From Leptolyngbya sp. 'hensonii' (GTDB lineage: Bacteria > Cyanobacteriota > Cyanobacteriia > GCF-001939115), in assembly GCF_001939115.1 (NCBI RefSeq), contig NZ_MQTZ01000042.1, forward strand, positions 284,483-347,248: a stretch of DNA of 62,766 bases. The letters are read 5' to 3'. Shown here one piece after another: positions 1-62,766 of the stretch. The notes below the pieces were generated by a model, which saw only the letters and a program-made list of their open reading frames with translations, was not told the DNA's origin and ran no database searches. The translations under genes and the position numbers were made by a program. Positions within the stretch are counted from its first letter, which is position 1. Every line of letters starts with the position of its first letter.

Positions 1-1
1 C

Positions 2-244
2 TTAGGCCGCAAAGAGGAGGCGATCGCCAGCTACGACCAGGCCCTGCAAATCAAACCGGACGATGGGAGCGCTCATTACAACAAAGCCTGTTGCTACGGC
101 CTTCAGGGAGCTGTTGAACTGGCAGTGACAGCCCTGAAACAGGCCATGCACCTGGATTCGAAGTATCAGGAGATGGCTAAGACAGATACCGATTTTGATC
201 CGATTCGGGCCGATGCCCGTTTCCAGGCCCTGATCGGGCCATAG
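2..244 (+). CDS. TPR-repeat protein, C-terminal fragment (cut by window start)
   Basis: An open frame enters from the left edge and ends at a TAG at 242-244, giving the last 80 residues of a protein. The visible part contains a tetratricopeptide unit (EEAIASYDQALQIKPDD, followed by AHYNKACCYGLQG) and then a degenerate helix pair ending in DPIRADARFQALIG. That ending is typical of cyanobacterial TPR proteins, where the last repeat carries an 'F..IR.D.RF..L' tail. TPRs are protein-protein interaction scaffolds. The N-terminal part that would give the protein a specific role lies outside the window, so no function is assigned. Confidence 0.8.
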   Translation, partial: LGRKEEAIASYDQALQIKPDDGSAHYNKACCYGLQGAVELAVTALKQAMHLDSKYQEMAKTDTDFDPIRADARFQALIGP

Positions 245-254
245 GACCCACCCC

Positions 255-288
255 GGCGCTACGCGCCACCCCTCCCGAGAGGGGAGGG
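255..288. repeat. Paired short palindromes, dispersed repeat copy 1
   Basis: Two perfect hairpins sit directly after the TPR stop codon. One is ggcgc-tac-gcgcc (255-267). The other is a 7-bp stem ccctccc/gggaggg (270-276 with 282-288) around the loop gagag. Related CCCCTCC/GGAGGGG palindromes recur near 5410 and 21832, so this looks like a member of an intergenic repeat family. It could also act as a transcription stop between the convergent TPR and Uma2-like genes, although no T-run follows. Confidence 0.6.
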
Positions 289-303
289 ACGTTCCTGCGA
301 GGA

Positions 304-1086
304 TTATTCCTCGATCTCGCTGAAATCTACCCCCGCATACAGGTCCCTGAACGGGATGTGAAACTCGATCGTGCTCAAACTTAAAACGGATTCTGCTGCT
401 TCATATTCCGTCAACACCCACTTGCCTTCAGCATTCCTGGCATACTGCATGACATGAAACCGGGCCTGGTCAATCAAAATGTACTCTCGTAGGTCGGAAA
501 TGGAGCGATAGTACATAAACTTCTCACCCTGGTCATAGTTCTGGGTTGACTTAGACAGGACTTCGGCAATCAGCAGAGGATTCGTAACCGTGGTGGTGCT
601 GGTGCCCGTGTAGAGAGGGGTACCCTGGATCACCATCACATCTGGATAGGTATATTGCCGATGCTGGGGAATCCACAACCGCACATCCCCAATGTAGACG
701 TGGTAACCTCGGCAGGCATACAGCGTTCCGGCTAGCTGATTGTGGTTGGTGGTGCCTCCGGTCATTGGAACGATCGCCCCAGCCCGGTATTCACTCTTAT
801 AATTGGCCTGAGCTTCCAACGCCTGCTTCCCAGGAAGAGACCTCAGGGAAAATGAAACGATCCCTGAGAACCCTGACTCAGCCCCAGCATCCACATGAGA
901 CCATCTGTGCCAGGGGCGTAAGCATCCAGGCAAGCTGTTAGCTTCAGACCTTTTTGCGGAGGCGGTCTGGAGGACGCGCGGTGTCCTCCAGCGGGGGTTG
1001 CAGGGGGCTGGCCCCCTGCAAAACAAACCCAACCCGTTTAAGCTTGTCGTGCTAGAGGGCTGGCTTCGACCTCGCTCAGTCAGCAA
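304..1086 (-). pseudogene. Uma2/DUF820-family restriction-endonuclease-like gene, N-terminus replaced and core shortened
   Basis: From about residue 88 the frame is a good match to the cyanobacterial Uma2 family (PD-(D/E)XK fold, function unsettled). Visible family segments are NYKSEYRAGAIVPMTGGTTNHNQ, then GDVRLWIP, YTYPDVMVI, a NPLLIAEVLSKST segment with the Glu-Val-Leu-Ser core, and EYILIDQ near the end. Two defects are visible. Residues 1-87 show none of the usual 'LTxEEYLxLE' start and are encoded by palindrome-rich DNA. Between NHNQLAG and CRGYHVYIGDVRLW about ten residues of the usual helix appear to be missing. Only about 304-825 is therefore homologous. The reading frame is intact but the product is probably not functional. 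Uma2 genes are multicopy in cyanobacteria and often decay. An unusual but expressed variant cannot be excluded. Confidence 0.65.
967..1020. repeat. Two perfect palindromes inside the broken Uma2 5' region
   Basis: ctggaggac (967-975) pairs with gtcctccag (983-991). Directly after it, tgcagggggc (999-1008) pairs with gccccctgca (1011-1020) with only two bases between them. Two adjacent perfect hairpins of 9 and 10 bp look like an inserted intergenic repeat rather than coding sequence. They coincide with the part of the Uma2-like frame that has no homology. Confidence 0.65.
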
Positions 1087-1109
1087 GTTTCCCAGTAATC
1101 CCCTGGCAC

Positions 1110-1481
1110 CTAAGTTGCTGTAGCCTTGCTCTTCCCAGATTCCGACAGCCCCAGATCCTGAAACTGCTTCAGCCGCTGCGACTGCTCCTCCAACCGCACC
1201 GACAGCCGCATACTGACCAACTCACAGAGATCAAAAATGAACGGTTCCGCGATCGCATAATACACACTCACCCCCTGTGGCATCCGGGAGACAATCCCCG
1301 CCTGAGCCAGAACCTTCAGGTGCTTGGAAACATTCGCCTGACCCAGACCCGTCTCTTCCATAATCTCCGTCACATTCTTGGCACCCGATCGTAAAGCACA
1401 CAGAACCTGTAGCCGACTTAACTCAGACAGCACTTTGAAATAATCCGAAATGGGAGCCAGAGCAGAAGGGGGAAGTGTCAT
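1110..1481 (-). CDS. ArsR/SmtB-family winged-helix transcriptional regulator
   Basis: The 123-residue product has the full ArsR fold: an N-terminal helix (DYFKVLSELSRLQVLCALR), the helix-turn-helix (NVTEIMEETGLGQANVSKHLKVLAQAGIVSRM) and the wing (GVSVYYAIAEPFIFDLCELV). It is a dimeric DNA-binding repressor. No ELCVCDL metal-binding motif is present. The only cysteines are in the first helix (VLCAL) and late (DLCELV), so the signal may be something other than arsenite or zinc. No obvious target gene is adjacent: the neighbours are a broken Uma2-like gene and a divergent sensor kinase. Its own 5' region contains a perfect palindrome (1555-1564) that could be an autoregulatory site. Confidence 0.88.
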   Translation of the reverse strand: MTLPPSALAPISDYFKVLSELSRLQVLCALRSGAKNVTEIMEETGLGQANVSKHLKVLAQAGIVSRMPQGVSVYYAIAEPFIFDLCELVSMRLSVRLEEQSQRLKQFQDLGLSESGKSKATAT

Positions 1482-1554
1482 GACGGTTGCTGAGGGGGGA
1501 TAGGGGCTGACTGCAGTGATTTCGTTGGAAAGAATAGATGGCTATTTATTTATC

Positions 1555-1564
1555 ACTATATAGT
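1555..1564. promoter_or_regulatory. Perfect AT-rich palindrome between arsR and a divergent kinase (candidate operator)
   Basis: actatatagt is a perfect 10-bp palindrome 74 bp before the ArsR start codon, in the 316-bp space shared with the divergent sensor kinase (start 1798). ArsR repressors bind AT-rich inverted repeats overlapping their promoter, so an operator is plausible but not shown. Nothing else was recognised in 1482-1797. Confidence 0.35.
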
Positions 1565-1797
1565 AGTAAAGTCAAAAATGTGAAGATAATCTATCAATTT
1601 TCAGTCCGTTGTCTTCCACCAACTCGGTAGAAATACAGGCATAATGAAATCATTGTCTCAGGGTGAATAACTCTGACAGCATCGCGGAGCTTTTTTCTAG
1701 AAGCCTTTGCTGGCATGGTTTGCGATCGTGATGGGTCAGCACCCGGCTATCCGTGGATTTGCGATCGTAATTTCCCGGACTCCTCAGGTCCCCTGCC

Positions 1798-3231
1798 ATG
1801 CTGAGATTGTTGCGTCTTCCCAACCTGGCCTTATCCATTGCCCTCGGCTATGCCTTTGTCAGTAGCCTCTGGATTGCCTTTTCTGACGATTTACTCAAGC
1901 ACACTGTTCCAGATATTGACCTACTGACCCAATTACAAACCATCAAAGGCTGGGGATTTGTCCTCTTCAGCAGCATAATTCTGTACGGCATTATCCAGGC
2001 TGCTATTCGTCGCCTGAATCGTAATCATCAGCTTCTGCAAACGATCGTCAACTCCATCCCCGATGCCGTCTTTGTCAAAGATCGCCAGGGGCGCTATTTA
2101 ATTGCTAACGCCAGATTGGCCTACCTGATGAATCGCCCACCCTATGCCATCCTGGGCAAAAGCGATGCAGACTTTTTACTGCCCCAGGAAGCCAATCAGA
2201 TCGAAGCCTCCGATCAGGAGGTCTTCCAGACCGGCTGTGCCGCAGAAGTTGAATATCAACTCATGATCCAGGGACAACCCCGCTGGTTTCTGGTCAGCAA
2301 AGCCCTCTGCCAGACTCCAGATGGCCATGTCATCGGTTTGGTCAGCATCTCCCGTGAGATTACCCACCGTAAGCAAATCCAGCAAGCCCTGGAGAATTTT
2401 AACCAGGAGCTAGAAGCTAAAGTGCAGGAACGCACCCAATCTCTGCTAACAGCACAGGTGGCCCTGCAACAACAAGAGCAAGAACTCCGGCGAGCACTGG
2501 CTGCAGAACAGGAATTAAACGAATTGCGCTCCCGCTTTGTGTCCACCGTATCCCACGAATTTCGTACTCCCCTGACCGTGATCACTACGGCAACGAAGTT
2601 GCTGGAACAGTTTTATGAACAAACCCCGATCGCCAAACGGCGAGATTACTTCCACAAGATCCGTCAGGCCATTCAGGCCCTCACCCAGCTTTTAGATGAT
2701 TTGTTGCTGATTGGCCAGGCTGAGGCAGGACGCTTAAGCTTCAACCCAGCCCCACTTGATTTTCATCGGCTTTGCCAGGAGCGCGTCGAATCCCTGACCG
2801 TCTCTGAGCCCGATCGCACGATTCTGATGACCTATCAGGGCGATAAAGTTATGCCCCTCGACGAAAAACTGGTAGATCACATCCTCACCAATCTCCTCTC
2901 CAATGCCCTGAAATATTCTGCCCCCGATCAGACCGTTCACCTTTTCATCACCATCCATCCCGACCAGATCCTGATACAAGTCCGTGATCAGGGGATTGGA
3001 ATTGCGCCAGAAGAACAATCCCGTCTGTTCGAGTCCTTCCATCGATGCAGCAATGTGGGCAAAGTTCCGGGTACAGGACTGGGCCTCTCGATCGTCAAAC
3101 ATTGCGTAGACCTGCACCAGGGCACGATCATCGTAGACAGTACCCTGGACCAAGGAAGCACCTTCACTGTCACCCTTCCCAGGGTACAGGCATCACTCAC
3201 ACCATCTCCCCCGATCATCCCCCGATCGTAA
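1798..3231 (+). CDS. Membrane PAS-domain sensor histidine kinase
   Basis: The 477-residue product begins with two membrane spans (about 9-28 and 51-70), so it is anchored in the inner membrane with little periplasmic sequence between them. A PAS domain follows (about 77-192; NSIPDAVFVKDRQGRYLIAN). A coiled coil (about 195-245) leads to the kinase core. The phospho-accepting His is H253 in STVSHEFRTPL. The ATPase domain has the N box (HILTNLLSNALKYS), G1 (RDQGIGI), F and G2 (PGTGLGLSIVKH) motifs, all intact. No receiver is fused, and no response-regulator gene is adjacent, so this is an orphan kinase. The start is an ATG following a short open stretch. An upstream start cannot be excluded, but the hydrophobic segment begins immediately here. 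Confidence 0.9.
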   Translation: MLRLLRLPNLALSIALGYAFVSSLWIAFSDDLLKHTVPDIDLLTQLQTIKGWGFVLFSSIILYGIIQAAIRRLNRNHQLLQTIVNSIPDAVFVKDRQGRYLIANARLAYLMNRPPYAILGKSDADFLLPQEANQIEASDQEVFQTGCAAEVEYQLMIQGQPRWFLVSKALCQTPDGHVIGLVSISREITHRKQIQQALENFNQELEAKVQERTQSLLTAQVALQQQEQELRRALAAEQELNELRSRFVSTVSHEFRTPLTVITTATKLLEQFYEQTPIAKRRDYFHKIRQAIQALTQLLDDLLLIGQAEAGRLSFNPAPLDFHRLCQERVESLTVSEPDRTILMTYQGDKVMPLDEKLVDHILTNLLSNALKYSAPDQTVHLFITIHPDQILIQVRDQGIGIAPEEQSRLFESFHRCSNVGKVPGTGLGLSIVKHCVDLHQGTIIVDSTLDQGSTFTVTLPRVQASLTPSPPIIPRS

Positions 3232-3255
3232 ATTGCCTGCAACAGGTCTTGCCTG

Positions 3256-3945
3256 TTACGCCCGCAACCCATAGACCGACATCCGCAGGATATCCCGCGT
3301 CGTAAAGCCAATATGACCCAGCGCCTCCCCATAGCGACTGATAAAGTCCTCGATTAAGGTTGCCTTTACCATCCCCAGGGCTTTCATATCCGACTCTACC
3401 CAATTCAACATTCGCCAGATCACTGGCATTACCTGACGATTCGCAGCCTCAACCTCCTCCTTAACCTGTTCAAAGAATCTGGCCAGCCAGATCTCACCAA
3501 AATTGAGATGACTGTACTCGTCCTTCACCACCGACTCTGTAATCTTACGGGCAAACTTATCAGCAACTGGGATGTAACTGTTGTAAGCTGCGATCGCAAA
3601 ACATTCAATCACCAACGCCTGCACCAGTAAACAGGTGGCAGTCTGCCCCGCATCCGCAGCATGCTGAAAAATTCCATGCAAATCCGCAAAAAACCGTTGG
3701 GCAAAATCCAGATCAGGGGTCACCTTCAGATTTCGACCACAGGCTTCAAAACTTTTGCGATGACGGGCCTCCATCTCAGCTAAATGACTTAATTCAGCCT
3801 TATGCTCAGGCAACAGCTCAGCCAAGCGGACGAAATTCTCATAGGCTTGCTGCTCTCCTTCTAAGACAATGCCATTCACCCGACTGTAAGCATCCCGGTA
3901 GGGATCGCTAAAGAAATCAATTGCGTTTATCTGTCCTTGCACCAT
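3256..3945 (-). CDS. ado: Aldehyde-deformylating oxygenase (long-chain alkane synthesis)
   Basis: This ferritin-like di-iron enzyme converts fatty aldehydes to alkanes plus formate, using O2 and reduced ferredoxin. At 229 residues it matches the family length (about 231). All six metal ligands of the Synechococcus elongatus enzyme are present: E31, E59 and H62 (MEARH), E114 ([12 protein letters not shown]), E143 and H146 ([11 protein letters not shown]). The C-terminus has the family signature [16 protein letters not shown]. The gene lies 2 bp after the heme oxygenase stop region on the same strand, so the two are very probably co-transcribed. In most cyanobacteria ado sits beside the acyl-ACP reductase gene aar, which supplies its aldehyde. 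No aar is seen anywhere in this window, so the substrate must come from a gene elsewhere. Confidence 0.96.
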
Positions 3946-3947
3946 GA

Positions 3948-4712
3948 TTATCCTCGGGCACTGTATTCAGGGGTGGCCTCTGGTGCAGCGCCCCGATGGG
4001 GATGCTCCGTGCTACCGGGCTTATCCTGACGGGTCAGCAGGTCAAACACATGCTCCCCGATCGCCGTTCTGACATCATCCTCCAGGTCATGCATCACATC
4101 TCGATTCAATTGAAAAGCATAGTTGGCTTCGTCTACGATGCGCTGAATCGTAGCTTCATCCACAGGCAAGGAATTGAGCGCATCCCGATACTTCTCCTTG
4201 AAGGCCCGTTTCGCTTCCACCGTCGGCAGTTGGTCAAAGTCATGCAGTCCGGTGCCCTGATCCGGTGGCAGATTCAATGCCGATCGAATAATGTTTTTCA
4301 AACTCTGGCCACCCGAGAGATCGCCCATGTAGCGGGTATAGGCGTGGGCTACCAGTAGGGCCGGATCGGTTTCAGAGACTTCCCGCATCCGATCGACGTA
4401 AACCTGACCTGCGGGCAATGGCGCAATCTGCTCCCGCCAGTTGTCCCCGTAGTAAAAAGCCAGATCCTTCTCCAGATTAGCGGTGCGATCGAGTTCTGGG
4501 AACACCATTAACCCAACCACCGAATGATTGCGGTGACGCTGGAGTTCTGCTTCCAGTGTGCTGTAAACCAGATACAAATTGGCTAGCAGCTTTCGGAAGG
4601 GTTCCCGTTCCACGACGCCTTTCAGAAAACATTTCATGTAAGCAGTGTTTTCTGCCATGGTGTGAGACTGTTTGGTATCTTCCCGCAGACGCAGAGCTAA
4701 ATTTTGACTCAT
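3948..4712 (-). CDS. ho1: Heme oxygenase (biliverdin IXalpha-forming)
   Basis: The enzyme opens heme with O2 and ferredoxin electrons to give biliverdin, Fe2+ and CO. This is the first step to phycobilins and phytochrome chromophores. The 254-residue sequence carries the proximal heme ligand H17 in [14 protein letters not shown], the family core [19 protein letters not shown], and the flexible distal-helix glycines in [15 protein letters not shown]. It has a C-terminal tail after about residue 230 ([18 protein letters not shown]) that is longer and more polar than usual. The gene is followed at 2 bp by ado, and both products are ferredoxin- and O2-dependent. The chlAII-hemN neighbours of the low-oxygen isoform ho2 are absent, which favours the constitutive isoform. 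Confidence 0.95.
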
Positions 4713-4960
4713 AACGAATTTTTACAGCGCAACTCTTAAACTCTATAACCATGCAGCAATTAAATGGACAGGATTTTTCATAACTTAACCAAGCTGGCAA
4801 GCGCTATTCGTCCAGGTAGTGGGCGAAACTTTGTTAATTTTTCCCAGGTTTAAATAGCTTGAGGCTAATTCGTCACATAGGATACAGAAATAGATAGAAG
4901 ACTATTGGTTTTTCTGTCAAGAATTTTTCAGCAGTCTTGAATGGCCTTACCTCGAATCGC

Positions 4961-4995
4961 AGGCAATGACTGGTCGGAGGTAGGGGTCATTGCCT
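4961..4995 (+). promoter_or_regulatory. Long hairpin in the ho1 / small-ORF divergent intergenic region
   Basis: aggcaatgac (4961-4970) and gtcattgcct (4986-4995) form a perfect 10-bp stem over a 15-base G-rich loop, and two further flanking G-C pairs form if one T is bulged. The 359-bp region 4713-5071 lies between the divergent heme oxygenase gene and the small gene at 5072. A stem here falls in the leader of the latter and could be a cis-acting RNA element or a protein-binding inverted repeat. No T-run follows, so it is not a typical terminator. Nothing else was recognised in this gap. Confidence 0.45.
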
Positions 4996-5071
4996 TGCAA
5001 ATCAGAGATATGGTTTTCGGCTCTGTGCCAGAAAGCTTCTTTTTTATGTGCAAAAGTTAGGGAGATGACCT

Positions 5072-5341
5072 ATGAACCCAGTTGCAGAAATCTTGCTGGA
5101 GCAAATCACCCAGGCCCAAAAGCTGGGGCAGAAAATTCTGACTGCGAGTGGTTTGGATGATGATGGAGTGATTTATGCCTTTGCCACCGCAGACACGCTG
5201 GTGATCAATTGCAGAGACTACGAAACGACCTGGCGATTTGATGAGGCGCAGGGTAGCCTTAACCGAGCGATCGCGCACCTCCAGTCTTCCATTCAGACCA
5301 TCTCGATCGAAAGGGTAGGTCGCCCCTTCTATTGTTGGTAA
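5072..5341 (+). CDS. Small conserved-looking protein of unknown function (89 aa)
   Basis: The ATG is preceded by agggagatgacct, a good Shine-Dalgarno at normal spacing, and the frame ends in a TAA at 5339-5341. The product is soluble with no membrane segment: a helical N-terminus (EILLEQITQAQKLGQKILTA) followed by a mixed alpha/beta part (VIYAFATADTLVINC, TWRFDEAQGSLNRAIAHL) and an end rich in aromatic residues, RPFYCW. I do not recognise the family. The strong ribosome-binding site and normal codon use favour a real gene. It stands alone: ho1 is divergent and feoB converges on it from 5683. Confidence 0.6.
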   Translation: MNPVAEILLEQITQAQKLGQKILTASGLDDDGVIYAFATADTLVINCRDYETTWRFDEAQGSLNRAIAHLQSSIQTISIERVGRPFYCW

Positions 5342-5409
5342 GGATCGTGGATTAAATAACCTGGAGTTCTTCAGCCCTCCCCCGCCGGGAGCTACTGTGT
5401 ACCCATAAT

Positions 5410-5493
5410 CCCCTCCTGGGAGGGGTAGGGGTGGGTTCAACGCTCCTGCTCCCGTTCCTGGAACCACCCCGTCCCTGCGGGCCACCCCTACCC
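5410..5493. repeat. Nested palindromic intergenic repeat (copy 2 of the CCCCTCC family)
   Basis: In the 341-bp gap 5342-5682, cccctcc (5410-5416) pairs with ggagggg (5419-5425). On a larger scale gggtaggggtgg (5423-5434) is a perfect 12-bp inverted copy of ccacccctaccc (5482-5493). The whole could fold as alternative hairpins at the 3' end of the gene at 5072, convergent with feoB. The rest of the gap is G- and T-rich (gccgggagggggggagggggtg near 5560) and contains nothing I recognise as a gene. Confidence 0.65.
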
Positions 5494-5682
5494 AGAGGGG
5501 ATTTCACGCGAGTCTGCTGACTTGAGCCAAACTTTTCAGAGATCTGTATAGGCGGTAGCCGCCGGGAGGGGGGGAGGGGGTGAGGGCAAGCAGAAGTTTG
5601 ACATTTTATTTAATTCTTATTCGTAAGGAAGTTCTATAGCGCCCAGAGGCATCCTGGCGGACGCTGCAGAATGTAGTCCGAC

Positions 5683-7476
5683 TCAAAAGCCCAGAGCACG
5701 GGCTCCCTGGTAAAAGATGAAACTGGCGACCCAGGCCAGACCGATCGACCAGGCCACTGCGAAAGTCGCAAAACGGATACTTTTGGACTCGCTCTTGAGA
5801 ACCGCCACGGTAGATAGACAGGGCACATAGAGGAGGGTAAATAGCATGAAACTGTAAGCCTGTACCCAGTCGATTTGCTGGGCGATCGCCCCACCCAGAC
5901 TATCCTCCGTTGAGGCGCCATAGATGACGGCCAATCCCCCCAGCACGATTTCCTTGGCGATGAATCCGAAGATCAGGGCGATCGCTAACTGGGAGTTAAT
6001 GCCCAGGGGTTGGAGTACAGGTTGAGTGGCCTGCCCAATCAGGCCAGAGAGGGTCTGGGCACTGGCGGGTGGCACACCTGCTGGAAGATTATTCAACAAC
6101 CAGATCACGACCACCCCGGCAATAATGAAGCGGTTCGACCAGCGTAAAAAATGTTTTACCTCACACCAGGAGCGGATTAGCATCTGCTTGAAGGTGGGAA
6201 AGCGATAGGGCGGGAGTTCCAGCACCAGGGGATCCTGGTTAACAAAGCGGCCCTTGAACAGGGCAGCGGTCATTAAGGCGGCAGCAAAGCTCAATAAATA
6301 CAGACTGAACAGCACCAGGGGCGCAACCTGAGGGGCAAACAGGGCTGTTGTCATGAAGATAAATACATTCAACCGGGCTGAACAGAGGGAAAAGGGAATC
6401 ACCAACATGGAGAGCATCCGTAATCCGGGCGATCGCATCACGCGGGTCCCCATGATAGCTGGGACATTACACCCAAATCCCATCAATGACATGACAAAGG
6501 ACCGTCCATCCAGGCCCAATCGTTCCATGAAGGCATCCATCAGAAAGGCAGACCGGGCCAGGTAGCTGCTGTCTTCCACGATCGCCATACAAAAGAAAAA
6601 CAGCAAAATCACTGGAATGAAAGCGGCAACTGTGCCCATACCGTCATAGAGGCCACCTATCAAAAATCCCTTCAGAAACGAGGGGAAACTGGCTAAAGCT
6701 GGCTCCAGTAGGGTGGTTTTCCCCCAGTCCAACCCCTGGCCCAGCAGATCCTGGAGCGGCGTTCCCAGGGTATAAACCACTTGAAACATCAGGTACATGG
6801 CCGCAAAAAACAGAGGCAGTCCCAGAACTGGATGGAGCAGGATGCGGTCCAGACGGGTGGTCAGGGTATCCTGATGCTGATCTGGCAGGTGCACGGCATC
6901 CTGCAGGATGGTTTCCAGTTCGGTGGCAATGTGGGCGTCTGTGGCCAGACGATCGGAGAAGTCCTGAACTGAGACAGGGTGATCCTGGGCTTGCAACGCC
7001 TCCGAGATCGCCACCAGGGCGGCCTCGTAGCCTCCTCCGTACTTGGCACTCATCGGAATGACCGGCATCCCCAGGTGATGGGTCAGTTTTTCGGCGTTAA
7101 CCGTTACCCCAAATTTTGGGGCTTCATCGGCCATATTCAGAAGCAATACTGCGGGCAATTGCAAATGCTTAACCTGCAGCGCCAGACTGAGCTGGCGATC
7201 GAGCTGAGCGGTGTTCAGAATAATAATGACTAAATTCAGGGGTGTCGATTCCAGGAAGCGCTGTACTACGGTTTCGTCTTCAGAAAAGCCCCTCAGATCA
7301 TAGATTCCCGGCAGGTCAATCACTTCTGTGGGCTGATCTCCAATCCTGATAGGCGCGATCATCAAATCAACCGTAATTCCAGGCCAATTGCCGATGCTGG
7401 CAGTGGCTCCTGTAAAACGATTAAAGAAAGTAGATTTGCCCGTGTTGGGCATCCCCAAAACTGCAATTCGCTTCAA
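5683..7476 (-). CDS. feoB: Ferrous iron transporter FeoB
   Basis: FeoB is a GTP-gated inner-membrane Fe2+ permease. The 597-residue product has an N-terminal G domain with G1 GMPNTGKST (8-16), the G2/switch region around GNWPGITVD, G3 DLPG and G4 NMAD. A guanine-dissociation-inhibitor-like helical region follows. The membrane part carries the two conserved Gate motifs (MGFGCNVPAIMGTR and IPFSLCSARLNVFI). The length is close to that of other cyanobacterial FeoB proteins and shorter than the enterobacterial form. It overlaps feoA by 4 bp (ATGA-type junction), so the two are translationally coupled. No Fur-box-like 19-mer was recognised upstream of feoA. Confidence 0.96.
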   Translation of the reverse strand: MKRIAVLGMPNTGKSTFFNRFTGATASIGNWPGITVDLMIAPIRIGDQPTEVIDLPGIYDLRGFSEDETVVQRFLESTPLNLVIIILNTAQLDRQLSLALQVKHLQLPAVLLLNMADEAPKFGVTVNAEKLTHHLGMPVIPMSAKYGGGYEAALVAISEALQAQDHPVSVQDFSDRLATDAHIATELETILQDAVHLPDQHQDTLTTRLDRILLHPVLGLPLFFAAMYLMFQVVYTLGTPLQDLLGQGLDWGKTTLLEPALASFPSFLKGFLIGGLYDGMGTVAAFIPVILLFFFCMAIVEDSSYLARSAFLMDAFMERLGLDGRSFVMSLMGFGCNVPAIMGTRVMRSPGLRMLSMLVIPFSLCSARLNVFIFMTTALFAPQVAPLVLFSLYLLSFAAALMTAALFKGRFVNQDPLVLELPPYRFPTFKQMLIRSWCEVKHFLRWSNRFIIAGVVVIWLLNNLPAGVPPASAQTLSGLIGQATQPVLQPLGINSQLAIALIFGFIAKEIVLGGLAVIYGASTEDSLGGAIAQQIDWVQAYSFMLFTLLYVPCLSTVAVLKSESKSIRFATFAVAWSIGLAWVASFIFYQGARALGF

Positions 7477-7730
7477 CTTGTCTCTCCAGTCACCAGAGGA
7501 GTAATCTCCACTTTCTGGGCATCACGCTGACGTAACATCACTTCTGTCGTACCAATCCGGACATGCAGGGGACCAGAAAACCACGATCGGCGCAACATCG
7601 TGATCTGACGGCCCGAGCGAAAGCCCAGAGCCAGTAAGCGTTGATGCAACCCATGGGAGGTATTTAACTTGGAAATGATAGCAACTTGTCCTGGCTTCAG
7701 CACAGCCAGGTGAGGATAGGGCTTAGGCAT
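7473..7730 (-). CDS. feoA: Ferrous iron transport protein FeoA
   Basis: This small cytoplasmic SH3-like protein is needed for FeoB activity. The 85 residues include the family pattern LKPGQVAIISKLN....LHQRLLALGFRSGRQITML, then the barrel strands RIGTTEVMLRQRDAQKVEI. It is the first gene of feoAB and its stop overlaps the feoB start. The ATG gives the usual family length. Confidence 0.93.
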   Translation of the reverse strand: MPKPYPHLAVLKPGQVAIISKLNTSHGLHQRLLALGFRSGRQITMLRRSWFSGPLHVRIGTTEVMLRQRDAQKVEITPLVTGETS

Positions 7731-7830
7731 GGGGCAAATAATCCATCCAGAAAGCTCGGAACAATGGCTTTGATAGGGTTTTCAACATTACCTCCTGTTA
7801 CAGGACCAGGGGTGCTGTTGAGAATCTTTT

Positions 7831-8076
7831 TCAAGAGTTACTTAGATCGTCACACAGGCCAGGAGTGTCTGTCAACTCATCGTTCTGATTTGACAGAACC
7901 CGATTGATGATTAGACAGGTGCTGGGGATTCCCAACCATTGGGTCAGGTCAATAATGATGGCTGTGCCTGTCTCATCCTGCCGATTGGGCCTCAGAACCA
8001 CCGGCAGAGTATGTGAAAAGGCAATGGAGAGGAGCGTTGCTTGATGCAAATCAGGGTGGGTATCGATCTGCGCCAT
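7831..8076 (-). pseudogene. Relic of a MinD/ParA-like ATPase (middle segment only)
   Basis: The 81-residue frame reads IDTHPDLHQATLLSIAFSHTLPVVLRPNRQDETGTAIIIDLTQWLGIPSTCLIINRV. This matches the central block of cyanobacterial MinD-like ATPases (consensus IDTHPGLNEETLLSIAISD....LRPDQQDFQGTAVTVEVARKL..P...LVVNKV). The N-terminal half, including the deviant Walker A (KGGxGKT) and switch I, is absent, as is the C-terminal third after the NKV block. The last 20 residues (LSNQNDELTDTPGLCDDLSNS) are not family-like. It lies just upstream of feoA on the same strand. It can bind no ATP as it stands, so I treat it as a remnant of deletion. A short expressed peptide is possible but unlikely. Confidence 0.7.
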
Positions 8077-8234
8077 AGTGACCCTACCGAAAATGGGGGG
8101 CTGACCCCATAGTAGTAGGTTGCCCCATCCCGTCTGAACTTGACCAGCTACTCAACTTTCCCACCTGGAGAAGCGTCACAGTCTGCTTTTAAATGACCTG
8201 CGATCGGGTTATGGTGATGCCCAAATAGTCCCCT

Positions 8235-11200
8235 GTGATTCCAATGGCAGTTCACCCTGATCCCGATCGTCCGATTAAGCTATTGCTGACCCTTCAGGGG
8301 GACGCCCCCCAACTTCTGGCAGGATTAGAAGCCCTGCTTCACTTGGGGCTCCTCTCCGATGCCCAGGTCAAGCAACTCAGTCAGCAGCACTTTACCTGTG
8401 CTGTGCCAGAACCCGTCGTGGCCCAACCCGCACCAGAGTCACTGGCTTTGGACCTGGTCCCGGCATCCCCCGCTTCATCGCCGGGATTAGTGGTCCAGGG
8501 ATTGCAATCTCTGATGGCTGAGATCAGTGTCCTGTGGCTGCTGTTTCTGGGCGTGTTCCTGGTGGTGGTGTCGTCAGCGGTGCTGGCTGCCAGCCAGTGG
8601 AAACATGTTCCCCCAGAAGGACAGTACAGCATTTTACTGGCTTATACTCTGGCGTTCTGGGTTGCAGCCACCTGGACTGGTCGGCGACCTGATCTGGGTC
8701 TGACCGCTCGCATGCTCCAGATCACGACACTGTTGATTATCCCGGTGAACTTCTGGATGATGGATGGCTTCAAACTGTGGGCAACCGACCTGGGCCGGAT
8801 CGTGGGAATAGTTGCCACCCTTTCCCTCACTGGGGTCAATGTCCTCCTGCTGCGATCGGCGACCGGGCCTTTGCCGAAATTGACCTTGCTGAACAGCATT
8901 GGCCTGAGCTGGCTGCACTGGGGCTGGAGTTTGCCCGGTTTTCCGCTGGGGGCCACCTATATCGGGACGATCGGCACTGCCCTGTCCCTGTTCTACCGCC
9001 ATGAGTCCACAACCCGATCAACCGAGGTACAGCCAGAACCAGATCGATCGCCCAATCTGGGCCTCATTACCCTGACGATCACCACCCTGCTTCTGATTGG
9101 ACGAGCCATCCTGATGGCAAGGGTGCCAGTGAGTGAGTTGGGACTGGCCCTGGGCATTTGCGGCTGGCTGCTCTGCTGGCTGGCTCGTCACGATTTTCAG
9201 CGGCGCGTTTGGAGTCAGGCGGGTGTGGGGCTGATGCTGGTTGGGTGGGGCGTCTCGATAGGAACGCCAGTTCCCTGGCAGGCGATCGGGGTCAGTGTTC
9301 TCGGTCTCTGGTTGCTGGCCGATCGACTGCTCAAAAACAGACGCCCCATTGCCCTGACTGCTTTCTTCCTGGTCGGGTTACAGACCTATGTCCTGTTGCG
9401 CCAACTGATTCCGGAGGAACGACGACAGACGATCGTCGCCTTCTGTATCCAGCAGGTTGGTGAGATCGGGATGCCCGATGCCCTGCCAGGAATTGCCCTC
9501 TTTCCCTATCTCTGGCTCACCCTGCTGGCAGTGGACTGGCTGCGACGGCGGGAATACCTCCCCCTGGTGCAGCGCACTGAACGACTGGCCCTGCTGCTGG
9601 GGATTGGTATGACCCTGGCCAGTTCCCTGAATCAGACGGTGCTGGCTATTAATCTGTCTCTGACTACGGTTACCCTGGCCCTGGTGATCTGGAAGCGCGC
9701 ACCCTTAGGTGATTGGCTGATTTACCTGACCCATGTCCTGGGTCTGGCGGCGATCGCCACCTGGATTGATGTTCTGTTCCCCGAGCTGGATCAGCATTTC
9801 TGGGCAGCCCTGTTTCTGGCTGGAATGGTCATCGAGTGGGGAGTCACTGCTTTGGGTCCCTGGACTCGCTGGCGGCGCAGTGCCTGGATCTTGGGTTTGG
9901 TTCTAGCCGGAATCGGTTATCAGCTTCTGATTGATCGGGTCTCTGACGGGTATGACTGGGGCTGGATGTGGTTGGTGGCTCCCGCAAGTCTGACCACACT
10001 GGCCTATCGATCGCGGTTTCCTCCCCAGATTGCAGCCGCCTGGTTCAGTACCGTTGGTCTGGTGGCCTTGCAAGTTCTCACAGTTCCTACCGCGCCCCTG
10101 CGGATTCTGGGCCTAGGCACCGCCACAATCCTGATGCTGCTGAATATGCGCCAATTGCAGCATCTGCTGGCTGCTGTGGTGACGATCGGTCTGGGACTGT
10201 CCTTTGGGGCAGTGGTTCTCTGGGAAATTCTGACGGAACAGGGGGAAATCCCCTTCGGAGTCTGGTTACTGATCCAGGCGATCGCGGTCCTCGGCCTCTG
10301 GCTGTTCCGGCTGGCCCTGTTGCGGCGGGATAATCCCCTCAGTCTTGCCTACCGTCTGGCCAGCGACGGATGGGCCATTGTCATCAGCGGTATCACCTTG
10401 CAATGGATGACGCTTTACAGTTTGGGGCTCTATCTGAAGGTTTTTAGCCCTGAATTGCCGGACTGGCGTCACCTGACAGCGGCTACTGTTCTGACGGGGG
10501 CGATCGCCCTGCGTACCCTGCCCCAGGGGACCAACCTCGGCTACTTTGGGCTGGCCTGGGGTCTGGAGACTGTTCTCCTGCAAGGGATTGCGTTGCTGGG
10601 GCCATCGATCGATCGGCTGGCGATGGGGAATCTGGCCCTGGGGTTGGGACTGCAACTCCTGGGGGATTTCTGGATGCGTCGTTTCTCCAGTCGCATCTAT
10701 CCGGCCAGTTGGCATATCATTCCCCTGCTCTATGGCCTGCTGGGATTTATGCTGCAACATCGGGACTTCACGGCTACGACCGGGTTGTTTACCCTGGGAC
10801 TGGCGCTGATCGGGATCGGGATTGGTCGCCGTTTGGCTGCCAATGCCCTCACCTATCTCTCTCTGCTGGCAGTTTCAGTCGGAGCCTATGAGCTGTTGAT
10901 TTACCAGTTGCAACAGGCTAAAGGGGGAAGTGCAGGGGATGGGTTGGTTTTGCTGGCGATCCTGGCGGTTACCTTTGCGATCGGCTTCAGGCTGATGTGC
11001 CGTCGGTTGGCTACCTTCCTACGCCTGACGGAACCGGGTCTGCGGGCGTGGGGCTATCTCCACTGGGCCTTCGCTACGGCCCTGCTACTCATGGCCCTGA
11101 CTCTTCCCCTCAGCGTTTCTGGAGGGTATCTCTGGAGCGGTACCTTGGCTGCAACGGCCCTCTATGGGCTGCTGCAGGGCCGGATGCAGCCAGGAACAAT

Positions 11201-12047
11201 CCTGTCCTTTCCCCGCTTCTGGACCTATGCGGGTATTGCGGCAGCGGTTCTGTCCCTCAGTGGCCTGCTCTATCTGGTTACGCCTGATAAAACCGGGCTG
11301 GAACAGTGGGCGGGTGCGATCGCCGGTCTGTTTGCCTTACCCATGTACAGTCTTCCCTGGGGGCGCTGGGGCTGGCCTGTTTCTCCCTGGCGGCGATCTG
11401 CAGCGGGCTTACCCCTGTTGGTGACCTTACCCTTGATTATTCCGTCCAGCACCCTGAGTCTGCTCCTAGTGGCTACCTTTTATGCCTGGTTGGCTAGAGC
11501 CTCAGGTCGCCTGCGTCTCAGTTATGTGGGGGTTCTGCTGGCCGATTACGTCTTCCTCCGCATCCTGGAGCAGTACCAACTCACCGATCCTCTCTGGTTT
11601 GCCGCGATTGTGGGAGGATCTCTCCTGTTTGTCGCCCAGGTTGACCCTTACCTGCAGGCCCAACCGGAGCGGGAGAAACGCCACTGGTTGCGCTGTCTGG
11701 CCATCGGTCTGATTGCCTTCACTGCGTTCTATCAGTCCGATCGCTCCGATCTCAGTTTCTCGTCCCTGGCCCTGAGCGGGGGCACGATCGGGTTTGCGAT
11801 CGGTTTGGTTCTGGCTGGTCTGGCCTTGCGGGTGCGGGCGTTTCTCTATGTTGGCACGGCTCTGTTTATCCTCAAGGTCTTGCGCCAGCTCTGGTTATTT
11901 ATTGATAATTATGCTTTGGTCCTGTGGGCGATTCTGGGGGTACTGGGTCTATTGTTCATCTTGGTGGCAGCCAATTTTGAAGCCCGTCGCAGTCAATTCA
12001 CAGCCCTGTTACGGTACTGGGTAGATGCACTCTCAACCTGGGAATAA
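8235..12047 (+). CDS. Giant polytopic membrane protein of unknown function (1270 aa)
   Basis: After a soluble N-terminus of about 90 residues (including a helical LLAGLEALLHLGLLSDAQVKQLSQ segment), nearly the whole protein is a succession of hydrophobic spans. There are more than 30 candidates, rich in Leu, Trp and Gly and separated by short Arg-containing loops (RRPDLGL, RRREYLPL, RLMCRRLA). Related large cyanobacterial membrane proteins are usually annotated as DUF2157-like or hypothetical. I see no enzyme motif. The predicted GTG start at 8235 is followed by an in-frame ATG at 8244 that would remove only three residues. The gene stands alone between the MinD relic and a convergent surface-protein gene. 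Its 3' end is followed by a hairpin. Channel, scaffold or lipid-handling roles are all open. Confidence 0.85.
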   Translation: MIPMAVHPDPDRPIKLLLTLQGDAPQLLAGLEALLHLGLLSDAQVKQLSQQHFTCAVPEPVVAQPAPESLALDLVPASPASSPGLVVQGLQSLMAEISVLWLLFLGVFLVVVSSAVLAASQWKHVPPEGQYSILLAYTLAFWVAATWTGRRPDLGLTARMLQITTLLIIPVNFWMMDGFKLWATDLGRIVGIVATLSLTGVNVLLLRSATGPLPKLTLLNSIGLSWLHWGWSLPGFPLGATYIGTIGTALSLFYRHESTTRSTEVQPEPDRSPNLGLITLTITTLLLIGRAILMARVPVSELGLALGICGWLLCWLARHDFQRRVWSQAGVGLMLVGWGVSIGTPVPWQAIGVSVLGLWLLADRLLKNRRPIALTAFFLVGLQTYVLLRQLIPEERRQTIVAFCIQQVGEIGMPDALPGIALFPYLWLTLLAVDWLRRREYLPLVQRTERLALLLGIGMTLASSLNQTVLAINLSLTTVTLALVIWKRAPLGDWLIYLTHVLGLAAIATWIDVLFPELDQHFWAALFLAGMVIEWGVTALGPWTRWRRSAWILGLVLAGIGYQLLIDRVSDGYDWGWMWLVAPASLTTLAYRSRFPPQIAAAWFSTVGLVALQVLTVPTAPLRILGLGTATILMLLNMRQLQHLLAAVVTIGLGLSFGAVVLWEILTEQGEIPFGVWLLIQAIAVLGLWLFRLALLRRDNPLSLAYRLASDGWAIVISGITLQWMTLYSLGLYLKVFSPELPDWRHLTAATVLTGAIALRTLPQGTNLGYFGLAWGLETVLLQGIALLGPSIDRLAMGNLALGLGLQLLGDFWMRRFSSRIYPASWHIIPLLYGLLGFMLQHRDFTATTGLFTLGLALIGIGIGRRLAANALTYLSLLAVSVGAYELLIYQLQQAKGGSAGDGLVLLAILAVTFAIGFRLMCRRLATFLRLTEPGLRAWGYLHWAFATALLLMALTLPLSVSGGYLWSGTLAATALYGLLQGRMQPGTILSFPRFWTYAGIAAAVLSLSGLLYLVTPDKTGLEQWAGAIAGLFALPMYSLPWGRWGWPVSPWRRSAAGLPLLVTLPLIIPSSTLSLLLVATFYAWLARASGRLRLSYVGVLLADYVFLRILEQYQLTDPLWFAAIVGGSLLFVAQVDPYLQAQPEREKRHWLRCLAIGLIAFTAFYQSDRSDLSFSSLALSGGTIGFAIGLVLAGLALRVRAFLYVGTALFILKVLRQLWLFIDNYALVLWAILGVLGLLFILVAANFEARRSQFTALLRYWVDALSTWE

Positions 12048-12051
12048 AAAA

Positions 12052-12071
12052 GGGGCACTCTTCAGTGCCCC
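12052..12071 (-). terminator. Rho-independent terminator (minus strand, possibly bidirectional)
   Basis: ggggcact (12052-12059) pairs perfectly with agtgcccc (12064-12071) over a cttc loop. Read on the minus strand, the stem is followed by a run of six T (12046-12051), the classic intrinsic terminator form. It would end transcription of the low-complexity protein gene whose stop is at 12257. On the plus strand it immediately follows the stop codon of the giant membrane protein. Confidence 0.75.
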
Positions 12072-12256
12072 ATTCGCGTAAGCGGAGACAAATTTTATCA
12101 TCCTGACAGTTCTGAGCTCTGGCCCCTTTGATGGAACTGGCTACAGGTCTGTCTCGAGAACACGGGCACACAAACCCAGTTCCTGGCTGCAAAGGCCTCA
12201 CGTTGAATCAGCAGGATGCATCAGAAACTGGGTTGCTCCAATATCGTACTGATGTT

Positions 12257-14173
12257 CTAGTTGCCAGGCGTGCCGGTTGTACCAGTCGTGCCAGTCGTGC
12301 CGGTCGTACCAGTCGTGCCGGTTGTACCAGTCGTGCCGGTCGTACCGGTCGATTCAGGTATACCTGGTAAGCCAGTGACGCCAGTTGTGCCAGTACTGTT
12401 GTTATTGGTACTGGTATTCGGGCTGGAGTTGTTGCTGTCGTCAGTACTGGAATTGTTGCTGGAGTTGTTGCTGCCGTTGGTACTGGTGTTCGTACTACTG
12501 TTATTGCTGGAATTGTTGCTGGAATTGTTGCTGTCGTTGGTACTGGTGTTCGTACTACTGTTATTGCTGCCGTTGTTGCTGGAGTTGTTGCTGGAGTTGT
12601 TGCTGGAGTTGTTGCTGCCGTTGTTACTGGTATTGGTACTGGAGTTGTTGCTGCCACTGTTTTCGCTAGTCGTGGTTGTGGTCGAAATCTGACGCAAACC
12701 AACTAGCCCCGGAAAGATCCGGCTGGATGGACCAACGACTACAAATACAATCTTGGTGCGACCCCGACCTCGTACCAGAATTTGTCCCCGGCGACGGTTT
12801 TCCCGCACTTCCCGATCGTCATCATCATCATCGTCATCGTCATCGTCACTCAGGTCCTGTTCCCCATACTGGGAAGAGTAGATTTTGTACTTGCTCCCTG
12901 ATTTGGAGATAGAGGCCAGGGTGAAGATCCGGATGTAGGTGGTGCTGGAGCTCACAATGGTTGAACTGGAGCTGCTGTCGCTGGAGGTGTTGGTAGAGGT
13001 GTTGGTAGAGGTGTTGGTAGAGGTGTTGGTGGAAGTATTGCTATCAACGGTATTATTCGCAGTTCCAAAGTTGGTTGAGAGGGAATTGGAACTGGGGGTG
13101 AAGGAACCCAGCCCCGGAACGGGAACACCCAGATTAAACTGGGTTTTACCCTGGGAAGTTCCATTCAGATTTAGCCCTGCTTGATTAAACTGGTACTGAG
13201 TTTTAGCATTGTTGCTCAAATAGCTAATAGAGGAGTTGTTGATCAGAGAGGTCAGACCTGTTCCTTCTCCCTTGACCTTAAACGTGGTGTTTTGAGCTGC
13301 GAAGTTACCCTGATTGGTGGAGGTTCCCTGTAACGAGAGTTGGATTCCCGTTGCGGTTCCTTCCAGCTTGAATTCTTGAGACGACGGTGTACCAACGCTC
13401 TGGATCTTGAACTGGGTGACTGCGTTGTTGCTGTTGAAGGTAATGGTATTTGCCGTTACCTGGGAAGATGCCAGGGCTGTGCCCTGTCCTTCCAGTTCAA
13501 ACTTGATCCGTCTCCCGGTTGTGGTCGGATTGTCAAAAATAGGACCAGAAGAAATGAACTGAATGTTAGAGGGTAAACCAATGTTGCCACTGGGAATATT
13601 GGCCTCATAGGGACCAATCAGCAGATTTCCGCCGGATGAGTTGAAGGTATTGCTGGAAGCAGGGGAAAGGGTCACTCCTGTTACAGGCAGGAAGATTTGA
13701 GGAGCCGAACCCACCTGCTTCGGTGTGATCAGCGTCCCTCCCAGGATATCCGTCGTTGTAAACGAGGTGAGGGTGAAATTGAGGGTGGTCGGAATGCCCT
13801 GGAAAAATACGGGTTGACCAGAGGAGGTGAAGGCTCGGCCAGAGAGAACACCCTGCAAGGTGCCACTATCACCACTGCCTGGGATACCCGTAGCGCTGGC
13901 TGTGCCATTCAGCTTACCCGCAGTCGGGGTGAAGATGGAATTGACGGTCACTCCATTGGGGGTTTCCAGTCTGAGGGTTTTAGTGGTGGCATCAAACAAG
14001 ACAGTCGGGCTGCCAGCGGGCGTCGGCACAAAAAAGGCCGCATCCCCGGTGACTTTACCCCCTTGAATGGGGATATCGGCCCGAACGGCAGGAGCAATGG
14101 CCAGGCTTCCAGCCAATAGGCCAAAATAAACGGCAAAATGAGCTGACTTAACTATCACAGTTGTAATCCTCAT
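12257..14173 (-). CDS. Secreted low-complexity surface protein with Asn/Ser/Thr repeats and a poly-Asp run
   Basis: From the ATG at 14173 the protein starts with a clear signal peptide (MRITTVIVKSAHFAVYFGLL.. ending in APAVRA before DIPIQGG). An upstream TTG at 14224 would add 17 residues in front of it and is less likely. A beta-rich region follows (about 35-390), with repeated 'F.L.G.G.G' strands and N/S/T/G-rich turns. Then come an NTSTNTST block, a Ser run, a stretch YIRIFTLASISKSGSKYKIYSSQYG, eleven consecutive Asp (codons at 12815-12847) directly followed by a basic segment RENRRRGQILVRGRGRTK, and a long NNSS/NTSTN/NNGS region. It ends in eight or more GTT units. The total is 638 residues. 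The function is unknown: exported and probably cell-surface or sheath-associated. It neighbours the porin gene on the same strand. Confidence 0.75.
   Translation of the reverse strand: MRITTVIVKSAHFAVYFGLLAGSLAIAPAVRADIPIQGGKVTGDAAFFVPTPAGSPTVLFDATTKTLRLETPNGVTVNSIFTPTAGKLNGTASATGIPGSGDSGTLQGVLSGRAFTSSGQPVFFQGIPTTLNFTLTSFTTTDILGGTLITPKQVGSAPQIFLPVTGVTLSPASSNTFNSSGGNLLIGPYEANIPSGNIGLPSNIQFISSGPIFDNPTTTGRRIKFELEGQGTALASSQVTANTITFNSNNAVTQFKIQSVGTPSSQEFKLEGTATGIQLSLQGTSTNQGNFAAQNTTFKVKGEGTGLTSLINNSSISYLSNNAKTQYQFNQAGLNLNGTSQGKTQFNLGVPVPGLGSFTPSSNSLSTNFGTANNTVDSNTSTNTSTNTSTNTSTNTSSDSSSSSTIVSSSTTYIRIFTLASISKSGSKYKIYSSQYGEQDLSDDDDDDDDDDDREVRENRRRGQILVRGRGRTKIVFVVVGPSSRIFPGLVGLRQISTTTTTSENSGSNNSSTNTSNNGSNNSSNNSSNNSSNNGSNNSSTNTSTNDSNNSSNNSSNNSSTNTSTNGSNNSSNNSSTDDSNNSSPNTSTNNNSTGTTGVTGLPGIPESTGTTGTTGTTGTTGTTGTTGTTGTTGTPGN
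12263..12660. repeat. Tandem codon-level repeats inside the surface-protein gene
   Basis: Two arrays are visible. At about 12263-12353 a 9-base unit of the type ccagtcgtg / ccggtcgta repeats head to tail and encodes the Gly-Thr-Thr tail. At about 12410-12660, units built on gttgctgga and gttgctgcc encode the Asn-Asn-Ser-Ser and Asn-Thr-Ser-Thr modules. A third short array (gtgttggtagag, about 12985-13032) encodes NTST. Such arrays tend to change length by slippage. Confidence 0.85.
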
Positions 14174-14313
14174 GAAGAATAGTAGGGTTTTGGGATCCAA
14201 CAGGGGTAACGTTGGGGAGTTCAAAGTCCGAGGAACTGATGCAGACTAGTCCTGTCGCTGTTGCTGCAACGTTGCGGTCAGGTTAGGCAGGACTTAGCAG
14301 CATCGATGAACTC

Positions 14314-15954
14314 CTAAAAGCTGAAGGTGGTCCGCAGGGCACCAACCGTAACCGTGTCACTGTTTGTCGTGTGGTTCGAGTTGAAGATGAACAGCACGCC
14401 GGGGGTGAGACTGATGTTGTCGGAGAGGCGGATCCGGTAGAACGCTTCCACATGGGTGGAGGTTCCAGGTTGCCCCCCTGGAACACCCCCCGTCAGGGCG
14501 AGCAGACTGGGAATGTTTAGCCCTGCTGGCAGGTCACTACTGTCAATCTTGGGAGGTTGACCCACGTAAATGCCTGCCAGATTTCCATCCCCAAACAGGT
14601 CAGGAAAGTTGAGGAAGGCCATCCAGTTGAAGGTACGGACCCCACCTGATAATCCTGGAACACTGGAGAAGGTCCGACCGGCCCAACCTCCCAGGGTTAC
14701 TGCCGGAGAGATGCGCCAGGAAATCGTGCCTCCGATCGCATCCGTGTTCAGGGGTCTACCCACCGTAAGCTGATCATCCCCAATCCCAGTCCCCAAAAAA
14801 CCATTGGTGGAATAGGCGTTGACGTAGTTCAGGGAAATGTCCAGGGTCTCAACGGGGGTAAGGGTGAGCTGGGTCCCAAAGTTGGTGCCGCCATTGAACA
14901 GACCATTGGAAGCGGTTGGGATATTAGGGGTGGTGGCAGAATAAACAGCCTGTAAGCTGGCCCAATCGGTGATTTGCCAGTCAAAGCCAACCCCACCCTG
15001 ACCGCTGCCAATATTCAGGATGGGGTTGCGCTGGGCGAAGAACGAAATGGGACCCTGACCTGCACTCTCAATCCGGTTAACGCCCCGAAACACGTTTACC
15101 ATACTGACCCCGACGGGGCCAACCACGACAGCAAAGTTATTGCCAATCAAATGCCGGAAGGTTAGGTCACTGAGCACGACGGAGTTATTGGTGCTGCCGG
15201 TGTAACTCAGTCGTGCCATATTCGTCAGCAGAACACCCTCCAGACCGATCGCATTACTGGCCTGCAGACTGGTGAACAGAATGCTGCGGGGGTCAAAGAC
15301 TGTGAACAGGGAGAGTTGGACGTTATAGACCGCTGAGATTTGGGACTGGGCGCGGGTATCTTTTACCCCATCCACCGGGAAAAAGTCGGCGGAGCCCCCA
15401 TCCCCACCCTGGACCCCGATGATCGCCTGTCCAAACAACTTGGTGGTGGTTGAGAACTGCTGAGCTTCCAGGGTCGCTGTGCGGGCCTCCAGTTGGTCTA
15501 CCCGGCCCCGCAAGGTGCTCAATTCCATGGCAAATTCTTCTTGCAAGCGCCCCAGGGCTTCCAGATCTTCCTTCTGAACCAGAGTTCCGGTGGCTGATGC
15601 AATTAACTCGTTGATTCTATCCATACAGGCATTCAAGCCTGCAGCAAATTCGTAGCGCGTCATGGCCCGGCCACCACGATAGGTACCATTGGGATAACCA
15701 GCGATGCACCCGTAACGCTCTACCAGAGACTGCAGAGATTGAAAGGCCCAGTCAGTGGGTTGCACATCTGAAAGTTGGGAAACAGAGGTAACTTGCGCCA
15801 TTGGATCTTCCGCCTCTGAAGCTGAATCCAATTCCGGAACCTGCTCGGCCAAGGCTGGAGTCATAGAGAGACCAGCCAACGTTACACCTGCCAGAGTCGA
15901 GACAATCCATTCACGGCTCAATCTGGATGTCACTATAGATTTGCTCTTTGTCAT
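14314..15954 (-). CDS. SLH-domain outer-membrane porin (OprB / cyanobacterial iron-uptake porin type)
   Basis: The 546-residue product has a signal peptide (about 1-36, ending PALAEQ) and an acidic linker. Next is an SLH domain (about 58-125; DWAFQSLQSLVERYGCIAGYPNGTYRGGRAMTRYEFAAGLN), which binds pyruvylated cell-wall polymer. A coiled coil follows (about 140-170; LQEEFAMELSTLRGRVDQLEART). The rest is an amphipathic beta-barrel of OprB type ending in Phe (TVTVGALRTTFSF), the outer-membrane insertion signal. Such porins are the main small-solute channels of the cyanobacterial outer membrane, and several members take part in inorganic iron uptake. Its upstream region carries a tandem 16-mer (15968-15998). 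Confidence 0.92.
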   Translation of the reverse strand: MTKSKSIVTSRLSREWIVSTLAGVTLAGLSMTPALAEQVPELDSASEAEDPMAQVTSVSQLSDVQPTDWAFQSLQSLVERYGCIAGYPNGTYRGGRAMTRYEFAAGLNACMDRINELIASATGTLVQKEDLEALGRLQEEFAMELSTLRGRVDQLEARTATLEAQQFSTTTKLFGQAIIGVQGGDGGSADFFPVDGVKDTRAQSQISAVYNVQLSLFTVFDPRSILFTSLQASNAIGLEGVLLTNMARLSYTGSTNNSVVLSDLTFRHLIGNNFAVVVGPVGVSMVNVFRGVNRIESAGQGPISFFAQRNPILNIGSGQGGVGFDWQITDWASLQAVYSATTPNIPTASNGLFNGGTNFGTQLTLTPVETLDISLNYVNAYSTNGFLGTGIGDDQLTVGRPLNTDAIGGTISWRISPAVTLGGWAGRTFSSVPGLSGGVRTFNWMAFLNFPDLFGDGNLAGIYVGQPPKIDSSDLPAGLNIPSLLALTGGVPGGQPGTSTHVEAFYRIRLSDNISLTPGVLFIFNSNHTTNSDTVTVGALRTTFSF

Positions 15955-15967
15955 ACACCAGGGTTTT

Positions 15968-15998
15968 GTTAGGTTTGGATAGCGTTAGGTTTGGATAG
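15968..15998 (-). promoter_or_regulatory. Tandem 16-base direct repeat immediately upstream of the porin start
   Basis: gttaggtttggatagc (15968-15983) is followed without a gap by gttaggtttggatag (15984-15998), 14 bp upstream of the porin ATG on the minus strand. Two adjacent copies in a leader or promoter suggest paired protein-binding sites or an RNA element. No strong Shine-Dalgarno is seen between the repeat and the ATG. Apart from this and the plus-strand promoter at 16197, I see nothing in 15955-16261. Confidence 0.5.
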
Positions 15999-16196
15999 AG
16001 CGAAGGAAAACAGGTGGGGTAGGTAAAACATCATCTGAACCTACGCTGGAGCAGCATTCCACAGGAAAAAGGCGAGATCAAGAGCTGCCAGAAAAATAAA
16101 AACTGTATTGATTTACGTCCTCTAGACTGATACGCCAGGGGAAGGTTCCCTCCAGAGAGGCAGTTGGGAGAAAGATTTTTTCTGTCTTGATTTTCT

Positions 16197-16225
16197 GTGA
16201 CACGATGGTCGCAATCCACTAAAAT
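16197..16225 (+). promoter_or_regulatory. Sigma-70-type promoter for rpmF
   Basis: gtgaca (16197-16202, five of six matches to TTGACA) and taaaat (16220-16225, five of six to TATAAT) are separated by exactly 17 bases. The start of rpmF is 37 bp beyond the -10. This would drive rpmF and the gene 11 bp behind it. Confidence 0.6.
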
Positions 16226-16261
16226 AGGAGGGTTGTCTACAAATCTGCAGTCTCAACTGCC

Positions 16262-16432
16262 ATGGCTCAACCTAAGAAGAAAACTTCCAAACTCAAGCGA
16301 GATCAGCGGCGAGCAACCTGGAAACGCAAAGCTGCACTCCAAGCTCAGCGAGCTTTATCTCTCGGAAAATCCATTCTGACTGGACGCTCTACCTTTGTCT
16401 ATCCGGGGAACGAGGAAACAGAAGAAGAATAG
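16262..16432 (+). CDS. rpmF: 50S ribosomal protein L32
   Basis: The 56-residue product starts [20 protein letters not shown] and has the very basic N-terminal half typical of L32, a ribosomal protein near the peptidyl-transferase exit. The zinc-binding cysteines of some L32 forms are absent (C-minus type), as is usual in cyanobacteria. It is preceded by a good promoter and followed after 11 bp by the molybdopterin oxidoreductase gene, so the two may share a transcript. Confidence 0.93.
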
Positions 16433-16443
16433 GCTAATAACTG

Positions 16444-17043
16444 ATGCTGGGCAAATTCTTTCGAAAATCAGAATCAGAGCCATCCAATCGCGTCCCTCCC
16501 GGTCAACGGCTGACTACCGGGTTTCCGGTGCTGACCTATGGTTCAACGCCTGAGGTCAGCACGGTAGACTGGCAATTCCGGGTTTGGGGTTTGGCGCAGG
16601 AAAAGACTTTTACCTGGGCAGAGTTCATGGCCCTACCCCAGAGTGACTTCACAGCCGATTTTCACTGTGTGACGACCTGGTCTAAGCTGGATGTGCAATG
16701 GACGGGAGTTAAGGTGACGGATTTCATGGCTGCGATCGAGGTAGACCCTCAAGCAGTTCACATCATGGAACATTGCTATGGCGGCTACACCACGAACATC
16801 GCTATGGATGATTTTCATAGAGCAGAGAATTTCTTCGCCCACACCTTATTTGGTCAACCCCTGTCCCCCGATCATGGCGGCCCCCTCCGCTTGGTGGTGC
16901 CCCACCTCTATGCCTGGAAAAGTGCTAAGTGGATCAATGGCTTAGAATTCCTTGACCATACAGAGCTGGGGTTCTGGGAACGTAATGGTTATCATCATCG
17001 GGGAGAGCCCTGGGCCGAAGAACGCTACAGTGTACGCTTTTAG
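16444..17043 (+). CDS. Sulfite-oxidase-like molybdopterin oxidoreductase
   Basis: The 199-residue product is a compact single-domain member of the sulfite oxidase / MsrP fold (COG2041). The molybdenum-coordinating Cys is C75 in ADFHCVTTWSKLDVQW. Further family motifs are MEHCYGGYTTNIAMDD, DHGGPLRLVVPHLYAWKSAKWINGLEF and the Trp-rich end GFWERNGYHHRGEPWAEERY. No signal peptide or TAT motif is present, so it is probably cytoplasmic, unlike periplasmic MsrP. The substrate is unknown. The position directly behind rpmF is unusual. A C-terminal sulfite-oxidase dimerisation domain is lacking, as expected for this short subfamily. Confidence 0.85.
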   Translation: MLGKFFRKSESEPSNRVPPGQRLTTGFPVLTYGSTPEVSTVDWQFRVWGLAQEKTFTWAEFMALPQSDFTADFHCVTTWSKLDVQWTGVKVTDFMAAIEVDPQAVHIMEHCYGGYTTNIAMDDFHRAENFFAHTLFGQPLSPDHGGPLRLVVPHLYAWKSAKWINGLEFLDHTELGFWERNGYHHRGEPWAEERYSVRF

Positions 17044-17104
17044 GATTCAATTTTGAATTAATATAAAGAGCGAACTCATAATACAGTCTGCTTTACAGGT
17101 AACT

Positions 17105-17194
17105 ATGGATATTTTGACGTTGGGCTGGGTTTCTCTATTAGTTGTTTTTACCTTCTCCATCTCCATGGTGGTTTGGGGCCGTAACGGTTTCTAG
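17105..17194 (+). CDS. petN: Cytochrome b6f complex subunit VIII (PetN)
   Basis: The 29-residue one-helix protein begins [20 protein letters not shown] and ends VVWGRNGF, essentially the PetN consensus. PetN is needed for assembly and stability of the dimeric b6f complex in thylakoids. A -10-like taatac lies near 17079-17084. A second one-helix gene starts 4 bp after its stop. Confidence 0.95.
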
Positions 17195-17198
17195 TCAA

Positions 17199-17342
17199 AT
17201 GCCTGTGGAGACTTCAGCCCTAAGCATTCTGGTGCTGGTCGCTTTCGGCCTGCTGGTTACGGTTACCGGTGGTATTGCTTATCTGACGATGGCCACCTGG
17301 CGCGATCGCCGCCGCCAGGAACGGGAGAAACGCAACCGCTGA
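17199..17342 (+). CDS. Small single-span membrane protein next to petN (47 aa)
   Basis: The ATG at 17199 follows the petN stop by 4 bp. The product has one transmembrane helix (about 7-31, TSALSILVLVAFGLLVTVTG onward) and a strongly charged C-terminus (WRDRRRQEREKRNR) that should face the stroma-equivalent side. The size, topology and coupling to petN suggest a small subunit or assembly factor of a photosynthetic membrane complex such as b6f or NDH-1. I cannot assign it to a named subunit from sequence alone. A longer reading from 17142 would overlap petN in another frame and is unlikely. Confidence 0.7.
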   Translation: MPVETSALSILVLVAFGLLVTVTGGIAYLTMATWRDRRRQEREKRNR

Positions 17343-17373
17343 TCGGCTAGATTCCTGGTCTCATAGGAAAGAT

Positions 17374-17390
17374 GCCCCAGTCGGGCTTCT
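17374..17390 (+). terminator. Probable intrinsic terminator after petN operon
   Basis: gccc (17374-17377) pairs with gggc (17383-17386) over a 5-base loop. The stem is extended by flanking aaga/ttctt pairing and leads into ttcttt. It lies 32 bp after the stop of the 47-residue gene. The stem is short, hence moderate confidence. Confidence 0.45.
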
Positions 17391-17422
17391 TTGGCTCAGG
17401 GATTAAATAAAAGGAGCAATCG

Positions 17423-17449
17423 GGGTTTGGGGGCGATGTCCCCAAACCC
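17423..17449. terminator. 10-bp hairpin between convergent genes
   Basis: gggtttgggg (17423-17432) and ccccaaaccc (17440-17449) form a perfect 10-bp stem over seven bases. It sits just before the stop of the DUF2839 gene (17459) and after the petN cluster, in a position to stop transcription from both sides, though no T-run follows on either strand. It may instead be a repeat: GGGTTTGGGG palindromes are common in cyanobacterial spacers. Confidence 0.5.
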
Positions 17450-17458
17450 TCGCGCTTT

Positions 17459-17671
17459 CTAGCTGAGGTGCCACCATCCCATGGCAGGTCCGACAAATCG
17501 GATGACGACCCAGGCTACAACAAGGCCACCAATCCCGATCCAGGCACCGGTCGTGGTCCAGTTGACGAACTGTTGCCCCTGCCCCTTAGTCACTGGGAGC
17601 CAGGAGGCAATTCTTTCATCCTGGCCATATTTTTCACCCAGTATTTCCTTACGCCGTTTAGAGTCGCCCAT
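17459..17671 (-). CDS. DUF2839 membrane protein
   Basis: The 70-residue product starts MGDSKRRKEILGEKYG, has a middle motif SWLPVTKGQGQQFVNWTTTGAWIGIGG and one membrane span, and ends RFVGPAMGWWHLS. These are the hallmarks of DUF2839, a family restricted to cyanobacteria and relatives with no known role. The ATG matches the family start. It is a single gene convergent with the petN cluster. Confidence 0.88.
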   Translation of the reverse strand: MGDSKRRKEILGEKYGQDERIASWLPVTKGQGQQFVNWTTTGAWIGIGGLVVAWVVIRFVGPAMGWWHLS

Positions 17672-17725
17672 AGTTGAATCAGTAAAGGTGAGTAGAAACT
17701 AACTTTTTAGCTAGATAATACTGCC

Positions 17726-19273
17726 TTAGTCCACTACAGAACAGTCAGATTGGCTAAATAGACTGGCATCCACATAATTGATGCGGGCCAAGGGGCTGAG
17801 GGCTGTTAAAACCTGTGCGCCATAACTGCGGTGAATCACGCGATTGTCCAGCAGGGCGACCACACCCTGACAATCCCGGACTGGTGCAACTGCTCGCTGT
17901 AGTTCGCTTAAAGCGGCGGGCAATAAATACAGACGAAACCAATCCTGGCGCAGACGTTTAAAGTAGGCGACCCGACCCGCTACCAGGGGATTTTCCAGGG
18001 AAGGAATGGGCAGGGTGGCAATTATCAGCAACCGAGGGGAAGGCAGAACAGCCTGGTGCTGTCGCCAAAATTCCCAGCCTGTAACCAGAATCCCATTGTC
18101 GTCCAGGCAGGTCTTTTCCACCTGCACTCTGGAACCAAACTCAGCTGCCAGTTGAGATCCGACCTGGGCTTTGAGGGGCATATCTCCCACTAGTAGAACC
18201 GTAATTCCCTGAACAGCGATGCTGACACTGAGCAAAATGCGGATTTCCCGCATTAAGGCACTCTGAAATAGGGAGGTGTTGGGCATGGGCAAGCCATCAG
18301 GCAGGTAGAGCTGGATTTGCTCCGTTTGTCGATCGGGGACAAACTTGAGGCAGGTTATGTCTTCCAGGCCGACCCGTTGACGATAGATCGGCGCATCCGA
18401 CTCAGCATCCAGGGCGCTCCCAATCAGCACTACAGGCTGCTGAGGCCAGATCTGAGCCAGGGCTGAGGCCACTTCTACCGGGCCACAACAGAGGGAAAAT
18501 TGCCCCTGGCTGCGGACGATCGTGGCCCAGGGCAGGGCGTTCTCCGATTGTAATTGCTGATAAAAACGGTTCCAGTTGGGTGGTAGAAGGGAGCTAGACT
18601 TCCGATCGGGAGGACATAACTGGCTGTACAGCCCATGCAACAGGTCCTTTTCTGTCTCATCCAGGAGATAACATTCGTAGGGATTTGCAGGATGATGGAA
18701 GATCGCCTTGGTTAACTGAACACGAGCATCTCGAATCACATCCAGGCAGGTAGGAAAGGCCAGGACAAGATCATTCCAGTCTCCGGGCAGCAGACAGGTT
18801 GTCAGTTGATTGAAGGCCCATTGTTCCAGATCATCCACCCCGTCCAGAATGGTGGGTATACGCCTAGGGAAACGCTCCCCTGTGGTCAATCGATCGGCCA
18901 ACCAGACCTCTGGTGTAGTCATCAGAATGCCCTGAAAGTCAGTTCCAGGCCAGCGATCGCCTGCCCGGATCGGCTTGGGCGATTGAACCCACTCCTGCAA
19001 TTGGGGCAGTTCTACCATCAACAGTCGTTGCTGAACTACTTCAGAGGCCACCACAACGACGGAGCCTGGCCACACCAGAGCAGGCAGCAGGTAGCTGAGA
19101 CGATAGCGCCCGTGATAGCCAAAGCAAGGAACTCCTGTTTGCAGTAGCACACTTCGCTCCAGACGTAGAGCGCGAGCAACAAACCGGCCCATCGTCAAAT
19201 GATGGGGCCAGTAGGGTTCGCCCTGATCCCGCAGGAAGGCCCTTAACCGTTGATGGACTTCTACTTCAATCAC
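17726..19273 (-). CDS. DinG/Rad3-like helicase homologue lacking ATPase motifs
   Basis: The 515-residue protein has the general layout of the DinG/Rad3 superfamily 2 helicases and a helicase C-terminal region (LPAALSELQRAVAPVRDCQGVVALLDNRVIHRSYG at the end). The catalytic motifs are not recognisable. At the Walker A position (about 48-60) it reads GVPCFGYHGRYRLS, with no GKT/S. The DEAH position (about 144-149) reads DGVDDL. Motif VI lacks the Q..GR..R arginine pattern. The flanking sequence is otherwise well preserved, which argues for a retained non-hydrolysing role rather than random decay. What it binds is unknown. It is followed upstream on the same strand by the GTPase gene at 19430, with a 156-bp gap. 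Confidence 0.75.
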   Translation of the reverse strand: MIEVEVHQRLRAFLRDQGEPYWPHHLTMGRFVARALRLERSVLLQTGVPCFGYHGRYRLSYLLPALVWPGSVVVVASEVVQQRLLMVELPQLQEWVQSPKPIRAGDRWPGTDFQGILMTTPEVWLADRLTTGERFPRRIPTILDGVDDLEQWAFNQLTTCLLPGDWNDLVLAFPTCLDVIRDARVQLTKAIFHHPANPYECYLLDETEKDLLHGLYSQLCPPDRKSSSLLPPNWNRFYQQLQSENALPWATIVRSQGQFSLCCGPVEVASALAQIWPQQPVVLIGSALDAESDAPIYRQRVGLEDITCLKFVPDRQTEQIQLYLPDGLPMPNTSLFQSALMREIRILLSVSIAVQGITVLLVGDMPLKAQVGSQLAAEFGSRVQVEKTCLDDNGILVTGWEFWRQHQAVLPSPRLLIIATLPIPSLENPLVAGRVAYFKRLRQDWFRLYLLPAALSELQRAVAPVRDCQGVVALLDNRVIHRSYGAQVLTALSPLARINYVDASLFSQSDCSVVD

Positions 19274-19429
19274 AATTCTTTGAAGTTTGGAGCGATAAAA
19301 ACCCCTGCCTGGTGTGAATCATGGCAGGGTACTGTGTAGGGTGTGTAAGGAAATATCTCCCCATTATAAGCAGCCCAACCTCAGAAGGGTTGAGAAATCC
19401 CCCGGATTTACGGGAAGCAGGTTGCCCCG

Positions 19430-20980
19430 TTACGGCTCAATCTCTTCCTCGATCGGGGAGGGGAAGCGAACCTCTCCCGTCAGGGGCCGAACCACTCGGG
19501 CGATCGCCTCCTGAATGAAGGCACCAATGAACTCATCCCGGCGATTCAGCTCAAACTGACGCTGGACTACTTCTGTGATCCCCCCATCGCCCCAGTCCTG
19601 ATTGTGGCGAAAATACTCGATGAAACTTTTGCCTGCAATACGGGTCAGATAAGCCGCACTGACCGCCTGAATCACCCGACTGACAATCAGAGTTCCCAGA
19701 TTCAGATTGAGGGCCACTTGGAGCAATTCAAATGTTCCTTTCACCACTCCCAGGCCAACCAGTGTTTTTGCCAGGGAAAGGGCCATTTCCCGACCGCGCT
19801 CCAGGTTGATCTCACAGCCATAAACCTTGCCAATTTCGACCACCATCTGGGCATTGACCGCTGCCGCTGCTAACATATCTACGACTGGTAGGGGTGTCAC
19901 TGCGATCACCCCCGCTCCAATCCACTGGAAGCGGTCTACAACTTTGTCAGCCTGACGGCGGCGTTGCCCATCAATTAACCGTCGGGCCGCTGCTCCCAGC
20001 CGTTGAGATTGCAGCAGAATATTGTCGGCTACCAGATCTTCCCCTTCCGATCGCAAAATGATCGCCATGCGGCGTAACAAGGGCAGCACATCTGGCTCAG
20101 GCTGCACCAGTTCACCGGTTTCTAAGCGAACGGGCTGGGGATTAGCCGCGATCGCAACCACATCCTGAGCCGGAATCACCCCCCGCACCCGCTCTCGCAG
20201 GCGTGCCAGCAGGGTTTCTCGATCGACATCGGGATACAGATCTGTTTTGTTGAAGACCAGGACCGATCGCTTCCCAATCTCGACCAGGGCCTTTAACGGC
20301 TCATATTCGGACTGACGTAAGTCATTGTCCACAACAAATAACAGCAAATTGGCATCTGTAGCCAGTTGTCGGGCCAACTGCTCCCGTTCCGTGCCCGCCA
20401 CCCCCACCTCCAGAATGCCCGGCGTATCGGTGATCAGGATTTGCCGATCTACCCCTTTGAACCGGAGCAGGTAGGTTTCGCTCACGGTGGTGCTGCCCAT
20501 GGGGGCATCCACCCGACCGACGATCCGACCCAGAAGGGCATTCACCAAAGAGGTCTTTCCGGCTGACCCCGTGCCAAACACGACGACTCGAATTTCACCC
20601 CGGTTCAGGTTTTGTTCAATTTCCCGCGATCGACTCAGGAGTTCCTGGCGGGCGACTTCATCCTGAATCTGAGCCACCTGACGGCGGACTGCTTTCAGGG
20701 TTTCCTCGGCGGCCTCTGTCCGAACCTCTGAAACTTTGGGCGTTGCCTGTTGACGACGGGATTTCTTGCGACCCTGGGGCAGGATCAAGAAGTAATACAG
20801 GAAGGCCCCCACCAGCACCAGCAGCAGGGCAATCACCACAATCAGCAGCAAATTACCCAGTAGGGGCTGGGTCAGGGCGATAGTGGTATACAGTTGGGCC
20901 AGGGAACTGATCAGCCAGATCAACAATCCTAAGATGATCCCCAAACCGACAAGCAAGATCAGCAGGCGTGGTAGCGGCAT
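19430..20980 (-). CDS. Membrane-anchored Era-like GTPase with DUF697 domain
   Basis: The 516-residue protein begins with two membrane spans (about 5-27 and 43-67). A basic linker and coiled coil lead to a GTPase domain. It has G1 FGTGSAGKTSLVNALLG (about 134-150), G3 DTPG and G4 NKTD. The C-terminal part (about 350-450) is a DUF697/YcjF-like region with hydrophobic helices (AVTPLPVVDMLAAAAVNAQMV). DUF697 GTPases are found at cell and chloroplast membranes, but their process is not settled. The last residues are acidic (PSPIEEEIEP). The gene is separated from ispD by 30 bp on the same strand. Confidence 0.87.
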   Translation of the reverse strand: MPLPRLLILLVGLGIILGLLIWLISSLAQLYTTIALTQPLLGNLLLIVVIALLLVLVGAFLYYFLILPQGRKKSRRQQATPKVSEVRTEAAEETLKAVRRQVAQIQDEVARQELLSRSREIEQNLNRGEIRVVVFGTGSAGKTSLVNALLGRIVGRVDAPMGSTTVSETYLLRFKGVDRQILITDTPGILEVGVAGTEREQLARQLATDANLLLFVVDNDLRQSEYEPLKALVEIGKRSVLVFNKTDLYPDVDRETLLARLRERVRGVIPAQDVVAIAANPQPVRLETGELVQPEPDVLPLLRRMAIILRSEGEDLVADNILLQSQRLGAAARRLIDGQRRRQADKVVDRFQWIGAGVIAVTPLPVVDMLAAAAVNAQMVVEIGKVYGCEINLERGREMALSLAKTLVGLGVVKGTFELLQVALNLNLGTLIVSRVIQAVSAAYLTRIAGKSFIEYFRHNQDWGDGGITEVVQRQFELNRRDEFIGAFIQEAIARVVRPLTGEVRFPSPIEEEIEP

Positions 20981-21010
20981 GGAGCAGACCCTTCAATTCT
21001 GCCTCCCATT

Positions 21011-21706
21011 TTAGTGGGCTGGAGCGAGGCGCTGGCGGAGAATGAACTCTGCGATCGCCAGGTCAACTGGGGTGGTGACCTTCAGGTTTGTCTCTTCCCC
21101 AGCCACAATCTGGACGGGTAGATTACACTGCTCAAACAATGCGGCATCGTCGGTGACTTCCCACCCCTGACGACGCCCCTCCTCATGACATTGCTTGAGC
21201 AGTGGAACTGAGAACCCCTGCGGGGTCTGGGCAGCCCAGAGCAAACGCCGATCGGGGGTACTTTGAATCTGTTGACTGGCTGGTTTAACCACCTTAATCG
21301 TATCCTTCACAGGCACAGCTGCAATCAAGCCGGGACAGTGAAGAATTGCGTCAGCACAGCGATCCAGCAGTTCTGGGGTGGCTAGACATCGGGCTCCATC
21401 GTGGATCAGAACCTGTTCTGCCTCGGGGGGGAGGGCCTGCAGCCCGTTGTAAACAGATTCCTGCCGCGTTGATCCTCCGGGAATCAGATGCAGGGGAAAA
21501 GGAAAGCTGAGACTGGCCAGAATCTCCTTAAAATCTGGCCAATCCTCCGGCTGGCTGACAATACCAATCCAGCGAATCTGTTGTGAAGCCGCCGCCGCTG
21601 CCAATGTCCAGGCCAGAATTGGTCTGTCCAGCAAGGACAGCAGGAGCTTGTTGCGGTGATGCCCCATGCGACGACCAGAGCCTGCAGCGGGAATGAGTAA
21701 GTACAT
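21011..21706 (-). CDS. ispD: 2-C-methyl-D-erythritol 4-phosphate cytidylyltransferase
   Basis: This is the third enzyme of the non-mevalonate isoprenoid pathway; it joins MEP and CTP to give CDP-ME. The 231 residues show the nucleotide loop PAAGSGRRMG near the N-terminus, RQESVYNGLQAL, VLIHDGARCLATPELLD, VKDTIK and AAQTPQGF, with TDDAALFE and the C-terminal NLKVTTPVDLAIAE. All the expected active-site segments are present. It probably forms a transcription unit with the downstream GTPase gene (30 bp). Confidence 0.95.
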   Translation of the reverse strand: MYLLIPAAGSGRRMGHHRNKLLLSLLDRPILAWTLAAAAASQQIRWIGIVSQPEDWPDFKEILASLSFPFPLHLIPGGSTRQESVYNGLQALPPEAEQVLIHDGARCLATPELLDRCADAILHCPGLIAAVPVKDTIKVVKPASQQIQSTPDRRLLWAAQTPQGFSVPLLKQCHEEGRRQGWEVTDDAALFEQCNLPVQIVAGEETNLKVTTPVDLAIAEFILRQRLAPAH

Positions 21707-21740
21707 AAATTTTATGAGTGGCTGCTCTCAGGAGTTTGTC

Positions 21741-21991
21741 ATGGGTCATTGGTTATGGGTCATTGGGTTGACTGATGACAGGTCATTGGGTCTATGACCC
21801 ATCCAAACCCACCCGGCCCTCCAGGCCACCCCTCCCCAGAGGGGAGCAACTGCCTGGGCTGATCTGCGGCAGGGGCGAGATCGATCGCACGGGCCTTGAG
21901 CCTAGATCGGAATCCCTTGACCAAACTCTTTGCCTTCCCAAAATGAATAGGCCCTGCTTTCAGAAGAGGATTTATCCAATGACCAATGACC
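21741..21991. repeat. Spacer bounded by inverted GGTCATTGG heptad-type repeats
   Basis: atgggtcattgg occurs at 21741-21752 and 21755-21766, with a third ggtcattggg at 21781-21790. The inverse, ccaatgaccaatgacc, is at 21976-21991, so the 250-bp block is flanked by inverted copies. These resemble the short tandemly repeated sequences known from cyanobacterial spacers. Inside is the CCCTCCCC/GGGGAG palindrome (21832-21846, stem of 6, loop aga), copy 3 of the family seen at 270 and 5410. No convincing gene lies in 21707-22069. Confidence 0.65.
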
Positions 21992-22069
21992 AAAGATCAA
22001 TAACTTCCTTGTTCCGTCACGTCTATCATCCCCTAAAATAAGGAGCGAAAATCAGGTAAAAAATGATTT

Positions 22070-23035
22070 ATGCGAATACTGGCCCTTGTCCCCGGTGGGA
22101 TTGGCGACCAAATCCTGTTCTTTCCAGCCCTGGATACCCTGAAACGGGTTTACCCAGAAGCTCAGATTGATGTCGTCGTTGAGCCTCGCGCTAAGGAAGC
22201 TTACCGAGTTTCTAAAGCAGTCAGGGATACTATCCTGTTCGATTTTGGCGGGAATAACAGTCTGGCGGACTGGGGCAATCTCCTGGGCGTCATTCGCGAT
22301 CGGGAATACGATGTGGCTTTTTCAGTCCGGCCAAGTTGGGGGGTAGGTCTGCTCCTTTGGTTAACCGGTATTCCGACTCGGATTGGGTACGCTGGCGTAA
22401 GTACTGGGTTTCTCACCCATCCGGTGGCTCAAAAAACAGAACAGTACACAGCAGCGATGTACTATGACCTGCTCCAGGGACTGGGGATTCATGAAGCCTG
22501 CCCAGAGGTTTCAATCAGTTTGCCCCGAAAAGATATTGAATGGGCCGAAGCAGAACAGAAGCGTCTGGGTTTGCAGGGAGGAGGCTATGTTCTGATTCAT
22601 GGCAGTTCCCATCAGGCAGCAACATCCGCTGAGCAAGAGAAGACGTATCCGATCAAAAGCTGGGTCAAAATCATTCAGGATTTCCGGCAGAAGCAGCCCG
22701 ATTTGCCGATCGTGCTCCTGCGCGGATTGGAACCCCCAGATCTGGTTGATGACCTGATGGAAGTTAGCCTGAAGCCAGCCCCTCTGGTGACTAGACCTGG
22801 TGAGCTGGGCAAGCTGGCGGCGATGATTGCAGGATCTAGCTTGATGCTCTGTACCGAAAGTACAGCAATGAACCTGGCTGTTGCCCTCCAAGCGTTTACC
22901 CTGACTATTTTTGGCCCTACCGATCCAGCGAAGCTACTCCCAGTCAGCGATCGTTTCCTCGGCCTTCAATCTTCCACGGGTAAGGCTGCAGATATCCCCC
23001 CTGAAAAAGTTCTGGAGAAAATCTGGGGCGGCTAG
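22070..23035 (+). CDS. Family 9 glycosyltransferase (heptosyltransferase-like)
   Basis: The 321-residue protein has the GT9/ADP-heptose:LPS heptosyltransferase layout. The N-terminal Rossmann half starts MRILALVPGGIGDQILFFPAL. The C-terminal half has YVLIHGSSHQ, KTYPIKSW, the strand-helix PIVLLRG and the nucleotide-sugar-binding block MIAGSSLMLCTESTAMNLAVAL followed by IFGPTDPAKLLP. Cyanobacteria lack heptose in their lipid A core, so the sugar transferred is unknown. An envelope or exopolysaccharide glycan is likely. The gene is divergent from ispD across the repeat-rich spacer. The ATG is the first codon compatible with the Rossmann start, and no strong ribosome-binding site is seen. Confidence 0.87.
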   Translation: MRILALVPGGIGDQILFFPALDTLKRVYPEAQIDVVVEPRAKEAYRVSKAVRDTILFDFGGNNSLADWGNLLGVIRDREYDVAFSVRPSWGVGLLLWLTGIPTRIGYAGVSTGFLTHPVAQKTEQYTAAMYYDLLQGLGIHEACPEVSISLPRKDIEWAEAEQKRLGLQGGGYVLIHGSSHQAATSAEQEKTYPIKSWVKIIQDFRQKQPDLPIVLLRGLEPPDLVDDLMEVSLKPAPLVTRPGELGKLAAMIAGSSLMLCTESTAMNLAVALQAFTLTIFGPTDPAKLLPVSDRFLGLQSSTGKAADIPPEKVLEKIWGG

Positions 23036-23212
23036 CTGCCCTGAAACGACCTGCCCAGAAAATCTGGCCTGAATGGCGATCGCCACTTCAGTCAAATGCT
23101 CTTGCAGAAATTTCTGTAGCACAAATACTTTAGCAGCACTGTTCAGGGCCAAGCTCAATCCATCACAAAAAGCACGAAAACTACAGGTAGATTTCGGCGA
23201 TTAAGATGGCGC

Positions 23213-23234
23213 ATGACAAATGACAAATGACAAA
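23213..23234. repeat. Heptad tandem repeat (ATGACAA x3)
   Basis: atgacaa repeats three times head to tail, then cgtcattcgtcact begins as a partial inverse. This is a short tandemly repeated element like that at 21741-21991, at the 3' end of the GT9 gene. The remainder of 23036-23268 shows no gene I can support. Confidence 0.6.
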
Positions 23235-23268
23235 ACCGTCATTCGTCACTCGCCAGCTTGCTCCACCA

Positions 23269-23637
23269 TCAGTGCTGATTGGCAATCATGGGATGGACGA
23301 TACCCCGGGTGTATTCCTGCCAGAGCAGGGCTAACTCCTGGGATCGGGTGCGCCATTCTGGCTGGATTTGATACATCCTGCGAGGGCGTCCCCGTCCCTC
23401 TACCTTCTTCCAGTAACCTGCGATCACCTCCTCGTCCTCAAGAAACTTGAGGGCGCTGTAGAGAACGGTATCTGAAAGGCGATAGGTGGGGTGCTCATTC
23501 TCCAGGAGCAGGATTAACTCCGTACCGTAGGAATCTCCCCTGAGCAGGATCGAAAGGACATAGCAAACTGCCTGTTCTTTCGTCAGATAGATCGGTGGGG
23601 GATTCTGGAAAAACTGATAAATATCTTCAAACTTCAT
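23269..23637 (-). CDS. PadR-family transcriptional regulator
   Basis: From the ATG at 23637 the 122-residue product starts MKFEDIYQFFQNPPPIYLTKE, a start shared by cyanobacterial PadR proteins. The annotated upstream start would add 14 non-family residues. The winged helix covers about 15-95: YVLSILLRGDSYGTELI, then RLSDTVLYSALKFLEDEEVIAGYWKKVEGRGRPRRMY, where the R-G-R-P-R tip is the wing. PadR proteins are dimeric repressors of stress or detoxification genes. The divergent neighbour, the ureohydrolase gene at 23729, is the first candidate target. Confidence 0.88.
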   Translation of the reverse strand: MKFEDIYQFFQNPPPIYLTKEQAVCYVLSILLRGDSYGTELILLLENEHPTYRLSDTVLYSALKFLEDEEVIAGYWKKVEGRGRPRRMYQIQPEWRTRSQELALLWQEYTRGIVHPMIANQH

Positions 23638-23673
23638 GCTTCTGTCCGAACCACTGCTTCTAATATGCCCATA

Positions 23674-23692
23674 ATGCATCTATACTAAGCAT
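23674..23692. promoter_or_regulatory. Promoter/operator candidate between padR and the ureohydrolase gene
   Basis: A -10-like tatact (23681-23686, plus strand) sits 43 bp before the ureohydrolase ATG, inside an inverted pair atgc (23674-23677) and gcat (23689-23692) with 11 bases between. PadR sites are typically short inverted ATG/CAT-type arms, so this could be the operator. The arms are only four bases, so confidence is low. Confidence 0.3.
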
Positions 23693-23728
23693 GATGACTA
23701 CTTACTCTGGCCAGAGGTCTAAGGCGAA

Positions 23729-24643
23729 ATGGTGCAATCTGCGGTTTCTGTGCTGCCATTCCTGGGGACGGAAGTGGCATCGACTTACGAGAATGCGAAC
23801 GTTGTAATTTTGCCGGTTCCTTTTGAGGCCACCACAACCTATCGGCGTGGCTGCGAAAATGGTCCTGCAGCAATCCTTAAAGCCTCCCATCAAGTAGAGT
23901 ATTACGACGAAGAGTTGGAGCAAGAACTGTGGCCAACAGGTCTCTACACCCACCCTCCCATTGCTGATACTCGTTATAATCACAAAATTTCCTCCGAGGA
24001 AATGCTGCAAATCACACAGCAGACTTTAGAGAGATTAATCCTTGATGGCAAGTTTGTCATCGCTCTAGGGGGTGAGCATAGCATTACTGAGGCGATCGTG
24101 GCAGCCTATCAGCAGACAAATTCCAAAGAACCCTTCACAGTGATTCAGGTGGATGCCCATGGAGATTTACGGCATGAGTACGAAGGATCTATCCACAATC
24201 ACGCCTGTGTGATGCGAAGAGTTGTGGATATGGGGTTACCCACCGTTCAGTTAGGCATTCGCAGTATTTGTAAGGAAGAGGCAGACCTGATTAAGGACAG
24301 GCAACTGACTGTGTTTCGGGCCCGAGAAATTGCCCTGCAGCCAGATTGGATGGAAAGAGCTCTAGCCAGCATTTCGACCAGAAAAGTCTTTTGCACGATC
24401 GATCTTGACGGGATTGATCCAACTCTGATCCCTGGCGTGGGAACACCTGAGCCAGGGGGGCTCAACTGGTATAGTTTGACGACTTTTCTGGCCCGATTGT
24501 TCCAGGCCCATGAGGTCATTGGTTGTGATGTAATGGAATTGGCCCCTATTGTGGATTCGGTCGTGTCGGAATTTACAGCTGCTAAGCTTGTTTATAAGCT
24601 GATTGGGTATTGGGTCACCAGCAAACAACAAGCAAGAGATTAG
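23729..24643 (+). CDS. speB: Agmatinase-family ureohydrolase
   Basis: The 304-residue enzyme has all six ligands of the binuclear metal centre: H117 (LGGEHS), D142, H144 and D146 (VDAHGDL), D225 and D227 (TIDLDGIDP). The family hydrolyses agmatine, guanidinobutyrate, guanidine or related compounds to urea. The usual agmatinase loop before CVMRR is here SIHNHACVMRR. The length and absence of Hyp-type accessory genes or a guanidine riboswitch argue against the Ni-dependent guanidine hydrolases known in cyanobacteria and favour agmatinase (polyamine synthesis). The substrate is still an inference. The gene is divergent from padR by about 90 bp and followed by a thioredoxin-like gene. Confidence 0.85.
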   Translation: MVQSAVSVLPFLGTEVASTYENANVVILPVPFEATTTYRRGCENGPAAILKASHQVEYYDEELEQELWPTGLYTHPPIADTRYNHKISSEEMLQITQQTLERLILDGKFVIALGGEHSITEAIVAAYQQTNSKEPFTVIQVDAHGDLRHEYEGSIHNHACVMRRVVDMGLPTVQLGIRSICKEEADLIKDRQLTVFRAREIALQPDWMERALASISTRKVFCTIDLDGIDPTLIPGVGTPEPGGLNWYSLTTFLARLFQAHEVIGCDVMELAPIVDSVVSEFTAAKLVYKLIGYWVTSKQQARD

Positions 24644-24729
24644 TTTAATATTTCTAAGGTCAGAGTCTTGCCGATCTCTTTTGGGGCCTATCAGCTCTGG
24701 CATTGCCTCACCCTCATAGCGCCTACCTT

Positions 24730-25272
24730 ATGGAAAACACAACCCTTATTGGCAGATATGCTCCAGATTTTGAACTCAGGGGAATCGATGATTCTGTACA
24801 CCACCTGGCTCGTTATTTAGAGGACCTGAAGCTGGTTGGGGTTGTTTTCATGTGTAATCACTGTCCCTATGTGGGGATGTATCTGGAGCGCCTCAAAACC
24901 ATTCAGGCCACATTTCAGGCTCAGGGGTTTACCCTGGTCGGCATCAATTCCAATGATGCCACTCAGTTTCCTGAGGATAGTTTCGATCAGATGAAGATTT
25001 TTGCGGCAGAACGGCAGTTGAATTTTCCTTACCTGCGAGATGACACCCAGGATGTGGCCCGTTCATTTCACGCTGAAAAAACCCCTCAGGTCTTTTTAAT
25101 TAATCATCAAAGTGTCATCTGTTACGGGGGGGGTATTGATGATGATCCGCAAAATGGGTCAACCATTCCCCATCGCTATCTAGAGGATGCGATCTTAGAA
25201 ATTTTGCGGGGGAAGGCAGTCTCAGTCACCTCTGGACCTGCTGTAGGTTGTTCCATTAAATGGCGTACCTGA
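24730..25272 (+). CDS. Thioredoxin-fold peroxiredoxin-like protein
   Basis: The 180-residue product has an AhpC/TSA-type thioredoxin fold: GRYAPDFELRGID, then VVFMCNHCPYVGMYLERL with a C-x-x-C pair, QGFTLVGINSND, LPYLRD-like FPYLRDDTQDVARSF, and the cis-Pro loop KTPQVFLIN. The CNHCPYV active site is characteristic of a redox family widespread in cyanobacteria, probably a thiol oxidoreductase. The ATG at 24730 puts the fold at the usual distance. The frame could start nine residues earlier. It is likely a separate unit, 86 bp behind the ureohydrolase gene. Confidence 0.85.
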   Translation: MENTTLIGRYAPDFELRGIDDSVHHLARYLEDLKLVGVVFMCNHCPYVGMYLERLKTIQATFQAQGFTLVGINSNDATQFPEDSFDQMKIFAAERQLNFPYLRDDTQDVARSFHAEKTPQVFLINHQSVICYGGGIDDDPQNGSTIPHRYLEDAILEILRGKAVSVTSGPAVGCSIKWRT

Positions 25273-25455
25273 TCCATTTGCGGTGTGACGACTCTGCCTA
25301 ACCTGTGGCCCTGCTTGAGTTCAATCGGTTTGATCGGGGGATGGATCGGCCTGCTTCGATTCGCCTGACACTCTTCCCAGACCGTTGCCTCCGATTCCCT
25401 TAAGGAGTATCTTTAATTGGAGGCAAATTGAGTTGAGTAAATAAATGGTCACCAA

Positions 25456-26184
25456 ATGGGGATAGCTTACCGACGGGTTTTGCTTAAGTTGAGCGGTGAA
25501 GCCCTCATGGGCGACTTGAATTATGGCATCGATCCGGCAGTCGTACAGGCTATTGCTCAAGAAGTGTCAGCGGTTACAGCCAGTGGTGTGCAAATGGCGA
25601 TCGTGGTTGGCGGGGGCAATATTTTCCGGGGGGTCAAGGGAGCTGCTGCCGGTATGGATCGAGCCACTGCTGACTATATTGGTATGATTGCAACGGTGAT
25701 GAATGCTATGACCCTGCAGGATTCCCTGGAGCAGGCTGGTGTGCCAACTCGGGTGCAGACCGCGATCGCCATGCAGGAGGTCGCTGAGCCCTATATTCGG
25801 CGGCGAGCTATCCGCCACCTGGAGAAGGGGCGAGTCGTAATATTTGGTGCGGGCTCCGGTAATCCATTTTTCACCACTGATACCACAGCCGCACTCCGGG
25901 CTGCCGAGATTAGCGCAGATGTATTGTTCAAAGCTACAAAAGTGGATGGCGTTTATGATTCCGATCCCAAGTTGAATCCAACTGCCAAACGCTATCAGAC
26001 TTTGACCTATAGCCATGTCCTGACTCAGGACTTAAAGGTCATGGATGGCACAGCCATTGCCCTTTGCAAAGATAACAACATTCCCATCATGGTTTTTGAC
26101 CTCTCTGTGCGGGGTAATATTCATCGGGCTGTGATGGGGGAACCCATTGGAACAGTTGTTGGAGGTTTCTGTGAAGTTAGCTGA
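25456..26184 (+). CDS. pyrH: Uridylate kinase (UMP kinase)
   Basis: Bacterial UMP kinase is a hexameric amino-acid-kinase-fold enzyme that makes UDP for pyrimidine nucleotide synthesis. The 242 residues include [87 protein letters not shown] and the end [16 protein letters not shown]. It overlaps frr by 14 bp in the conserved pyrH-frr order. Confidence 0.96.
26161..26165 (+). promoter_or_regulatory. Ribosome-binding site of frr inside pyrH
   Basis: ggagg lies five bases before the GTG at 26171 and within the last codons of pyrH. It decides the start of frr: the GTG gives VKLAEVE, the conserved RRF N-terminus, while the ATG 24 bases earlier has no such site and would add eight unrelated residues. 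Confidence 0.8.
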
Positions 26185-26719
26185 AGTTGAATTGTTGATG
26201 CAAAAAGCAGTTGAAGCGACGCAGCGGTCCTTCAATACCATTCGGACGGGCAGGGCCAGTACGTCACTGCTCGATCGAGTCATGGTTGATTATTATGGAT
26301 CCCCGACCCCTCTGAAGACACTGGCGAATATCAACACACCAGATGCCAGCACCATTACCATTCAACCCTTCGATCGCAGTAGTGTGAATGCGATCGAGAA
26401 AGCCATCTCTCTGTCCGATATTGGGCTGACCCCCAATAACGATGGCTCCATGATTCGGCTCAATGTCCCCCCTCTAACCACAGAGCGGCGTAAGGAGTTT
26501 GTCAAGCTGGCCTCTAAGTATGCGGAAGAAGGAAAAGTATCCGTCCGGAATATTCGCCGGGATGCGGTTGATTCCGTCCGCAAGCAGGAGAAAGCAGGCG
26601 ACCTCCCGGAGGATGAAGCCAGAGATCTGCAGGATAAGATCCAGAAGTTGACGGATAAATATATCGCCAAAGTTGAAGACTTACTGGCTGAGAAAGAGAA
26701 AGACATCACCACTGTTTGA
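26171..26719 (+). CDS. frr: Ribosome recycling factor
   Basis: RRF splits the post-termination ribosome together with EF-G. The 182-residue product (GTG start) has the two-domain family pattern: [36 protein letters not shown], the domain II strands [11 protein letters not shown], then [36 protein letters not shown] and the closing helix [17 protein letters not shown]. It is translationally coupled to pyrH through a 14-bp overlap. Confidence 0.96.
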
Positions 26720-26738
26720 GGTGCCCAAGTGCCAGGGC

Positions 26739-26798
26739 CACCTGTAATGCAGACAAGCTACAGTTGAAGATATCTGCTGTTTGTCTGCATTACAGGTG
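26739..26798 (+). promoter_or_regulatory. Perfect 18-bp stem-loop between frr and the membrane kinase gene
   Basis: cacctgtaatgcagacaa (26739-26756) is an exact inverse of ttgtctgcattacaggtg (26781-26798). One G-U and one C-G pair can be added inside (20 pairs, 20-base loop). The stem begins 20 bp after the frr stop and ends 7 bp before the kinase ATG, so its 3' arm covers the only purine-rich ribosome-binding stretch (aggtg). No T-run follows. It may terminate or process the pyrH-frr transcript and occlude kinase translation. Confidence 0.75.
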
Positions 26799-26805
26799 AT
26801 GGTTT

Positions 26806-28038
26806 ATGCTGGAATCCGGTCAACTCCTGCACGATCGTTATCGACTCAGTCAGAAACTGGGCCAGAATCCAGGGCGGCAGACCTGGCTGGCGGAAGATTT
26901 GCAAGTTGAGCCGTCCATTCCAGTGGTCGTTAAACTACTGGCTTTTGGGGGAGATGTGCAGTGGGAGCAGCTGAAGCTGTTTGAGCGGGAAGCTCAGGTG
27001 CTAAAGCAACTCGATCATCCCCGAATTCCCAAATACCGAGATTATTTTTCGATCGACGATCGATCACTCTGGTTTGGGCTGGTTGAAACGTATATTCCGG
27101 GTTCGTCCCTGCGGCAACTGCTGCATCAGGGCAACCGCTTTACAGAAGCTGAATTACGCCGGATTGCTATAGCTACGCTGCAAATTTTGGACTATCTCCA
27201 TGGTATGTTCCCTCCCCTGCTACACCGAGATCTGAAGCCCGGTAACTTGATTCTGGGAGAAGACCATGAGATTTATCTGGTGGATTTTGGAGCAGTGCAA
27301 GACCGGGGGATGGCAGACGGGGCGAGTTTCACCGTAGTCGGTACCTACGGATATACTCCGATGGAACAGTTTGGGGGACGAGCGGTTCCATCCTCAGATC
27401 TATATGCCCTGGGAATGACCCTGATGCATCTGGCGATAGGGATAGCCCCAGCAGATTTACCTCAGGATGGCTTAAGGGTCCAGTTCCAGTTTCCCAGTCA
27501 CTTTACACCTGCTTTTGAAGGCTGGGTGCAACGCCTAACAGAACCTGCACTGAAGCAACGCTTTGCCACGGCCAAGGAAGCCCTGGCCGCCCTAGAATCG
27601 AATACCCTCTGGTATCAGCCAGTCTCAGAACTCCCTCTGCTACCTCCCAACAATTCAGGCCATGGGAAGCTGTCTGTACCGATTCCACCTGAGATTCCAG
27701 CCTGGAACTGGGGAGCCTTTTTTCTGGCTCCGCTCTGGTGTCTGGATCACCGACTCTGGTGGGGAACTCTGCCCTGGGCCATTTGCTTACCGATGACCGT
27801 TGCAGCTGCAGCCATTCCCTGGAACCCTGCAGTTTTTTTAGGCCTGTTTGCAGCAGCTCATATGGGTGTTGCCAGTCTCCTGGGGATTAAGGGCAATCAA
27901 TGGGCCTGGCAAAGTAAGAAGTGGCGTAGTATTCAACAGTTCAAAGACCAGCAAAGGGCCTGGACAGTGGCTGGATTTGTCCTCTTGCCAACCTATCTGC
28001 CGATTTTACTGCCATTGCTATTGCTGGCTCTTTTATAG
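26806..28038 (+). CDS. Ser/Thr protein kinase with C-terminal DUF2628-like membrane region
   Basis: The 410-residue product has an N-terminal Hanks-type kinase domain (about 10-270). The Lys is K43 (VVVKLL), the catalytic loop is HRDLKPGN (D142), and the metal-binding site is DFG at 160-162. The APE motif is replaced by TPMEQF, as in many cyanobacterial kinases. The Gly-rich loop is loose (GQNPGRQTW). After a linker comes PAWNWGAFFLAPLWCLDHRLWWG, the start of a DUF2628-like region with about three membrane spans that end the protein at LLPLLLLALL. The kinase is thus anchored by its C-terminus and carries no extracellular sensor. Substrates are unknown. Expression may be limited by the stem-loop just upstream. 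Confidence 0.88.
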   Translation: MLESGQLLHDRYRLSQKLGQNPGRQTWLAEDLQVEPSIPVVVKLLAFGGDVQWEQLKLFEREAQVLKQLDHPRIPKYRDYFSIDDRSLWFGLVETYIPGSSLRQLLHQGNRFTEAELRRIAIATLQILDYLHGMFPPLLHRDLKPGNLILGEDHEIYLVDFGAVQDRGMADGASFTVVGTYGYTPMEQFGGRAVPSSDLYALGMTLMHLAIGIAPADLPQDGLRVQFQFPSHFTPAFEGWVQRLTEPALKQRFATAKEALAALESNTLWYQPVSELPLLPPNNSGHGKLSVPIPPEIPAWNWGAFFLAPLWCLDHRLWWGTLPWAICLPMTVAAAAIPWNPAVFLGLFAAAHMGVASLLGIKGNQWAWQSKKWRSIQQFKDQQRAWTVAGFVLLPTYLPILLPLLLLALL

Positions 28039-28145
28039 CCCTTCTCTAGCCCGTGAGATTTGCAGATTGGCAGGGATTTTCCTACACTGCTAGACGAGGG
28101 AAACGAGTCCCGATCGCGGCTGCTTATTTGGAGTGAACTTGAACC

Positions 28146-29282
28146 ATGTACGACTGCATTATCGTGGGCGCGGGTCCTGCAGGTGCCAGTGCGGCTTACC
28201 ATCTGGCCAAACGGGGACGTTCCGTTCTGATTGTGGAGAAGGAAGCCTTACCCCGCTATAAACCCTGTGGGGGTGGTGTTTCTCCGATCGTTGCCCAATG
28301 GTTTGACTTTGATTTCACTCCAGCTATTTCTTTGAAGGTGAGCACGATTCGCTATACCTGGAAAATGGAAGACCCCGTGGAGGCCAAACTTCATACCAGT
28401 GAGCCGGTGTGGATGGTGCGGCGAGATGTCTTTGACCACTTTCTGGTCCAGCAGGCCCAGAAACAGGGGGCTGAACTCCGACAGCACACGGAGGTGACTG
28501 GCGTCGAATTCAAGAGCGATCACTGGCAGGTGAATACGGCTCAGGGGCCTGTGGAGGGGCGCTATCTGATTGCGGCGGATGGAGCCAAGGGACCGATGGC
28601 TAAGTGGTTGGGCTTTAAGGAGCGGAAGCGTCGCCTGGCCGGGGCTCTGGAAGCAGAAACCCCAGCTCAAATTGAGAATGGGCATATCGCCCACTTTGAA
28701 TTTGGTCTGGTTAAAAACGGTTATATCTGGAATTTCCCCAAGGCGGATGGGTACTCGATCGGCGTTGGGACCTTTCGAGGTGGGGGCGAGCAGCAAGACT
28801 TCAAGGGTATTCTCAATCAGTACGGCACCCTGTTTGGGGTCAATGTGTCAACCAGCAAGCAATATGGCCACCCGCTTTGTCTTTGGGATGGCGATCAAAA
28901 ACTCCATACCCAGAATGCGCTTCTGGCTGGAGAGGCGGCCTGTGTGGTTGATCCATTCACAGCAGAGGGCATTCGGCCTTCCATGTTTACCGGTGTGAAG
29001 GCAGCCGCTGCGATCGACCAGGCCCTGGGGGGCGATCTGAATGCCTTGGAAGCCTATACCCACCTGATTGCAGCAGAATGGGGGAGCGATATGGTTTGGG
29101 CTCAACGATTGGCAGGGCTGTTTTATCGGATTCCTGGTATTGGTTACAAGATTGGGGTCAAACGTCCCACAGCTACCCAGAAGATGGGCAAAATCCTCTG
29201 TGGAGAACTCCGATACAGCGAAGTTGCAGGCAGTGCCATCAAACGCCTGAGCGCTAACCTGATTCCAGGCATGGGGGGATAA
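28146..29282 (+). CDS. Geranylgeranyl-reductase-family FAD-dependent oxidoreductase
   Basis: The 378-residue flavoprotein has the dinucleotide loop IIVGAGPAGASAAYHLAKRG at the N-terminus, the family motif EKEALPRYKPCGGGVS, the mid-domain D-G motif LIAADGAKGPMAKWLG, and the FAD-ribityl motif LAGEAACVVDPFTAEGIRPSMFTG. It belongs to the BchP/ChlP superfamily but is not the chlorophyll-phytol reductase ChlP itself, which has a different N-terminus. Related proteins reduce isoprenoid chains of lipids or quinones, so the substrate here is open. It follows the kinase on the same strand after about 107 bp. Confidence 0.87.
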   Translation: MYDCIIVGAGPAGASAAYHLAKRGRSVLIVEKEALPRYKPCGGGVSPIVAQWFDFDFTPAISLKVSTIRYTWKMEDPVEAKLHTSEPVWMVRRDVFDHFLVQQAQKQGAELRQHTEVTGVEFKSDHWQVNTAQGPVEGRYLIAADGAKGPMAKWLGFKERKRRLAGALEAETPAQIENGHIAHFEFGLVKNGYIWNFPKADGYSIGVGTFRGGGEQQDFKGILNQYGTLFGVNVSTSKQYGHPLCLWDGDQKLHTQNALLAGEAACVVDPFTAEGIRPSMFTGVKAAAAIDQALGGDLNALEAYTHLIAAEWGSDMVWAQRLAGLFYRIPGIGYKIGVKRPTATQKMGKILCGELRYSEVAGSAIKRLSANLIPGMGG

Positions 29283-29296
29283 GTCCCCCCACCCTG

Positions 29297-31042
29297 TTAA
29301 CGTCCAGCCACCAGAGCTTTCCGGTCTGCTAGTAGGGTTTGGGTTGCCGATGCCCCTAGATGATTGATCTGGCGGATCAGCTTCAGGTTCAACAGCACTA
29401 GGGCGGAACATTGAGCCAGCAGACTGAATACAAAGCCCGATAGAACCCCATGCTCCAGGGCGATCCAGTGAAACCCGGTTAATAACCACCACTGGGGCGA
29501 AAATTCGGGTTCCATGGACAAAATAGCTAGAACCATGGAGGGCAAGACCAGCAACAGACTCAGGTTAATCGTGGCCCACATACTCCGTTTCGGGGAGCGG
29601 AGCAAGAGCAGGAGTTGGGCGATCGTCCCATAGACCAACCATACCAGGGTATTCAAGCCCAGGCTGAGCAAGGCGGATGCCTTAGGAAAAGCTGCATTTG
29701 TCCCCAATAGAATCCACGGGGCCAGGATCAGGCCCATGATCAGTGTTCCCAGACCGATCGTCAGCACAGCCGGACTCTTTTCTCCCCAGACTAAGTCCTG
29801 CCAGAGGGATGTTTTACCAGTTTCCCCTTGTTCTCGCCGATAGCGGGCCCAGTCGATGATACTCTGGCGCTGGGGTGAGAGGGCCAGGGCCAGACCTAGG
29901 AACAGAACCAAATTTAGTAGAAAAATTTGTTGATAGTTTTTCAGTACCCAGGTGGCAATCAGCCCAAGAGTATTTGACGTGTGCTGAATATCGTAGGCAT
30001 ATCGATCGTTCAGGGTGTAGTCCTGAACGGCAAATCCCAGAAGGAAAAGATTAAAGCAGGCCACCAGACCATAGCTTTGCCCTTTGCTAAGTACGGGCGC
30101 ACCTGGGTGATGGAAACAACGCTCCAGACCCTGCCAGCACCAATACGTCCACAATCCATAACTTAGCAACATAAAGCAAGCAGTCCCCAGGAAGCTACTG
30201 CCTAGAGGCGCATAGAAAAACTGCCAGTGACTCAGGTTTTCAAATCCAGGTGGAAGGGATGAGGTATGGTTAACAGAAAAGACTTGATTGAAATGGGGAA
30301 ACAGGGCAGCAGGGCACAGAAGTGCAAACCCGTAATTCAGGACTTGATTCTGGGAGGCAAAGCCAGAATCCCCACACAGTAATAAGAACAGCATGCCTAG
30401 TAGGCCAGCACTCAGCCAAGCCTGGAAACCACCCAGCCAGGTACTGGTTAAGCCCCAGAGCAGGGCGGCGCTGTAGAAAAAGGCGCAGCAGCCAATCAGA
30501 ACTGCGTAAAAGCCGAGGATCTGGCCGATCGGAATCCCTGCCGAGAATCCAGCCCAGAGATGGAGGGGAACGGCCAGAATCGCCGTCAGATAGAGCAGGA
30601 TGGGAACACCCAGCAGCTTTCCCACCAGCACCTTCGAGGCCGATTGGGGGCTGAGGCGAATGAAATTGAGGGTACCCCGGCGGTGCTCCCAATCCAAATC
30701 GCTGACCAGTAAATAAATGCCACCGATCGACAAAACAAACAGACCGACCAGACTGATGAAGAAAAAGATATCCTGCCACCAGAAGGACCAGTTGATCAAG
30801 CGTTCCAGATTAGCTACTCCCTCTCCATTACAGGCCATCTGCTGTCCATCAACGCCTAACCGCAAACAGTAGCGATAACTGTCGTTGGAGACCTCATTCC
30901 AGTAGTACAGGAGCGTCAGAGTTTGCCCCAGAAGGGAGCCACCCAGGGTCAGAAGTAGGTTACGGGATTGGAGGCGGCCTTTCAGCTCCCGAAAGAGTTG
31001 GGGGTTCCAGTCGCCAATGTGATCTAGCAAATTTAGAGCCAT
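29297..31042 (-). CDS. ABC transporter permease (ABC-2-like)
   Basis: The 581-residue protein has a soluble start (MALNLLDHIGDWNPQLFRELKGRL) and about a dozen membrane spans in two groups, with the exporter-type block DLDWEHRRGTLNFIRLSPQSASKVLVGKLLG after the third span. That block resembles the coupling region of ABC-2 permeases. Its ATPase is encoded 115 bp upstream on the same strand. The cargo is unknown. The late fusion of two permease-like halves could allow it to work without a second permease gene. Confidence 0.82.
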   Translation of the reverse strand: MALNLLDHIGDWNPQLFRELKGRLQSRNLLLTLGGSLLGQTLTLLYYWNEVSNDSYRYCLRLGVDGQQMACNGEGVANLERLINWSFWWQDIFFFISLVGLFVLSIGGIYLLVSDLDWEHRRGTLNFIRLSPQSASKVLVGKLLGVPILLYLTAILAVPLHLWAGFSAGIPIGQILGFYAVLIGCCAFFYSAALLWGLTSTWLGGFQAWLSAGLLGMLFLLLCGDSGFASQNQVLNYGFALLCPAALFPHFNQVFSVNHTSSLPPGFENLSHWQFFYAPLGSSFLGTACFMLLSYGLWTYWCWQGLERCFHHPGAPVLSKGQSYGLVACFNLFLLGFAVQDYTLNDRYAYDIQHTSNTLGLIATWVLKNYQQIFLLNLVLFLGLALALSPQRQSIIDWARYRREQGETGKTSLWQDLVWGEKSPAVLTIGLGTLIMGLILAPWILLGTNAAFPKASALLSLGLNTLVWLVYGTIAQLLLLLRSPKRSMWATINLSLLLVLPSMVLAILSMEPEFSPQWWLLTGFHWIALEHGVLSGFVFSLLAQCSALVLLNLKLIRQINHLGASATQTLLADRKALVAGR

Positions 31043-31157
31043 GGGAAGATCTCCAGGGGATGGGGAGGAGGGGAAACGGTTGTCCGCAATCTATGATCCG
31101 AATGCTTTGATTATGACAAAACTTGCCTCTTTACCAGGGCAAGGGAAACGGGGCAGG

Positions 31158-32108
31158 TTAGGAGCTTTGCTGGTGCTCCAGTTTCATGAAAATGGATTCC
31201 AGGTCTTCCTGGGTAGAGTGGAATTCAGTCAGGGGAACCCCTGCCTGGATCAGGGCTGCTAGCAGGGCTGCTGCATCTTCTCGGTTTCCAGAAAAATTTA
31301 CCTTGAGGCTGGCCTGATCGGGCAGGATTTCGATTTCCTCAACCTGAGACCAGTGCCGGAGTTCAGAGCGCAAAGTTTGCAAATCTCCTAAGGTAGACAG
31401 GACAATTTGCTGGCGGCTGAGGCGGCTATACAAATCCTGGAGAGGGGCACTTTCCACCAGAAAGCCCAGTTCCATGATGCCAATACAGGTACAGAGCTCT
31501 GCTAGGTCACTCAGCACATGGGACGAAATCAGAATCGACATTCCAGCTTCCTGCAGGGCACGAATGATATCCCGAAACTGCATCCGGGCGATCGGATCGA
31601 GGCCCGAAACGGGTTCATCCAGCAATAACACCAACGGCTCATGGACGATCGTCCGGGCTAAACTGAGCCGTTGCTTCATGCCTCGGGACAGGGTGGCGAT
31701 CAAACTATGACGCTTGTGGGTCAATTGCACCAGTTCCAGCACCTCTTTGATGCGCTGGGTACGGCGAGGTTCCCGCAACTTGTACAGGCGGGCAAAATAG
31801 TCCAGGTAGTCCCAGACTTTCAGATCGTCGTAGAGGGGGAAATCATCGGGCAGATAGCCAATACAGCGTTTCAGACTGGGGTGATGGCGATCGTGACGGG
31901 AGAGTTCGCCATTGATGCGGATTTCCCCCTTGGAGGGTTCCTCGGCCATGGCCAACATCCGGATTAAGGTCGTTTTGCCTGCCCCATTCGGTCCCATCAG
32001 CCCATAGACTGAAGCCGCTTCAATGTGGATATCCACATCATTGACCGCAATGTGGCGATCGTACTGCTTGGTTAAGCCCTGGGTCGAGATGACCAATTCT
32101 GCAGCCAT
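31158..32108 (-). CDS. ABC transporter ATP-binding protein
   Basis: The 316-residue ATPase has Walker A GPNGAGKTTL (about 39-48), the Q-loop region IGYLPDDFPLYDDL, signature LSRGMKQRLSLAR, Walker B LVLLLDEPVSGLDP and the H-loop ILISSH. Its C-terminal extension (about 215-316) resembles the regulatory tail of ABC-2-type exporter ATPases of the NatA/CcmA group. It forms a pair with the permease gene downstream, and together they should make an exporter of unknown substrate. Confidence 0.93.
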   Translation of the reverse strand: MAAELVISTQGLTKQYDRHIAVNDVDIHIEAASVYGLMGPNGAGKTTLIRMLAMAEEPSKGEIRINGELSRHDRHHPSLKRCIGYLPDDFPLYDDLKVWDYLDYFARLYKLREPRRTQRIKEVLELVQLTHKRHSLIATLSRGMKQRLSLARTIVHEPLVLLLDEPVSGLDPIARMQFRDIIRALQEAGMSILISSHVLSDLAELCTCIGIMELGFLVESAPLQDLYSRLSRQQIVLSTLGDLQTLRSELRHWSQVEEIEILPDQASLKVNFSGNREDAAALLAALIQAGVPLTEFHSTQEDLESIFMKLEHQQSS

Positions 32109-32184
32109 AAAAGAGAACGGTGAGATTAAGGATTAGCTTAATCGTTCCCTACACGATCGTTCAGAGTTTTTTCGGATGGTATTT

Positions 32185-33744
32185 TTACGGCGCTGTCTGT
32201 GGTACAGGAGGGATAGCCGGTTTCAGCCCAGCCTGGGGAACTACAGGCAGGGAATCGACCAGTTGGGCCAGGTTGGCTTCAAATTGGATGCCTGGGCCTT
32301 GCCGATGCGCAACCGCTATCTCTACCCGGGAGTCTTGGCTAAATTGTTGCACAGGGACTGACTCTGGAATGGGTTGACTGCCCTGACTGGAACGAACCCC
32401 AGCCTGATTAGGGCCAGGGCTGACCCTATTGGTCAGAACCGCCTCAACAGAGGTGCCCAGGGTCAGGTGTTCTGAGAGGAAATCTGCTTCCGGGCTGAGC
32501 TTGATCAAGGTCTCTGAAATTCCCAGGTTGGCAACCTCCACGATCGCTTGCTGGAGAGACTGATCCAACTGGGCCATTGCCAGATCCAGAAAACTGCTGG
32601 GATCAACAGACACCCAGCCTTCCGAGGTCCACTGACGCAACTCAAAGTGCAGGTGAGGCCCTGTGGAATCGCCAGTACTACCGACCAGACCGATCACCTC
32701 TCCCTGTTTAACCCACTCACCCTGCCGAACAAAGATTTCTGAAAGGTGACCATACAGGGTTTCCTGCTGGGCCTGATTGTGGTCGATCACTACCGCTAAG
32801 CCATACCCACCCAGAACATCCGCCACAGTCACCTGGCCGGAATAGGCAGCCAAAACGGGGGTTCCCATGGGAGCTCCCAAATCTGTCCCGGAGTGGAAGC
32901 GCATATCTCCAGTGATGGGGTGAGTCCGCCAGCCGAATAGGGAGGTAATGGGTGCCGGAATTGACAGCGGGAAGAGTAAGTTGAGATTATTATTACCCAG
33001 ACGACCGATCGGGCGAACCGAGCGATTGTAAGCTGAAGCCGAATCCAGGGGCGCGATCGGCATTAGAGAAAAGTTGGGTCTCAGGGTGTTGTAGGAAAGG
33101 GCCGTCCGGCGATTGGGGGGGACCAGAGGCACCGGTGAGATAGAGCGATTGGCCCAGGTGGCAGCAGCCGTCTGACGGACAGATTCAGGCCCAGGGTAGC
33201 TTGAAGCAGAGGACGATCGGGCGGGAGTACAGAGTCCATTGGGCACTTCCTGCCCGGACTGCAGCACAGTCTGACACCCACTGGACCGTTCGTTGAGGAC
33301 AACCGAGCTGGGTGCCTCATAGGGGGTAGCCCCCAGGTTATAGCGGGTCTTATCGATATAGGCATCTCCGGGGGCCGGAGCTGTTGCTGCCGGAACTGCC
33401 GGATCACCAATAGGAATAGCCGTTTCGGGCGAGGGGGCAACGGGTAGGACAGAGGTGGGTGGGTCGTAGGAGGGAGGCTGGATGGGAATCTGGGGTTCAG
33501 CCACCCGGACCGGGGCTGGACTGGAGGGAGCAGGCTCTGCGATCGGTGCAGGCTGAGCCGGGGCAACCGGAGCAACCCCAGTTTCCTGGGGAGCCTGAGG
33601 TGAGAGTTCCGGTGGGGTTTGGGCCCAGATTATGCCACTGCTGAGAAGACTGAAACTTCCCACAACACCCAGGCTACGAAGCCAGAGGGATGGCCGATAA
33701 GGAGTATGGGGTGCAGGGTGGCTGGAATTGATTGGCTCTGTCAT
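32185..33744 (-). CDS. M23 (LytM-type) peptidase with Pro-rich envelope-spanning linker
   Basis: The 519-residue protein starts with a signal-anchor (about 21-42), followed by a Pro/Ala/Val/Glu-rich segment (about 45-150) long enough to cross the peptidoglycan. The M23 domain (about 265-385) has H-S-G-T-D (the first His and Asp ligands), the core VIDHNQAQQETLYGHLSEI and HLHFELRQW, so the zinc site is complete. It should cleave peptidoglycan cross-bridges. A C-terminal extension of about 130 residues ends in Pro-rich sequence. The 186 bp between it and birA hold its promoter region and no recognisable riboswitch. In other cyanobacteria M23 genes can be under c-di-AMP control, but I see no such motif here. 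Confidence 0.9.
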   Translation of the reverse strand: MTEPINSSHPAPHTPYRPSLWLRSLGVVGSFSLLSSGIIWAQTPPELSPQAPQETGVAPVAPAQPAPIAEPAPSSPAPVRVAEPQIPIQPPSYDPPTSVLPVAPSPETAIPIGDPAVPAATAPAPGDAYIDKTRYNLGATPYEAPSSVVLNERSSGCQTVLQSGQEVPNGLCTPARSSSASSYPGPESVRQTAAATWANRSISPVPLVPPNRRTALSYNTLRPNFSLMPIAPLDSASAYNRSVRPIGRLGNNNLNLLFPLSIPAPITSLFGWRTHPITGDMRFHSGTDLGAPMGTPVLAAYSGQVTVADVLGGYGLAVVIDHNQAQQETLYGHLSEIFVRQGEWVKQGEVIGLVGSTGDSTGPHLHFELRQWTSEGWVSVDPSSFLDLAMAQLDQSLQQAIVEVANLGISETLIKLSPEADFLSEHLTLGTSVEAVLTNRVSPGPNQAGVRSSQGSQPIPESVPVQQFSQDSRVEIAVAHRQGPGIQFEANLAQLVDSLPVVPQAGLKPAIPPVPQTAP

Positions 33745-33930
33745 GAATCAGTCCTTACAGACGCTAGATGCTTGAATTCAGATCTGTGGTTAGGGAAATG
33801 CCAGTTCTACAAGTGAAAGAAACTGGACTGGACCGGGCAATCCCTCTGGTTCCTTGAGAGACCTACCCTGATGCTTTGCTCAAGCAGATGGTGTCCGTCT
33901 TATGCAAATCATTGCGTAACGTTACAGAAT

Positions 33931-34854
33931 TTAATCGGACACAGGGCTACCCTGCATCCTACTTTTGGATGAGTCAGGATGGTCTGGACCACCATAACCC
34001 AAACTGATTGTACCGGGCTTCAACCAGATTTTTGTTTCAACATCTTCAGAAGCAACTCCATCAGGGCCAGAAGTTAAATGATCAGGATCCGGTTGTAACC
34101 GAACCTGCAACTCTCCAGTCGGAGAAACACCGGTAATAGTTCCCGATCGCCCTTCGATCACCACAGAGTCTCCCAGGTTAACTAGGAACTCCAGGTAGGC
34201 GGTGAGTAGGGACTGGATAGCTTGAGATTGGCGAAATTCCTGCCCCAGAACGATCCCGTACAACACTAGAGCCGCCAATTCTTCTAGTGAGTTCAATGGC
34301 GTGGCAGATGCATTGGCCCAGAATGTTTGTAGATTGATACCTGATTTGGGCACCGGATTATTCCAGTTAAGGCCCACGCCCACAACGGCCTGGGTGATCC
34401 GTCCCTGTTGAATTCTGGTTTCCGTGAGGATTCCACCCAGTTTTCGAGCCTGTAGCACCAGATCGTTCGGCCATTTTAATTGGACTGGAACCCCCACCAA
34501 CCGTAGACTGGATGCAATCCCCCAGGCCGTGGCGAAGGTGAGTTGAGCGGCCTCTGTTGCCTCCAGTTCGGGAGCCAACCCGATCGACAGATAGAGTCCC
34601 CCCGGGGCGGACTTCCACTGCCGCCCCCACTGCCCCCTGCCAGCCTGCTGCTCCAGGGCAATGACTACGGTGCCTGAAGTGGCTCCCTGCTGCAACAGTT
34701 CCCAAGCTGTCTGGTTGGTAGAGGGCAGAGTAGGAAACAGATGCAGTGCTAAAGTGGCAGGTTGGAGGGTTGAGTGGGCCAGATTCGGACTGCGTTCCCA
34801 CCAGGAGCGGAGGGCAGCGTCAAATTGGTCACGGTCAAACCCCATCCCGGTCAC
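33931..34854 (-). CDS. birA: Biotin--[acetyl-CoA-carboxylase] ligase
   Basis: This ligase attaches biotin to the biotin carboxyl carrier protein for fatty acid synthesis. The 307-residue enzyme has LPSTNQTAWELL, the biotinyl-AMP loop QQAGRGQWGRQWKSAPGG, KWPNDLVLQARKLGGILTE and VGVGLNWNN. The N-terminal DNA-binding domain of E. coli BirA is absent, as in other cyanobacteria, so it is an enzyme only. The C-terminus ends with the SH3-like part and a longer tail. The start could be the ATG at 34854 or the one three codons further in. It lies 5 bp behind the gene at 34860-35987, so the two are probably one operon. Confidence 0.92.
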   Translation of the reverse strand: MTGMGFDRDQFDAALRSWWERSPNLAHSTLQPATLALHLFPTLPSTNQTAWELLQQGATSGTVVIALEQQAGRGQWGRQWKSAPGGLYLSIGLAPELEATEAAQLTFATAWGIASSLRLVGVPVQLKWPNDLVLQARKLGGILTETRIQQGRITQAVVGVGLNWNNPVPKSGINLQTFWANASATPLNSLEELAALVLYGIVLGQEFRQSQAIQSLLTAYLEFLVNLGDSVVIEGRSGTITGVSPTGELQVRLQPDPDHLTSGPDGVASEDVETKIWLKPGTISLGYGGPDHPDSSKSRMQGSPVSD

Positions 34855-34859
34855 GGTCC

Positions 34860-35987
34860 TCAGGGATTGGAGAAAGTATTGATCTGGCCGTTCCCGATCG
34901 ATCGAGGCACAGAGAACGGGGCCGGAGCCGTCTGTAAAATCTGGGTTGGGCGATTGCCAAAGTTGGCAGTTCCCAGGCTGTCTGTACTAGGCCCAATGGC
35001 ACTGGGGACAGTGGTCTGGCGCAGGGAGTTGACGTTAATGGGGTCAACCGGTAAGGTCACGGGGGCCGCTGAAGGGGCTGTGGGGAGGGTTGTTATGCCT
35101 GGGAGGGGCACCTGGGTCGGGCGTCGGAGGGTGGACACTTCACCCGTGGAATTAGTCAGAGGGATCGTGGAAGGACTGGTTGTTGGAATGGACTGGTAGT
35201 TGATCCCCAGTGCCGAAGGGATGGTCTGAGTATCCGTTCCACTCGGTGAGAAGTAGGATGTGGCGGGACCGAAATAGGTTTGGTTGGTGCTGGAGGGGAA
35301 GAATTGCCCTGTCTGGATATTAGAACCAGACAGGGAATTGTTTTGCCCTGTCTGAGAGGGCGAACCGGGTTGAACTTGGGAGGCTGCATACTGATTGATC
35401 TCTGCCTGCAGGGCACTGACCCGTGCAGGAGTGGCAGATTGACGACCTGACTGGGAAAGGCCAGGGCGCAGTAGGGAATTGGAGCCGATCGCAGGATTGG
35501 ATGAACCAACCCGGTTGGGATTAAACGCTGAATTGAAGTTGAGCACCTGGTAATCTGGGAGCCCCAACAGGGTGGAATCTGCAAAAGGATTATTGGGAAT
35601 GGGCAATGGGTTTGCCGATGGGCCAGAGCCCGATCGGGGGACTGAATTCTGAGTCTCCGGGGTGGCAGGTTTATCCCGTTGCTTTGGGTCTGAGAGTTCG
35701 ATCGGGTTTAGGGACGGGGATTCAGAATTAATCTCTGATAACAGGGTTGGCAGGTTGTCAATATCCGCACCAATCGACCGATCTTCCTGATCGAGACTAT
35801 CGTTGGAGGTGCGATCGACAATTTGCTCTAACAGATTCTTCTGGTCTGGGGGGACCAGATATTGCCAGACAAACAAGCCCATCAGAACTAGGCCAGCCAT
35901 GGAAGCCAGGAACTCAGGCCGACCCAGAGATCTGGCCCGGGCCCGAAGGCGACGCAGGATAGGGGAAGATTGCTTACGGGATGACAT
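34860..35987 (-). CDS. Single-span, Ser/Thr/Pro/Gln-rich protein of unknown function
   Basis: I take the ATG at 35987 (MSSRKQSSPILRRLRARARS) because the basic N-terminus and one transmembrane span (about 28-46, FLASMAGLVLMGLFVWQYLV) follow at once. A longer frame to 36110 adds 41 residues without family character. After the span comes about 330 residues of low complexity, rich in Ser, Thr, Pro, Gln and Asn, with no clear fold and a short helical patch (ALQAEINQYAASQV). With the basic end inside, the rest should face the periplasm. The product is 375 residues. It may be a cell-wall or division-associated factor, but there is no motif to support it. It is coupled to birA at 5 bp. Confidence 0.7.
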   Translation of the reverse strand: MSSRKQSSPILRRLRARARSLGRPEFLASMAGLVLMGLFVWQYLVPPDQKNLLEQIVDRTSNDSLDQEDRSIGADIDNLPTLLSEINSESPSLNPIELSDPKQRDKPATPETQNSVPRSGSGPSANPLPIPNNPFADSTLLGLPDYQVLNFNSAFNPNRVGSSNPAIGSNSLLRPGLSQSGRQSATPARVSALQAEINQYAASQVQPGSPSQTGQNNSLSGSNIQTGQFFPSSTNQTYFGPATSYFSPSGTDTQTIPSALGINYQSIPTTSPSTIPLTNSTGEVSTLRRPTQVPLPGITTLPTAPSAAPVTLPVDPINVNSLRQTTVPSAIGPSTDSLGTANFGNRPTQILQTAPAPFSVPRSIGNGQINTFSNP

Positions 35988-36139
35988 AATTCCAACCCAA
36001 CTCCTTGGCTCAATTCTAGCGCTGTATTTGGCTGTAGGGTATAGACTCCAGATTTGAACTGGAGGTGGCTCAGGATTAGTCTCAGTTGAGCTCTGCCCTC
36101 CATGCTGCAACCCTGTCCGTTGAACCTGCCTAGTTCTAC

Positions 36140-39100
36140 TTACGCACTGAAGTACTTGGCAACCGGATGATAAGCAATCAGCGCTGTTGTTGATTGTTCG
36201 GGATAGAGTTGCTCACTCTCATCCATGTATAAATTAATACGTTCACTCTGGAGTAAATCCAGGAGTTTATACTGATCTTGGATGTTGGGACAGGCTGGAT
36301 ACCCAAAGCTATACCGAGACCCCTGATACCGTTGGGCGAGGATATCCCGAATCTGCTCCGGTTCTGCTGCTCCAAAGCCTAATTCCCGTCGGATGCGGGC
36401 ATGTAGCCACTCAGCTAGAGCTTCAGCCACCTGAACGGCCAACCCATGGAAATAGAGATAGTCGGTGTACTCATTCGACTCAAACAATTTCTGGGCATAC
36501 GCTGTGGCAATTTCTCCCACAGTCACAGCCTGCATGGGCAAGACATCCATCACTCCCAACTCCTGAGGGGCATAGAAGTCGGCAATGCAGAGGCGACGCA
36601 TGGATTTCTGGCGCGGGAAGGTGAAAGACGCGATAGCAGATAAAGAGGTGCCCCCATCTCCCTGCACCAGCCCATCCATCCCCTCTGGAGGATATAGATG
36701 AACGGTATTGCCTACAGACTGACAGGGGAAGTATCCATAGACGACCTGAGGATCCAGCAAGCGCTGATCCAGGATGCGCTGCTTCCAGTCTTCCAGAATG
36801 GGATAGACCTTCTCAGCCAGAAAGGCGTCATACTCTTCTCGGGATTGTTCTCGGGGCTTACGAAACTGCCATTGACCCGCAATCAATGCCTGCAGATCCA
36901 GATAGCCGAAGATCTCTTCTAAAGGAATATCCTGCGATCGCAACACCTGCGTTCCCCAAAAAGGCGGGACAGGTCGAGGAATCTGGGGGTCAACGGCCTC
37001 CGATCTCTGGGTATTTTCAACTGGAACAGCGTCAGCCCCTGGGGTATGGCCATTATCCGGAACAGGGAGATGGTCAGAAGAAGCAGCCGTCAAAATCGCG
37101 GGCTCTCCTCCGATCGTGGCGTCTATTTCATTTAAGAAGCCGAGGCGATCGTCCCACTGTTCCTGGGCCTTGGCCGACATCAGTTTGTCCATGAAGTGCA
37201 GGTCAGAGAAGGCGTCCTTTCCGTAAATCACCCGCCCCTGGTAGGTTTTCTGACAATCATCTGAGACAAATCGAGCGGTGAGGGCGGCCCCTCCCAGAAT
37301 GACGGGAACGGTGATCCCCCGATCATTAAACACCTGGAGATTCTCTTTCATAAATGCGGTGGACTTCACCAGCAGGCCGCTCATGGCAATACAGTCTGCC
37401 TGGTGGGCCTGGTAGGCATCGATGATATGGTCTACAGGCTGTTTAATTCCCAGGTTGATCACTTTATAGCCATTGTTCGACAAGATAATATCGACCAGGT
37501 TTTTCCCAATGTCATGGACATCCCCCTTCACCGTCGCGATGACCACCGTGCCCTTGGCCTGACCTGCCTCTTTCTTTTCCATAAAGGGTTCCAGATAAGC
37601 CACTGCCGACTTCATCGTCTCGGCTGACTGCAGCACAAAAGGTAACTGCATCTGACCCGAACCAAACAGTTCTCCCACCACCTTCATCCCATCCAGCAAG
37701 AAGGTATTGATAATTTCCAGGGGCGGATACTGTTCCAGGGCCTTGGCCAGAACCTGTTCCAGGCCAATTCGTTCGCCATCGATAATGTGACGCTTGAGCT
37801 TCTCCTCCAGGGGGAGGTTGTCATCCTGAGTTCGGTTCTGTTTTGTGGTCGCCCCCTCAAACAGGGTTGTCAGTTCCGTTAGCGGATCATAGACACAGAT
37901 GTCCCCTTCAAATCGACGCTGATCAAAGATGAGCTGGCGGCAGACCTCCTGATGGCGAGGTTCGATTTTAGCCACGGGTAGGATCTTGTTGGCGCTGATG
38001 ATGGCTGCATCCAGACCAGCCCCGATCGCCTCATGCAAAAACATGGAATTCAGCACAATCCGGGCAGCCGGGTTCAACCCAAACGACACATTGGAAACCC
38101 CCAGAATGACATGACATCCCGGTAGTTCCTCCCGAATGCGGCGAGTGGCCAGAATGGTCTCCCGTCCATTCACCCGATCCTCCTCAATGCCGGTTGAAAT
38201 TGGCAAGGCCAAGGGGTCAAAGAAAATCTCATGGGCCGGAATGCCAAACTCCACGGCCTGACGGTAAGCCCGCTGCGCGATCGCAAACTTCTTGTCGGCG
38301 GTGCGGGCCATGCCCTCTTCATCGATCGTCCCCACCACCACCCCGGCTCCATACTGGCGAGCCAGTTCCAGAACCTTGAAAAACCGGGGTTCTCCATCTT
38401 CGTAGTTGGTGGAGTTGAGCAGACATTTCCCCCCAGCCACCTTCAGTCCGGCTTCCATCTTTTCCCATTCGGTGGAATCCAGCATCAGGGGCAGGGTAAC
38501 GTTCGTCACCAAGCGAGAGACCAGTTCCCGCATGTCCCGCTCTCCATCGCGACCCACATAGTCCACATTCACATCCAGGATATGTGCCCCCTCCCGCACC
38601 TGGGTTCGAGCCAGGGCCACCAGCCCATCCCAGTCTTCTGCATTCAGCAGGTCGCGACACTTTTTGGACCCACTGGCGTTCAGGCGCTCTCCCACAATCA
38701 GGAAGGAATTGTCCTGCTCATAGGGCTGGGCTGAATAGATGGATGCTGCCGCAGGGACATATTGCAAGGCTTTACGATCGAAATAATCGATGCGTACTGG
38801 GCGGGCCTTAGGTTGTAGCGTGGGGGCAATTTCAGCCATCGCCCGAATGTGATCGGGGCGGGTACCACAGCACCCCCCAATCACCTGTACCCCCAGATCC
38901 TCGACAAAATGCATCAGGGACAGCCGCAATTCCATGGGCGTCAGCTTGTAGTGGGCGTGCCCCCCTACATTTTCTGGCAGCCCCGCATTGGGAATACAGG
39001 AGATCACAAAGGGGGAATGGGCAGACAGATAGCGAATGTGCTCCGCCATCCGATCTGGCCCCGTGGCACAGTTCAAGCCCAGAATATCGATCGGGTAGGG

Positions 39101-39757
39101 CTCTAGAATTGCCAGGACCGCGCTGATATCTGAACCCACCAGCATGGTGCCCTGAATTTCCATGGTCACGGAAACCATCAGGGGACGACGCTCTCCTCGG
39201 CTCTTGAAGACATCCTCGATCGCATTCAGGGCCGCCTTAATTTGCAGCACATCCTGGCAGGTTTCTACAATGAACAGATCGACCCCACCGTCATACAGCC
39301 CCTCAGCCTGAACCGTAAACGCTGCTCTCAGGGTGTCATAGTCGATATTACCCAGCGTTGGTAGCTTGGTCCCCGGCCCCATGGAGCCTGCCACAAAGCG
39401 GGGCTTTTCTGGAGTGGAGAACTCTGCTGTGACCCGTTTAGCCAGTTCTGCTGCTGCCCGATTCAGGTCATAGGCCTGATCAGCCAGGTCATATTCCGCC
39501 AGAACAAAGGTGCTGCCCCCAAAAGTATCTGTCTCAATCACATCTGCGCCCGCTTCCAGGTAGCTGCGATGGACCTGGGCAACCGCTTCTGGTTTGGTTT
39601 TCACCAGGTACTCATTACACCCCTCATATTCCGGTCCCCCAAAATCGTCAGCAGTCAGGTTCTGGGTCTGTAGAGAGGTACCCATGGCCCCATCAAAGAC
39701 AATGACCGGACGCTCTGGGCTGTGGAGTCGAGCCAGGAATGGATGAGTCATGTTCAA
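36140..39757 (-). CDS. metH: Methionine synthase, cobalamin-dependent
   Basis: MetH moves a methyl group from methyltetrahydrofolate through cobalamin to homocysteine. The 1205-residue protein has all four modules. The homocysteine module (about 1-320) has the zinc ligands C230, C296 and C297 ([19 protein letters not shown]). The pterin module is about 350-620 ([37 protein letters not shown]). The B12 module is about 645-900, with the axial His H748 in DVHDIGKNL and the SGLLVKST and GGAAL loops. The SAM-binding reactivation module is about 950-1205 ([19 protein letters not shown]). The B12 and reactivation modules are joined by a longer than usual linker rich in Pro, Gly and Asp (about 900-945). 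No B12 riboswitch is seen in the 63 bp upstream of the start. Confidence 0.96.
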
Positions 39758-39820
39758 GAAACCTGGTTAAGGAATTGTAATGATGAGTGAATTATTTCAG
39801 ATTATGACATTCCCATCGGC

Positions 39821-40000
39821 TTAACGGGTTGCCTGTAACCCACTGACAATGCCCGCTCCGATCGTCAGCAACAAAAGCACCCAGATCACTGAACTGGGCA
39901 GAAACGACAGCAGTTTCCAGCCTCGCAGCATCCAGACCAGAGCTGTGAGGCCGAAGAAGACGAGGAATAGGGCCGTGGCAGGGCTGATGTATCGTCCCAC
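39821..40000 (-). CDS. Small two-span membrane protein (59 aa)
   Basis: In the space upstream of metH, the minus strand carries a frame from GTG (40000) to TAA (39821). The product MGRYISPATALFLVFFGLTA, LVWMLRGWKLL.., SSVIWVLLLLTIGAGIVSGL, QATR has two hydrophobic spans (about 8-24 and 35-54) with a short basic turn between them. A ggagag lies about eight bases before the GTG. The frame is not the one with the longer but featureless ORF across the same bases. Hydrophobic pattern and length look like a genuine small cyanobacterial membrane protein. I do not know its family. It is about 60 bp upstream of metH on the same strand. Confidence 0.65.
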   Translation of the reverse strand: MGRYISPATALFLVFFGLTALVWMLRGWKLLSFLPSSVIWVLLLLTIGAGIVSGLQATR

Positions 40001-40275
40001 AAAGACTCTCCATCAGGGGTAAAACATCATGCCCATTGTGGCATGGAGTCGATCAGACTGCAGGGGGCATGAGATTCTTCATCTTATTGGTAGGGTGGGC
40101 TCCACTAAAATTTGCGCAATCTTCACAGATCATCGATACGTTTCTTCGTAATCCTGGGTATCTTTGGATAGAAGCTCAGGGTTAACAAGAGTCAACGTAG
40201 CTCCCTCGGAAGGCTTGGCTGTTGCACCCATGAATGTCGCACATTTGCACAACACATTCGGATGGCTGAACTGGC

Positions 40276-40869
40276 ATGACTGACGCTCTTTCTTCTGAAT
40301 TGATACCGGTTACCGCCGATGCAGACTGGCATTTTCTAGATCAAGAAGAACTGATTCGCGGCGAAATTTTACTAAAAACCCAATCCCATTCCGCCTGGGG
40401 GGCGGCGGTGACGGCCTGGATGTACCTGCCCGTTGGACGATCGCAGGCCTGGCAGGGCTTAACAGACTATCCCCGCTGGGTGCAATACTTCCCTGACCTG
40501 ATCCGCAGCGAAGTTCTGTCCAACAAGGATGCTCAGGTCCCTGCGTTCAGGGTTGCTACAGGGTCAAAGCGAAAGCAACTCTATCAGGTGGCCCGGAAAG
40601 CGTTCCTCTTCTTCACGGCCCAGGTTGAGATTTATCTCAGTGTGTTTGAAACCCTCCATCGTCAGATTCAATTTCGCTTAGAGAGCGGCAGTTTCTCAGA
40701 TTTTTCGGCAGAATTGAAATTGCAGGACTGTGGCAATGGCACCCTGCTGATGTACACAGTTCGGGCAACGCCATTGATCCCAGTTCCATCTGTGTTTATC
40801 CAGCAGGCCATTCAACTGGATTTACCGGCTAACCTGCGGCGAATGCGCCAGGTGCTGTGTAGTATTTAG
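40276..40869 (+). CDS. SRPBCC/START-like domain protein (cyclase/dehydrase family)
   Basis: The 197-residue product has the START/Bet-v-1-like fold: RGEILLKTQSHSAWGAAVTAWMYLPVGRSQAWQGLTDYPRWVQYFPDLIRSEVL, then RVATGSKRKQLYQVARKAFLFFTAQVEIYLSVFE and a closing amphipathic helix (FIQQAIQLDLPANLRRMRQVL). Such domains bind lipids, polyketides or quinone precursors, and no catalytic residue can be named. Long segments are given only to show the fold. It precedes the secreted orphan by 39 bp, so the two may be co-transcribed. Confidence 0.75.
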   Translation: MTDALSSELIPVTADADWHFLDQEELIRGEILLKTQSHSAWGAAVTAWMYLPVGRSQAWQGLTDYPRWVQYFPDLIRSEVLSNKDAQVPAFRVATGSKRKQLYQVARKAFLFFTAQVEIYLSVFETLHRQIQFRLESGSFSDFSAELKLQDCGNGTLLMYTVRATPLIPVPSVFIQQAIQLDLPANLRRMRQVLCSI

Positions 40870-40908
40870 AGGAATTGGTGCAGTTCATTCACCCGATGCA
40901 CTTGACCT

Positions 40909-41649
40909 ATGCGCTTATTTCCATCTTCCGCTCGACAACGGGGCAGATTTGTCTATTTGGGCCTGATCCTGGGTCTTGCCTGTAGTCTCAATCCGCCAAT
41001 TGAGGTGGCCAGGGCGATCGAGCCCCCTGATGCAGCGTCCCTCGCCATCCAGCGGCTGCAAAAGATGTTCTCTCCAGCTATCCAGAGCGTCTTGAAAGCC
41101 TGTCAGGAGGAGGGCAAGGTGGATCTGGCTGCAGGAGCTGATCAGGATGGTTCTGTAATTTGTGGTAATGGGTCTCGAAATTCGACCGTTCTCTTCAGCG
41201 AATTTGTCACGACCTACTCCGATATTGTGGCTGCCAGCGGTTTGATTGGCTTACAAACGCTGCTGAAAGATAATCCCCGTCTCAAGCCAGAGACCATCAT
41301 CACCCTTTTGAATACCCCCAATGGGAAAACGGCACTGCGGAGCCAGCTCCGTAAGGTCATCACCCAGTCAGAATTGGTGGCAAAAAGCTCGCCTCAATCC
41401 GTTAACCTGCTCACAGACAAGGTGATTCAACGGGTTGAACCGAGTCTGAAGAGCCCCAGTACGTTTAAGCAGGTGCTGGGGACGAGTGATCAGTATCGCC
41501 GGGTGGTCGAGAATTTCTGTACGCCACCGGGAATGCCTGTGAAGCAGGCTCAGACAATGGTTCCAGGGCTCAGTTCCGTCCAACTGTACGCGATTTGCGT
41601 TCAGGAATCAGGCTTGGCCGAAGAAATTCGCAGAAGGTCCAAGACCTGA
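40909..41649 (+). CDS. Secreted protein of unknown function (246 aa)
   Basis: A signal-like N-terminus (RFVYLGLILGLACSLNPPIE) is followed by a predominantly helical region, with repeated alpha-helical patterns (AIQRLQKMFSPAIQSVLKACQ, TLLKDNPRLKPETIITLLN, ALRSQLRKVITQSEL) and four cysteines (C72-like ACQEE, VICGN, FCTPP, AICVQ). The signal peptide and the even number of cysteines suggest a folded periplasmic or lumenal domain. I do not recognise a family. The gene is 39 bp behind the SRPBCC gene and converges on the NarL-type regulator at 41675. Confidence 0.6.
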   Translation: MRLFPSSARQRGRFVYLGLILGLACSLNPPIEVARAIEPPDAASLAIQRLQKMFSPAIQSVLKACQEEGKVDLAAGADQDGSVICGNGSRNSTVLFSEFVTTYSDIVAASGLIGLQTLLKDNPRLKPETIITLLNTPNGKTALRSQLRKVITQSELVAKSSPQSVNLLTDKVIQRVEPSLKSPSTFKQVLGTSDQYRRVVENFCTPPGMPVKQAQTMVPGLSSVQLYAICVQESGLAEEIRRRSKT

Positions 41650-41674
41650 GCCGGATAGAGGGTTTCCCTCTGAT

Positions 41675-42406
41675 TCAGGAAACCAGACCAGCCCGGAGTG
41701 CCCGGACCGCCGCCTGGGTGCGATCGTCCGCACAGAGTTTACTCAGAATATTCCGCACATGGGTCTTCACTGTTCCCAGGGTGATATAAAGTTTTTCGGC
41801 GATCGCAGCATTACTGTGACCGGCCACAATCAATTCCAGGATCTCCAATTCTCGCTCTGTCAGGGGATAAGCTTCCAGGGTTTGTTCATATTCCGGGTCA
41901 ATGGCTGCGATCGCCACTGTTTTGGCAGTCCCTGCCAGATCAGAACTATGTTGCCGTACCTGATACAGCACGACACTGGCGATCGCAGGATCGACCCAGG
42001 AGTTACCCTCGTGGGTCGATTGGATCGCGTCTGATAGGCGATCAATGCTGATATCTTTCATGCAGTAGGAATCTGCGCCTGCTGCAAAAGCTGCCAGGAC
42101 AGCATCCTCTGAATCATGCATGGTCAGCACTAGAATCTTCGTTGCTGGGGGTTCACCAGAGCTGCCAATATCAGCCTCTGACTGATATTGTCTGAACTTT
42201 CGGGTCAGTTCAATGCCATCCATGTCAGGCAGGCCGATATCCACGATCGCAACATCAGGTTGGGCTGTTTGTAAGAGCTTCAGTCCCTGAAATCCATTTG
42301 CGGCTTCACCAATGACCTTAATCCCTTCTCGCTGTTGCAACGCTGTTCGTAAACCAATCCGAGCCAGGTCGTGATCTTCAATCAAAACGATGCGAATATC
42401 GCTCAT
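41675..42406 (-). CDS. NarL/FixJ-type response regulator
   Basis: From the ATG at 42406 the 243-residue product has a receiver with the phospho-acceptor Asp D56 (VAIVDIGLPDMDGI), the acidic pair near residues 10-13, LTMHD and MKD. A C-terminal LuxR-type HTH follows (TERELEILELIVAGHSNAAIAEKLYITLGTVKTHVRNILSKL). The receiver carries an insert of about 14 residues (QSEADIGSSGEPPA) before the fourth beta strand. The longer frame from 42442 would add 12 unrelated residues. No kinase gene is directly coupled: the nearest candidates are the receiver-kinase hybrids divergent at 42978. Confidence 0.9.
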   Translation of the reverse strand: MSDIRIVLIEDHDLARIGLRTALQQREGIKVIGEAANGFQGLKLLQTAQPDVAIVDIGLPDMDGIELTRKFRQYQSEADIGSSGEPPATKILVLTMHDSEDAVLAAFAAGADSYCMKDISIDRLSDAIQSTHEGNSWVDPAIASVVLYQVRQHSSDLAGTAKTVAIAAIDPEYEQTLEAYPLTERELEILELIVAGHSNAAIAEKLYITLGTVKTHVRNILSKLCADDRTQAAVRALRAGLVS

Positions 42407-42977
42407 AGCGTTTTTAAGGTGAGACAGCCAATCTAGAAGCATTATGCAAGACCCTGATCCAGATCGCGTCTATCAATAGAAGGGTAGGGTGGCTCTATCC
42501 AACGAATGATAAAAAGAGGTTGAACCTGGGCAAAATCCTTCCTTGCGCAGGATAGGTCTGATGTCTATATATTCTCATTTCTCCGGTCAAAAGATAAGCA
42601 GTTGCAAAACTAAGATGAATCTGATGGATGAGGGGGCGATACCTGAACCATTTTTAACAGTTGAGGGCTCAAATCCTCTGCCTGACGGTTGAGTGCAGGT
42701 AAAACGGGAAGGACTACAATCTTGGTGGATATTACGGGCCACTGGCTAACCATCCTATACAGCCATAGAGTCGGTACTGCTGCTGTGCCACACCCCTAAC
42801 TTGTAGTTAATCTCAGAATTATCATCAACGCCGGGTTGAAGTGCATTCCTTAAAGGGGTCGGGATATCTGGTCCGCCGCTTTGATCTGTTTGAATGTGGC
42901 TGAACTGAGCCCAGCTCTGGAGCAGGATGGATGCTGTTTGAAATGCCTGATCAATAAGTCTTTATTCACTAAGCGGT
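42407..42977. other. 571-bp divergent spacer, no gene recognised
   Basis: The spacer lies between the NarL-type regulator (minus) and the receiver-kinase hybrid (plus) and must hold both promoters. No long repeat, hairpin or coding segment stood out. The ATG of the hybrid gene at 42978 is not preceded by a strong Shine-Dalgarno. Confidence 0.5.
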
Positions 42978-44255
42978 ATGATGAACGGGAGCCTGAACAT
43001 TCTGATTGTTGACGACAATGCGGCCGATCGTAGGGCGTTGCATCACGGGTTTATCCAGGCAGAAATCCAGGTAACAGTGTATGAGGCAGAAGATTTTGAA
43101 ACCGCGATCGTGCTGTTGCAGCAATATCCCTTCGATGGCATCTTCCTCAGCGATCGGTTTCCGGAACATGACGGGTTAGCTCTGGTCAACAATATTCGGC
43201 ATTGGGGCTGCCAGGTGCCTCTGGTCATCCTGATGACGGAGGATAAGGCCCAGATGGGGGCCAAGGGGATGGGAGTAGAGGCTGTAGAGTTTCTGCCCAG
43301 GTCGGGAATTTCCCCTCAAAGGCTGGCTCAGACCCTGCGGAGTGCGATTCGGATCTATCAGGCAGAACATCAGGCTGATCTGGCGACTCAGCAATTGCGG
43401 GAAAGTAATGAGTTGCTCAGGCGCAAGGATCAGGAACTGGAGGAACAACGACAACAAATCTTCCTGCAACATCTAAAACTCCTGGAAGTGTCCTGGCTTA
43501 AATCTCAGTTCCTGGCTACCCTTTCCCATGAAATTCGGACGCCCCTCCATGCCATGATTGGTTTTTCTCAGGTGTTGTTGCGTCCGGGCAAAGAGACCTT
43601 GTCTCCCCAACAGCGCAGTATGCTCGGGCGCATTTTGAGTAACGGGAAGCAATTGCTGGAAATGCTCAACAATATTCTGGACTTCTCCAAAATGGAGGCC
43701 GGTTGGTTGGAGATCAAACCCCAACCTTTTAACGTGATCCAGGTCGTCCACAGGACTATCTCTGGGTTGCGATCGCTGGCGGTGCGGAAAAATCTGGATC
43801 TGCGACTCAAGATTCAAGTGCAAAATCCCCAGATTACCAATGACCCCAATCGACTGCGTCAGGTGCTGGAAAATCTCCTTTCCAATGCCATCAAGTTCAC
43901 CGATGCTGGTTGGGTCTCGATTGAAATTGCAGAGTTTGCACCTGAGTGGATTGCCATTACCATCCGGGATACGGGGATTGGCATTGCCCCTTCCCATCTC
44001 CAGCAAATCTTTGAGCCATTCCGGCAGGCTGATCAGACCATCACCCGTCGGTATGCCGGGGCTGGTTTAGGGTTGGCTGTGAGTGATGCGTTGACTCAAA
44101 TGATGCAGGGCAGGATTACAGTGGAAAGTGAGTTAGGTCAGGGCTCAGCTTTTCGCATAGAGTTACCCCGCCAGATTGTCCCCCTGGCGGATGGAGGCTC
44201 TGCAACCCGAGCACCCTTAAGTGTGCGTTCCAATCCTGAATACGGTTCATCATGA
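42978..44255 (+). CDS. Receiver-histidine kinase hybrid with non-canonical receiver
   Basis: The 425-residue product has an N-terminal receiver (about 6-128), a coiled coil (about 130-172), and a kinase core with phospho-accepting H184 (ATLSHEIRTPLHAMIGF). The ATPase motifs are intact (DPNRLRQVLENLLSNAIKFT, RDTGIGI, RYAGAGLGLAVSDA). In the receiver the acid pair (D12, D13) is present, but the acceptor strand reads GIFLSDRFPEHDG. Aligned on the Pro-Glu, the normal Asp position is S58 with D59 one residue later, and the usual Lys is R108 (EFLPRSG). It may be a phosphorylation-independent or differently signalling input to the kinase. The downstream hybrid starts 17 bp after its stop, so they probably form an operon. 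Confidence 0.88.
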   Translation: MMNGSLNILIVDDNAADRRALHHGFIQAEIQVTVYEAEDFETAIVLLQQYPFDGIFLSDRFPEHDGLALVNNIRHWGCQVPLVILMTEDKAQMGAKGMGVEAVEFLPRSGISPQRLAQTLRSAIRIYQAEHQADLATQQLRESNELLRRKDQELEEQRQQIFLQHLKLLEVSWLKSQFLATLSHEIRTPLHAMIGFSQVLLRPGKETLSPQQRSMLGRILSNGKQLLEMLNNILDFSKMEAGWLEIKPQPFNVIQVVHRTISGLRSLAVRKNLDLRLKIQVQNPQITNDPNRLRQVLENLLSNAIKFTDAGWVSIEIAEFAPEWIAITIRDTGIGIAPSHLQQIFEPFRQADQTITRRYAGAGLGLAVSDALTQMMQGRITVESELGQGSAFRIELPRQIVPLADGGSATRAPLSVRSNPEYGSS

Positions 44256-44271
44256 GAGTAAAGGGGTGAAT

Positions 44272-45456
44272 ATGAGTGAAGCTACGGCTAGAAGCAGTTT
44301 TATCCCCTCAACAGTCCCTTCGATCGATCGGGTTCTGGCCGTAGATGACACAGAAGATAATCTGGTTTTGCTGGAAACGATTCTGGCTGATGAGGGCTAC
44401 GAAATTTCCCTGGCCAGGGATGGGTTAACAGCGCTGGCTTTGGTAGAACCGTTGACCCCAGATCTGATTCTGTTGGATGTGATGATGCCCGAAATGGATG
44501 GGTATGAAGTCACCCGCCGCATTCGCAAGAACCTCAAGTTGCCGTACATTCCCATTTTGCTGATTACGGCCCATGACCAGTCCAGTGTGGTCTATGGGTT
44601 GGATGCTGGTGCCGACGATTTTATCCGCAAACCTTTTGATACGGATGAGTTGCTGGCCCGGGTCCGATCGCTGCTGCGGCTGAAACACAGCATCGATGAA
44701 CGGGAAGCCATGGTTCGTCAACGGGAAGACTTTGTATCCCGCTTGACCCATGATCTTCGAACTCCCCTGGTGGCTGCCGATCGGATGCTGACCCTGGTGC
44801 AACAGGAGATCTTTGGCCCTGTTTCAGCCGAGATGCGGGAAACCCTGGCTGTTTTGATGCGTAGTAACCAGAATTTATTGCAAATCGTCAATACCCTGTT
44901 GGAGGTCTACCGTTACGAATCCGGGTATAAAGCGCTGACCTTCTCTCCCTGCAATTTGTGGGAACTGATCCAGGAAGTGATCCAGGAACTGAGCCCGCTG
45001 GCGCAGGAGAAGGGGTTGACCCTGGGTGTGACGCTGCAATCGGGAACGGAGACTCCAAAGGGAAACAATAAAGGCCAGGAGCAAAACAATATCGTTACGG
45101 GCGATCGACTAGAATTACGACGGGTTTTGACGAATCTCATTGGTAATGCCATCAAGTTTACCGATCGGGGCCAGATCCAGGTCCGTCTGATGGCTCCAAT
45201 CCGTCAGGCGGCTTCAACCAGCCAGCCCATGGTGACGCTGGAGATTGCGGATACAGGCGCTGGTATTCCCAAAGAGGATCAGGAGATTTTGTTCGAGCGG
45301 TTTCGTCAGGGCAAGGATCGGCGATCGGGCAGTGGTCTGGGGCTGTATCTCTCACGGCGAATTGTAGAGGCCCATCAGGGCACAATCAGTGTTACCTCCG
45401 AACTGGGGCAGGGAAGCACCTTTAAGGTCTGCCTGCCAGTAGGTCCACTCGGATAA
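44272..45456 (+). CDS. Receiver-histidine kinase hybrid (second of tandem pair)
   Basis: The ATG at 44272 is preceded by aaaggggtgaat, a good ribosome-binding site, and gives 394 residues. The earlier start would overlap the previous gene. The receiver (about 19-137) is canonical: DD at 25-26, D69 (LILLDVMMPEMDGY), and K120 (FIRKPFD). It is followed by a short coiled coil and a kinase core with H160 (SRLTHDLRTPLVAADRM), which is DHp type with D following H, and intact ATPase motifs (ELRRVLTNLIGNAIKFTDRGQ, DTGAGIP, GSGLGLYLSRR). Together with the preceding hybrid it could form a relay in which the two receivers gate two kinases. Confidence 0.92.
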   Translation: MSEATARSSFIPSTVPSIDRVLAVDDTEDNLVLLETILADEGYEISLARDGLTALALVEPLTPDLILLDVMMPEMDGYEVTRRIRKNLKLPYIPILLITAHDQSSVVYGLDAGADDFIRKPFDTDELLARVRSLLRLKHSIDEREAMVRQREDFVSRLTHDLRTPLVAADRMLTLVQQEIFGPVSAEMRETLAVLMRSNQNLLQIVNTLLEVYRYESGYKALTFSPCNLWELIQEVIQELSPLAQEKGLTLGVTLQSGTETPKGNNKGQEQNNIVTGDRLELRRVLTNLIGNAIKFTDRGQIQVRLMAPIRQAASTSQPMVTLEIADTGAGIPKEDQEILFERFRQGKDRRSGSGLGLYLSRRIVEAHQGTISVTSELGQGSTFKVCLPVGPLG

Positions 45457-45500
45457 GTCCAGCCAGGAGAGGATATCTTTGCCAGTCCAATGGGACACGA

Positions 45501-45890
45501 TTAATCCCATCCCAGGGCTATTTTGATCTGCTCCACCAGGGTCATCGGATCAAACGGCTTGGCAATGAAGAATTGCATGCCTAATTCGTGAAACCGCTGT
45601 CGATCGCTGGCCTGGACCTTGGCGGTCAGCAAAATCACCGGGATGGCGCAGGTTCGTGGATTGGCCTGTAAATGTTTGAACACAACAGTGCCATCCATAT
45701 CAGGCAGCATGACATCTAGCAAAATGGCGTCGGGTTGTTCCCTCTCAGCCATCTTTAACCCCTCCTGACTCGAAGCAGCAGCAAGTACGTCCATCTGTCC
45801 CAGAGTTCGCAAGCAAGCCTCAGTCACTTCACGAATGTCATCTTCGTCATCAATAATCAGAATCCGTTTTCGGATTGAGGAGATGCTCAT
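45501..45890 (-). CDS. Single-domain CheY-like response regulator
   Basis: The 129-residue product is a receiver alone: DDEDD at 14-18, phospho-acceptor D59 (AILLDVMLPDMDG), the Thr in LLTAK and the Lys in FIAKPFDP. It has no output domain, so it works as a phosphotransfer intermediate or by binding a partner. It is convergent with the tandem hybrid pair and sits 83 bp in front of the multidomain kinase gene on the same strand (the kinase stop is at 45974 and this gene starts at 45890). It is thus probably the second gene of that unit. Confidence 0.92.
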   Translation of the reverse strand: MSISSIRKRILIIDDEDDIREVTEACLRTLGQMDVLAAASSQEGLKMAEREQPDAILLDVMLPDMDGTVVFKHLQANPRTCAIPVILLTAKVQASDRQRFHELGMQFFIAKPFDPMTLVEQIKIALGWD

Positions 45891-45973
45891 TTCATATCAA
45901 TTGGCATTGTGATTGCAACATAGACTTCGTAGCTGGAGGCGTTACAGGCAACTCACAGCCCAAAGAATGGGCA

Positions 45974-48085
45974 TTATCGGGTTAGAACTGTTGGTAAGGC
46001 CAAGAAAAAGGTACTGCCTTCTCCCAGGGTACTCTTTACCCACAGACTGCCAAGGTGCTGCTGCACGATCGTACGGCAAATCGCTAGCCCCAACCCGGTT
46101 CCTCCTCTCTGGCGAGAATCAGAGGCATCAACCTGTTGAAACCGGCCAAAGATGCTTTCCAACTTATCTGCAGGGATACCCCGACCCTGATCTTGTACGG
46201 TGAAGAGAACCGACTCCGACAAGAAAGGGGACATCGTGCGATCGGTCTGAGCATGGTACGGCTCCACCTTCACCCAGATAGTACTGCCAGGGGGCGAAAA
46301 TTTGATCGCGTTACTCAGTAAGTTGGTCAGTACCTGAATGATGCGATCGGGATCAGCCCAGAAAGTCAGAGGTTGAGAGGTGGCTGAGAGGGTCACTTCA
46401 GCCTTATCGGCCATGGCTTGCATCAGTTCTATAGATTGGGTAATCAGCTCAGCAGCATTGCAATTCTGCCGAACCAGATCCATCTGGCCTGATTCCAGGC
46501 GTTCTAGATCCAGAAAATCATTGATCAGGCGCACCAGTCGATCGGTATTACTGACGGCAATTTCCAGCATACGCTGGCCCATGGGCGGCAATTGCCCTAT
46601 GGCGCTGGTCAGCAACAACCCCAGGGAGCCTCGAATGGAGGTCAGGGGAGTCCGCAGTTCGTGACTGACAACGGAAATGAACTCATTCTTCATGCGCTCG
46701 ATCGCCTGCTGTTCACTGATATCTCTGGCGATGAGAGAAATGCCCATCATGCGACCTAGGGAATCTTTGAGGGGAGAAATAGTGAGAAAAACATCGATCA
46801 TCCGACCTATTTTTGTCTGATGCATCGATCGGCAACCATCGAACTGTTCCAGCAGTTGCTGTTCATCCAACGGAAATGGAGTCGGTTGGGCATCGGCAGG
46901 GTAAAGCAGGTGATACAGATTCTGCCCTTCGGCTTCAGCGGCAGTATAGCCGTACATCCGCTCAGCTCCAGGATTCCAGCTCAGGATCTGGCCCTCGATC
47001 GTGGTGCTGAGGATGGCATCATTGGAGGATTCGACAATTGCAGCCAATTGATGCAGGGATTCCTCAACTTGCCGACGTTGAATAAATTGCCCGATCTGGC
47101 TGCCAATGGCAGTCATAACTCCCAAGCGACCCCGATCAGCCGGCTGGGTCTGTTGACTGAAAAAGATGAGAATACCCAAGACCTTACTGCCTGCTCGCAC
47201 GGGCACCCCACAGGCGGCATGTAAGCCATCCTGAACTGCTGCCTGAGCCTGTAAGAAATCTGGAGCGGTGGCGACATCATCAATCCAGATGGATTGTGGA
47301 CTTTCCCACACCTGTCCTGGTAGCCCTATTCCCCGATGTAAGTGAGTGGCGGTTGTGGCGGCCCGGTAATTCGGAAATGTGTTCTCAGACCCATGCCAAT
47401 CACAGACCCAATCCAGGCGATCGGCATCCTGGTTGATTAACCACAGTTCCCCTAAACTCCAGTTCAGCCACTGACAAATCGTTTCTAGGATGCGGGAGGT
47501 CGCTTCATTTAGGGTTGCTGATTCTGCCAGCACCAGCGTGACTCCATGCTGAACCCCCATCAGCTTCCCGGCCTCAATCCGCTCTGCCATTTCGCTCTGC
47601 AGCCGAGCATTGGTTGCTGTGAGCTCTGCCGTTCGCTGTTGCACCTGGATTTCCAATTCTTCATAGGCTTGCAGCAAGGCGGCTTCAGCCTGTCGTTTCT
47701 CTCGTCGAATCTGCGCTTCTCGTAATTCTCGCTCGATCGCTGGAGCCAGGCGAGCCAGATGCCCTTTCAAGAGATAGTCATGGGCCCCCGCCTTCATCAT
47801 GGCAATGGCGGTTTCTTCTCCGACCACCCCTGAAACGATGATGAAGGGCAAATCCAACCCTTGAGATTTCATCAACTGCAGAGCAGCTCCTGCACTAAAG
47901 TCGGGGAGGGAATAATCTGAAATAATCAGATCCCAGGATTGCTTCTCCAGTGCTACACTCATGGCTGCTGCTGTTTCAACCCGCTCCGCTGTCACAGCGT
48001 AACCAGCCCGTCGCAACTCGTGCAACAGAAGTATCATGTCATCCTCTACATCTTCGACAACCAGAACATGTAGTGGCGTAACCAT
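45974..48085 (-). CDS. Receiver-GAF-PAS hybrid histidine kinase
   Basis: From the ATG at 48085 the 703-residue product reads as receiver (about 4-122; D57 in ISDYSLPD, K107 in DYLLKG), coiled coil (about 125-175), GAF (about 180-335), PAS (about 345-458; NDAILSTTIEGQILSWNPGAERMYGY) and a kinase core with H475 (SVVSHELRTPLTSIRG). The ATPase motifs are intact (IIQVLTNLLSNAIKFS, QDQGRGI, GGTGLGLAICR). The GAF domain lacks an obvious bilin-binding Cys: the only Cys residues are in CQWLNW, VCDW and ACGVPV. The upstream Met at 48139 adds 18 residues before the receiver fold and is less likely. The lone receiver at 45501 is the likely downstream partner. Confidence 0.92.
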   Translation of the reverse strand: MVTPLHVLVVEDVEDDMILLLHELRRAGYAVTAERVETAAAMSVALEKQSWDLIISDYSLPDFSAGAALQLMKSQGLDLPFIIVSGVVGEETAIAMMKAGAHDYLLKGHLARLAPAIERELREAQIRREKRQAEAALLQAYEELEIQVQQRTAELTATNARLQSEMAERIEAGKLMGVQHGVTLVLAESATLNEATSRILETICQWLNWSLGELWLINQDADRLDWVCDWHGSENTFPNYRAATTATHLHRGIGLPGQVWESPQSIWIDDVATAPDFLQAQAAVQDGLHAACGVPVRAGSKVLGILIFFSQQTQPADRGRLGVMTAIGSQIGQFIQRRQVEESLHQLAAIVESSNDAILSTTIEGQILSWNPGAERMYGYTAAEAEGQNLYHLLYPADAQPTPFPLDEQQLLEQFDGCRSMHQTKIGRMIDVFLTISPLKDSLGRMMGISLIARDISEQQAIERMKNEFISVVSHELRTPLTSIRGSLGLLLTSAIGQLPPMGQRMLEIAVSNTDRLVRLINDFLDLERLESGQMDLVRQNCNAAELITQSIELMQAMADKAEVTLSATSQPLTFWADPDRIIQVLTNLLSNAIKFSPPGSTIWVKVEPYHAQTDRTMSPFLSESVLFTVQDQGRGIPADKLESIFGRFQQVDASDSRQRGGTGLGLAICRTIVQQHLGSLWVKSTLGEGSTFFLALPTVLTR

Positions 48086-48414
48086 ATGTTTAGCCTCATC
48101 AGAAAGATGGCCAGTACAGATATCTGGAGTAGTTTGCAAAAGAATTCACTTGTGAGCTACTCATTTAAGCTGGAACCCTGGGATTTGAGGAGGAGCCAAG
48201 CAGTCCTACTCTTGACGGTTGGCTTCTGACTTCCCTGCTGATATCGCTGCCTTGCATGAAATTAAGCGAATAGCACTGTTTTGGCCTCAACGTTAAAGTT
48301 ACAACGAGAAAGAGAAAATCCTGTGAACAAAGTCTACAATTTGTTTCTATCAAGATGGTTTGACAGTAGGAAATTGCTGTAAGTTTTGAATGGACAGTCC
48401 AGGTTATTCCCGTC
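48086..48414. other. 329-bp divergent spacer before fecR-like gene
   Basis: The space holds the promoters of the multidomain kinase (minus) and the FecR/CHASE2 pair (plus). It is AT-rich from about 48240. I see no repeat, strong hairpin or coding segment in it. Confidence 0.5.
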
Positions 48415-49251
48415 GTGCATCTAAGAGCTTTCACAATTGCTACCCTCCTTATCTTACTGGGGCTATCCCAAAGTGCCACGGTTAATCCCCTGCCCGTTCG
48501 GGTCGATCGCTGGTTAGCGGTACAACAGCTTTCTGGGGCTGTGGCCTACTATCGGAAGGGGAAGAAAGCTCAAACAGCTCGAATTGGCGATCGCCTAGAG
48601 CTGGTAGGAGATGGAATTAAAACTGCTCAGAGTTCTGGTGCCATGTTGCAGGTGGATACTAACATTGGCCAGGTTCTGGTGTTAGAGAATACGGCCCTAA
48701 CACTCACGAAAGTGGGGCGAGCCCCTGATAACGGTCGGATTACGTACTTACAGGTAGACCAGGGACAGGTCCGGCTGAAATTGCGTCGCTTTACCCATCG
48801 GGGCTCCAAGCTAGAAATCCAGACTCCCGCTGGAATCAGTGGGGTGCGGGGAACAGAGTTTGGTCTGATTGTTCAACCTCAGGGTAAGACCAGCATTGCA
48901 ACCCTGACGGGAAGTGTCCTCACCACAGCGCGGGGCCAGTCTATTCCCGTCAATGCGGGTTCTCAGAACTTCACGATTCCTGGAGAACCCCCGACTCCTT
49001 CTGTACCTTTGCGAGAGGACACCTCTCTGAGAAGTCGATTTCTCTTCATGATTGAAGGGGGAGTCCGGAAAGTTCGCCTGGTCGGTCAGGTTGATCCGGT
49101 AAATGCAGTCATTGTGGCTGGAGTGCCCACGGCAACCGATCGCAACGGTCAGTTCAGCGCCGTGTTTTTGGTTCCGTCCAAACTTCGCATTGACGTTATT
49201 GTGATCACTCCCTTAGGGAAACGGCAGGTTCATGAACTTAGCATTCCGTGA
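48415..49251 (+). CDS. FecR-domain periplasmic protein
   Basis: The frame starts with GTG and has a signal peptide (AFTIATLLILLGLSQSATV). The FecR domain follows (about 35-185): AVAYYRKGKKAQTARIGDRLELVGDGIKTAQSSGAMLQVD, TALTLTKVG, then LEIQTPAGISGVRGTEFGL and TLTGSVLTT. FecR domains outside iron siderophore systems act as periplasmic ligand or cell-wall sensing modules. A second domain of about 80 residues (RFLFMIEGGVRKVRLVGQVDP) ends in a beta-rich part. The stop overlaps the CHASE2 kinase start by 20 bp, so the two are translationally coupled and the protein probably modulates that sensor. Confidence 0.85.
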   Translation: MHLRAFTIATLLILLGLSQSATVNPLPVRVDRWLAVQQLSGAVAYYRKGKKAQTARIGDRLELVGDGIKTAQSSGAMLQVDTNIGQVLVLENTALTLTKVGRAPDNGRITYLQVDQGQVRLKLRRFTHRGSKLEIQTPAGISGVRGTEFGLIVQPQGKTSIATLTGSVLTTARGQSIPVNAGSQNFTIPGEPPTPSVPLREDTSLRSRFLFMIEGGVRKVRLVGQVDPVNAVIVAGVPTATDRNGQFSAVFLVPSKLRIDVIVITPLGKRQVHELSIP

Positions 49252-51172
49252 ACTGAAGTGGCAGTTATTGCCGGGTGTATTGGCTGCGTTGGCGATCGCC
49301 ATCCTGCTCTACCTGCAGATGTTTCAACCTCTGGAGCAAGCTGCTTATGGAACCCTGTTTCGTCTGCGGGGAGCCCTACCCTGGGATCAACGGGTGGTGG
49401 TGGTGGCGATCGATGATGCCAGTGTCAAGCAACTGGGGCGTTTTCCCTGGCCTCGACAGCGTTATGTCGAATTGATGAGCCTGTTAACCCGTCATCAGGC
49501 CAGTATCGTGGCCTTTGATTTGCTTTGGTCTGAAAATAGTCCTGACGATGGGGAATTGGCCCAGTCCCTGAATCATCATGGTGGGGTGGTTCTGGCTCAA
49601 GCCTGGGATAACACCGGTCTGCCCCTGTTGCCGGTTCCAGAGCTACATAATGCGGCCATTTCAACGGGGCACATTATGGAACGGGAAGATGCTGACGGCC
49701 AAACCCGGCAAGTGGCGTTGCAGATTCAGGATGCACCAGCATTGGGAATTGCTGTTCTGGAGGCCTATGGCTTGGTTCGAGAGCCGATCTCCTTACCTCC
49801 GGTAGAGCGGTTTCTCTGGATCAACTGGCCCGGTCCCATCCGTCAGTTGCAGCAGTACTCTTTCAAAGATGTCCTCCAGAATCGCATTCCACCCGAGCGC
49901 TTGCGCCACAAAATTGTCCTGGTTGGGGTAACGGCCCTTGGCTTTGATACCCTCCTGACCCCCTTTGATCAGCAACCCCTGGCCAGCGGGGTGCATCTTC
50001 AGGCAGCGGTGTTGACCAATCTGTTGCATGGCAATGGGTTGCATCCTGTGTCACCCAGGTGGCTGGGCTTGGTGTTGCTGCTGGGGGGACCTGGCTTAAG
50101 CGTGCTTCTGACCCGTTGGCCGCTCAAGCAGCAGTTGTTCATTAGCGTGGGCCTCCTGGTTGGTTGGGGCCTATTGAGCTTAGGGTTATTTCGCTTCAAC
50201 TTCTGGATTCCAGTTGCGTCTCCGATGGCCCTGATTCTGGTTACATCCGGTTCCGTGTTTTTGCATGAACGCATTCGAGTGAACCGATTGTTGCATCGGC
50301 AGGTCCGTCAACTCTGGCAGGCCTACCTGCAGAAAGGAACATTCCAAATTATTACGCCAGATGCCACGATCGTGGCCCGCAATCAACCGGCAGCTCTCCA
50401 GCCTGCAACCCAACTGGCACTTCTGGCAGAACAGTTTGGCTACCTCAGCCAGCAATTAGCGGAGCGCACCCAGCAACTGGAAATTGTGAATAAGGAACTG
50501 GAAGCGTTCAGCTATGCCGTTTCCCACGATCTTCGGGCTCCCTTGCGACGGATTGATGGGTTTAGCCAGATTTTGTTAGAGGAATATGCTGAGCAACTGG
50601 ATGGGACAGGCCAGGATTATTTGCAACGCATCCAGGCTTCTAGTGGTCGGATGGGAGAACTGATTGAGGATCTTTTAACGTTATCTCGCATCACCCGGAG
50701 TCAGCTTCATCGCACAACCTTTAACCTGAGTACCCTGGCCCAGGGAATTGCAACGGAATTACAGCAAACCCAGCCTGATCGATCGGGTGAATTTATCATT
50801 GCCCCTAACCTGCTGGTGAATGGGGATGTCAGACTCCTGAAAGTGGCCCTGGAGAATTTGCTCTCTAATGCCTGGAAGTACACCAGTAAATGTGACCAGG
50901 CCCGGATTGAATTAGGATTGTTACCCAGTGAACTCGGTGAAAAAACAAAAACTCCGATTTATTTTGTCCGTGACAATGGCGCAGGTTTTAATATGAGCTA
51001 CGCTGATAAGCTGTTTGTGGCATTCCAACGTCTGCATACAACAGAAGAGTTTCCTGGGACTGGGGTGGGCTTAACCACAGCTCAGCGAATTATTCACCGT
51101 CATGGGGGAAAAATTTGGGCGGAAGGGGTGGTTGACCAAGGCGCAACGTTTTACTTTACCCTGCAGGTGTAG
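49232..51172 (+). CDS. CHASE2-domain sensor histidine kinase
   Basis: The 646-residue product has an N-terminal span (about 11-29), an extracytoplasmic CHASE2 domain (about 30-270; VVVVAIDDASVKQLGRFPWPR, VAFDLLW, FKDVLQNRIPPERLRHKIVLVGVTALG), three closely spaced spans (about 278-345), a coiled coil and a phytochrome-type kinase core. The phospho-accepting His is H432 (AFSYAVSHDLRAPLRRIDGF). The ATPase motifs are present (ALENLLSNAWKYTS, RDNGAGFNM, GTGVGLTTAQRI). CHASE2 with FecR or adenylate cyclase is a recurring cyanobacterial theme. No response regulator follows on the plus strand, so the kinase must act on a regulator elsewhere, possibly those of the island upstream. Confidence 0.92.
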   Translation: MNLAFRELKWQLLPGVLAALAIAILLYLQMFQPLEQAAYGTLFRLRGALPWDQRVVVVAIDDASVKQLGRFPWPRQRYVELMSLLTRHQASIVAFDLLWSENSPDDGELAQSLNHHGGVVLAQAWDNTGLPLLPVPELHNAAISTGHIMEREDADGQTRQVALQIQDAPALGIAVLEAYGLVREPISLPPVERFLWINWPGPIRQLQQYSFKDVLQNRIPPERLRHKIVLVGVTALGFDTLLTPFDQQPLASGVHLQAAVLTNLLHGNGLHPVSPRWLGLVLLLGGPGLSVLLTRWPLKQQLFISVGLLVGWGLLSLGLFRFNFWIPVASPMALILVTSGSVFLHERIRVNRLLHRQVRQLWQAYLQKGTFQIITPDATIVARNQPAALQPATQLALLAEQFGYLSQQLAERTQQLEIVNKELEAFSYAVSHDLRAPLRRIDGFSQILLEEYAEQLDGTGQDYLQRIQASSGRMGELIEDLLTLSRITRSQLHRTTFNLSTLAQGIATELQQTQPDRSGEFIIAPNLLVNGDVRLLKVALENLLSNAWKYTSKCDQARIELGLLPSELGEKTKTPIYFVRDNGAGFNMSYADKLFVAFQRLHTTEEFPGTGVGLTTAQRIIHRHGGKIWAEGVVDQGATFYFTLQV

Positions 51173-51187
51173 AGCCTGAGATGCCTG

Positions 51188-54100
51188 CTAGAAGCGGGTT
51201 TCGTATTCTACAACCCCCCTATTGTCTCCCGAAAAATCGGTCGAGCCCCGGACCCGCAACTGATCGTTCAGTTGATAGCGCAATCCGAACTGTGTCGGTT
51301 GGTCTACTGTTAGGATCCGCAACACAGAGAGGGAGAGATTGCTGGTAATATCGATGCCAATTTCTGCCGCCAGACCCAAAGCAGAAGCATCGGATGGGGT
51401 CCGGGAATCCTTTGAAGTAATCACTGTGGGAAACAGACGGAACTCGCTGAACCCGATCGCATTGCCGATGACATTCTGGATCTGGGTCAGCAGGGCGGAA
51501 CCTGCCAGGTTAGCCAGGGCCAGGGTGCTATCTCCCCGACCCAGGGTATTCACGAAACTGCCACCCAGCAGGGCAATGATTTCCGTTTGAGTCCGGGCGG
51601 GGCTGCTGGTGAGTTCCAGATTGTCAAAAATACGACGGGCAGAGCCCTGAACCCTGGCCTGAATCCGCACAGTTTGCAAGGCTCCCAGACTGGTTGCTGG
51701 AACGTCCTCGGTTTCATTCGACGCGAAAATGGAGGTGGAAGAGCGAACCCGTTGACGCACAACTTCTGGCACGGAGGTAATCAGGCGAACATCCAGGGTC
51801 GGATTAAGGCCGTCCTTGGGGGTAAAGGTAGCAGTATGCTCATAACCACCAGCCAGATTAAAGGTGGTGGTAAAAATGTTCACCTGACCCGCCACCAAGC
51901 GAATTTTTCCTTTGGGACTGAGATCGTCTAAGGGGCCATTCAAGATCAACTCTCCGGTAGCCAGGAACCGCAGAATGGGTTGCTGCGTAATCAGTACGTT
52001 GTCTCCCAGAACCAAAGTCAGGTTATTGAATTCAGGGGGAGAGGTTAATTCAGACTCATCTCCAAGGTCAATATCCTGAATTTCATCTCGTTGGACGGCT
52101 GTTTCATCAGGCAGAAGCACTTGGCCCCGGGTGAGTCGGATCGTTCCTCCCACCTGGGGATTCAGCAGGGCTCCCGTAATTTCCACATTGCCATCTACCT
52201 CGCCCCGATATAATCCCTTCAGGTTCAGATCCAGGTTATTCATCGTCACCATCAGTGCCTCAGCCTGGGCCGAGTCACTGGAGCGGAAGCGGGCAGAAAT
52301 GGGCAAAATCCCCTGGGCCACCACCTGGCCATCACTGAACAGGGCCTGAATTCCCTTGTCTTCCAGGACGATGCGATCGCGGTCAAATCGAATCGTCCCA
52401 TTCACTTTAGTTAGGGGTTCCGGTAGAGCCTGGACCTTGAACGTGGCATTTTCAACTCGGGCTGTTCCCGTAGCCAGAGGTTGGTCCAGGGTTCCCCGCA
52501 CCTGCAGATTTAACTCGCCCGTACCATTCACCCAGGCAACCTGATTGTTCAGGAGGTTAAGGAGTGCCAGCCCTTCATTCTTGACATTGATATCCAGGCT
52601 GATTTCCTCTGTTTCGGGGGCAACCAGGGTGAACGGGAGATCGATCGGTAGGCTGCCTGTCACTTGAATTGGCTCTGGCCCCTGCACAATTACGGTTGTG
52701 CCAAAACTCAGTCGGTCTTCATTAAAATTGAAGCCGGTACGAGCACTCTGGACCGGTGTCCCATTCAGGGTGCCCTCATCCAGATTCAGTTCTCCAACCA
52801 CCTGAGGATTCAGCAGATTTCCAGCCAGGGTTGCGTTGCCATTGATCTTACCGGTGATGTTCAGAGGAACGGCGACAAAATCCTGCAGGGCCTCAACGGG
52901 TAAATTTTCTACCCGCAGTTGGCCTGCCTGCCGCTCCAGCCCCACCTGCCCTGTAAAGGCCAGCACCGTTTCCCCAGCCTGGAAGCGTAAGGGCAACAAG
53001 GTCAACCCCTGTTGATTGAAACTGCCCTTAAGAACAGCCTTCTCGGCAAAGTAGCGATAGTCCGATCGCAACTTTTCCCCTTCGGAATAGTAGCGTTTTC
53101 CCCAGCCCCAGTTTTGCCCCTGAATGTCAAAGTTCGCTTCAATCCCTGTCCGGCGAGACCCACTGAATTCAACTTCCCCGCTGTAGGTGCCTGTGACATC
53201 AGACAGCTTTGGCAGCAATTGGGCATTGCGCTGGGCTAATTGTTGCTGGAACAGGGTTTGAATTTCAGAAACTCGTTTCAACTGGGTCAGCAGCGGATCA
53301 TCGGTCTTGCCGACCGGTACAGGCTGCACCTCTGCTGCCCGATTGTAAGTCGGTGCCTGGGCTCCGCGCAAAAGATCTGAAATCTCAAACCATTGCAGGG
53401 ATTCAAACAGGTCTTGCAAGTTGCCCTGAGCTACTTTGAACTTACCTTTGAACTGAGGGTCTGCGCCCAGAGTCAAGCTCCCATCCAGGGCATAACGACT
53501 TTCACCGCGCTGCAATTCTCCCCCAATCAGGGTGGCCACTCCATCGGCATACCGAATCTGCCCCTGAAATTTGTCCCCACTCAGAGCATTGAAGGTTGGC
53601 TTCAGGATGGTCACTGTGCCTAACGCGGTCTGTCGAGCCAGATCCACATTAAAGGTGCCCGACACTTCCCGAGCACTGATATTTCCCAAGGCCAGGTTGG
53701 TTATGGTTGCCTGCCCTTTAGCGGTGCGCTGGGCCAGATTGACATCAAAAGTTCCTGTGACCTCACCTTTGGCGGGTCCCAGCCCAGGTGGAGTGGGTGG
53801 ATTGACCAGGGCGATCGGAAAATTCTCGATCTTAACCCGTAAAATATCTCCCTGGGCTTGACCCGCCGCGATCGCCCGGTCCCGTTTCAGATAAAAAGAC
53901 TGGGGCTGGAAGTTACGGTCCACATTGAGGGCGATGCGATCGTTCTTCCCGGCTAACTGTAGATCTGCACCAGCAGTCCCGGAGTATTTCACCGTCCCCC
54001 GTAAAACAGGGTCAAAGGCCACCTGATTGACAACCAGGTTATTCAGCCGCAGGGTGCCCACGACGGAGGGATTATTGAGAGTTCCTGTGACTTTACCATT

Positions 54101-56104
54101 GAAACTGCCCCGTCCAGAAAAGCTAAAGTTATCAGGCAGGGGGGTGTTGGGTAAGGCTGCGGCCAGTTCCCGCAAATCGTAATCTGTTGCCCGGACATTG
54201 AGGTTGAGGGCGGTAACTGTTGGAGCCCCGGCTCCCTGCAGTCTGGCGTAGATAATTCCATCGGCGCTGAAGTCAGGGGCCGTCGCCCGGTCCAGAAAGA
54301 GCTTCTGACCATCCCAGCGGAAGGCTGCCACCAAGGGGCCACGCAGGGGGGCGATCCCTTCTGAGAGGCGAACTTGGCCTGTAGCCCTTACCTTAGCTGC
54401 ACTGAATTGGGCCAGGTCTCCGGTCAGATTCACCCGACCACTGGCCAGCCCCCGCTGACCCTTCGCCAATTGCTGGAGCTGGATCTGAGAGGCTTCCACG
54501 ATCGCCCGGAAGCGCCCTTCTGCAATCACACCCTCAGCCCTTACTGTGCCTCCAGCTACCCGCAAGACCGTGTTGCGGAGGAGAATCTGACTTCCCGCCA
54601 TGATGAGTTCCCCACTGCCGGGATAGGCCGCCTGAGGGGCTCGCCAGCGGGCATAGATCTGGGGACGGGTGGCCAGACCGGAAACAGTCACAATGGCTGA
54701 AACTGCGCCGATTTTAACCCCAGGGGCCACACCCAGATCACGGGCTACCGCATCTCCCGGAATCTCATCGGCTTGCAGGTTGAATGCGATCGCTCCAGAG
54801 GCCAGATTCACCTGCCCTTTCCCCTGGATCTCCCCACCACTCGCAGGCAGCGCCCGTAACGATCGGACATACAGCACAGGCTGATTCAACTCAAATCGGG
54901 TCTGGATCTGCTTAAACTCGACGCCATTTATCCGGGCCGGTTGGGTACTTTGAGCGACGCCAGCGACTCGGGGCGCGTCAAGGGGACCCCCGATGCGCAA
55001 ATCTGCCCGAATTTCACCCATCACGGGCACAGGCAGCTTAACAGTAAAAGCATCCAGGAGAACAGCAATGCGGGTAGGCTGGACCCGTACCATCAGATCA
55101 AAGCCGGTTTTCAGGTTGAGGCCACCTTCCACCTGTAGGGGAATCTGGGCATAGGTGGTACGGACGTTCTTGAACTGAATCTGCTGCCCCTGAAACTGGA
55201 GTTGGCCAAAGGTCCCCGTCAGGGGCCGAGGCAGCCCGGGAGCAGTCAAGGTCAAAGCCTTGAAATCTACGGTGCCAAATAGGCTGGGCTCGTTTCCGCG
55301 ATCGACTTTGATTTCCAAATCAGCATCCAGACGACCTGCCCGCAGATCAATGGGCAGGGGTAACAGTCGGCTCACATCTGCTGCAGACAAATTCCGCCCC
55401 CGGATCTGAGCGCGAGTTTCGATCGCCCCCGGTGTCACAACAGCCTGAATATCTGCGTTCCCACCCTTCACCATCTGGGCTGTGAGGTTCAGGCGAACTT
55501 CCTGCCCCCCCCCCTGATACGCAATAGCGACTTCACCATTGACCTGGGACAGTTGAATCACAGGTCTTTGCTTACCCGCTTCAGGATTGGGAGCTAGGGC
55601 CACCTTGGAATTCTGAAGTTTGACAGATTCGACTCTGACGGTGACCAGCCCCGGTTCTTCTTCCTCTTCCGTCACCAGTTCTGGGAGCCAGCTTCCGTCC
55701 TTCCGCTGTTGCAGGTAAATATCTGCTCCGATAACTCGCAGTTGGAGATAAACAGCCTGCTCAGTCAGAAACCGCAGCAGGTTGTAATCCACTTCAATCG
55801 CAGCAATATTTAGCCGTTCGGGTTCTTGGGGGGTGGCGGGAATCACAGAAGGGCCAAACCGCAACCCACTTAGGGAAACTCTTTCTACCCGCCCCAACTT
55901 AACCGGTCGATCCAGCTCTTCACTCAGACTGGCCTCAACCAGCGGGGCCAGTTCTTCCCGGGCAAAATGGTTCACCCAAAAGACAGTACCAACCATTCCT
56001 GCCACAGTCAGGGATGACAGGGTAATGCTGACGCCGCTCAGCACCTTCCATAACCATTGCCTGTCGGGACGACGGCGATTGCCCGAATTGGAGGAGTTGG
56101 CCAT
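51188..56104 (-). CDS. tamB: TamB-like translocation and assembly protein (DUF490)
   Basis: The 1638-residue protein starts with a cytoplasmic tail and one transmembrane anchor (about 22-48, VLSGVSITLSSLTVAGMVGTVFWVN). An AsmA-like region follows, then a long beta-helical stretch with many degenerate 'V.G.....P...G......G' units (for example LAGNLLNPQVVGELNLDEGTLNG). The C-terminal DUF490 domain (about 1290-1638) ends RGVVEYETRF, with the terminal Phe typical of outer-membrane-interacting ends. TamB-type proteins span the periplasm and carry lipids or assist outer-membrane protein assembly. The length is typical of cyanobacterial TamB. It is convergent with the CHASE2 kinase (15 bp). Confidence 0.92.
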   Translation of the reverse strand: MANSSNSGNRRRPDRQWLWKVLSGVSITLSSLTVAGMVGTVFWVNHFAREELAPLVEASLSEELDRPVKLGRVERVSLSGLRFGPSVIPATPQEPERLNIAAIEVDYNLLRFLTEQAVYLQLRVIGADIYLQQRKDGSWLPELVTEEEEEPGLVTVRVESVKLQNSKVALAPNPEAGKQRPVIQLSQVNGEVAIAYQGGGQEVRLNLTAQMVKGGNADIQAVVTPGAIETRAQIRGRNLSAADVSRLLPLPIDLRAGRLDADLEIKVDRGNEPSLFGTVDFKALTLTAPGLPRPLTGTFGQLQFQGQQIQFKNVRTTYAQIPLQVEGGLNLKTGFDLMVRVQPTRIAVLLDAFTVKLPVPVMGEIRADLRIGGPLDAPRVAGVAQSTQPARINGVEFKQIQTRFELNQPVLYVRSLRALPASGGEIQGKGQVNLASGAIAFNLQADEIPGDAVARDLGVAPGVKIGAVSAIVTVSGLATRPQIYARWRAPQAAYPGSGELIMAGSQILLRNTVLRVAGGTVRAEGVIAEGRFRAIVEASQIQLQQLAKGQRGLASGRVNLTGDLAQFSAAKVRATGQVRLSEGIAPLRGPLVAAFRWDGQKLFLDRATAPDFSADGIIYARLQGAGAPTVTALNLNVRATDYDLRELAAALPNTPLPDNFSFSGRGSFNGKVTGTLNNPSVVGTLRLNNLVVNQVAFDPVLRGTVKYSGTAGADLQLAGKNDRIALNVDRNFQPQSFYLKRDRAIAAGQAQGDILRVKIENFPIALVNPPTPPGLGPAKGEVTGTFDVNLAQRTAKGQATITNLALGNISAREVSGTFNVDLARQTALGTVTILKPTFNALSGDKFQGQIRYADGVATLIGGELQRGESRYALDGSLTLGADPQFKGKFKVAQGNLQDLFESLQWFEISDLLRGAQAPTYNRAAEVQPVPVGKTDDPLLTQLKRVSEIQTLFQQQLAQRNAQLLPKLSDVTGTYSGEVEFSGSRRTGIEANFDIQGQNWGWGKRYYSEGEKLRSDYRYFAEKAVLKGSFNQQGLTLLPLRFQAGETVLAFTGQVGLERQAGQLRVENLPVEALQDFVAVPLNITGKINGNATLAGNLLNPQVVGELNLDEGTLNGTPVQSARTGFNFNEDRLSFGTTVIVQGPEPIQVTGSLPIDLPFTLVAPETEEISLDINVKNEGLALLNLLNNQVAWVNGTGELNLQVRGTLDQPLATGTARVENATFKVQALPEPLTKVNGTIRFDRDRIVLEDKGIQALFSDGQVVAQGILPISARFRSSDSAQAEALMVTMNNLDLNLKGLYRGEVDGNVEITGALLNPQVGGTIRLTRGQVLLPDETAVQRDEIQDIDLGDESELTSPPEFNNLTLVLGDNVLITQQPILRFLATGELILNGPLDDLSPKGKIRLVAGQVNIFTTTFNLAGGYEHTATFTPKDGLNPTLDVRLITSVPEVVRQRVRSSTSIFASNETEDVPATSLGALQTVRIQARVQGSARRIFDNLELTSSPARTQTEIIALLGGSFVNTLGRGDSTLALANLAGSALLTQIQNVIGNAIGFSEFRLFPTVITSKDSRTPSDASALGLAAEIGIDITSNLSLSVLRILTVDQPTQFGLRYQLNDQLRVRGSTDFSGDNRGVVEYETRF

Positions 56105-56187
56105 CAGGTTGGGACAGGTAAAAGCCTAAAGTGCCAACCTATTGTTTAGCATACTTCCGGGGGTCTTCGGTACCGGCTATGGACCGG

Positions 56188-57066
56188 TTAACTTGCTTTG
56201 GGCTTGGCAGCCTGCAAATTAGTTTTAGGCGTTTGCAGCCGGGTTGGATTGGCCTGAGGTTTAGCGGTAGTCTGAGCTGTCTGTATTTTAGTGACGGTGG
56301 ACTGACCTGTCTTGGGCTTCCCGGAACTCAGCGAAGGTTCCGTACTGGGGGATTTCGCCGAGGGCTGCCCTGGGGTGGCTTGTGACCCACTGCCCTTAGG
56401 TTGACCGGCAGGGGCTTGTAACTTGGTCACCCCAGATGGCTGCCCTTTGACGGGCTTGGGCTGGATCCGGGTTGCACCGGATTGAATTTGAGTTCTGGTG
56501 GACCCAATTTGAGTAGCTTCCGGCTCAACCTGGGTTCCTGTTAGTGGGTAGACCACAGTATTTCCAACATATTGCTTGGTATAGGATTTTGCTTCCCAGG
56601 CCCAGTCAATCTCAGAATCTGGCACACCGAGCATCTGTTTGGCGATCGCGTCTGTGATCACAACAGCATAGCGATTGGCATCTGCAGTCCCCGAACCGAC
56701 CCAGATGAAATCTGCGCTCCAGAGGGGGGTGATTTTCCTGGTTCCATTCGAGCCAGGGATACGAGATATCTTGACCACGCTAAAGCGATGGGTTGCCATT
56801 GGATTGGCCTTCTCAATCGTTTTTTCACCTGGCACCTTCTGTAAGTGGTCACAGGTAATCAAGATGTCATAGCTACCATTTTTGGGAATGCTGCGCCAGG
56901 TGCGAACTGCTCTGGAGGTGTCTCGCTCCACCAGCAACAGTCGGGTCAGGCTGCTGGATTGCTCCAGCAAAATCTTCTGGGGTTGATACTTACTCTTCTT
57001 GGGGCTTAACAACTGCTGTAGCCACTGAATAATCTGTTTGAAAATGCTGTTTGATGTGGCTGGCAT
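56188..57066 (-). CDS. Protein of unknown function with a long basic Pro/Gln/Thr/Lys-rich tail
   Basis: The ATG at 57066 (MPATSNSIFKQIIQW) gives 292 residues. A longer frame reaching 57354 overlaps the DUF3110 gene and adds 96 residues without family character. The N-terminal 175 residues look folded (LLLVERDTSRAVRTWRSIPKNGSYDILITCDHL, then HRFSVVKISRIPGSNG, ADANRYAVVITDAIAKQMLG). From about residue 185 the protein turns into low-complexity sequence with repeated QPK, TRIQ, KPK and SGKP steps, net positive and ending AAKPKAS. This tail may bind nucleic acid, polyphosphate or an acidic polymer. I do not recognise the family. It follows tamB upstream on the same strand. Confidence 0.6.
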   Translation of the reverse strand: MPATSNSIFKQIIQWLQQLLSPKKSKYQPQKILLEQSSSLTRLLLVERDTSRAVRTWRSIPKNGSYDILITCDHLQKVPGEKTIEKANPMATHRFSVVKISRIPGSNGTRKITPLWSADFIWVGSGTADANRYAVVITDAIAKQMLGVPDSEIDWAWEAKSYTKQYVGNTVVYPLTGTQVEPEATQIGSTRTQIQSGATRIQPKPVKGQPSGVTKLQAPAGQPKGSGSQATPGQPSAKSPSTEPSLSSGKPKTGQSTVTKIQTAQTTAKPQANPTRLQTPKTNLQAAKPKAS

Positions 57067-57328
57067 GGGGAACCTCTGCAGATGTAGTTTAAGTTGCAAG
57101 TGTGACAGGCTGGAATAGACTGGTGGTTGTCTACAGTAATACCTTAGGAAGAGAAGGTGAAAAAAGCGGGAAAGTTCTGAAATCCACGTTGTTAAGAACA
57201 ATTCAGAATGCCCGTAGTACCTAGGTTTTCCCACCGCCGTCCTCTGTAAATTCCCTGTCGTACCCGCGATGAAATTGAGGGAAGCAATTCCCCTAAGATA
57301 GGAAGACAGCTTACCTCTGCAAGAACCC

Positions 57329-57706
57329 ATGCGCGTGTTTGTCCTCTTATTCAATGCCCGAACCGAAAATGAGGGAATTCACACTTTCCGGATTAATCAT
57401 CCTCAACGAGGCCAGCGGGAGTTGGTCCTAATGTTTGAGTCGGAAGACGATGCCACCCGTTTTAGCCTGATGCTGGAAGCTCAGGATTTTCCGCCCCCTA
57501 CGGTAGAAGCCGTTGATGACTCAGAAATTATTGAGTTTTGCGAGAGTGCCGACTACGACTATGAACTGATTCCGGACGGAGACCTGATCTTGCCCGTGAA
57601 GCAGAACCTGGAGCAGACCGACTGGCAACCGGAAGCCCCGAAAGATTCTTCCTTCTCCACGTCGGAACTGGAACAGATCCGACGACGACTGGAAGGGCTA
57701 TTGTAA
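57329..57706 (+). CDS. DUF3110 protein
   Basis: The 125-residue product begins MRVFVLLFNARTENEGIHTF, with a ferredoxin-like fold (VLMFESEDDATRFSLMLEAQDFPPPTVEAVD) and an acidic patch, then a Glu/Asp-rich segment. It is a DUF3110 protein, conserved in cyanobacteria and plastids with no known role. It is 25 bp upstream of murQ and may share its transcript. Confidence 0.85.
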   Translation: MRVFVLLFNARTENEGIHTFRINHPQRGQRELVLMFESEDDATRFSLMLEAQDFPPPTVEAVDDSEIIEFCESADYDYELIPDGDLILPVKQNLEQTDWQPEAPKDSSFSTSELEQIRRRLEGLL

Positions 57707-57731
57707 AAACCCCAAATTTAAACTTTTGAAG

Positions 57732-58649
57732 ATGACAGAGATTTTAGAACAGCGGGGGCACCTGCTGACGGAACAGGTTAACCCCAACAGCCAGAGCTTG
57801 GATCAGATGACTACTCTGGAACTGGTAGATGTCTTTAACCAGGAAGATACTCGAACGATCACAGCCATTGCTGCGGCCCGTCAGGAATTAGCCCAGGCAA
57901 TTGACTGTATTGCCATAGCCCTGCAACGGGGGGGACGGCTATTTTATATCGGTGCGGGTACCAGTGGTCGCTTGGGGGTTCTGGATGCAGCAGAATGTCC
58001 GCCTACTTTCTGCACCCCTCCGGATCTGGTTCAGGGCATCATTGCTGGCGGGGCTGCAGCCCTGATTCGCAGTTCGGAAGACCTGGAAGATCGGGCAGAG
58101 GATGGTGCGACTGCGATCGCTCACCACCGGATAAACGCCCAGGATGTGGTGCTGGGAATCACGGCAGGGGGCACAACCCCATTTGTCCACGGTGCATTAC
58201 AGGCTGCTCGCCAGCGGGGCGCAACGACGATTTTTATGGCCTGTGTTCCTCAGGAGCAGGTCAGGGCAACGGTTGATGTGGATATTCGTCTCCTGGTTGG
58301 ACCAGAAGTTCTAGCGGGGTCTACCCGCCTCAAAGCTGGAACCGTGACCAAATTGGCGCTGAATATCCTCTCGACTGGAGCGATGGTTAAGCTGGGTAAA
58401 GTTTATGGCAATCGGATGGTGGATGTCTCAGTAACCAACCGCAAATTACACGATCGGGCTCTGCGAATTCTGCAAGATCTGACGGATATCAGCCGCGAAG
58501 AAGCAGGCTATCTGCTAGAGCGGAGCGGACGGCGGGTGAAGTTGGCCCTACTGATGCATTGGACCGGTCTGGACCCAGAATCCGGGGAACAACTTCTGGC
58601 CAGCCATCAGGGGAATTTACGATCGGCGGTTGACAGCTATAAACCTTAA
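57732..58649 (+). CDS. murQ: N-acetylmuramic acid 6-phosphate etherase
   Basis: The enzyme cleaves the lactyl ether of MurNAc-6-P during peptidoglycan recycling. The 305-residue product (from the ATG at 57732; the in-frame TTG at 57726 adds only two residues) is a SIS-domain protein with the signature [60 protein letters not shown], and the C-terminal [17 protein letters not shown]. The catalytic Glu region [10 protein letters not shown] is present. The last codon overlaps the aat stop by 4 bp (convergent), so the two transcripts end in each other. Confidence 0.95.
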
Positions 58650-59221
58650 AGAAAGGTGCAGGGCTGTTGTATAGCCTTCTCCAGCAGGGCCAGGTACTGG
58701 ATGTCGCTGACATAGTAGGCTCCAAAGCGGGCTAGATGGGGATTCATCATCTGGGCATCGAACAGCACAAACTGCCGTGATCGTAACCATTCCACCAGCC
58801 TGACCAGGGCCACTTTGGACCCTTCCGGAATCTGGTAAAACATGGATTCCCCGATGAATGCTCCCCCCACTACAATCCCCAGAATTCCTCCTGCTAGTTG
58901 ATTTCCTTGCCAGGTTTCAAAGCTATAGGCCCAACCAGCCTGGTGAAGGGCTCCGTAAATATCCTGTAATTCTGGTGAAATCCAGGTGGTTTCCCGATTG
59001 GCACACCCAGAGACCACGGCTTCAAAATCCCGATTGATGGCTACCGTAAATCGCTCTTGATTCAGTGCCCGGCGTAGGGAAGTCGGGTAGCGGAATCGAT
59101 CATCCAGAGGGATGAGGGTCCGCTTGTTACTGGTGTACCAGTCCAATTCACCGGCATCATCTGCCATCAGGAAGTAACCATTGGCGTATGCTTGGATGAT
59201 AGTAGGGATATCAAACTGCAT
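58646..59221 (-). CDS. aat: Leucyl/phenylalanyl-tRNA--protein transferase
   Basis: This enzyme adds Leu or Phe to the N-terminus of proteins with basic N-termini, marking them for ClpS/ClpAP degradation. The 191-residue sequence carries the family core: [34 protein letters not shown], then [48 protein letters not shown], and the end [20 protein letters not shown]. It is slightly shorter than E. coli Aat (234) because the N-terminal domain is reduced, as in other cyanobacteria. The start is divergent from the 59234 gene by 12 bp. Confidence 0.93.
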
Positions 59222-59233
59222 GGATTGGCATCA

Positions 59234-59563
59234 ATGACGGAACCGATTCCACCCCTGACCTTACCTCCTGCCAGAAACCCTCAGCAGGAGGGGGAATGGC
59301 TTTACGAAGCATTGCAACAGTGGCTCGATCAGGAATTCATTCCAGAACCTGTGAACCGGCAAATTGCCCGACAGGCCACGCAGGTCTTCGTGCGGCAGCG
59401 GATGGAAGGAGAAAATGACCTGGGCTCTCTCGTAATCGCTATTTTGACAGAGATGCAGTCCTTTGATTTCTCAAAAAGCTTCTTCAGTGAATTTGCGGTC
59501 GCCAATGCGGTCAGCGATTTACTGTTGGAGAGTCTGGGTATCGATCGATGCTGTGGCCAGTAA
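59234..59563 (+). CDS. Small protein of unknown function (109 aa)
   Basis: The ATG at 59234 gives 109 residues beginning MTEPIPPLTLPPARNPQQEG. The earlier start at 59192 would overlap the aat start region and add residues of no pattern. The rest is helical: WLYEALQQWLDQEFIPEPVNRQIARQATQVFVRQRM, then DLGSLVIAILTEMQSFDFSKSFFSEFAVANAVSDLLLESLG, amphipathic and acidic. This suggests a compact bundle or a partner-binding protein. I do not recognise the family. Confidence 0.6.
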   Translation: MTEPIPPLTLPPARNPQQEGEWLYEALQQWLDQEFIPEPVNRQIARQATQVFVRQRMEGENDLGSLVIAILTEMQSFDFSKSFFSEFAVANAVSDLLLESLGIDRCCGQ

Positions 59564-60068
59564 TTTAAAGAATCGTTACTCTTCGCTAAAACGATCGTAA
59601 AGGATTACGGCAACCTTGGGACCACCCCTTAAAGTAAGAGGAAGTGCCAACCTTGATCAGTATAGGCATTTCTAGCCAGATCCCATGCTGAAATAGAAAG
59701 TCCCCCTTAACAAGCTCAGCCACCTAATTTTTAAGGTTTCGAAATATCGTTGCGTCATCGCCTCGTTCCAGGGTGGGGATAGGCCTGATGGATTGACAGC
59801 TTCCCGTAGGGGCAGGGTGATAAGTTCTATTTGGCTCCTGGTAAGAAACGGATCAACCTGTCCTTGAGCAGGTTTGTCAGACCACCAACCAAAATTCAGT
59901 CCTGTTGATCTGGGAAGAATTTAAGTTTGATTTCAAAGATTCAATAGTCATTGATCTGTAGAATTTTCGGATTATCACAACGCTGATACTCCGACAAGCT
60001 AATTCAGGCGTTGCATACGCTGCCGCCATGTTTCTGCTAACGGCCCTATTACTTTGGATATCTTTCCC
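59564..60068. other. 505-bp intergenic region upstream of the GH57 gene
   Basis: No convincing coding frame was found. A small hairpin aacctg/caggtt (stem of 6, loop tccttgag) lies within acctgtccttgagcaggt near 59853. A purine-rich block with ttcccgtaggggcagggtg occurs around 59801. It is long enough to hold a non-coding RNA or a long leader, but I see no family signature, and a covariance search would be needed. Confidence 0.45.
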
Positions 60069-62507
60069 ATGACCTCTCTTGATGCCACGTTCTCAGGTGC
60101 TGCTTTCCCTGGTATTGATGGTCCATCCCATCCCCTCACTGACCTGGGATCAGCCATGCTGCCAACTATGCTCGGGGATCAATCTGTAACTGAGCCCCCT
60201 TCGACGGCAACGGGTGTATATGTAACGGTTCATGGGCACTTCTATCAACCTCCCCGAGAGAATCCTTACCTGGATGCGATCGAACGCCAGCCCAGTGCCA
60301 GCCCTTTCCATGACTGGAATGAGCGCATCCATTACGAGTGCTATCGCCCCAATGCCTTTGCCAGAGTCCTGAACGATCGAGGAGAAGTTATTGGGATCGT
60401 CAACAACTATGAGTTTCTCAGCTTTAACATCGGGCCGACCCTGATGACCTGGTTAGAGCGGCATGATGTAGAAGTCTACCAGCGCATTCTGGAGGCAGAT
60501 CGCCGCAGTTGTGCTCGCCTGAACGGTCATGGCAATGCGATCGCCCAGGTTTACAACCACATCATCATGCCCCTGGCGAACGATCGGGACAAATACACCC
60601 AGATTCGCTGGGGTAAAGAAGACTTTCGCTCTCGTTTTGGACGCGATCCGGAGGGCATGTGGCTGGCAGAAACTGCTGTAGATCATGCCACCCTGGAAGT
60701 TCTGGTTGCAGAGGGAATCAAGTTCATTATCCTGGCTCCTTCCCAGGCGCTACGCTGTCGTCCCCTGGTTGAACCAGACCGGCCTCAGCCGGAATGGCAG
60801 GCTGTTGGGGGAGGACAGATTGATCCCACCAGACCCTATCGGTGCTACCTGAACCGTTCTGATCTCCGTCACTCTATCGACATTTTCTTTTATGACGGCC
60901 CGATTTCCCGGGATATGGGCTTCAGTGATGTGCTGTTTAATTCCCATCACTTTGTAGGGCGGGTGGGGCAGGCTGTGCGTGGGGATCATCGACCAGCCCA
61001 GTTGATCTCCGTGGCAACAGATGGGGAAACCTTTGGCCACCATAAGGGGGGAACGGAGAAGACCCTGGCTTATGCCTTTGTCTCTGAGTTTCGCCGGTGG
61101 GGCTGGACGGTCACTAACTTTGCCCATTACCTCAGTCTCCATCCACCTACCTGGGAGGTGGAGCTGAAGGCGGTCACGGCCTGGAGCTGCAGCCATGGCG
61201 TTAATCGCTGGCAGGATGACTGCGGCTGTGGCGGGGAAGGCGGGGTCTGGCACCAGAAGTGGCGGCGTCCGCTGCGGGATTCCCTGGACTGGCTACGGGA
61301 TCAACTGGCCCAGATCTATCAGACTGCTGGCCAGAAACTTTTCCGAGACCCCTGGCAGGCCAGAGATGGATACATTCAGGTGATTCGCGATCGCTCAACC
61401 GCTAATGTCGATCACTTTCTGGCCCAGCACCAGACTCACCTTCTCACCGATGAAGAAAAGGTGGATGCCTTGCGATTACTGGAGATGCAACGGCATGCCC
61501 TGCTGATGTACACCAGTTGTGGCTGGTTCTTTGAAGAGATTTCCCGCCCCGAAGGGGTACAGATTTTGCGCTATGCTGCACGGGCACTGGAGTTGGCTGG
61601 TGATGTCACTGGGATTCAGGTGGAGCAGACTCTGATCCAAAACTTAAGCCAGGCTCCCAGTAACATTGAACAGTTCAAGCATGGTGGGAATATCTACCGT
61701 CACCTGGTATCTTCTGCCCAGATTCCCCTGGAACAGGTATCAGCTCACTATGCTATCAGCTCCCTTTTTACGTCCTATTCCCAGGAACAGCGCGTCTACT
61801 GTTACACGATTCGGCAAACGGACTACCAACTGCAGCGTCTGGGATCGCTGACCCTGGCTGTGGGGCAACTGGAACTGATCTCAGAAATTACCCGGGAGCA
61901 GGCCCATCTCGTTTTCGCCGTCCTACATTTGGGAGGGTGGGATTTCCATTGTTGTATCCAACCCTTTTCCGGGCGTCGCGATTACAGCCAGATGAAGGAA
62001 CATCTGTTTGCTTCTCTGCAGCAAGCGAGTGCTGCCCATGCCATTCTGGCGATGAATGAGCACTTTACAGGTAAGTCTTACAGTTTGCAGGATCTGTTTG
62101 CCGAGGAACGGCATCGGATTATGCGCCTTCTGAGCCAGGAAACCCTGATGCGCCTGGACCAGCTTTACACCCAGGTCTATCGAGATAACTATGGGGTGCT
62201 GATGGCCTTTCATCGGGATGAGTTAAATGTCCCGCAGGAGTTGCAGGTTGCGGCCCAAGTCGCGATCAGCCATCGAGCCCTCACCGCTCTCCGGGCATTG
62301 GAACAGGAAATGGTGGAAGGAAATGGCGCTGCGCCCCTGCAGTTGAATCACCTCACTGAACTGGAGGCGATCGCCACAGAAGCCAATCATTTGTGCTGCC
62401 AACTTAATATTCCGGAAGCTCGGCAAACCCTAGAGCGACTGATTTTGCAAACCCTGCGTCAGGTGCTGCACGATCGGGATCTGGCGTTTCTGGCTGGAGA
62501 TAAGTAG
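60069..62507 (+). CDS. Glycoside hydrolase family 57 protein (amylase/branching-type)
   Basis: The ATG at 60069 gives 812 residues. The TTG 15 bp earlier is less likely. Family 57 motifs are in order: TVHGHFYQPPRENPYLD (motif 1), the HGNAIAQVYNHIIMPL region, DPEGMWLAETAVD with the nucleophile Glu, and SVATDGETFGHHKGGTEK with the acid/base Asp. A C-terminal helical domain of about 300 residues follows (DUF3536-like). GH57 enzymes act on glycogen or related alpha-glucans, so a role in glycogen turnover is likely. The stop codon (62505-62507) abuts the stop codon of a transposase on the other strand, so the last residues (AFLAGDK) may be influenced by the insertion. Confidence 0.9.
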   Translation: MTSLDATFSGAAFPGIDGPSHPLTDLGSAMLPTMLGDQSVTEPPSTATGVYVTVHGHFYQPPRENPYLDAIERQPSASPFHDWNERIHYECYRPNAFARVLNDRGEVIGIVNNYEFLSFNIGPTLMTWLERHDVEVYQRILEADRRSCARLNGHGNAIAQVYNHIIMPLANDRDKYTQIRWGKEDFRSRFGRDPEGMWLAETAVDHATLEVLVAEGIKFIILAPSQALRCRPLVEPDRPQPEWQAVGGGQIDPTRPYRCYLNRSDLRHSIDIFFYDGPISRDMGFSDVLFNSHHFVGRVGQAVRGDHRPAQLISVATDGETFGHHKGGTEKTLAYAFVSEFRRWGWTVTNFAHYLSLHPPTWEVELKAVTAWSCSHGVNRWQDDCGCGGEGGVWHQKWRRPLRDSLDWLRDQLAQIYQTAGQKLFRDPWQARDGYIQVIRDRSTANVDHFLAQHQTHLLTDEEKVDALRLLEMQRHALLMYTSCGWFFEEISRPEGVQILRYAARALELAGDVTGIQVEQTLIQNLSQAPSNIEQFKHGGNIYRHLVSSAQIPLEQVSAHYAISSLFTSYSQEQRVYCYTIRQTDYQLQRLGSLTLAVGQLELISEITREQAHLVFAVLHLGGWDFHCCIQPFSGRRDYSQMKEHLFASLQQASAAHAILAMNEHFTGKSYSLQDLFAEERHRIMRLLSQETLMRLDQLYTQVYRDNYGVLMAFHRDELNVPQELQVAAQVAISHRALTALRALEQEMVEGNGAAPLQLNHLTELEAIATEANHLCCQLNIPEARQTLERLILQTLRQVLHDRDLAFLAGDK

Positions 62508-62766
62508 TCAGGAGGAATTAAATATAAAACGTTCCAGGGAGTAATTGCCCCTACTACTACGAGCTTGCATTCCCTCGATGATCGCATCGGCTAAATCAAC
62601 TTCATGCTCAAACATCCGCCCAGCAATTTCATGGGTTTTGAGTTGATGCCACTGCTCCTCGATCCGATTCATCTCAGAACAGTAGGGTGGCAACCAGAAG
62701 AGGAACAATCCTTGGGCTTGCCACTTGAGCCATTGTTGCTGAGCCAGACGACTGGTATGGGCAGAG
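62508..62766 (-). mobile_element. IS630-family transposase, C-terminal part (cut by window end)
   Basis: The minus strand carries an open frame to the window edge, ending in a TGA (62508-62510). Its last 80-odd residues contain the IS630/Tc1-type end LPPYCSEMNRIEEQWHQLKTHEI, in which the Glu after MNRI is the third acidic residue of the DDE triad. They close with a tail ending SLERFIFNSS. The element starts beyond the window, so intactness, copy number and terminal inverted repeats cannot be judged. Its stop directly touches the GH57 stop codon with no spacer, unlike normal insertions where 20-60 bp of IS end separate the gene from the flank. Confidence 0.8.

Follow-up and report, generated by a model that had tools for sequence, protein, structure and literature searches.

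In the cyanobacterium Leptolyngbya sp. 'hensonii', a kinase gene at positions 42978-44255 (+) of the window, as we call the whole 62,766-nucleotide stretch of DNA analysed here, encodes an N-terminal receiver that, judged by its sequence, is a derived pseudo-receiver within a family of Rec-controlled kinases. The acceptor Asp, the conserved Thr and the conserved Lys of this receiver are replaced, the boxes of the kinase are intact, helices alpha5 and alphaS are kept, the gene order is conserved, and the receiver of the partner kinase is canonical. The gene is one open frame of 425 amino acids (q in the following) with the layout REC, signalling helix, HisKA and HATPase; Pfam supports it, and homologues of like length and layout occur in many genomes. 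We propose, with a confidence somewhat above even, that q is a kinase of the LvrB layout whose receiver serves as a phosphorylation-independent dimer clamp, with phosphate input arriving via a second kinase, dnHK, and a NarL-type regulator as the likely output.

Residues and fold of the q receiver

The receiver (residues 8-118; 42999-43331, +) is recognized as PF00072 (Response_reg) with 45.6 bits, above the cut-off of 30.2, and in the alignment with relatives it retains the metal-binding acid pair D12 D13. The acceptor position is taken by S58, followed by D59 at D+1 (codons AGC GAT; 43149-43154, +), the conserved Thr position by M86, followed by T87 (ATG ACG; 43233-43238, +), and the conserved Lys position by R108 (AGG; 43299-43301, +), which is the pattern of an aspartate-less receiver. 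The alignment is ungapped at S58 (AGC at 43149-43151). A sequencing read error as the source of this residue was considered and rejected as unlikely, since no Asp codon can be reached from AGC by fewer than two base changes and the frame is uninterrupted.

Since none of the D, T and K positions retains its residue, the original prediction of a pseudo-receiver that has left the normal Asp chemistry appears well founded. Its residue assignments (S58 at the acceptor Asp with D59 adjacent, R108 at the Lys) were borne out by the alignment, and its description of the kinase as intact holds as well: Pfam finds HisKA (residues 175-242; 43500-43703, +; H184 at 43527-43529) and HATPase_c (residues 288-399; 43839-44174, +), and the motifs TLSHEIRTPL (with H184), SNAIKFTD, RDTGIGI and GAGLGLA are all present, so that q may be expected to be an active kinase. 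The accompanying statement that the receiver is otherwise intact proved wrong, given M86 in place of the conserved Thr and the loss of every conserved position in the beta4-alpha4/alpha4 region described below.

Phosphorylation of the q receiver might still be imagined, either at D59 or, through another kinase, at S58, because D59 adjoins the site and D12 and D13 are kept; we regard this as very improbable. Four relatives (L067, L070, L093 and L165) have 'LDD', an Asp at the acceptor site followed by a second one at D+1, and in the AlphaFold model of q strand beta3 comprises residues 54-58 and thus ends at the acceptor position. Both observations disfavour D59 as a substitute acceptor, and the additional replacement of Thr and Lys argues against phosphorylation in general. 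As far as alignment and model indicate, D59 is probably an ordinary D+1 residue and not a shifted acceptor.

At the nucleotide level, the codons of S58, D59 and R60 (AGC GAT CGG, 43149-43157) contain GCGATCG (43150-43156, +), which is the HIP1 palindrome short of one of its eight bases. HIP1 is a marker of cyanobacteria, and its 34 copies in the window (GCGATCGC), compared to 1.2 expected from base composition, point to a source in that group; GCGATCG has 73 copies compared to about 4.7. It is a speculation of ours that the Ser-Asp pair was created by a HIP1-type sequence change.

Measured against the positions conserved in Asp-keeping relatives, beta1 (5/5), alpha3 (4/4) and alpha5 (7/7) are fully kept in q, and the signalling helix alphaS (16/19; residues 127-172; 43356-43493, +), DHp (41/47) and CA (49/53) are mostly kept. 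Erosion was found in alpha1 (2/8), beta3 (3/5), beta4 (2/4), beta5 (2/5) and in the beta4-alpha4 loop together with alpha4 (residues 87-101; 43236-43280, +), where none of the 11 family-conserved positions remains. This makes the window protein atypical of Asp-less receivers, since the others keep alpha4 fairly well (mean 0.79). An AlphaFold model of q residues 1-165, built with 68 sequences, reached a mean pLDDT of 85.3; it contains a long helix over residues 113-164, and alpha4 is reduced to short helical turns at 88-91 and 95-97, with a pLDDT of 60 for the block 91-100. For the canonical homologue L056, the same 68 sequences yielded a helix at 91-100 (mean pLDDT 92.7). The underlying alignments comprised 67 of 74 selected relatives, seven rows with a dnHK kinase being excluded. 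In a structure search with the model of REC and helix, 6oaq came first by both Foldseek E-value and VIA-align Z (18.3), ordinary receivers such as 9of5 (Z 17.7) tied with it, and LvrB (Z 16.4) ranked 43rd, so that the search backs the receiver fold and not the Rec-kinase kind specifically.

The clustering of changes in the pocket and the beta4-alpha4 region, and also in alpha1, would suit a re-purposed sensor in which a small molecule or a partner protein docks at the altered pocket and alpha4 region and thereby gates the kinase, as in CikA and ShkA. Ligand- or partner-binding pseudo-receivers are known in kinases, as stated in the part of PMC12632262 available to us. We nevertheless consider such a sensor improbable, given that the Asp-less homologues have no new site residue in common (N, G, A or S, with varying T and K states), and that repeated separate losses fit a loss of function better than the gain of one ligand.

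Acceptor-site states and selection among the relatives

A search with q against its own genome returned 165 matching places, and kinase similarity alone was therefore left out of orthologue calling. A scan of genome contigs with the single protein matched two loci in the kinase part alone; the genome search was used instead. Receiver matches at E<=1e-15 were found in 25 of 77 genomes of the 'relatives' set and a match at E<=1e-28 in 70 of 388 class members, both counts including the window genome, and the full protein at E<=1e-85 matched 179 of the 192 members of family f32. The genomes compared all belong to orders other than that of the window. From f32, 60 were picked by genus among the matches listed, many of them from genus g107 and with the residues unseen at picking, and 30 loci supplied automatically were taken in as well. 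Removal of duplicates reduced 171 passing frames to 145 aligned rows; the first tree (137 rows) was built without eight rows whose H-box is of the dnHK type, and the second (134 rows) also without three long-branch rows.

L191 and L190, like the copies interrupted by in-frame stops, came to light separately from the sampled rows. In L191 (genome G244) the acid pair is gone and Glu stands at the acceptor site, as read by eye, with a dnHK relative still downstream. Broken copies of q occur in f32, with an in-frame stop in G380 (TGA) and G405 (TAA) and a frame change in G540 (L156, L158, L190).

At the acceptor site, the 137 aligned rows carry D in 122, N in nine, G in four, S in one and A in one; 15 rows are thus Asp-less in this chosen, non-random sample, whose counts are not frequencies. 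Thr/Ser is gone in six rows, Lys is replaced by Arg in five, and any of the five catalytic positions is changed in 23. The window protein is the only row without D, T and K together. The comparison of orthologues for Ser or Asp, which had been suggested as a check, shows Asp as the usual state among the sampled rows, Ser in the window row alone, and a loss that recurs across the family. Orthologues with a canonical Asp (122/137) and Lys (132/137), which the original prediction had counted as grounds against itself, do exist; their prevalence points to a derived state of the window protein and not to a normal receiver. Kinase-only trees require a minimum of 11 changes between the Asp and no-Asp states with FastTree (137 rows) and of 12 with an IQ-TREE quick search (134 rows), counts that cannot separate loss from regain and that stem from trees with many weak inner branches (45/134 and 42/131 open). 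Both states are present within the single genus g107.

Selection was assessed by omega as Nei-Gojobori pairwise medians, the pairs being non-independent. For the q receiver, omega was 0.135 among Asp-keepers outside g107, and inside g107 it was 0.346 for Asp-keepers, 0.382 for mixed pairs and 0.457 for 28 Asp-less pairs. The q kinase ranged from 0.098 to 0.168, the dnHK receiver had 0.058 outside g107 and 0.110 within it, and the dnHK kinase 0.13. Given that its omega is raised but below 1, the q receiver is relaxed yet under purifying selection. In g107, the Asp-keepers already show this relaxation, and the ratio dN(REC)/dN(kinase) of the Asp-less pairs in this genus (1.81) is no higher than that of the Asp-keeping pairs (2.16).

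The window protein shares a receiver identity of 0.42 with L056, its nearest relative by kinase, at a kinase identity of 0.64. This value is below all 45 Asp-keeping pairs outside f32 at similar kinase identity, which in the kinase band 0.60-0.65 have a mean receiver identity of 0.62 (s.d. 0.04). Within f32, Asp-keeping pairs of that band reach down to 0.40 (mean 0.66, 210 pairs), and the distance of the window receiver is rare but not unique. The dnHK receiver of the window shows the opposite pattern and is conserved relative to its kinase, with identities of 0.75-0.79 at kinase identities of 0.61-0.64 to seven of the eight nearest rows; the remaining row is a chimera.

The main rival to the clamp is the slow decay of an unused domain, in which the receiver is unneeded, drifts under weak selection, folds for the sake of dimer solubility and carries no signal. 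The receiver omega of 0.35-0.46 in g107, found even where Asp is kept, agrees with it, as do the erased alpha4 of the window protein, the extreme erosion in L191 next to a remaining dnHK, and the broken copies in G380, G405 and G540. However, omega is well below 1, and beta1, alpha3 and alpha5 of the window protein are fully kept. Every f32 match begins at query residue 2-5 and none is without the receiver, among the matches listed and at a cut-off of 1e-85 that favours full-length matches. Furthermore, the spacing from the Lys site to the His is 76 residues in 133 of the 137 rows and in 15/15 Asp-less rows (the remaining four rows have 69, 83 and twice 77). Weighing both sides, we consider plain decay unlikely, though by no means negligible.

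The partner kinase and the gene neighbourhood

Downstream of q lies dnHK (44272-45456, +), a second Rec-kinase identified by Pfam, with a canonical receiver. Among the 132 other homologues whose sequence reaches far enough, 122 have a dnHK relative on the same strand within 3 kb downstream, and four more are too short for a call; in L030 the dnHK relative became visible once a longer stretch was examined. Where both open frames lie on one stretch, q and then dnHK are adjacent in 112 of 114 pairs, with a median gap of 37 nt, an arrangement from which co-transcription may be expected. Near 10 of the 132 homologues dnHK is missing, so that q can also occur alone. Every Asp-less row, the window and the 14 others alike, is followed by dnHK, and Asp is kept in each of the 10 rows that lack dnHK, a suggestive pattern drawn from too few rows for significance.

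The dnHK receivers keep the acid pair, Asp and Lys in 115/115 cases, with Thr in 113 and Ser in two, the count being 120/120 before five chimeric rows were set aside. Divergently from q, a NarL/LuxR-type response regulator with REC and GerE (41675-42442, -) is encoded as the candidate output; matches to it with 57-72% identity lie within the fetched stretch of 21/40 loci, and the regulator keeps its Asp in 27/27. Eight rows, five of them verified by identity, combine a q-type receiver with a kinase bearing the dnHK H-box, and all eight keep the five residues. Because dnHK, the NarL-type regulator and these chimeras keep their residues, the Asp loss goes with the pairing of q receiver and q kinase and does not reflect a genome-wide decay.

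The chimeric Rec-kinases (L026, L017, L025, L054 and L061:13718-14899, and by H-box alone L094, L086 and L088) join a q-type receiver to a dnHK-type kinase with the catalytic residues kept, as if neighbouring genes had swapped or fused parts. Just downstream of the pair, the opposite strand encodes a lone receiver of 129 aa and a 721-aa REC-GAF-PAS kinase (45501-48139, -), which makes the stretch dense in two-component genes. Positions 48415-51172 hold a putative FecR-like gene followed by a putative CHASE2-like sensor kinase, both named by reading the sequence, and frames resembling the latter share the fetched stretch with q in several loci.

In six related loci, q and dnHK are the sole kinase genes adjoining the regulator. 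The Anabaena alr3768 (orrA)/all3767-all3764 cluster, as described in the part of PMC12282138 available to us, was considered as a counterpart of the operon and rejected, since these six loci lack its four same-strand signalling genes. OrrA is a LuxR-family regulator according to the section seen of PMC13131328, and it matches the window regulator in class only. The portions consulted of PMC9927289, PMC12157317 and PMC9953108 contain nothing on the q-dnHK operon, and the literature searched, a collection short of most subscription papers, yielded neither an account of the operon nor one of the recurring Asp loss. Within that literature, the repeated loss of Asp from just one of the two receivers in a conserved pair of kinases, with none seen in the partner, appears to be new.

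Role of the receiver and comparison with known systems

In the clamp model, the q receiver would no longer be phosphorylated on Asp yet would still be folded, and it would be coupled to a working kinase through alpha5 and the unbroken, length-fixed signalling helix. From this folded and still coupled state we infer a dimer clamp free of phosphorylation that sets the resting state of the kinase. Phosphate input to the operon would enter at the canonical dnHK receiver, by analogy with the action of LvrA on the LvrB Rec; q probably phosphorylates the dnHK receiver, and the divergent NarL-type regulator is the likely output of the tandem. Several findings speak against the clamp: the erased alpha4 (0/11) and the relaxed selection fit simple decay too, the relaxation in g107 is shared by pairs that keep Asp, with no higher dN ratio in the Asp-less ones, and the face that corresponds to the alpha4-beta5 dimer contact of LvrB is the most altered part of q. 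Against the pairing of q with dnHK, it has to be considered that other kinases in the genome, with its 165 matching places, could be the real partners.

More tentatively, and with a confidence clearly short of even, we suggest that in tandem Rec-kinases the first receiver has repeatedly and independently been turned into a phosphate-free mechanical clamp, and that the second alone keeps the input role. If so, the family would represent a natural switch-to-clamp series, in which a pseudo-receiver must keep alpha5 and a lever of fixed phase but may lose the pocket and alpha4. Kinases with and without a phosphorylatable receiver share their gene context, even in one genus, and the partner receiver serves as an internal control. 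The effect of a pseudo-receiver on its kinase thereby becomes approachable by natural pairs, beyond artificial mutants alone.

Among the known systems, the entries 6oaq, 6oap and 6ob8 represent a dual-sensor histidine kinase, PPHK of cyanobacterial source, which shares with q an N-terminal REC followed by a signalling helix. The solved protein binds BeF3- (title of 6oaq) and senses light (titles of 6oap and 6ob8), whereas in q the acceptor Asp is missing and Pfam gives no photosensory domain. In CikA and ShkA, for which quinone, KaiB or c-di-GMP come into question as binding partners, the pseudo-receiver is placed C-terminal to other modules or between them; CikA consists of GAF, kinase and then a C-terminal PsR, and the circadian comparison also includes the C-terminal domain of KaiA. 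This circadian (CikA/KaiA) layout was not found in q, for which Pfam at E<=0.001 gives REC, HisKA and HATPase alone, in this order. Of the earlier interpretation, the pseudo-receiver on an intact kinase can thus be upheld on present evidence, and the analogy with circadian, quinone-binding domains finds no support. What q would have in common with the hybrid kinases CikA and ShkA is the control of a kinase by a pseudo-receiver, as described for them in the part of PMC12632262 available to us.

Pseudo-receivers account for about 6% of a representative bacterial receiver set (PMC12632262, in the section seen), and Ser for 15% of the Asp substitutions in aspartate-less receivers (PMC4395418, likewise in part). 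Like RitR and FrzS, q combines the receiver fold with the lack of an acceptor Asp; in contrast to them, its pseudo-receiver is the input domain of a kinase, in a family whose sampled members mostly keep Asp.

The closest comparison is LvrB of Leptospira (PDB 8vc9), the prototype of Rec-controlled kinases, which has an N-terminal REC, a long alphaS, HisKA and HATPase as in q and aligns to q in sequence over residues 12-397 (E 6.6e-8). According to the part of PMC13269768 available to us, the upstream kinase LvrA phosphorylates the LvrB Rec, this phosphorylation drives the formation of the alphaS coiled coil and frees the catalytic domains, and alphaS lengths in Rec-controlled kinases favour multiples of seven. 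LvrB has a Lys-to-His spacing of 55, based on the partial account of it and with the Lys placed at aromatic+3 (Y103+3) and the His at H161; the spacing of q is longer by 21 residues, and 76 and 55 have the same phase modulo 7. LvrB dimerises via its alpha4-beta5 face, the part most altered in the window protein, and it is switched by phosphorylation of D56, a residue absent from q (S58), in which Thr and Lys are replaced too. The N-terminal REC, the long alpha5-alphaS helix (113-164 in the model), the HisKA-HATPase order, the acceptor His and the ATP-binding boxes are those of a Rec-controlled kinase. By its sequence, q thus descends from and resembles the Rec-controlled kinases of the LvrB type but is no member by mechanism: as a domain, its receiver is an ordinary aspartate-less receiver, and as a protein, q is a derived Rec-controlled kinase.
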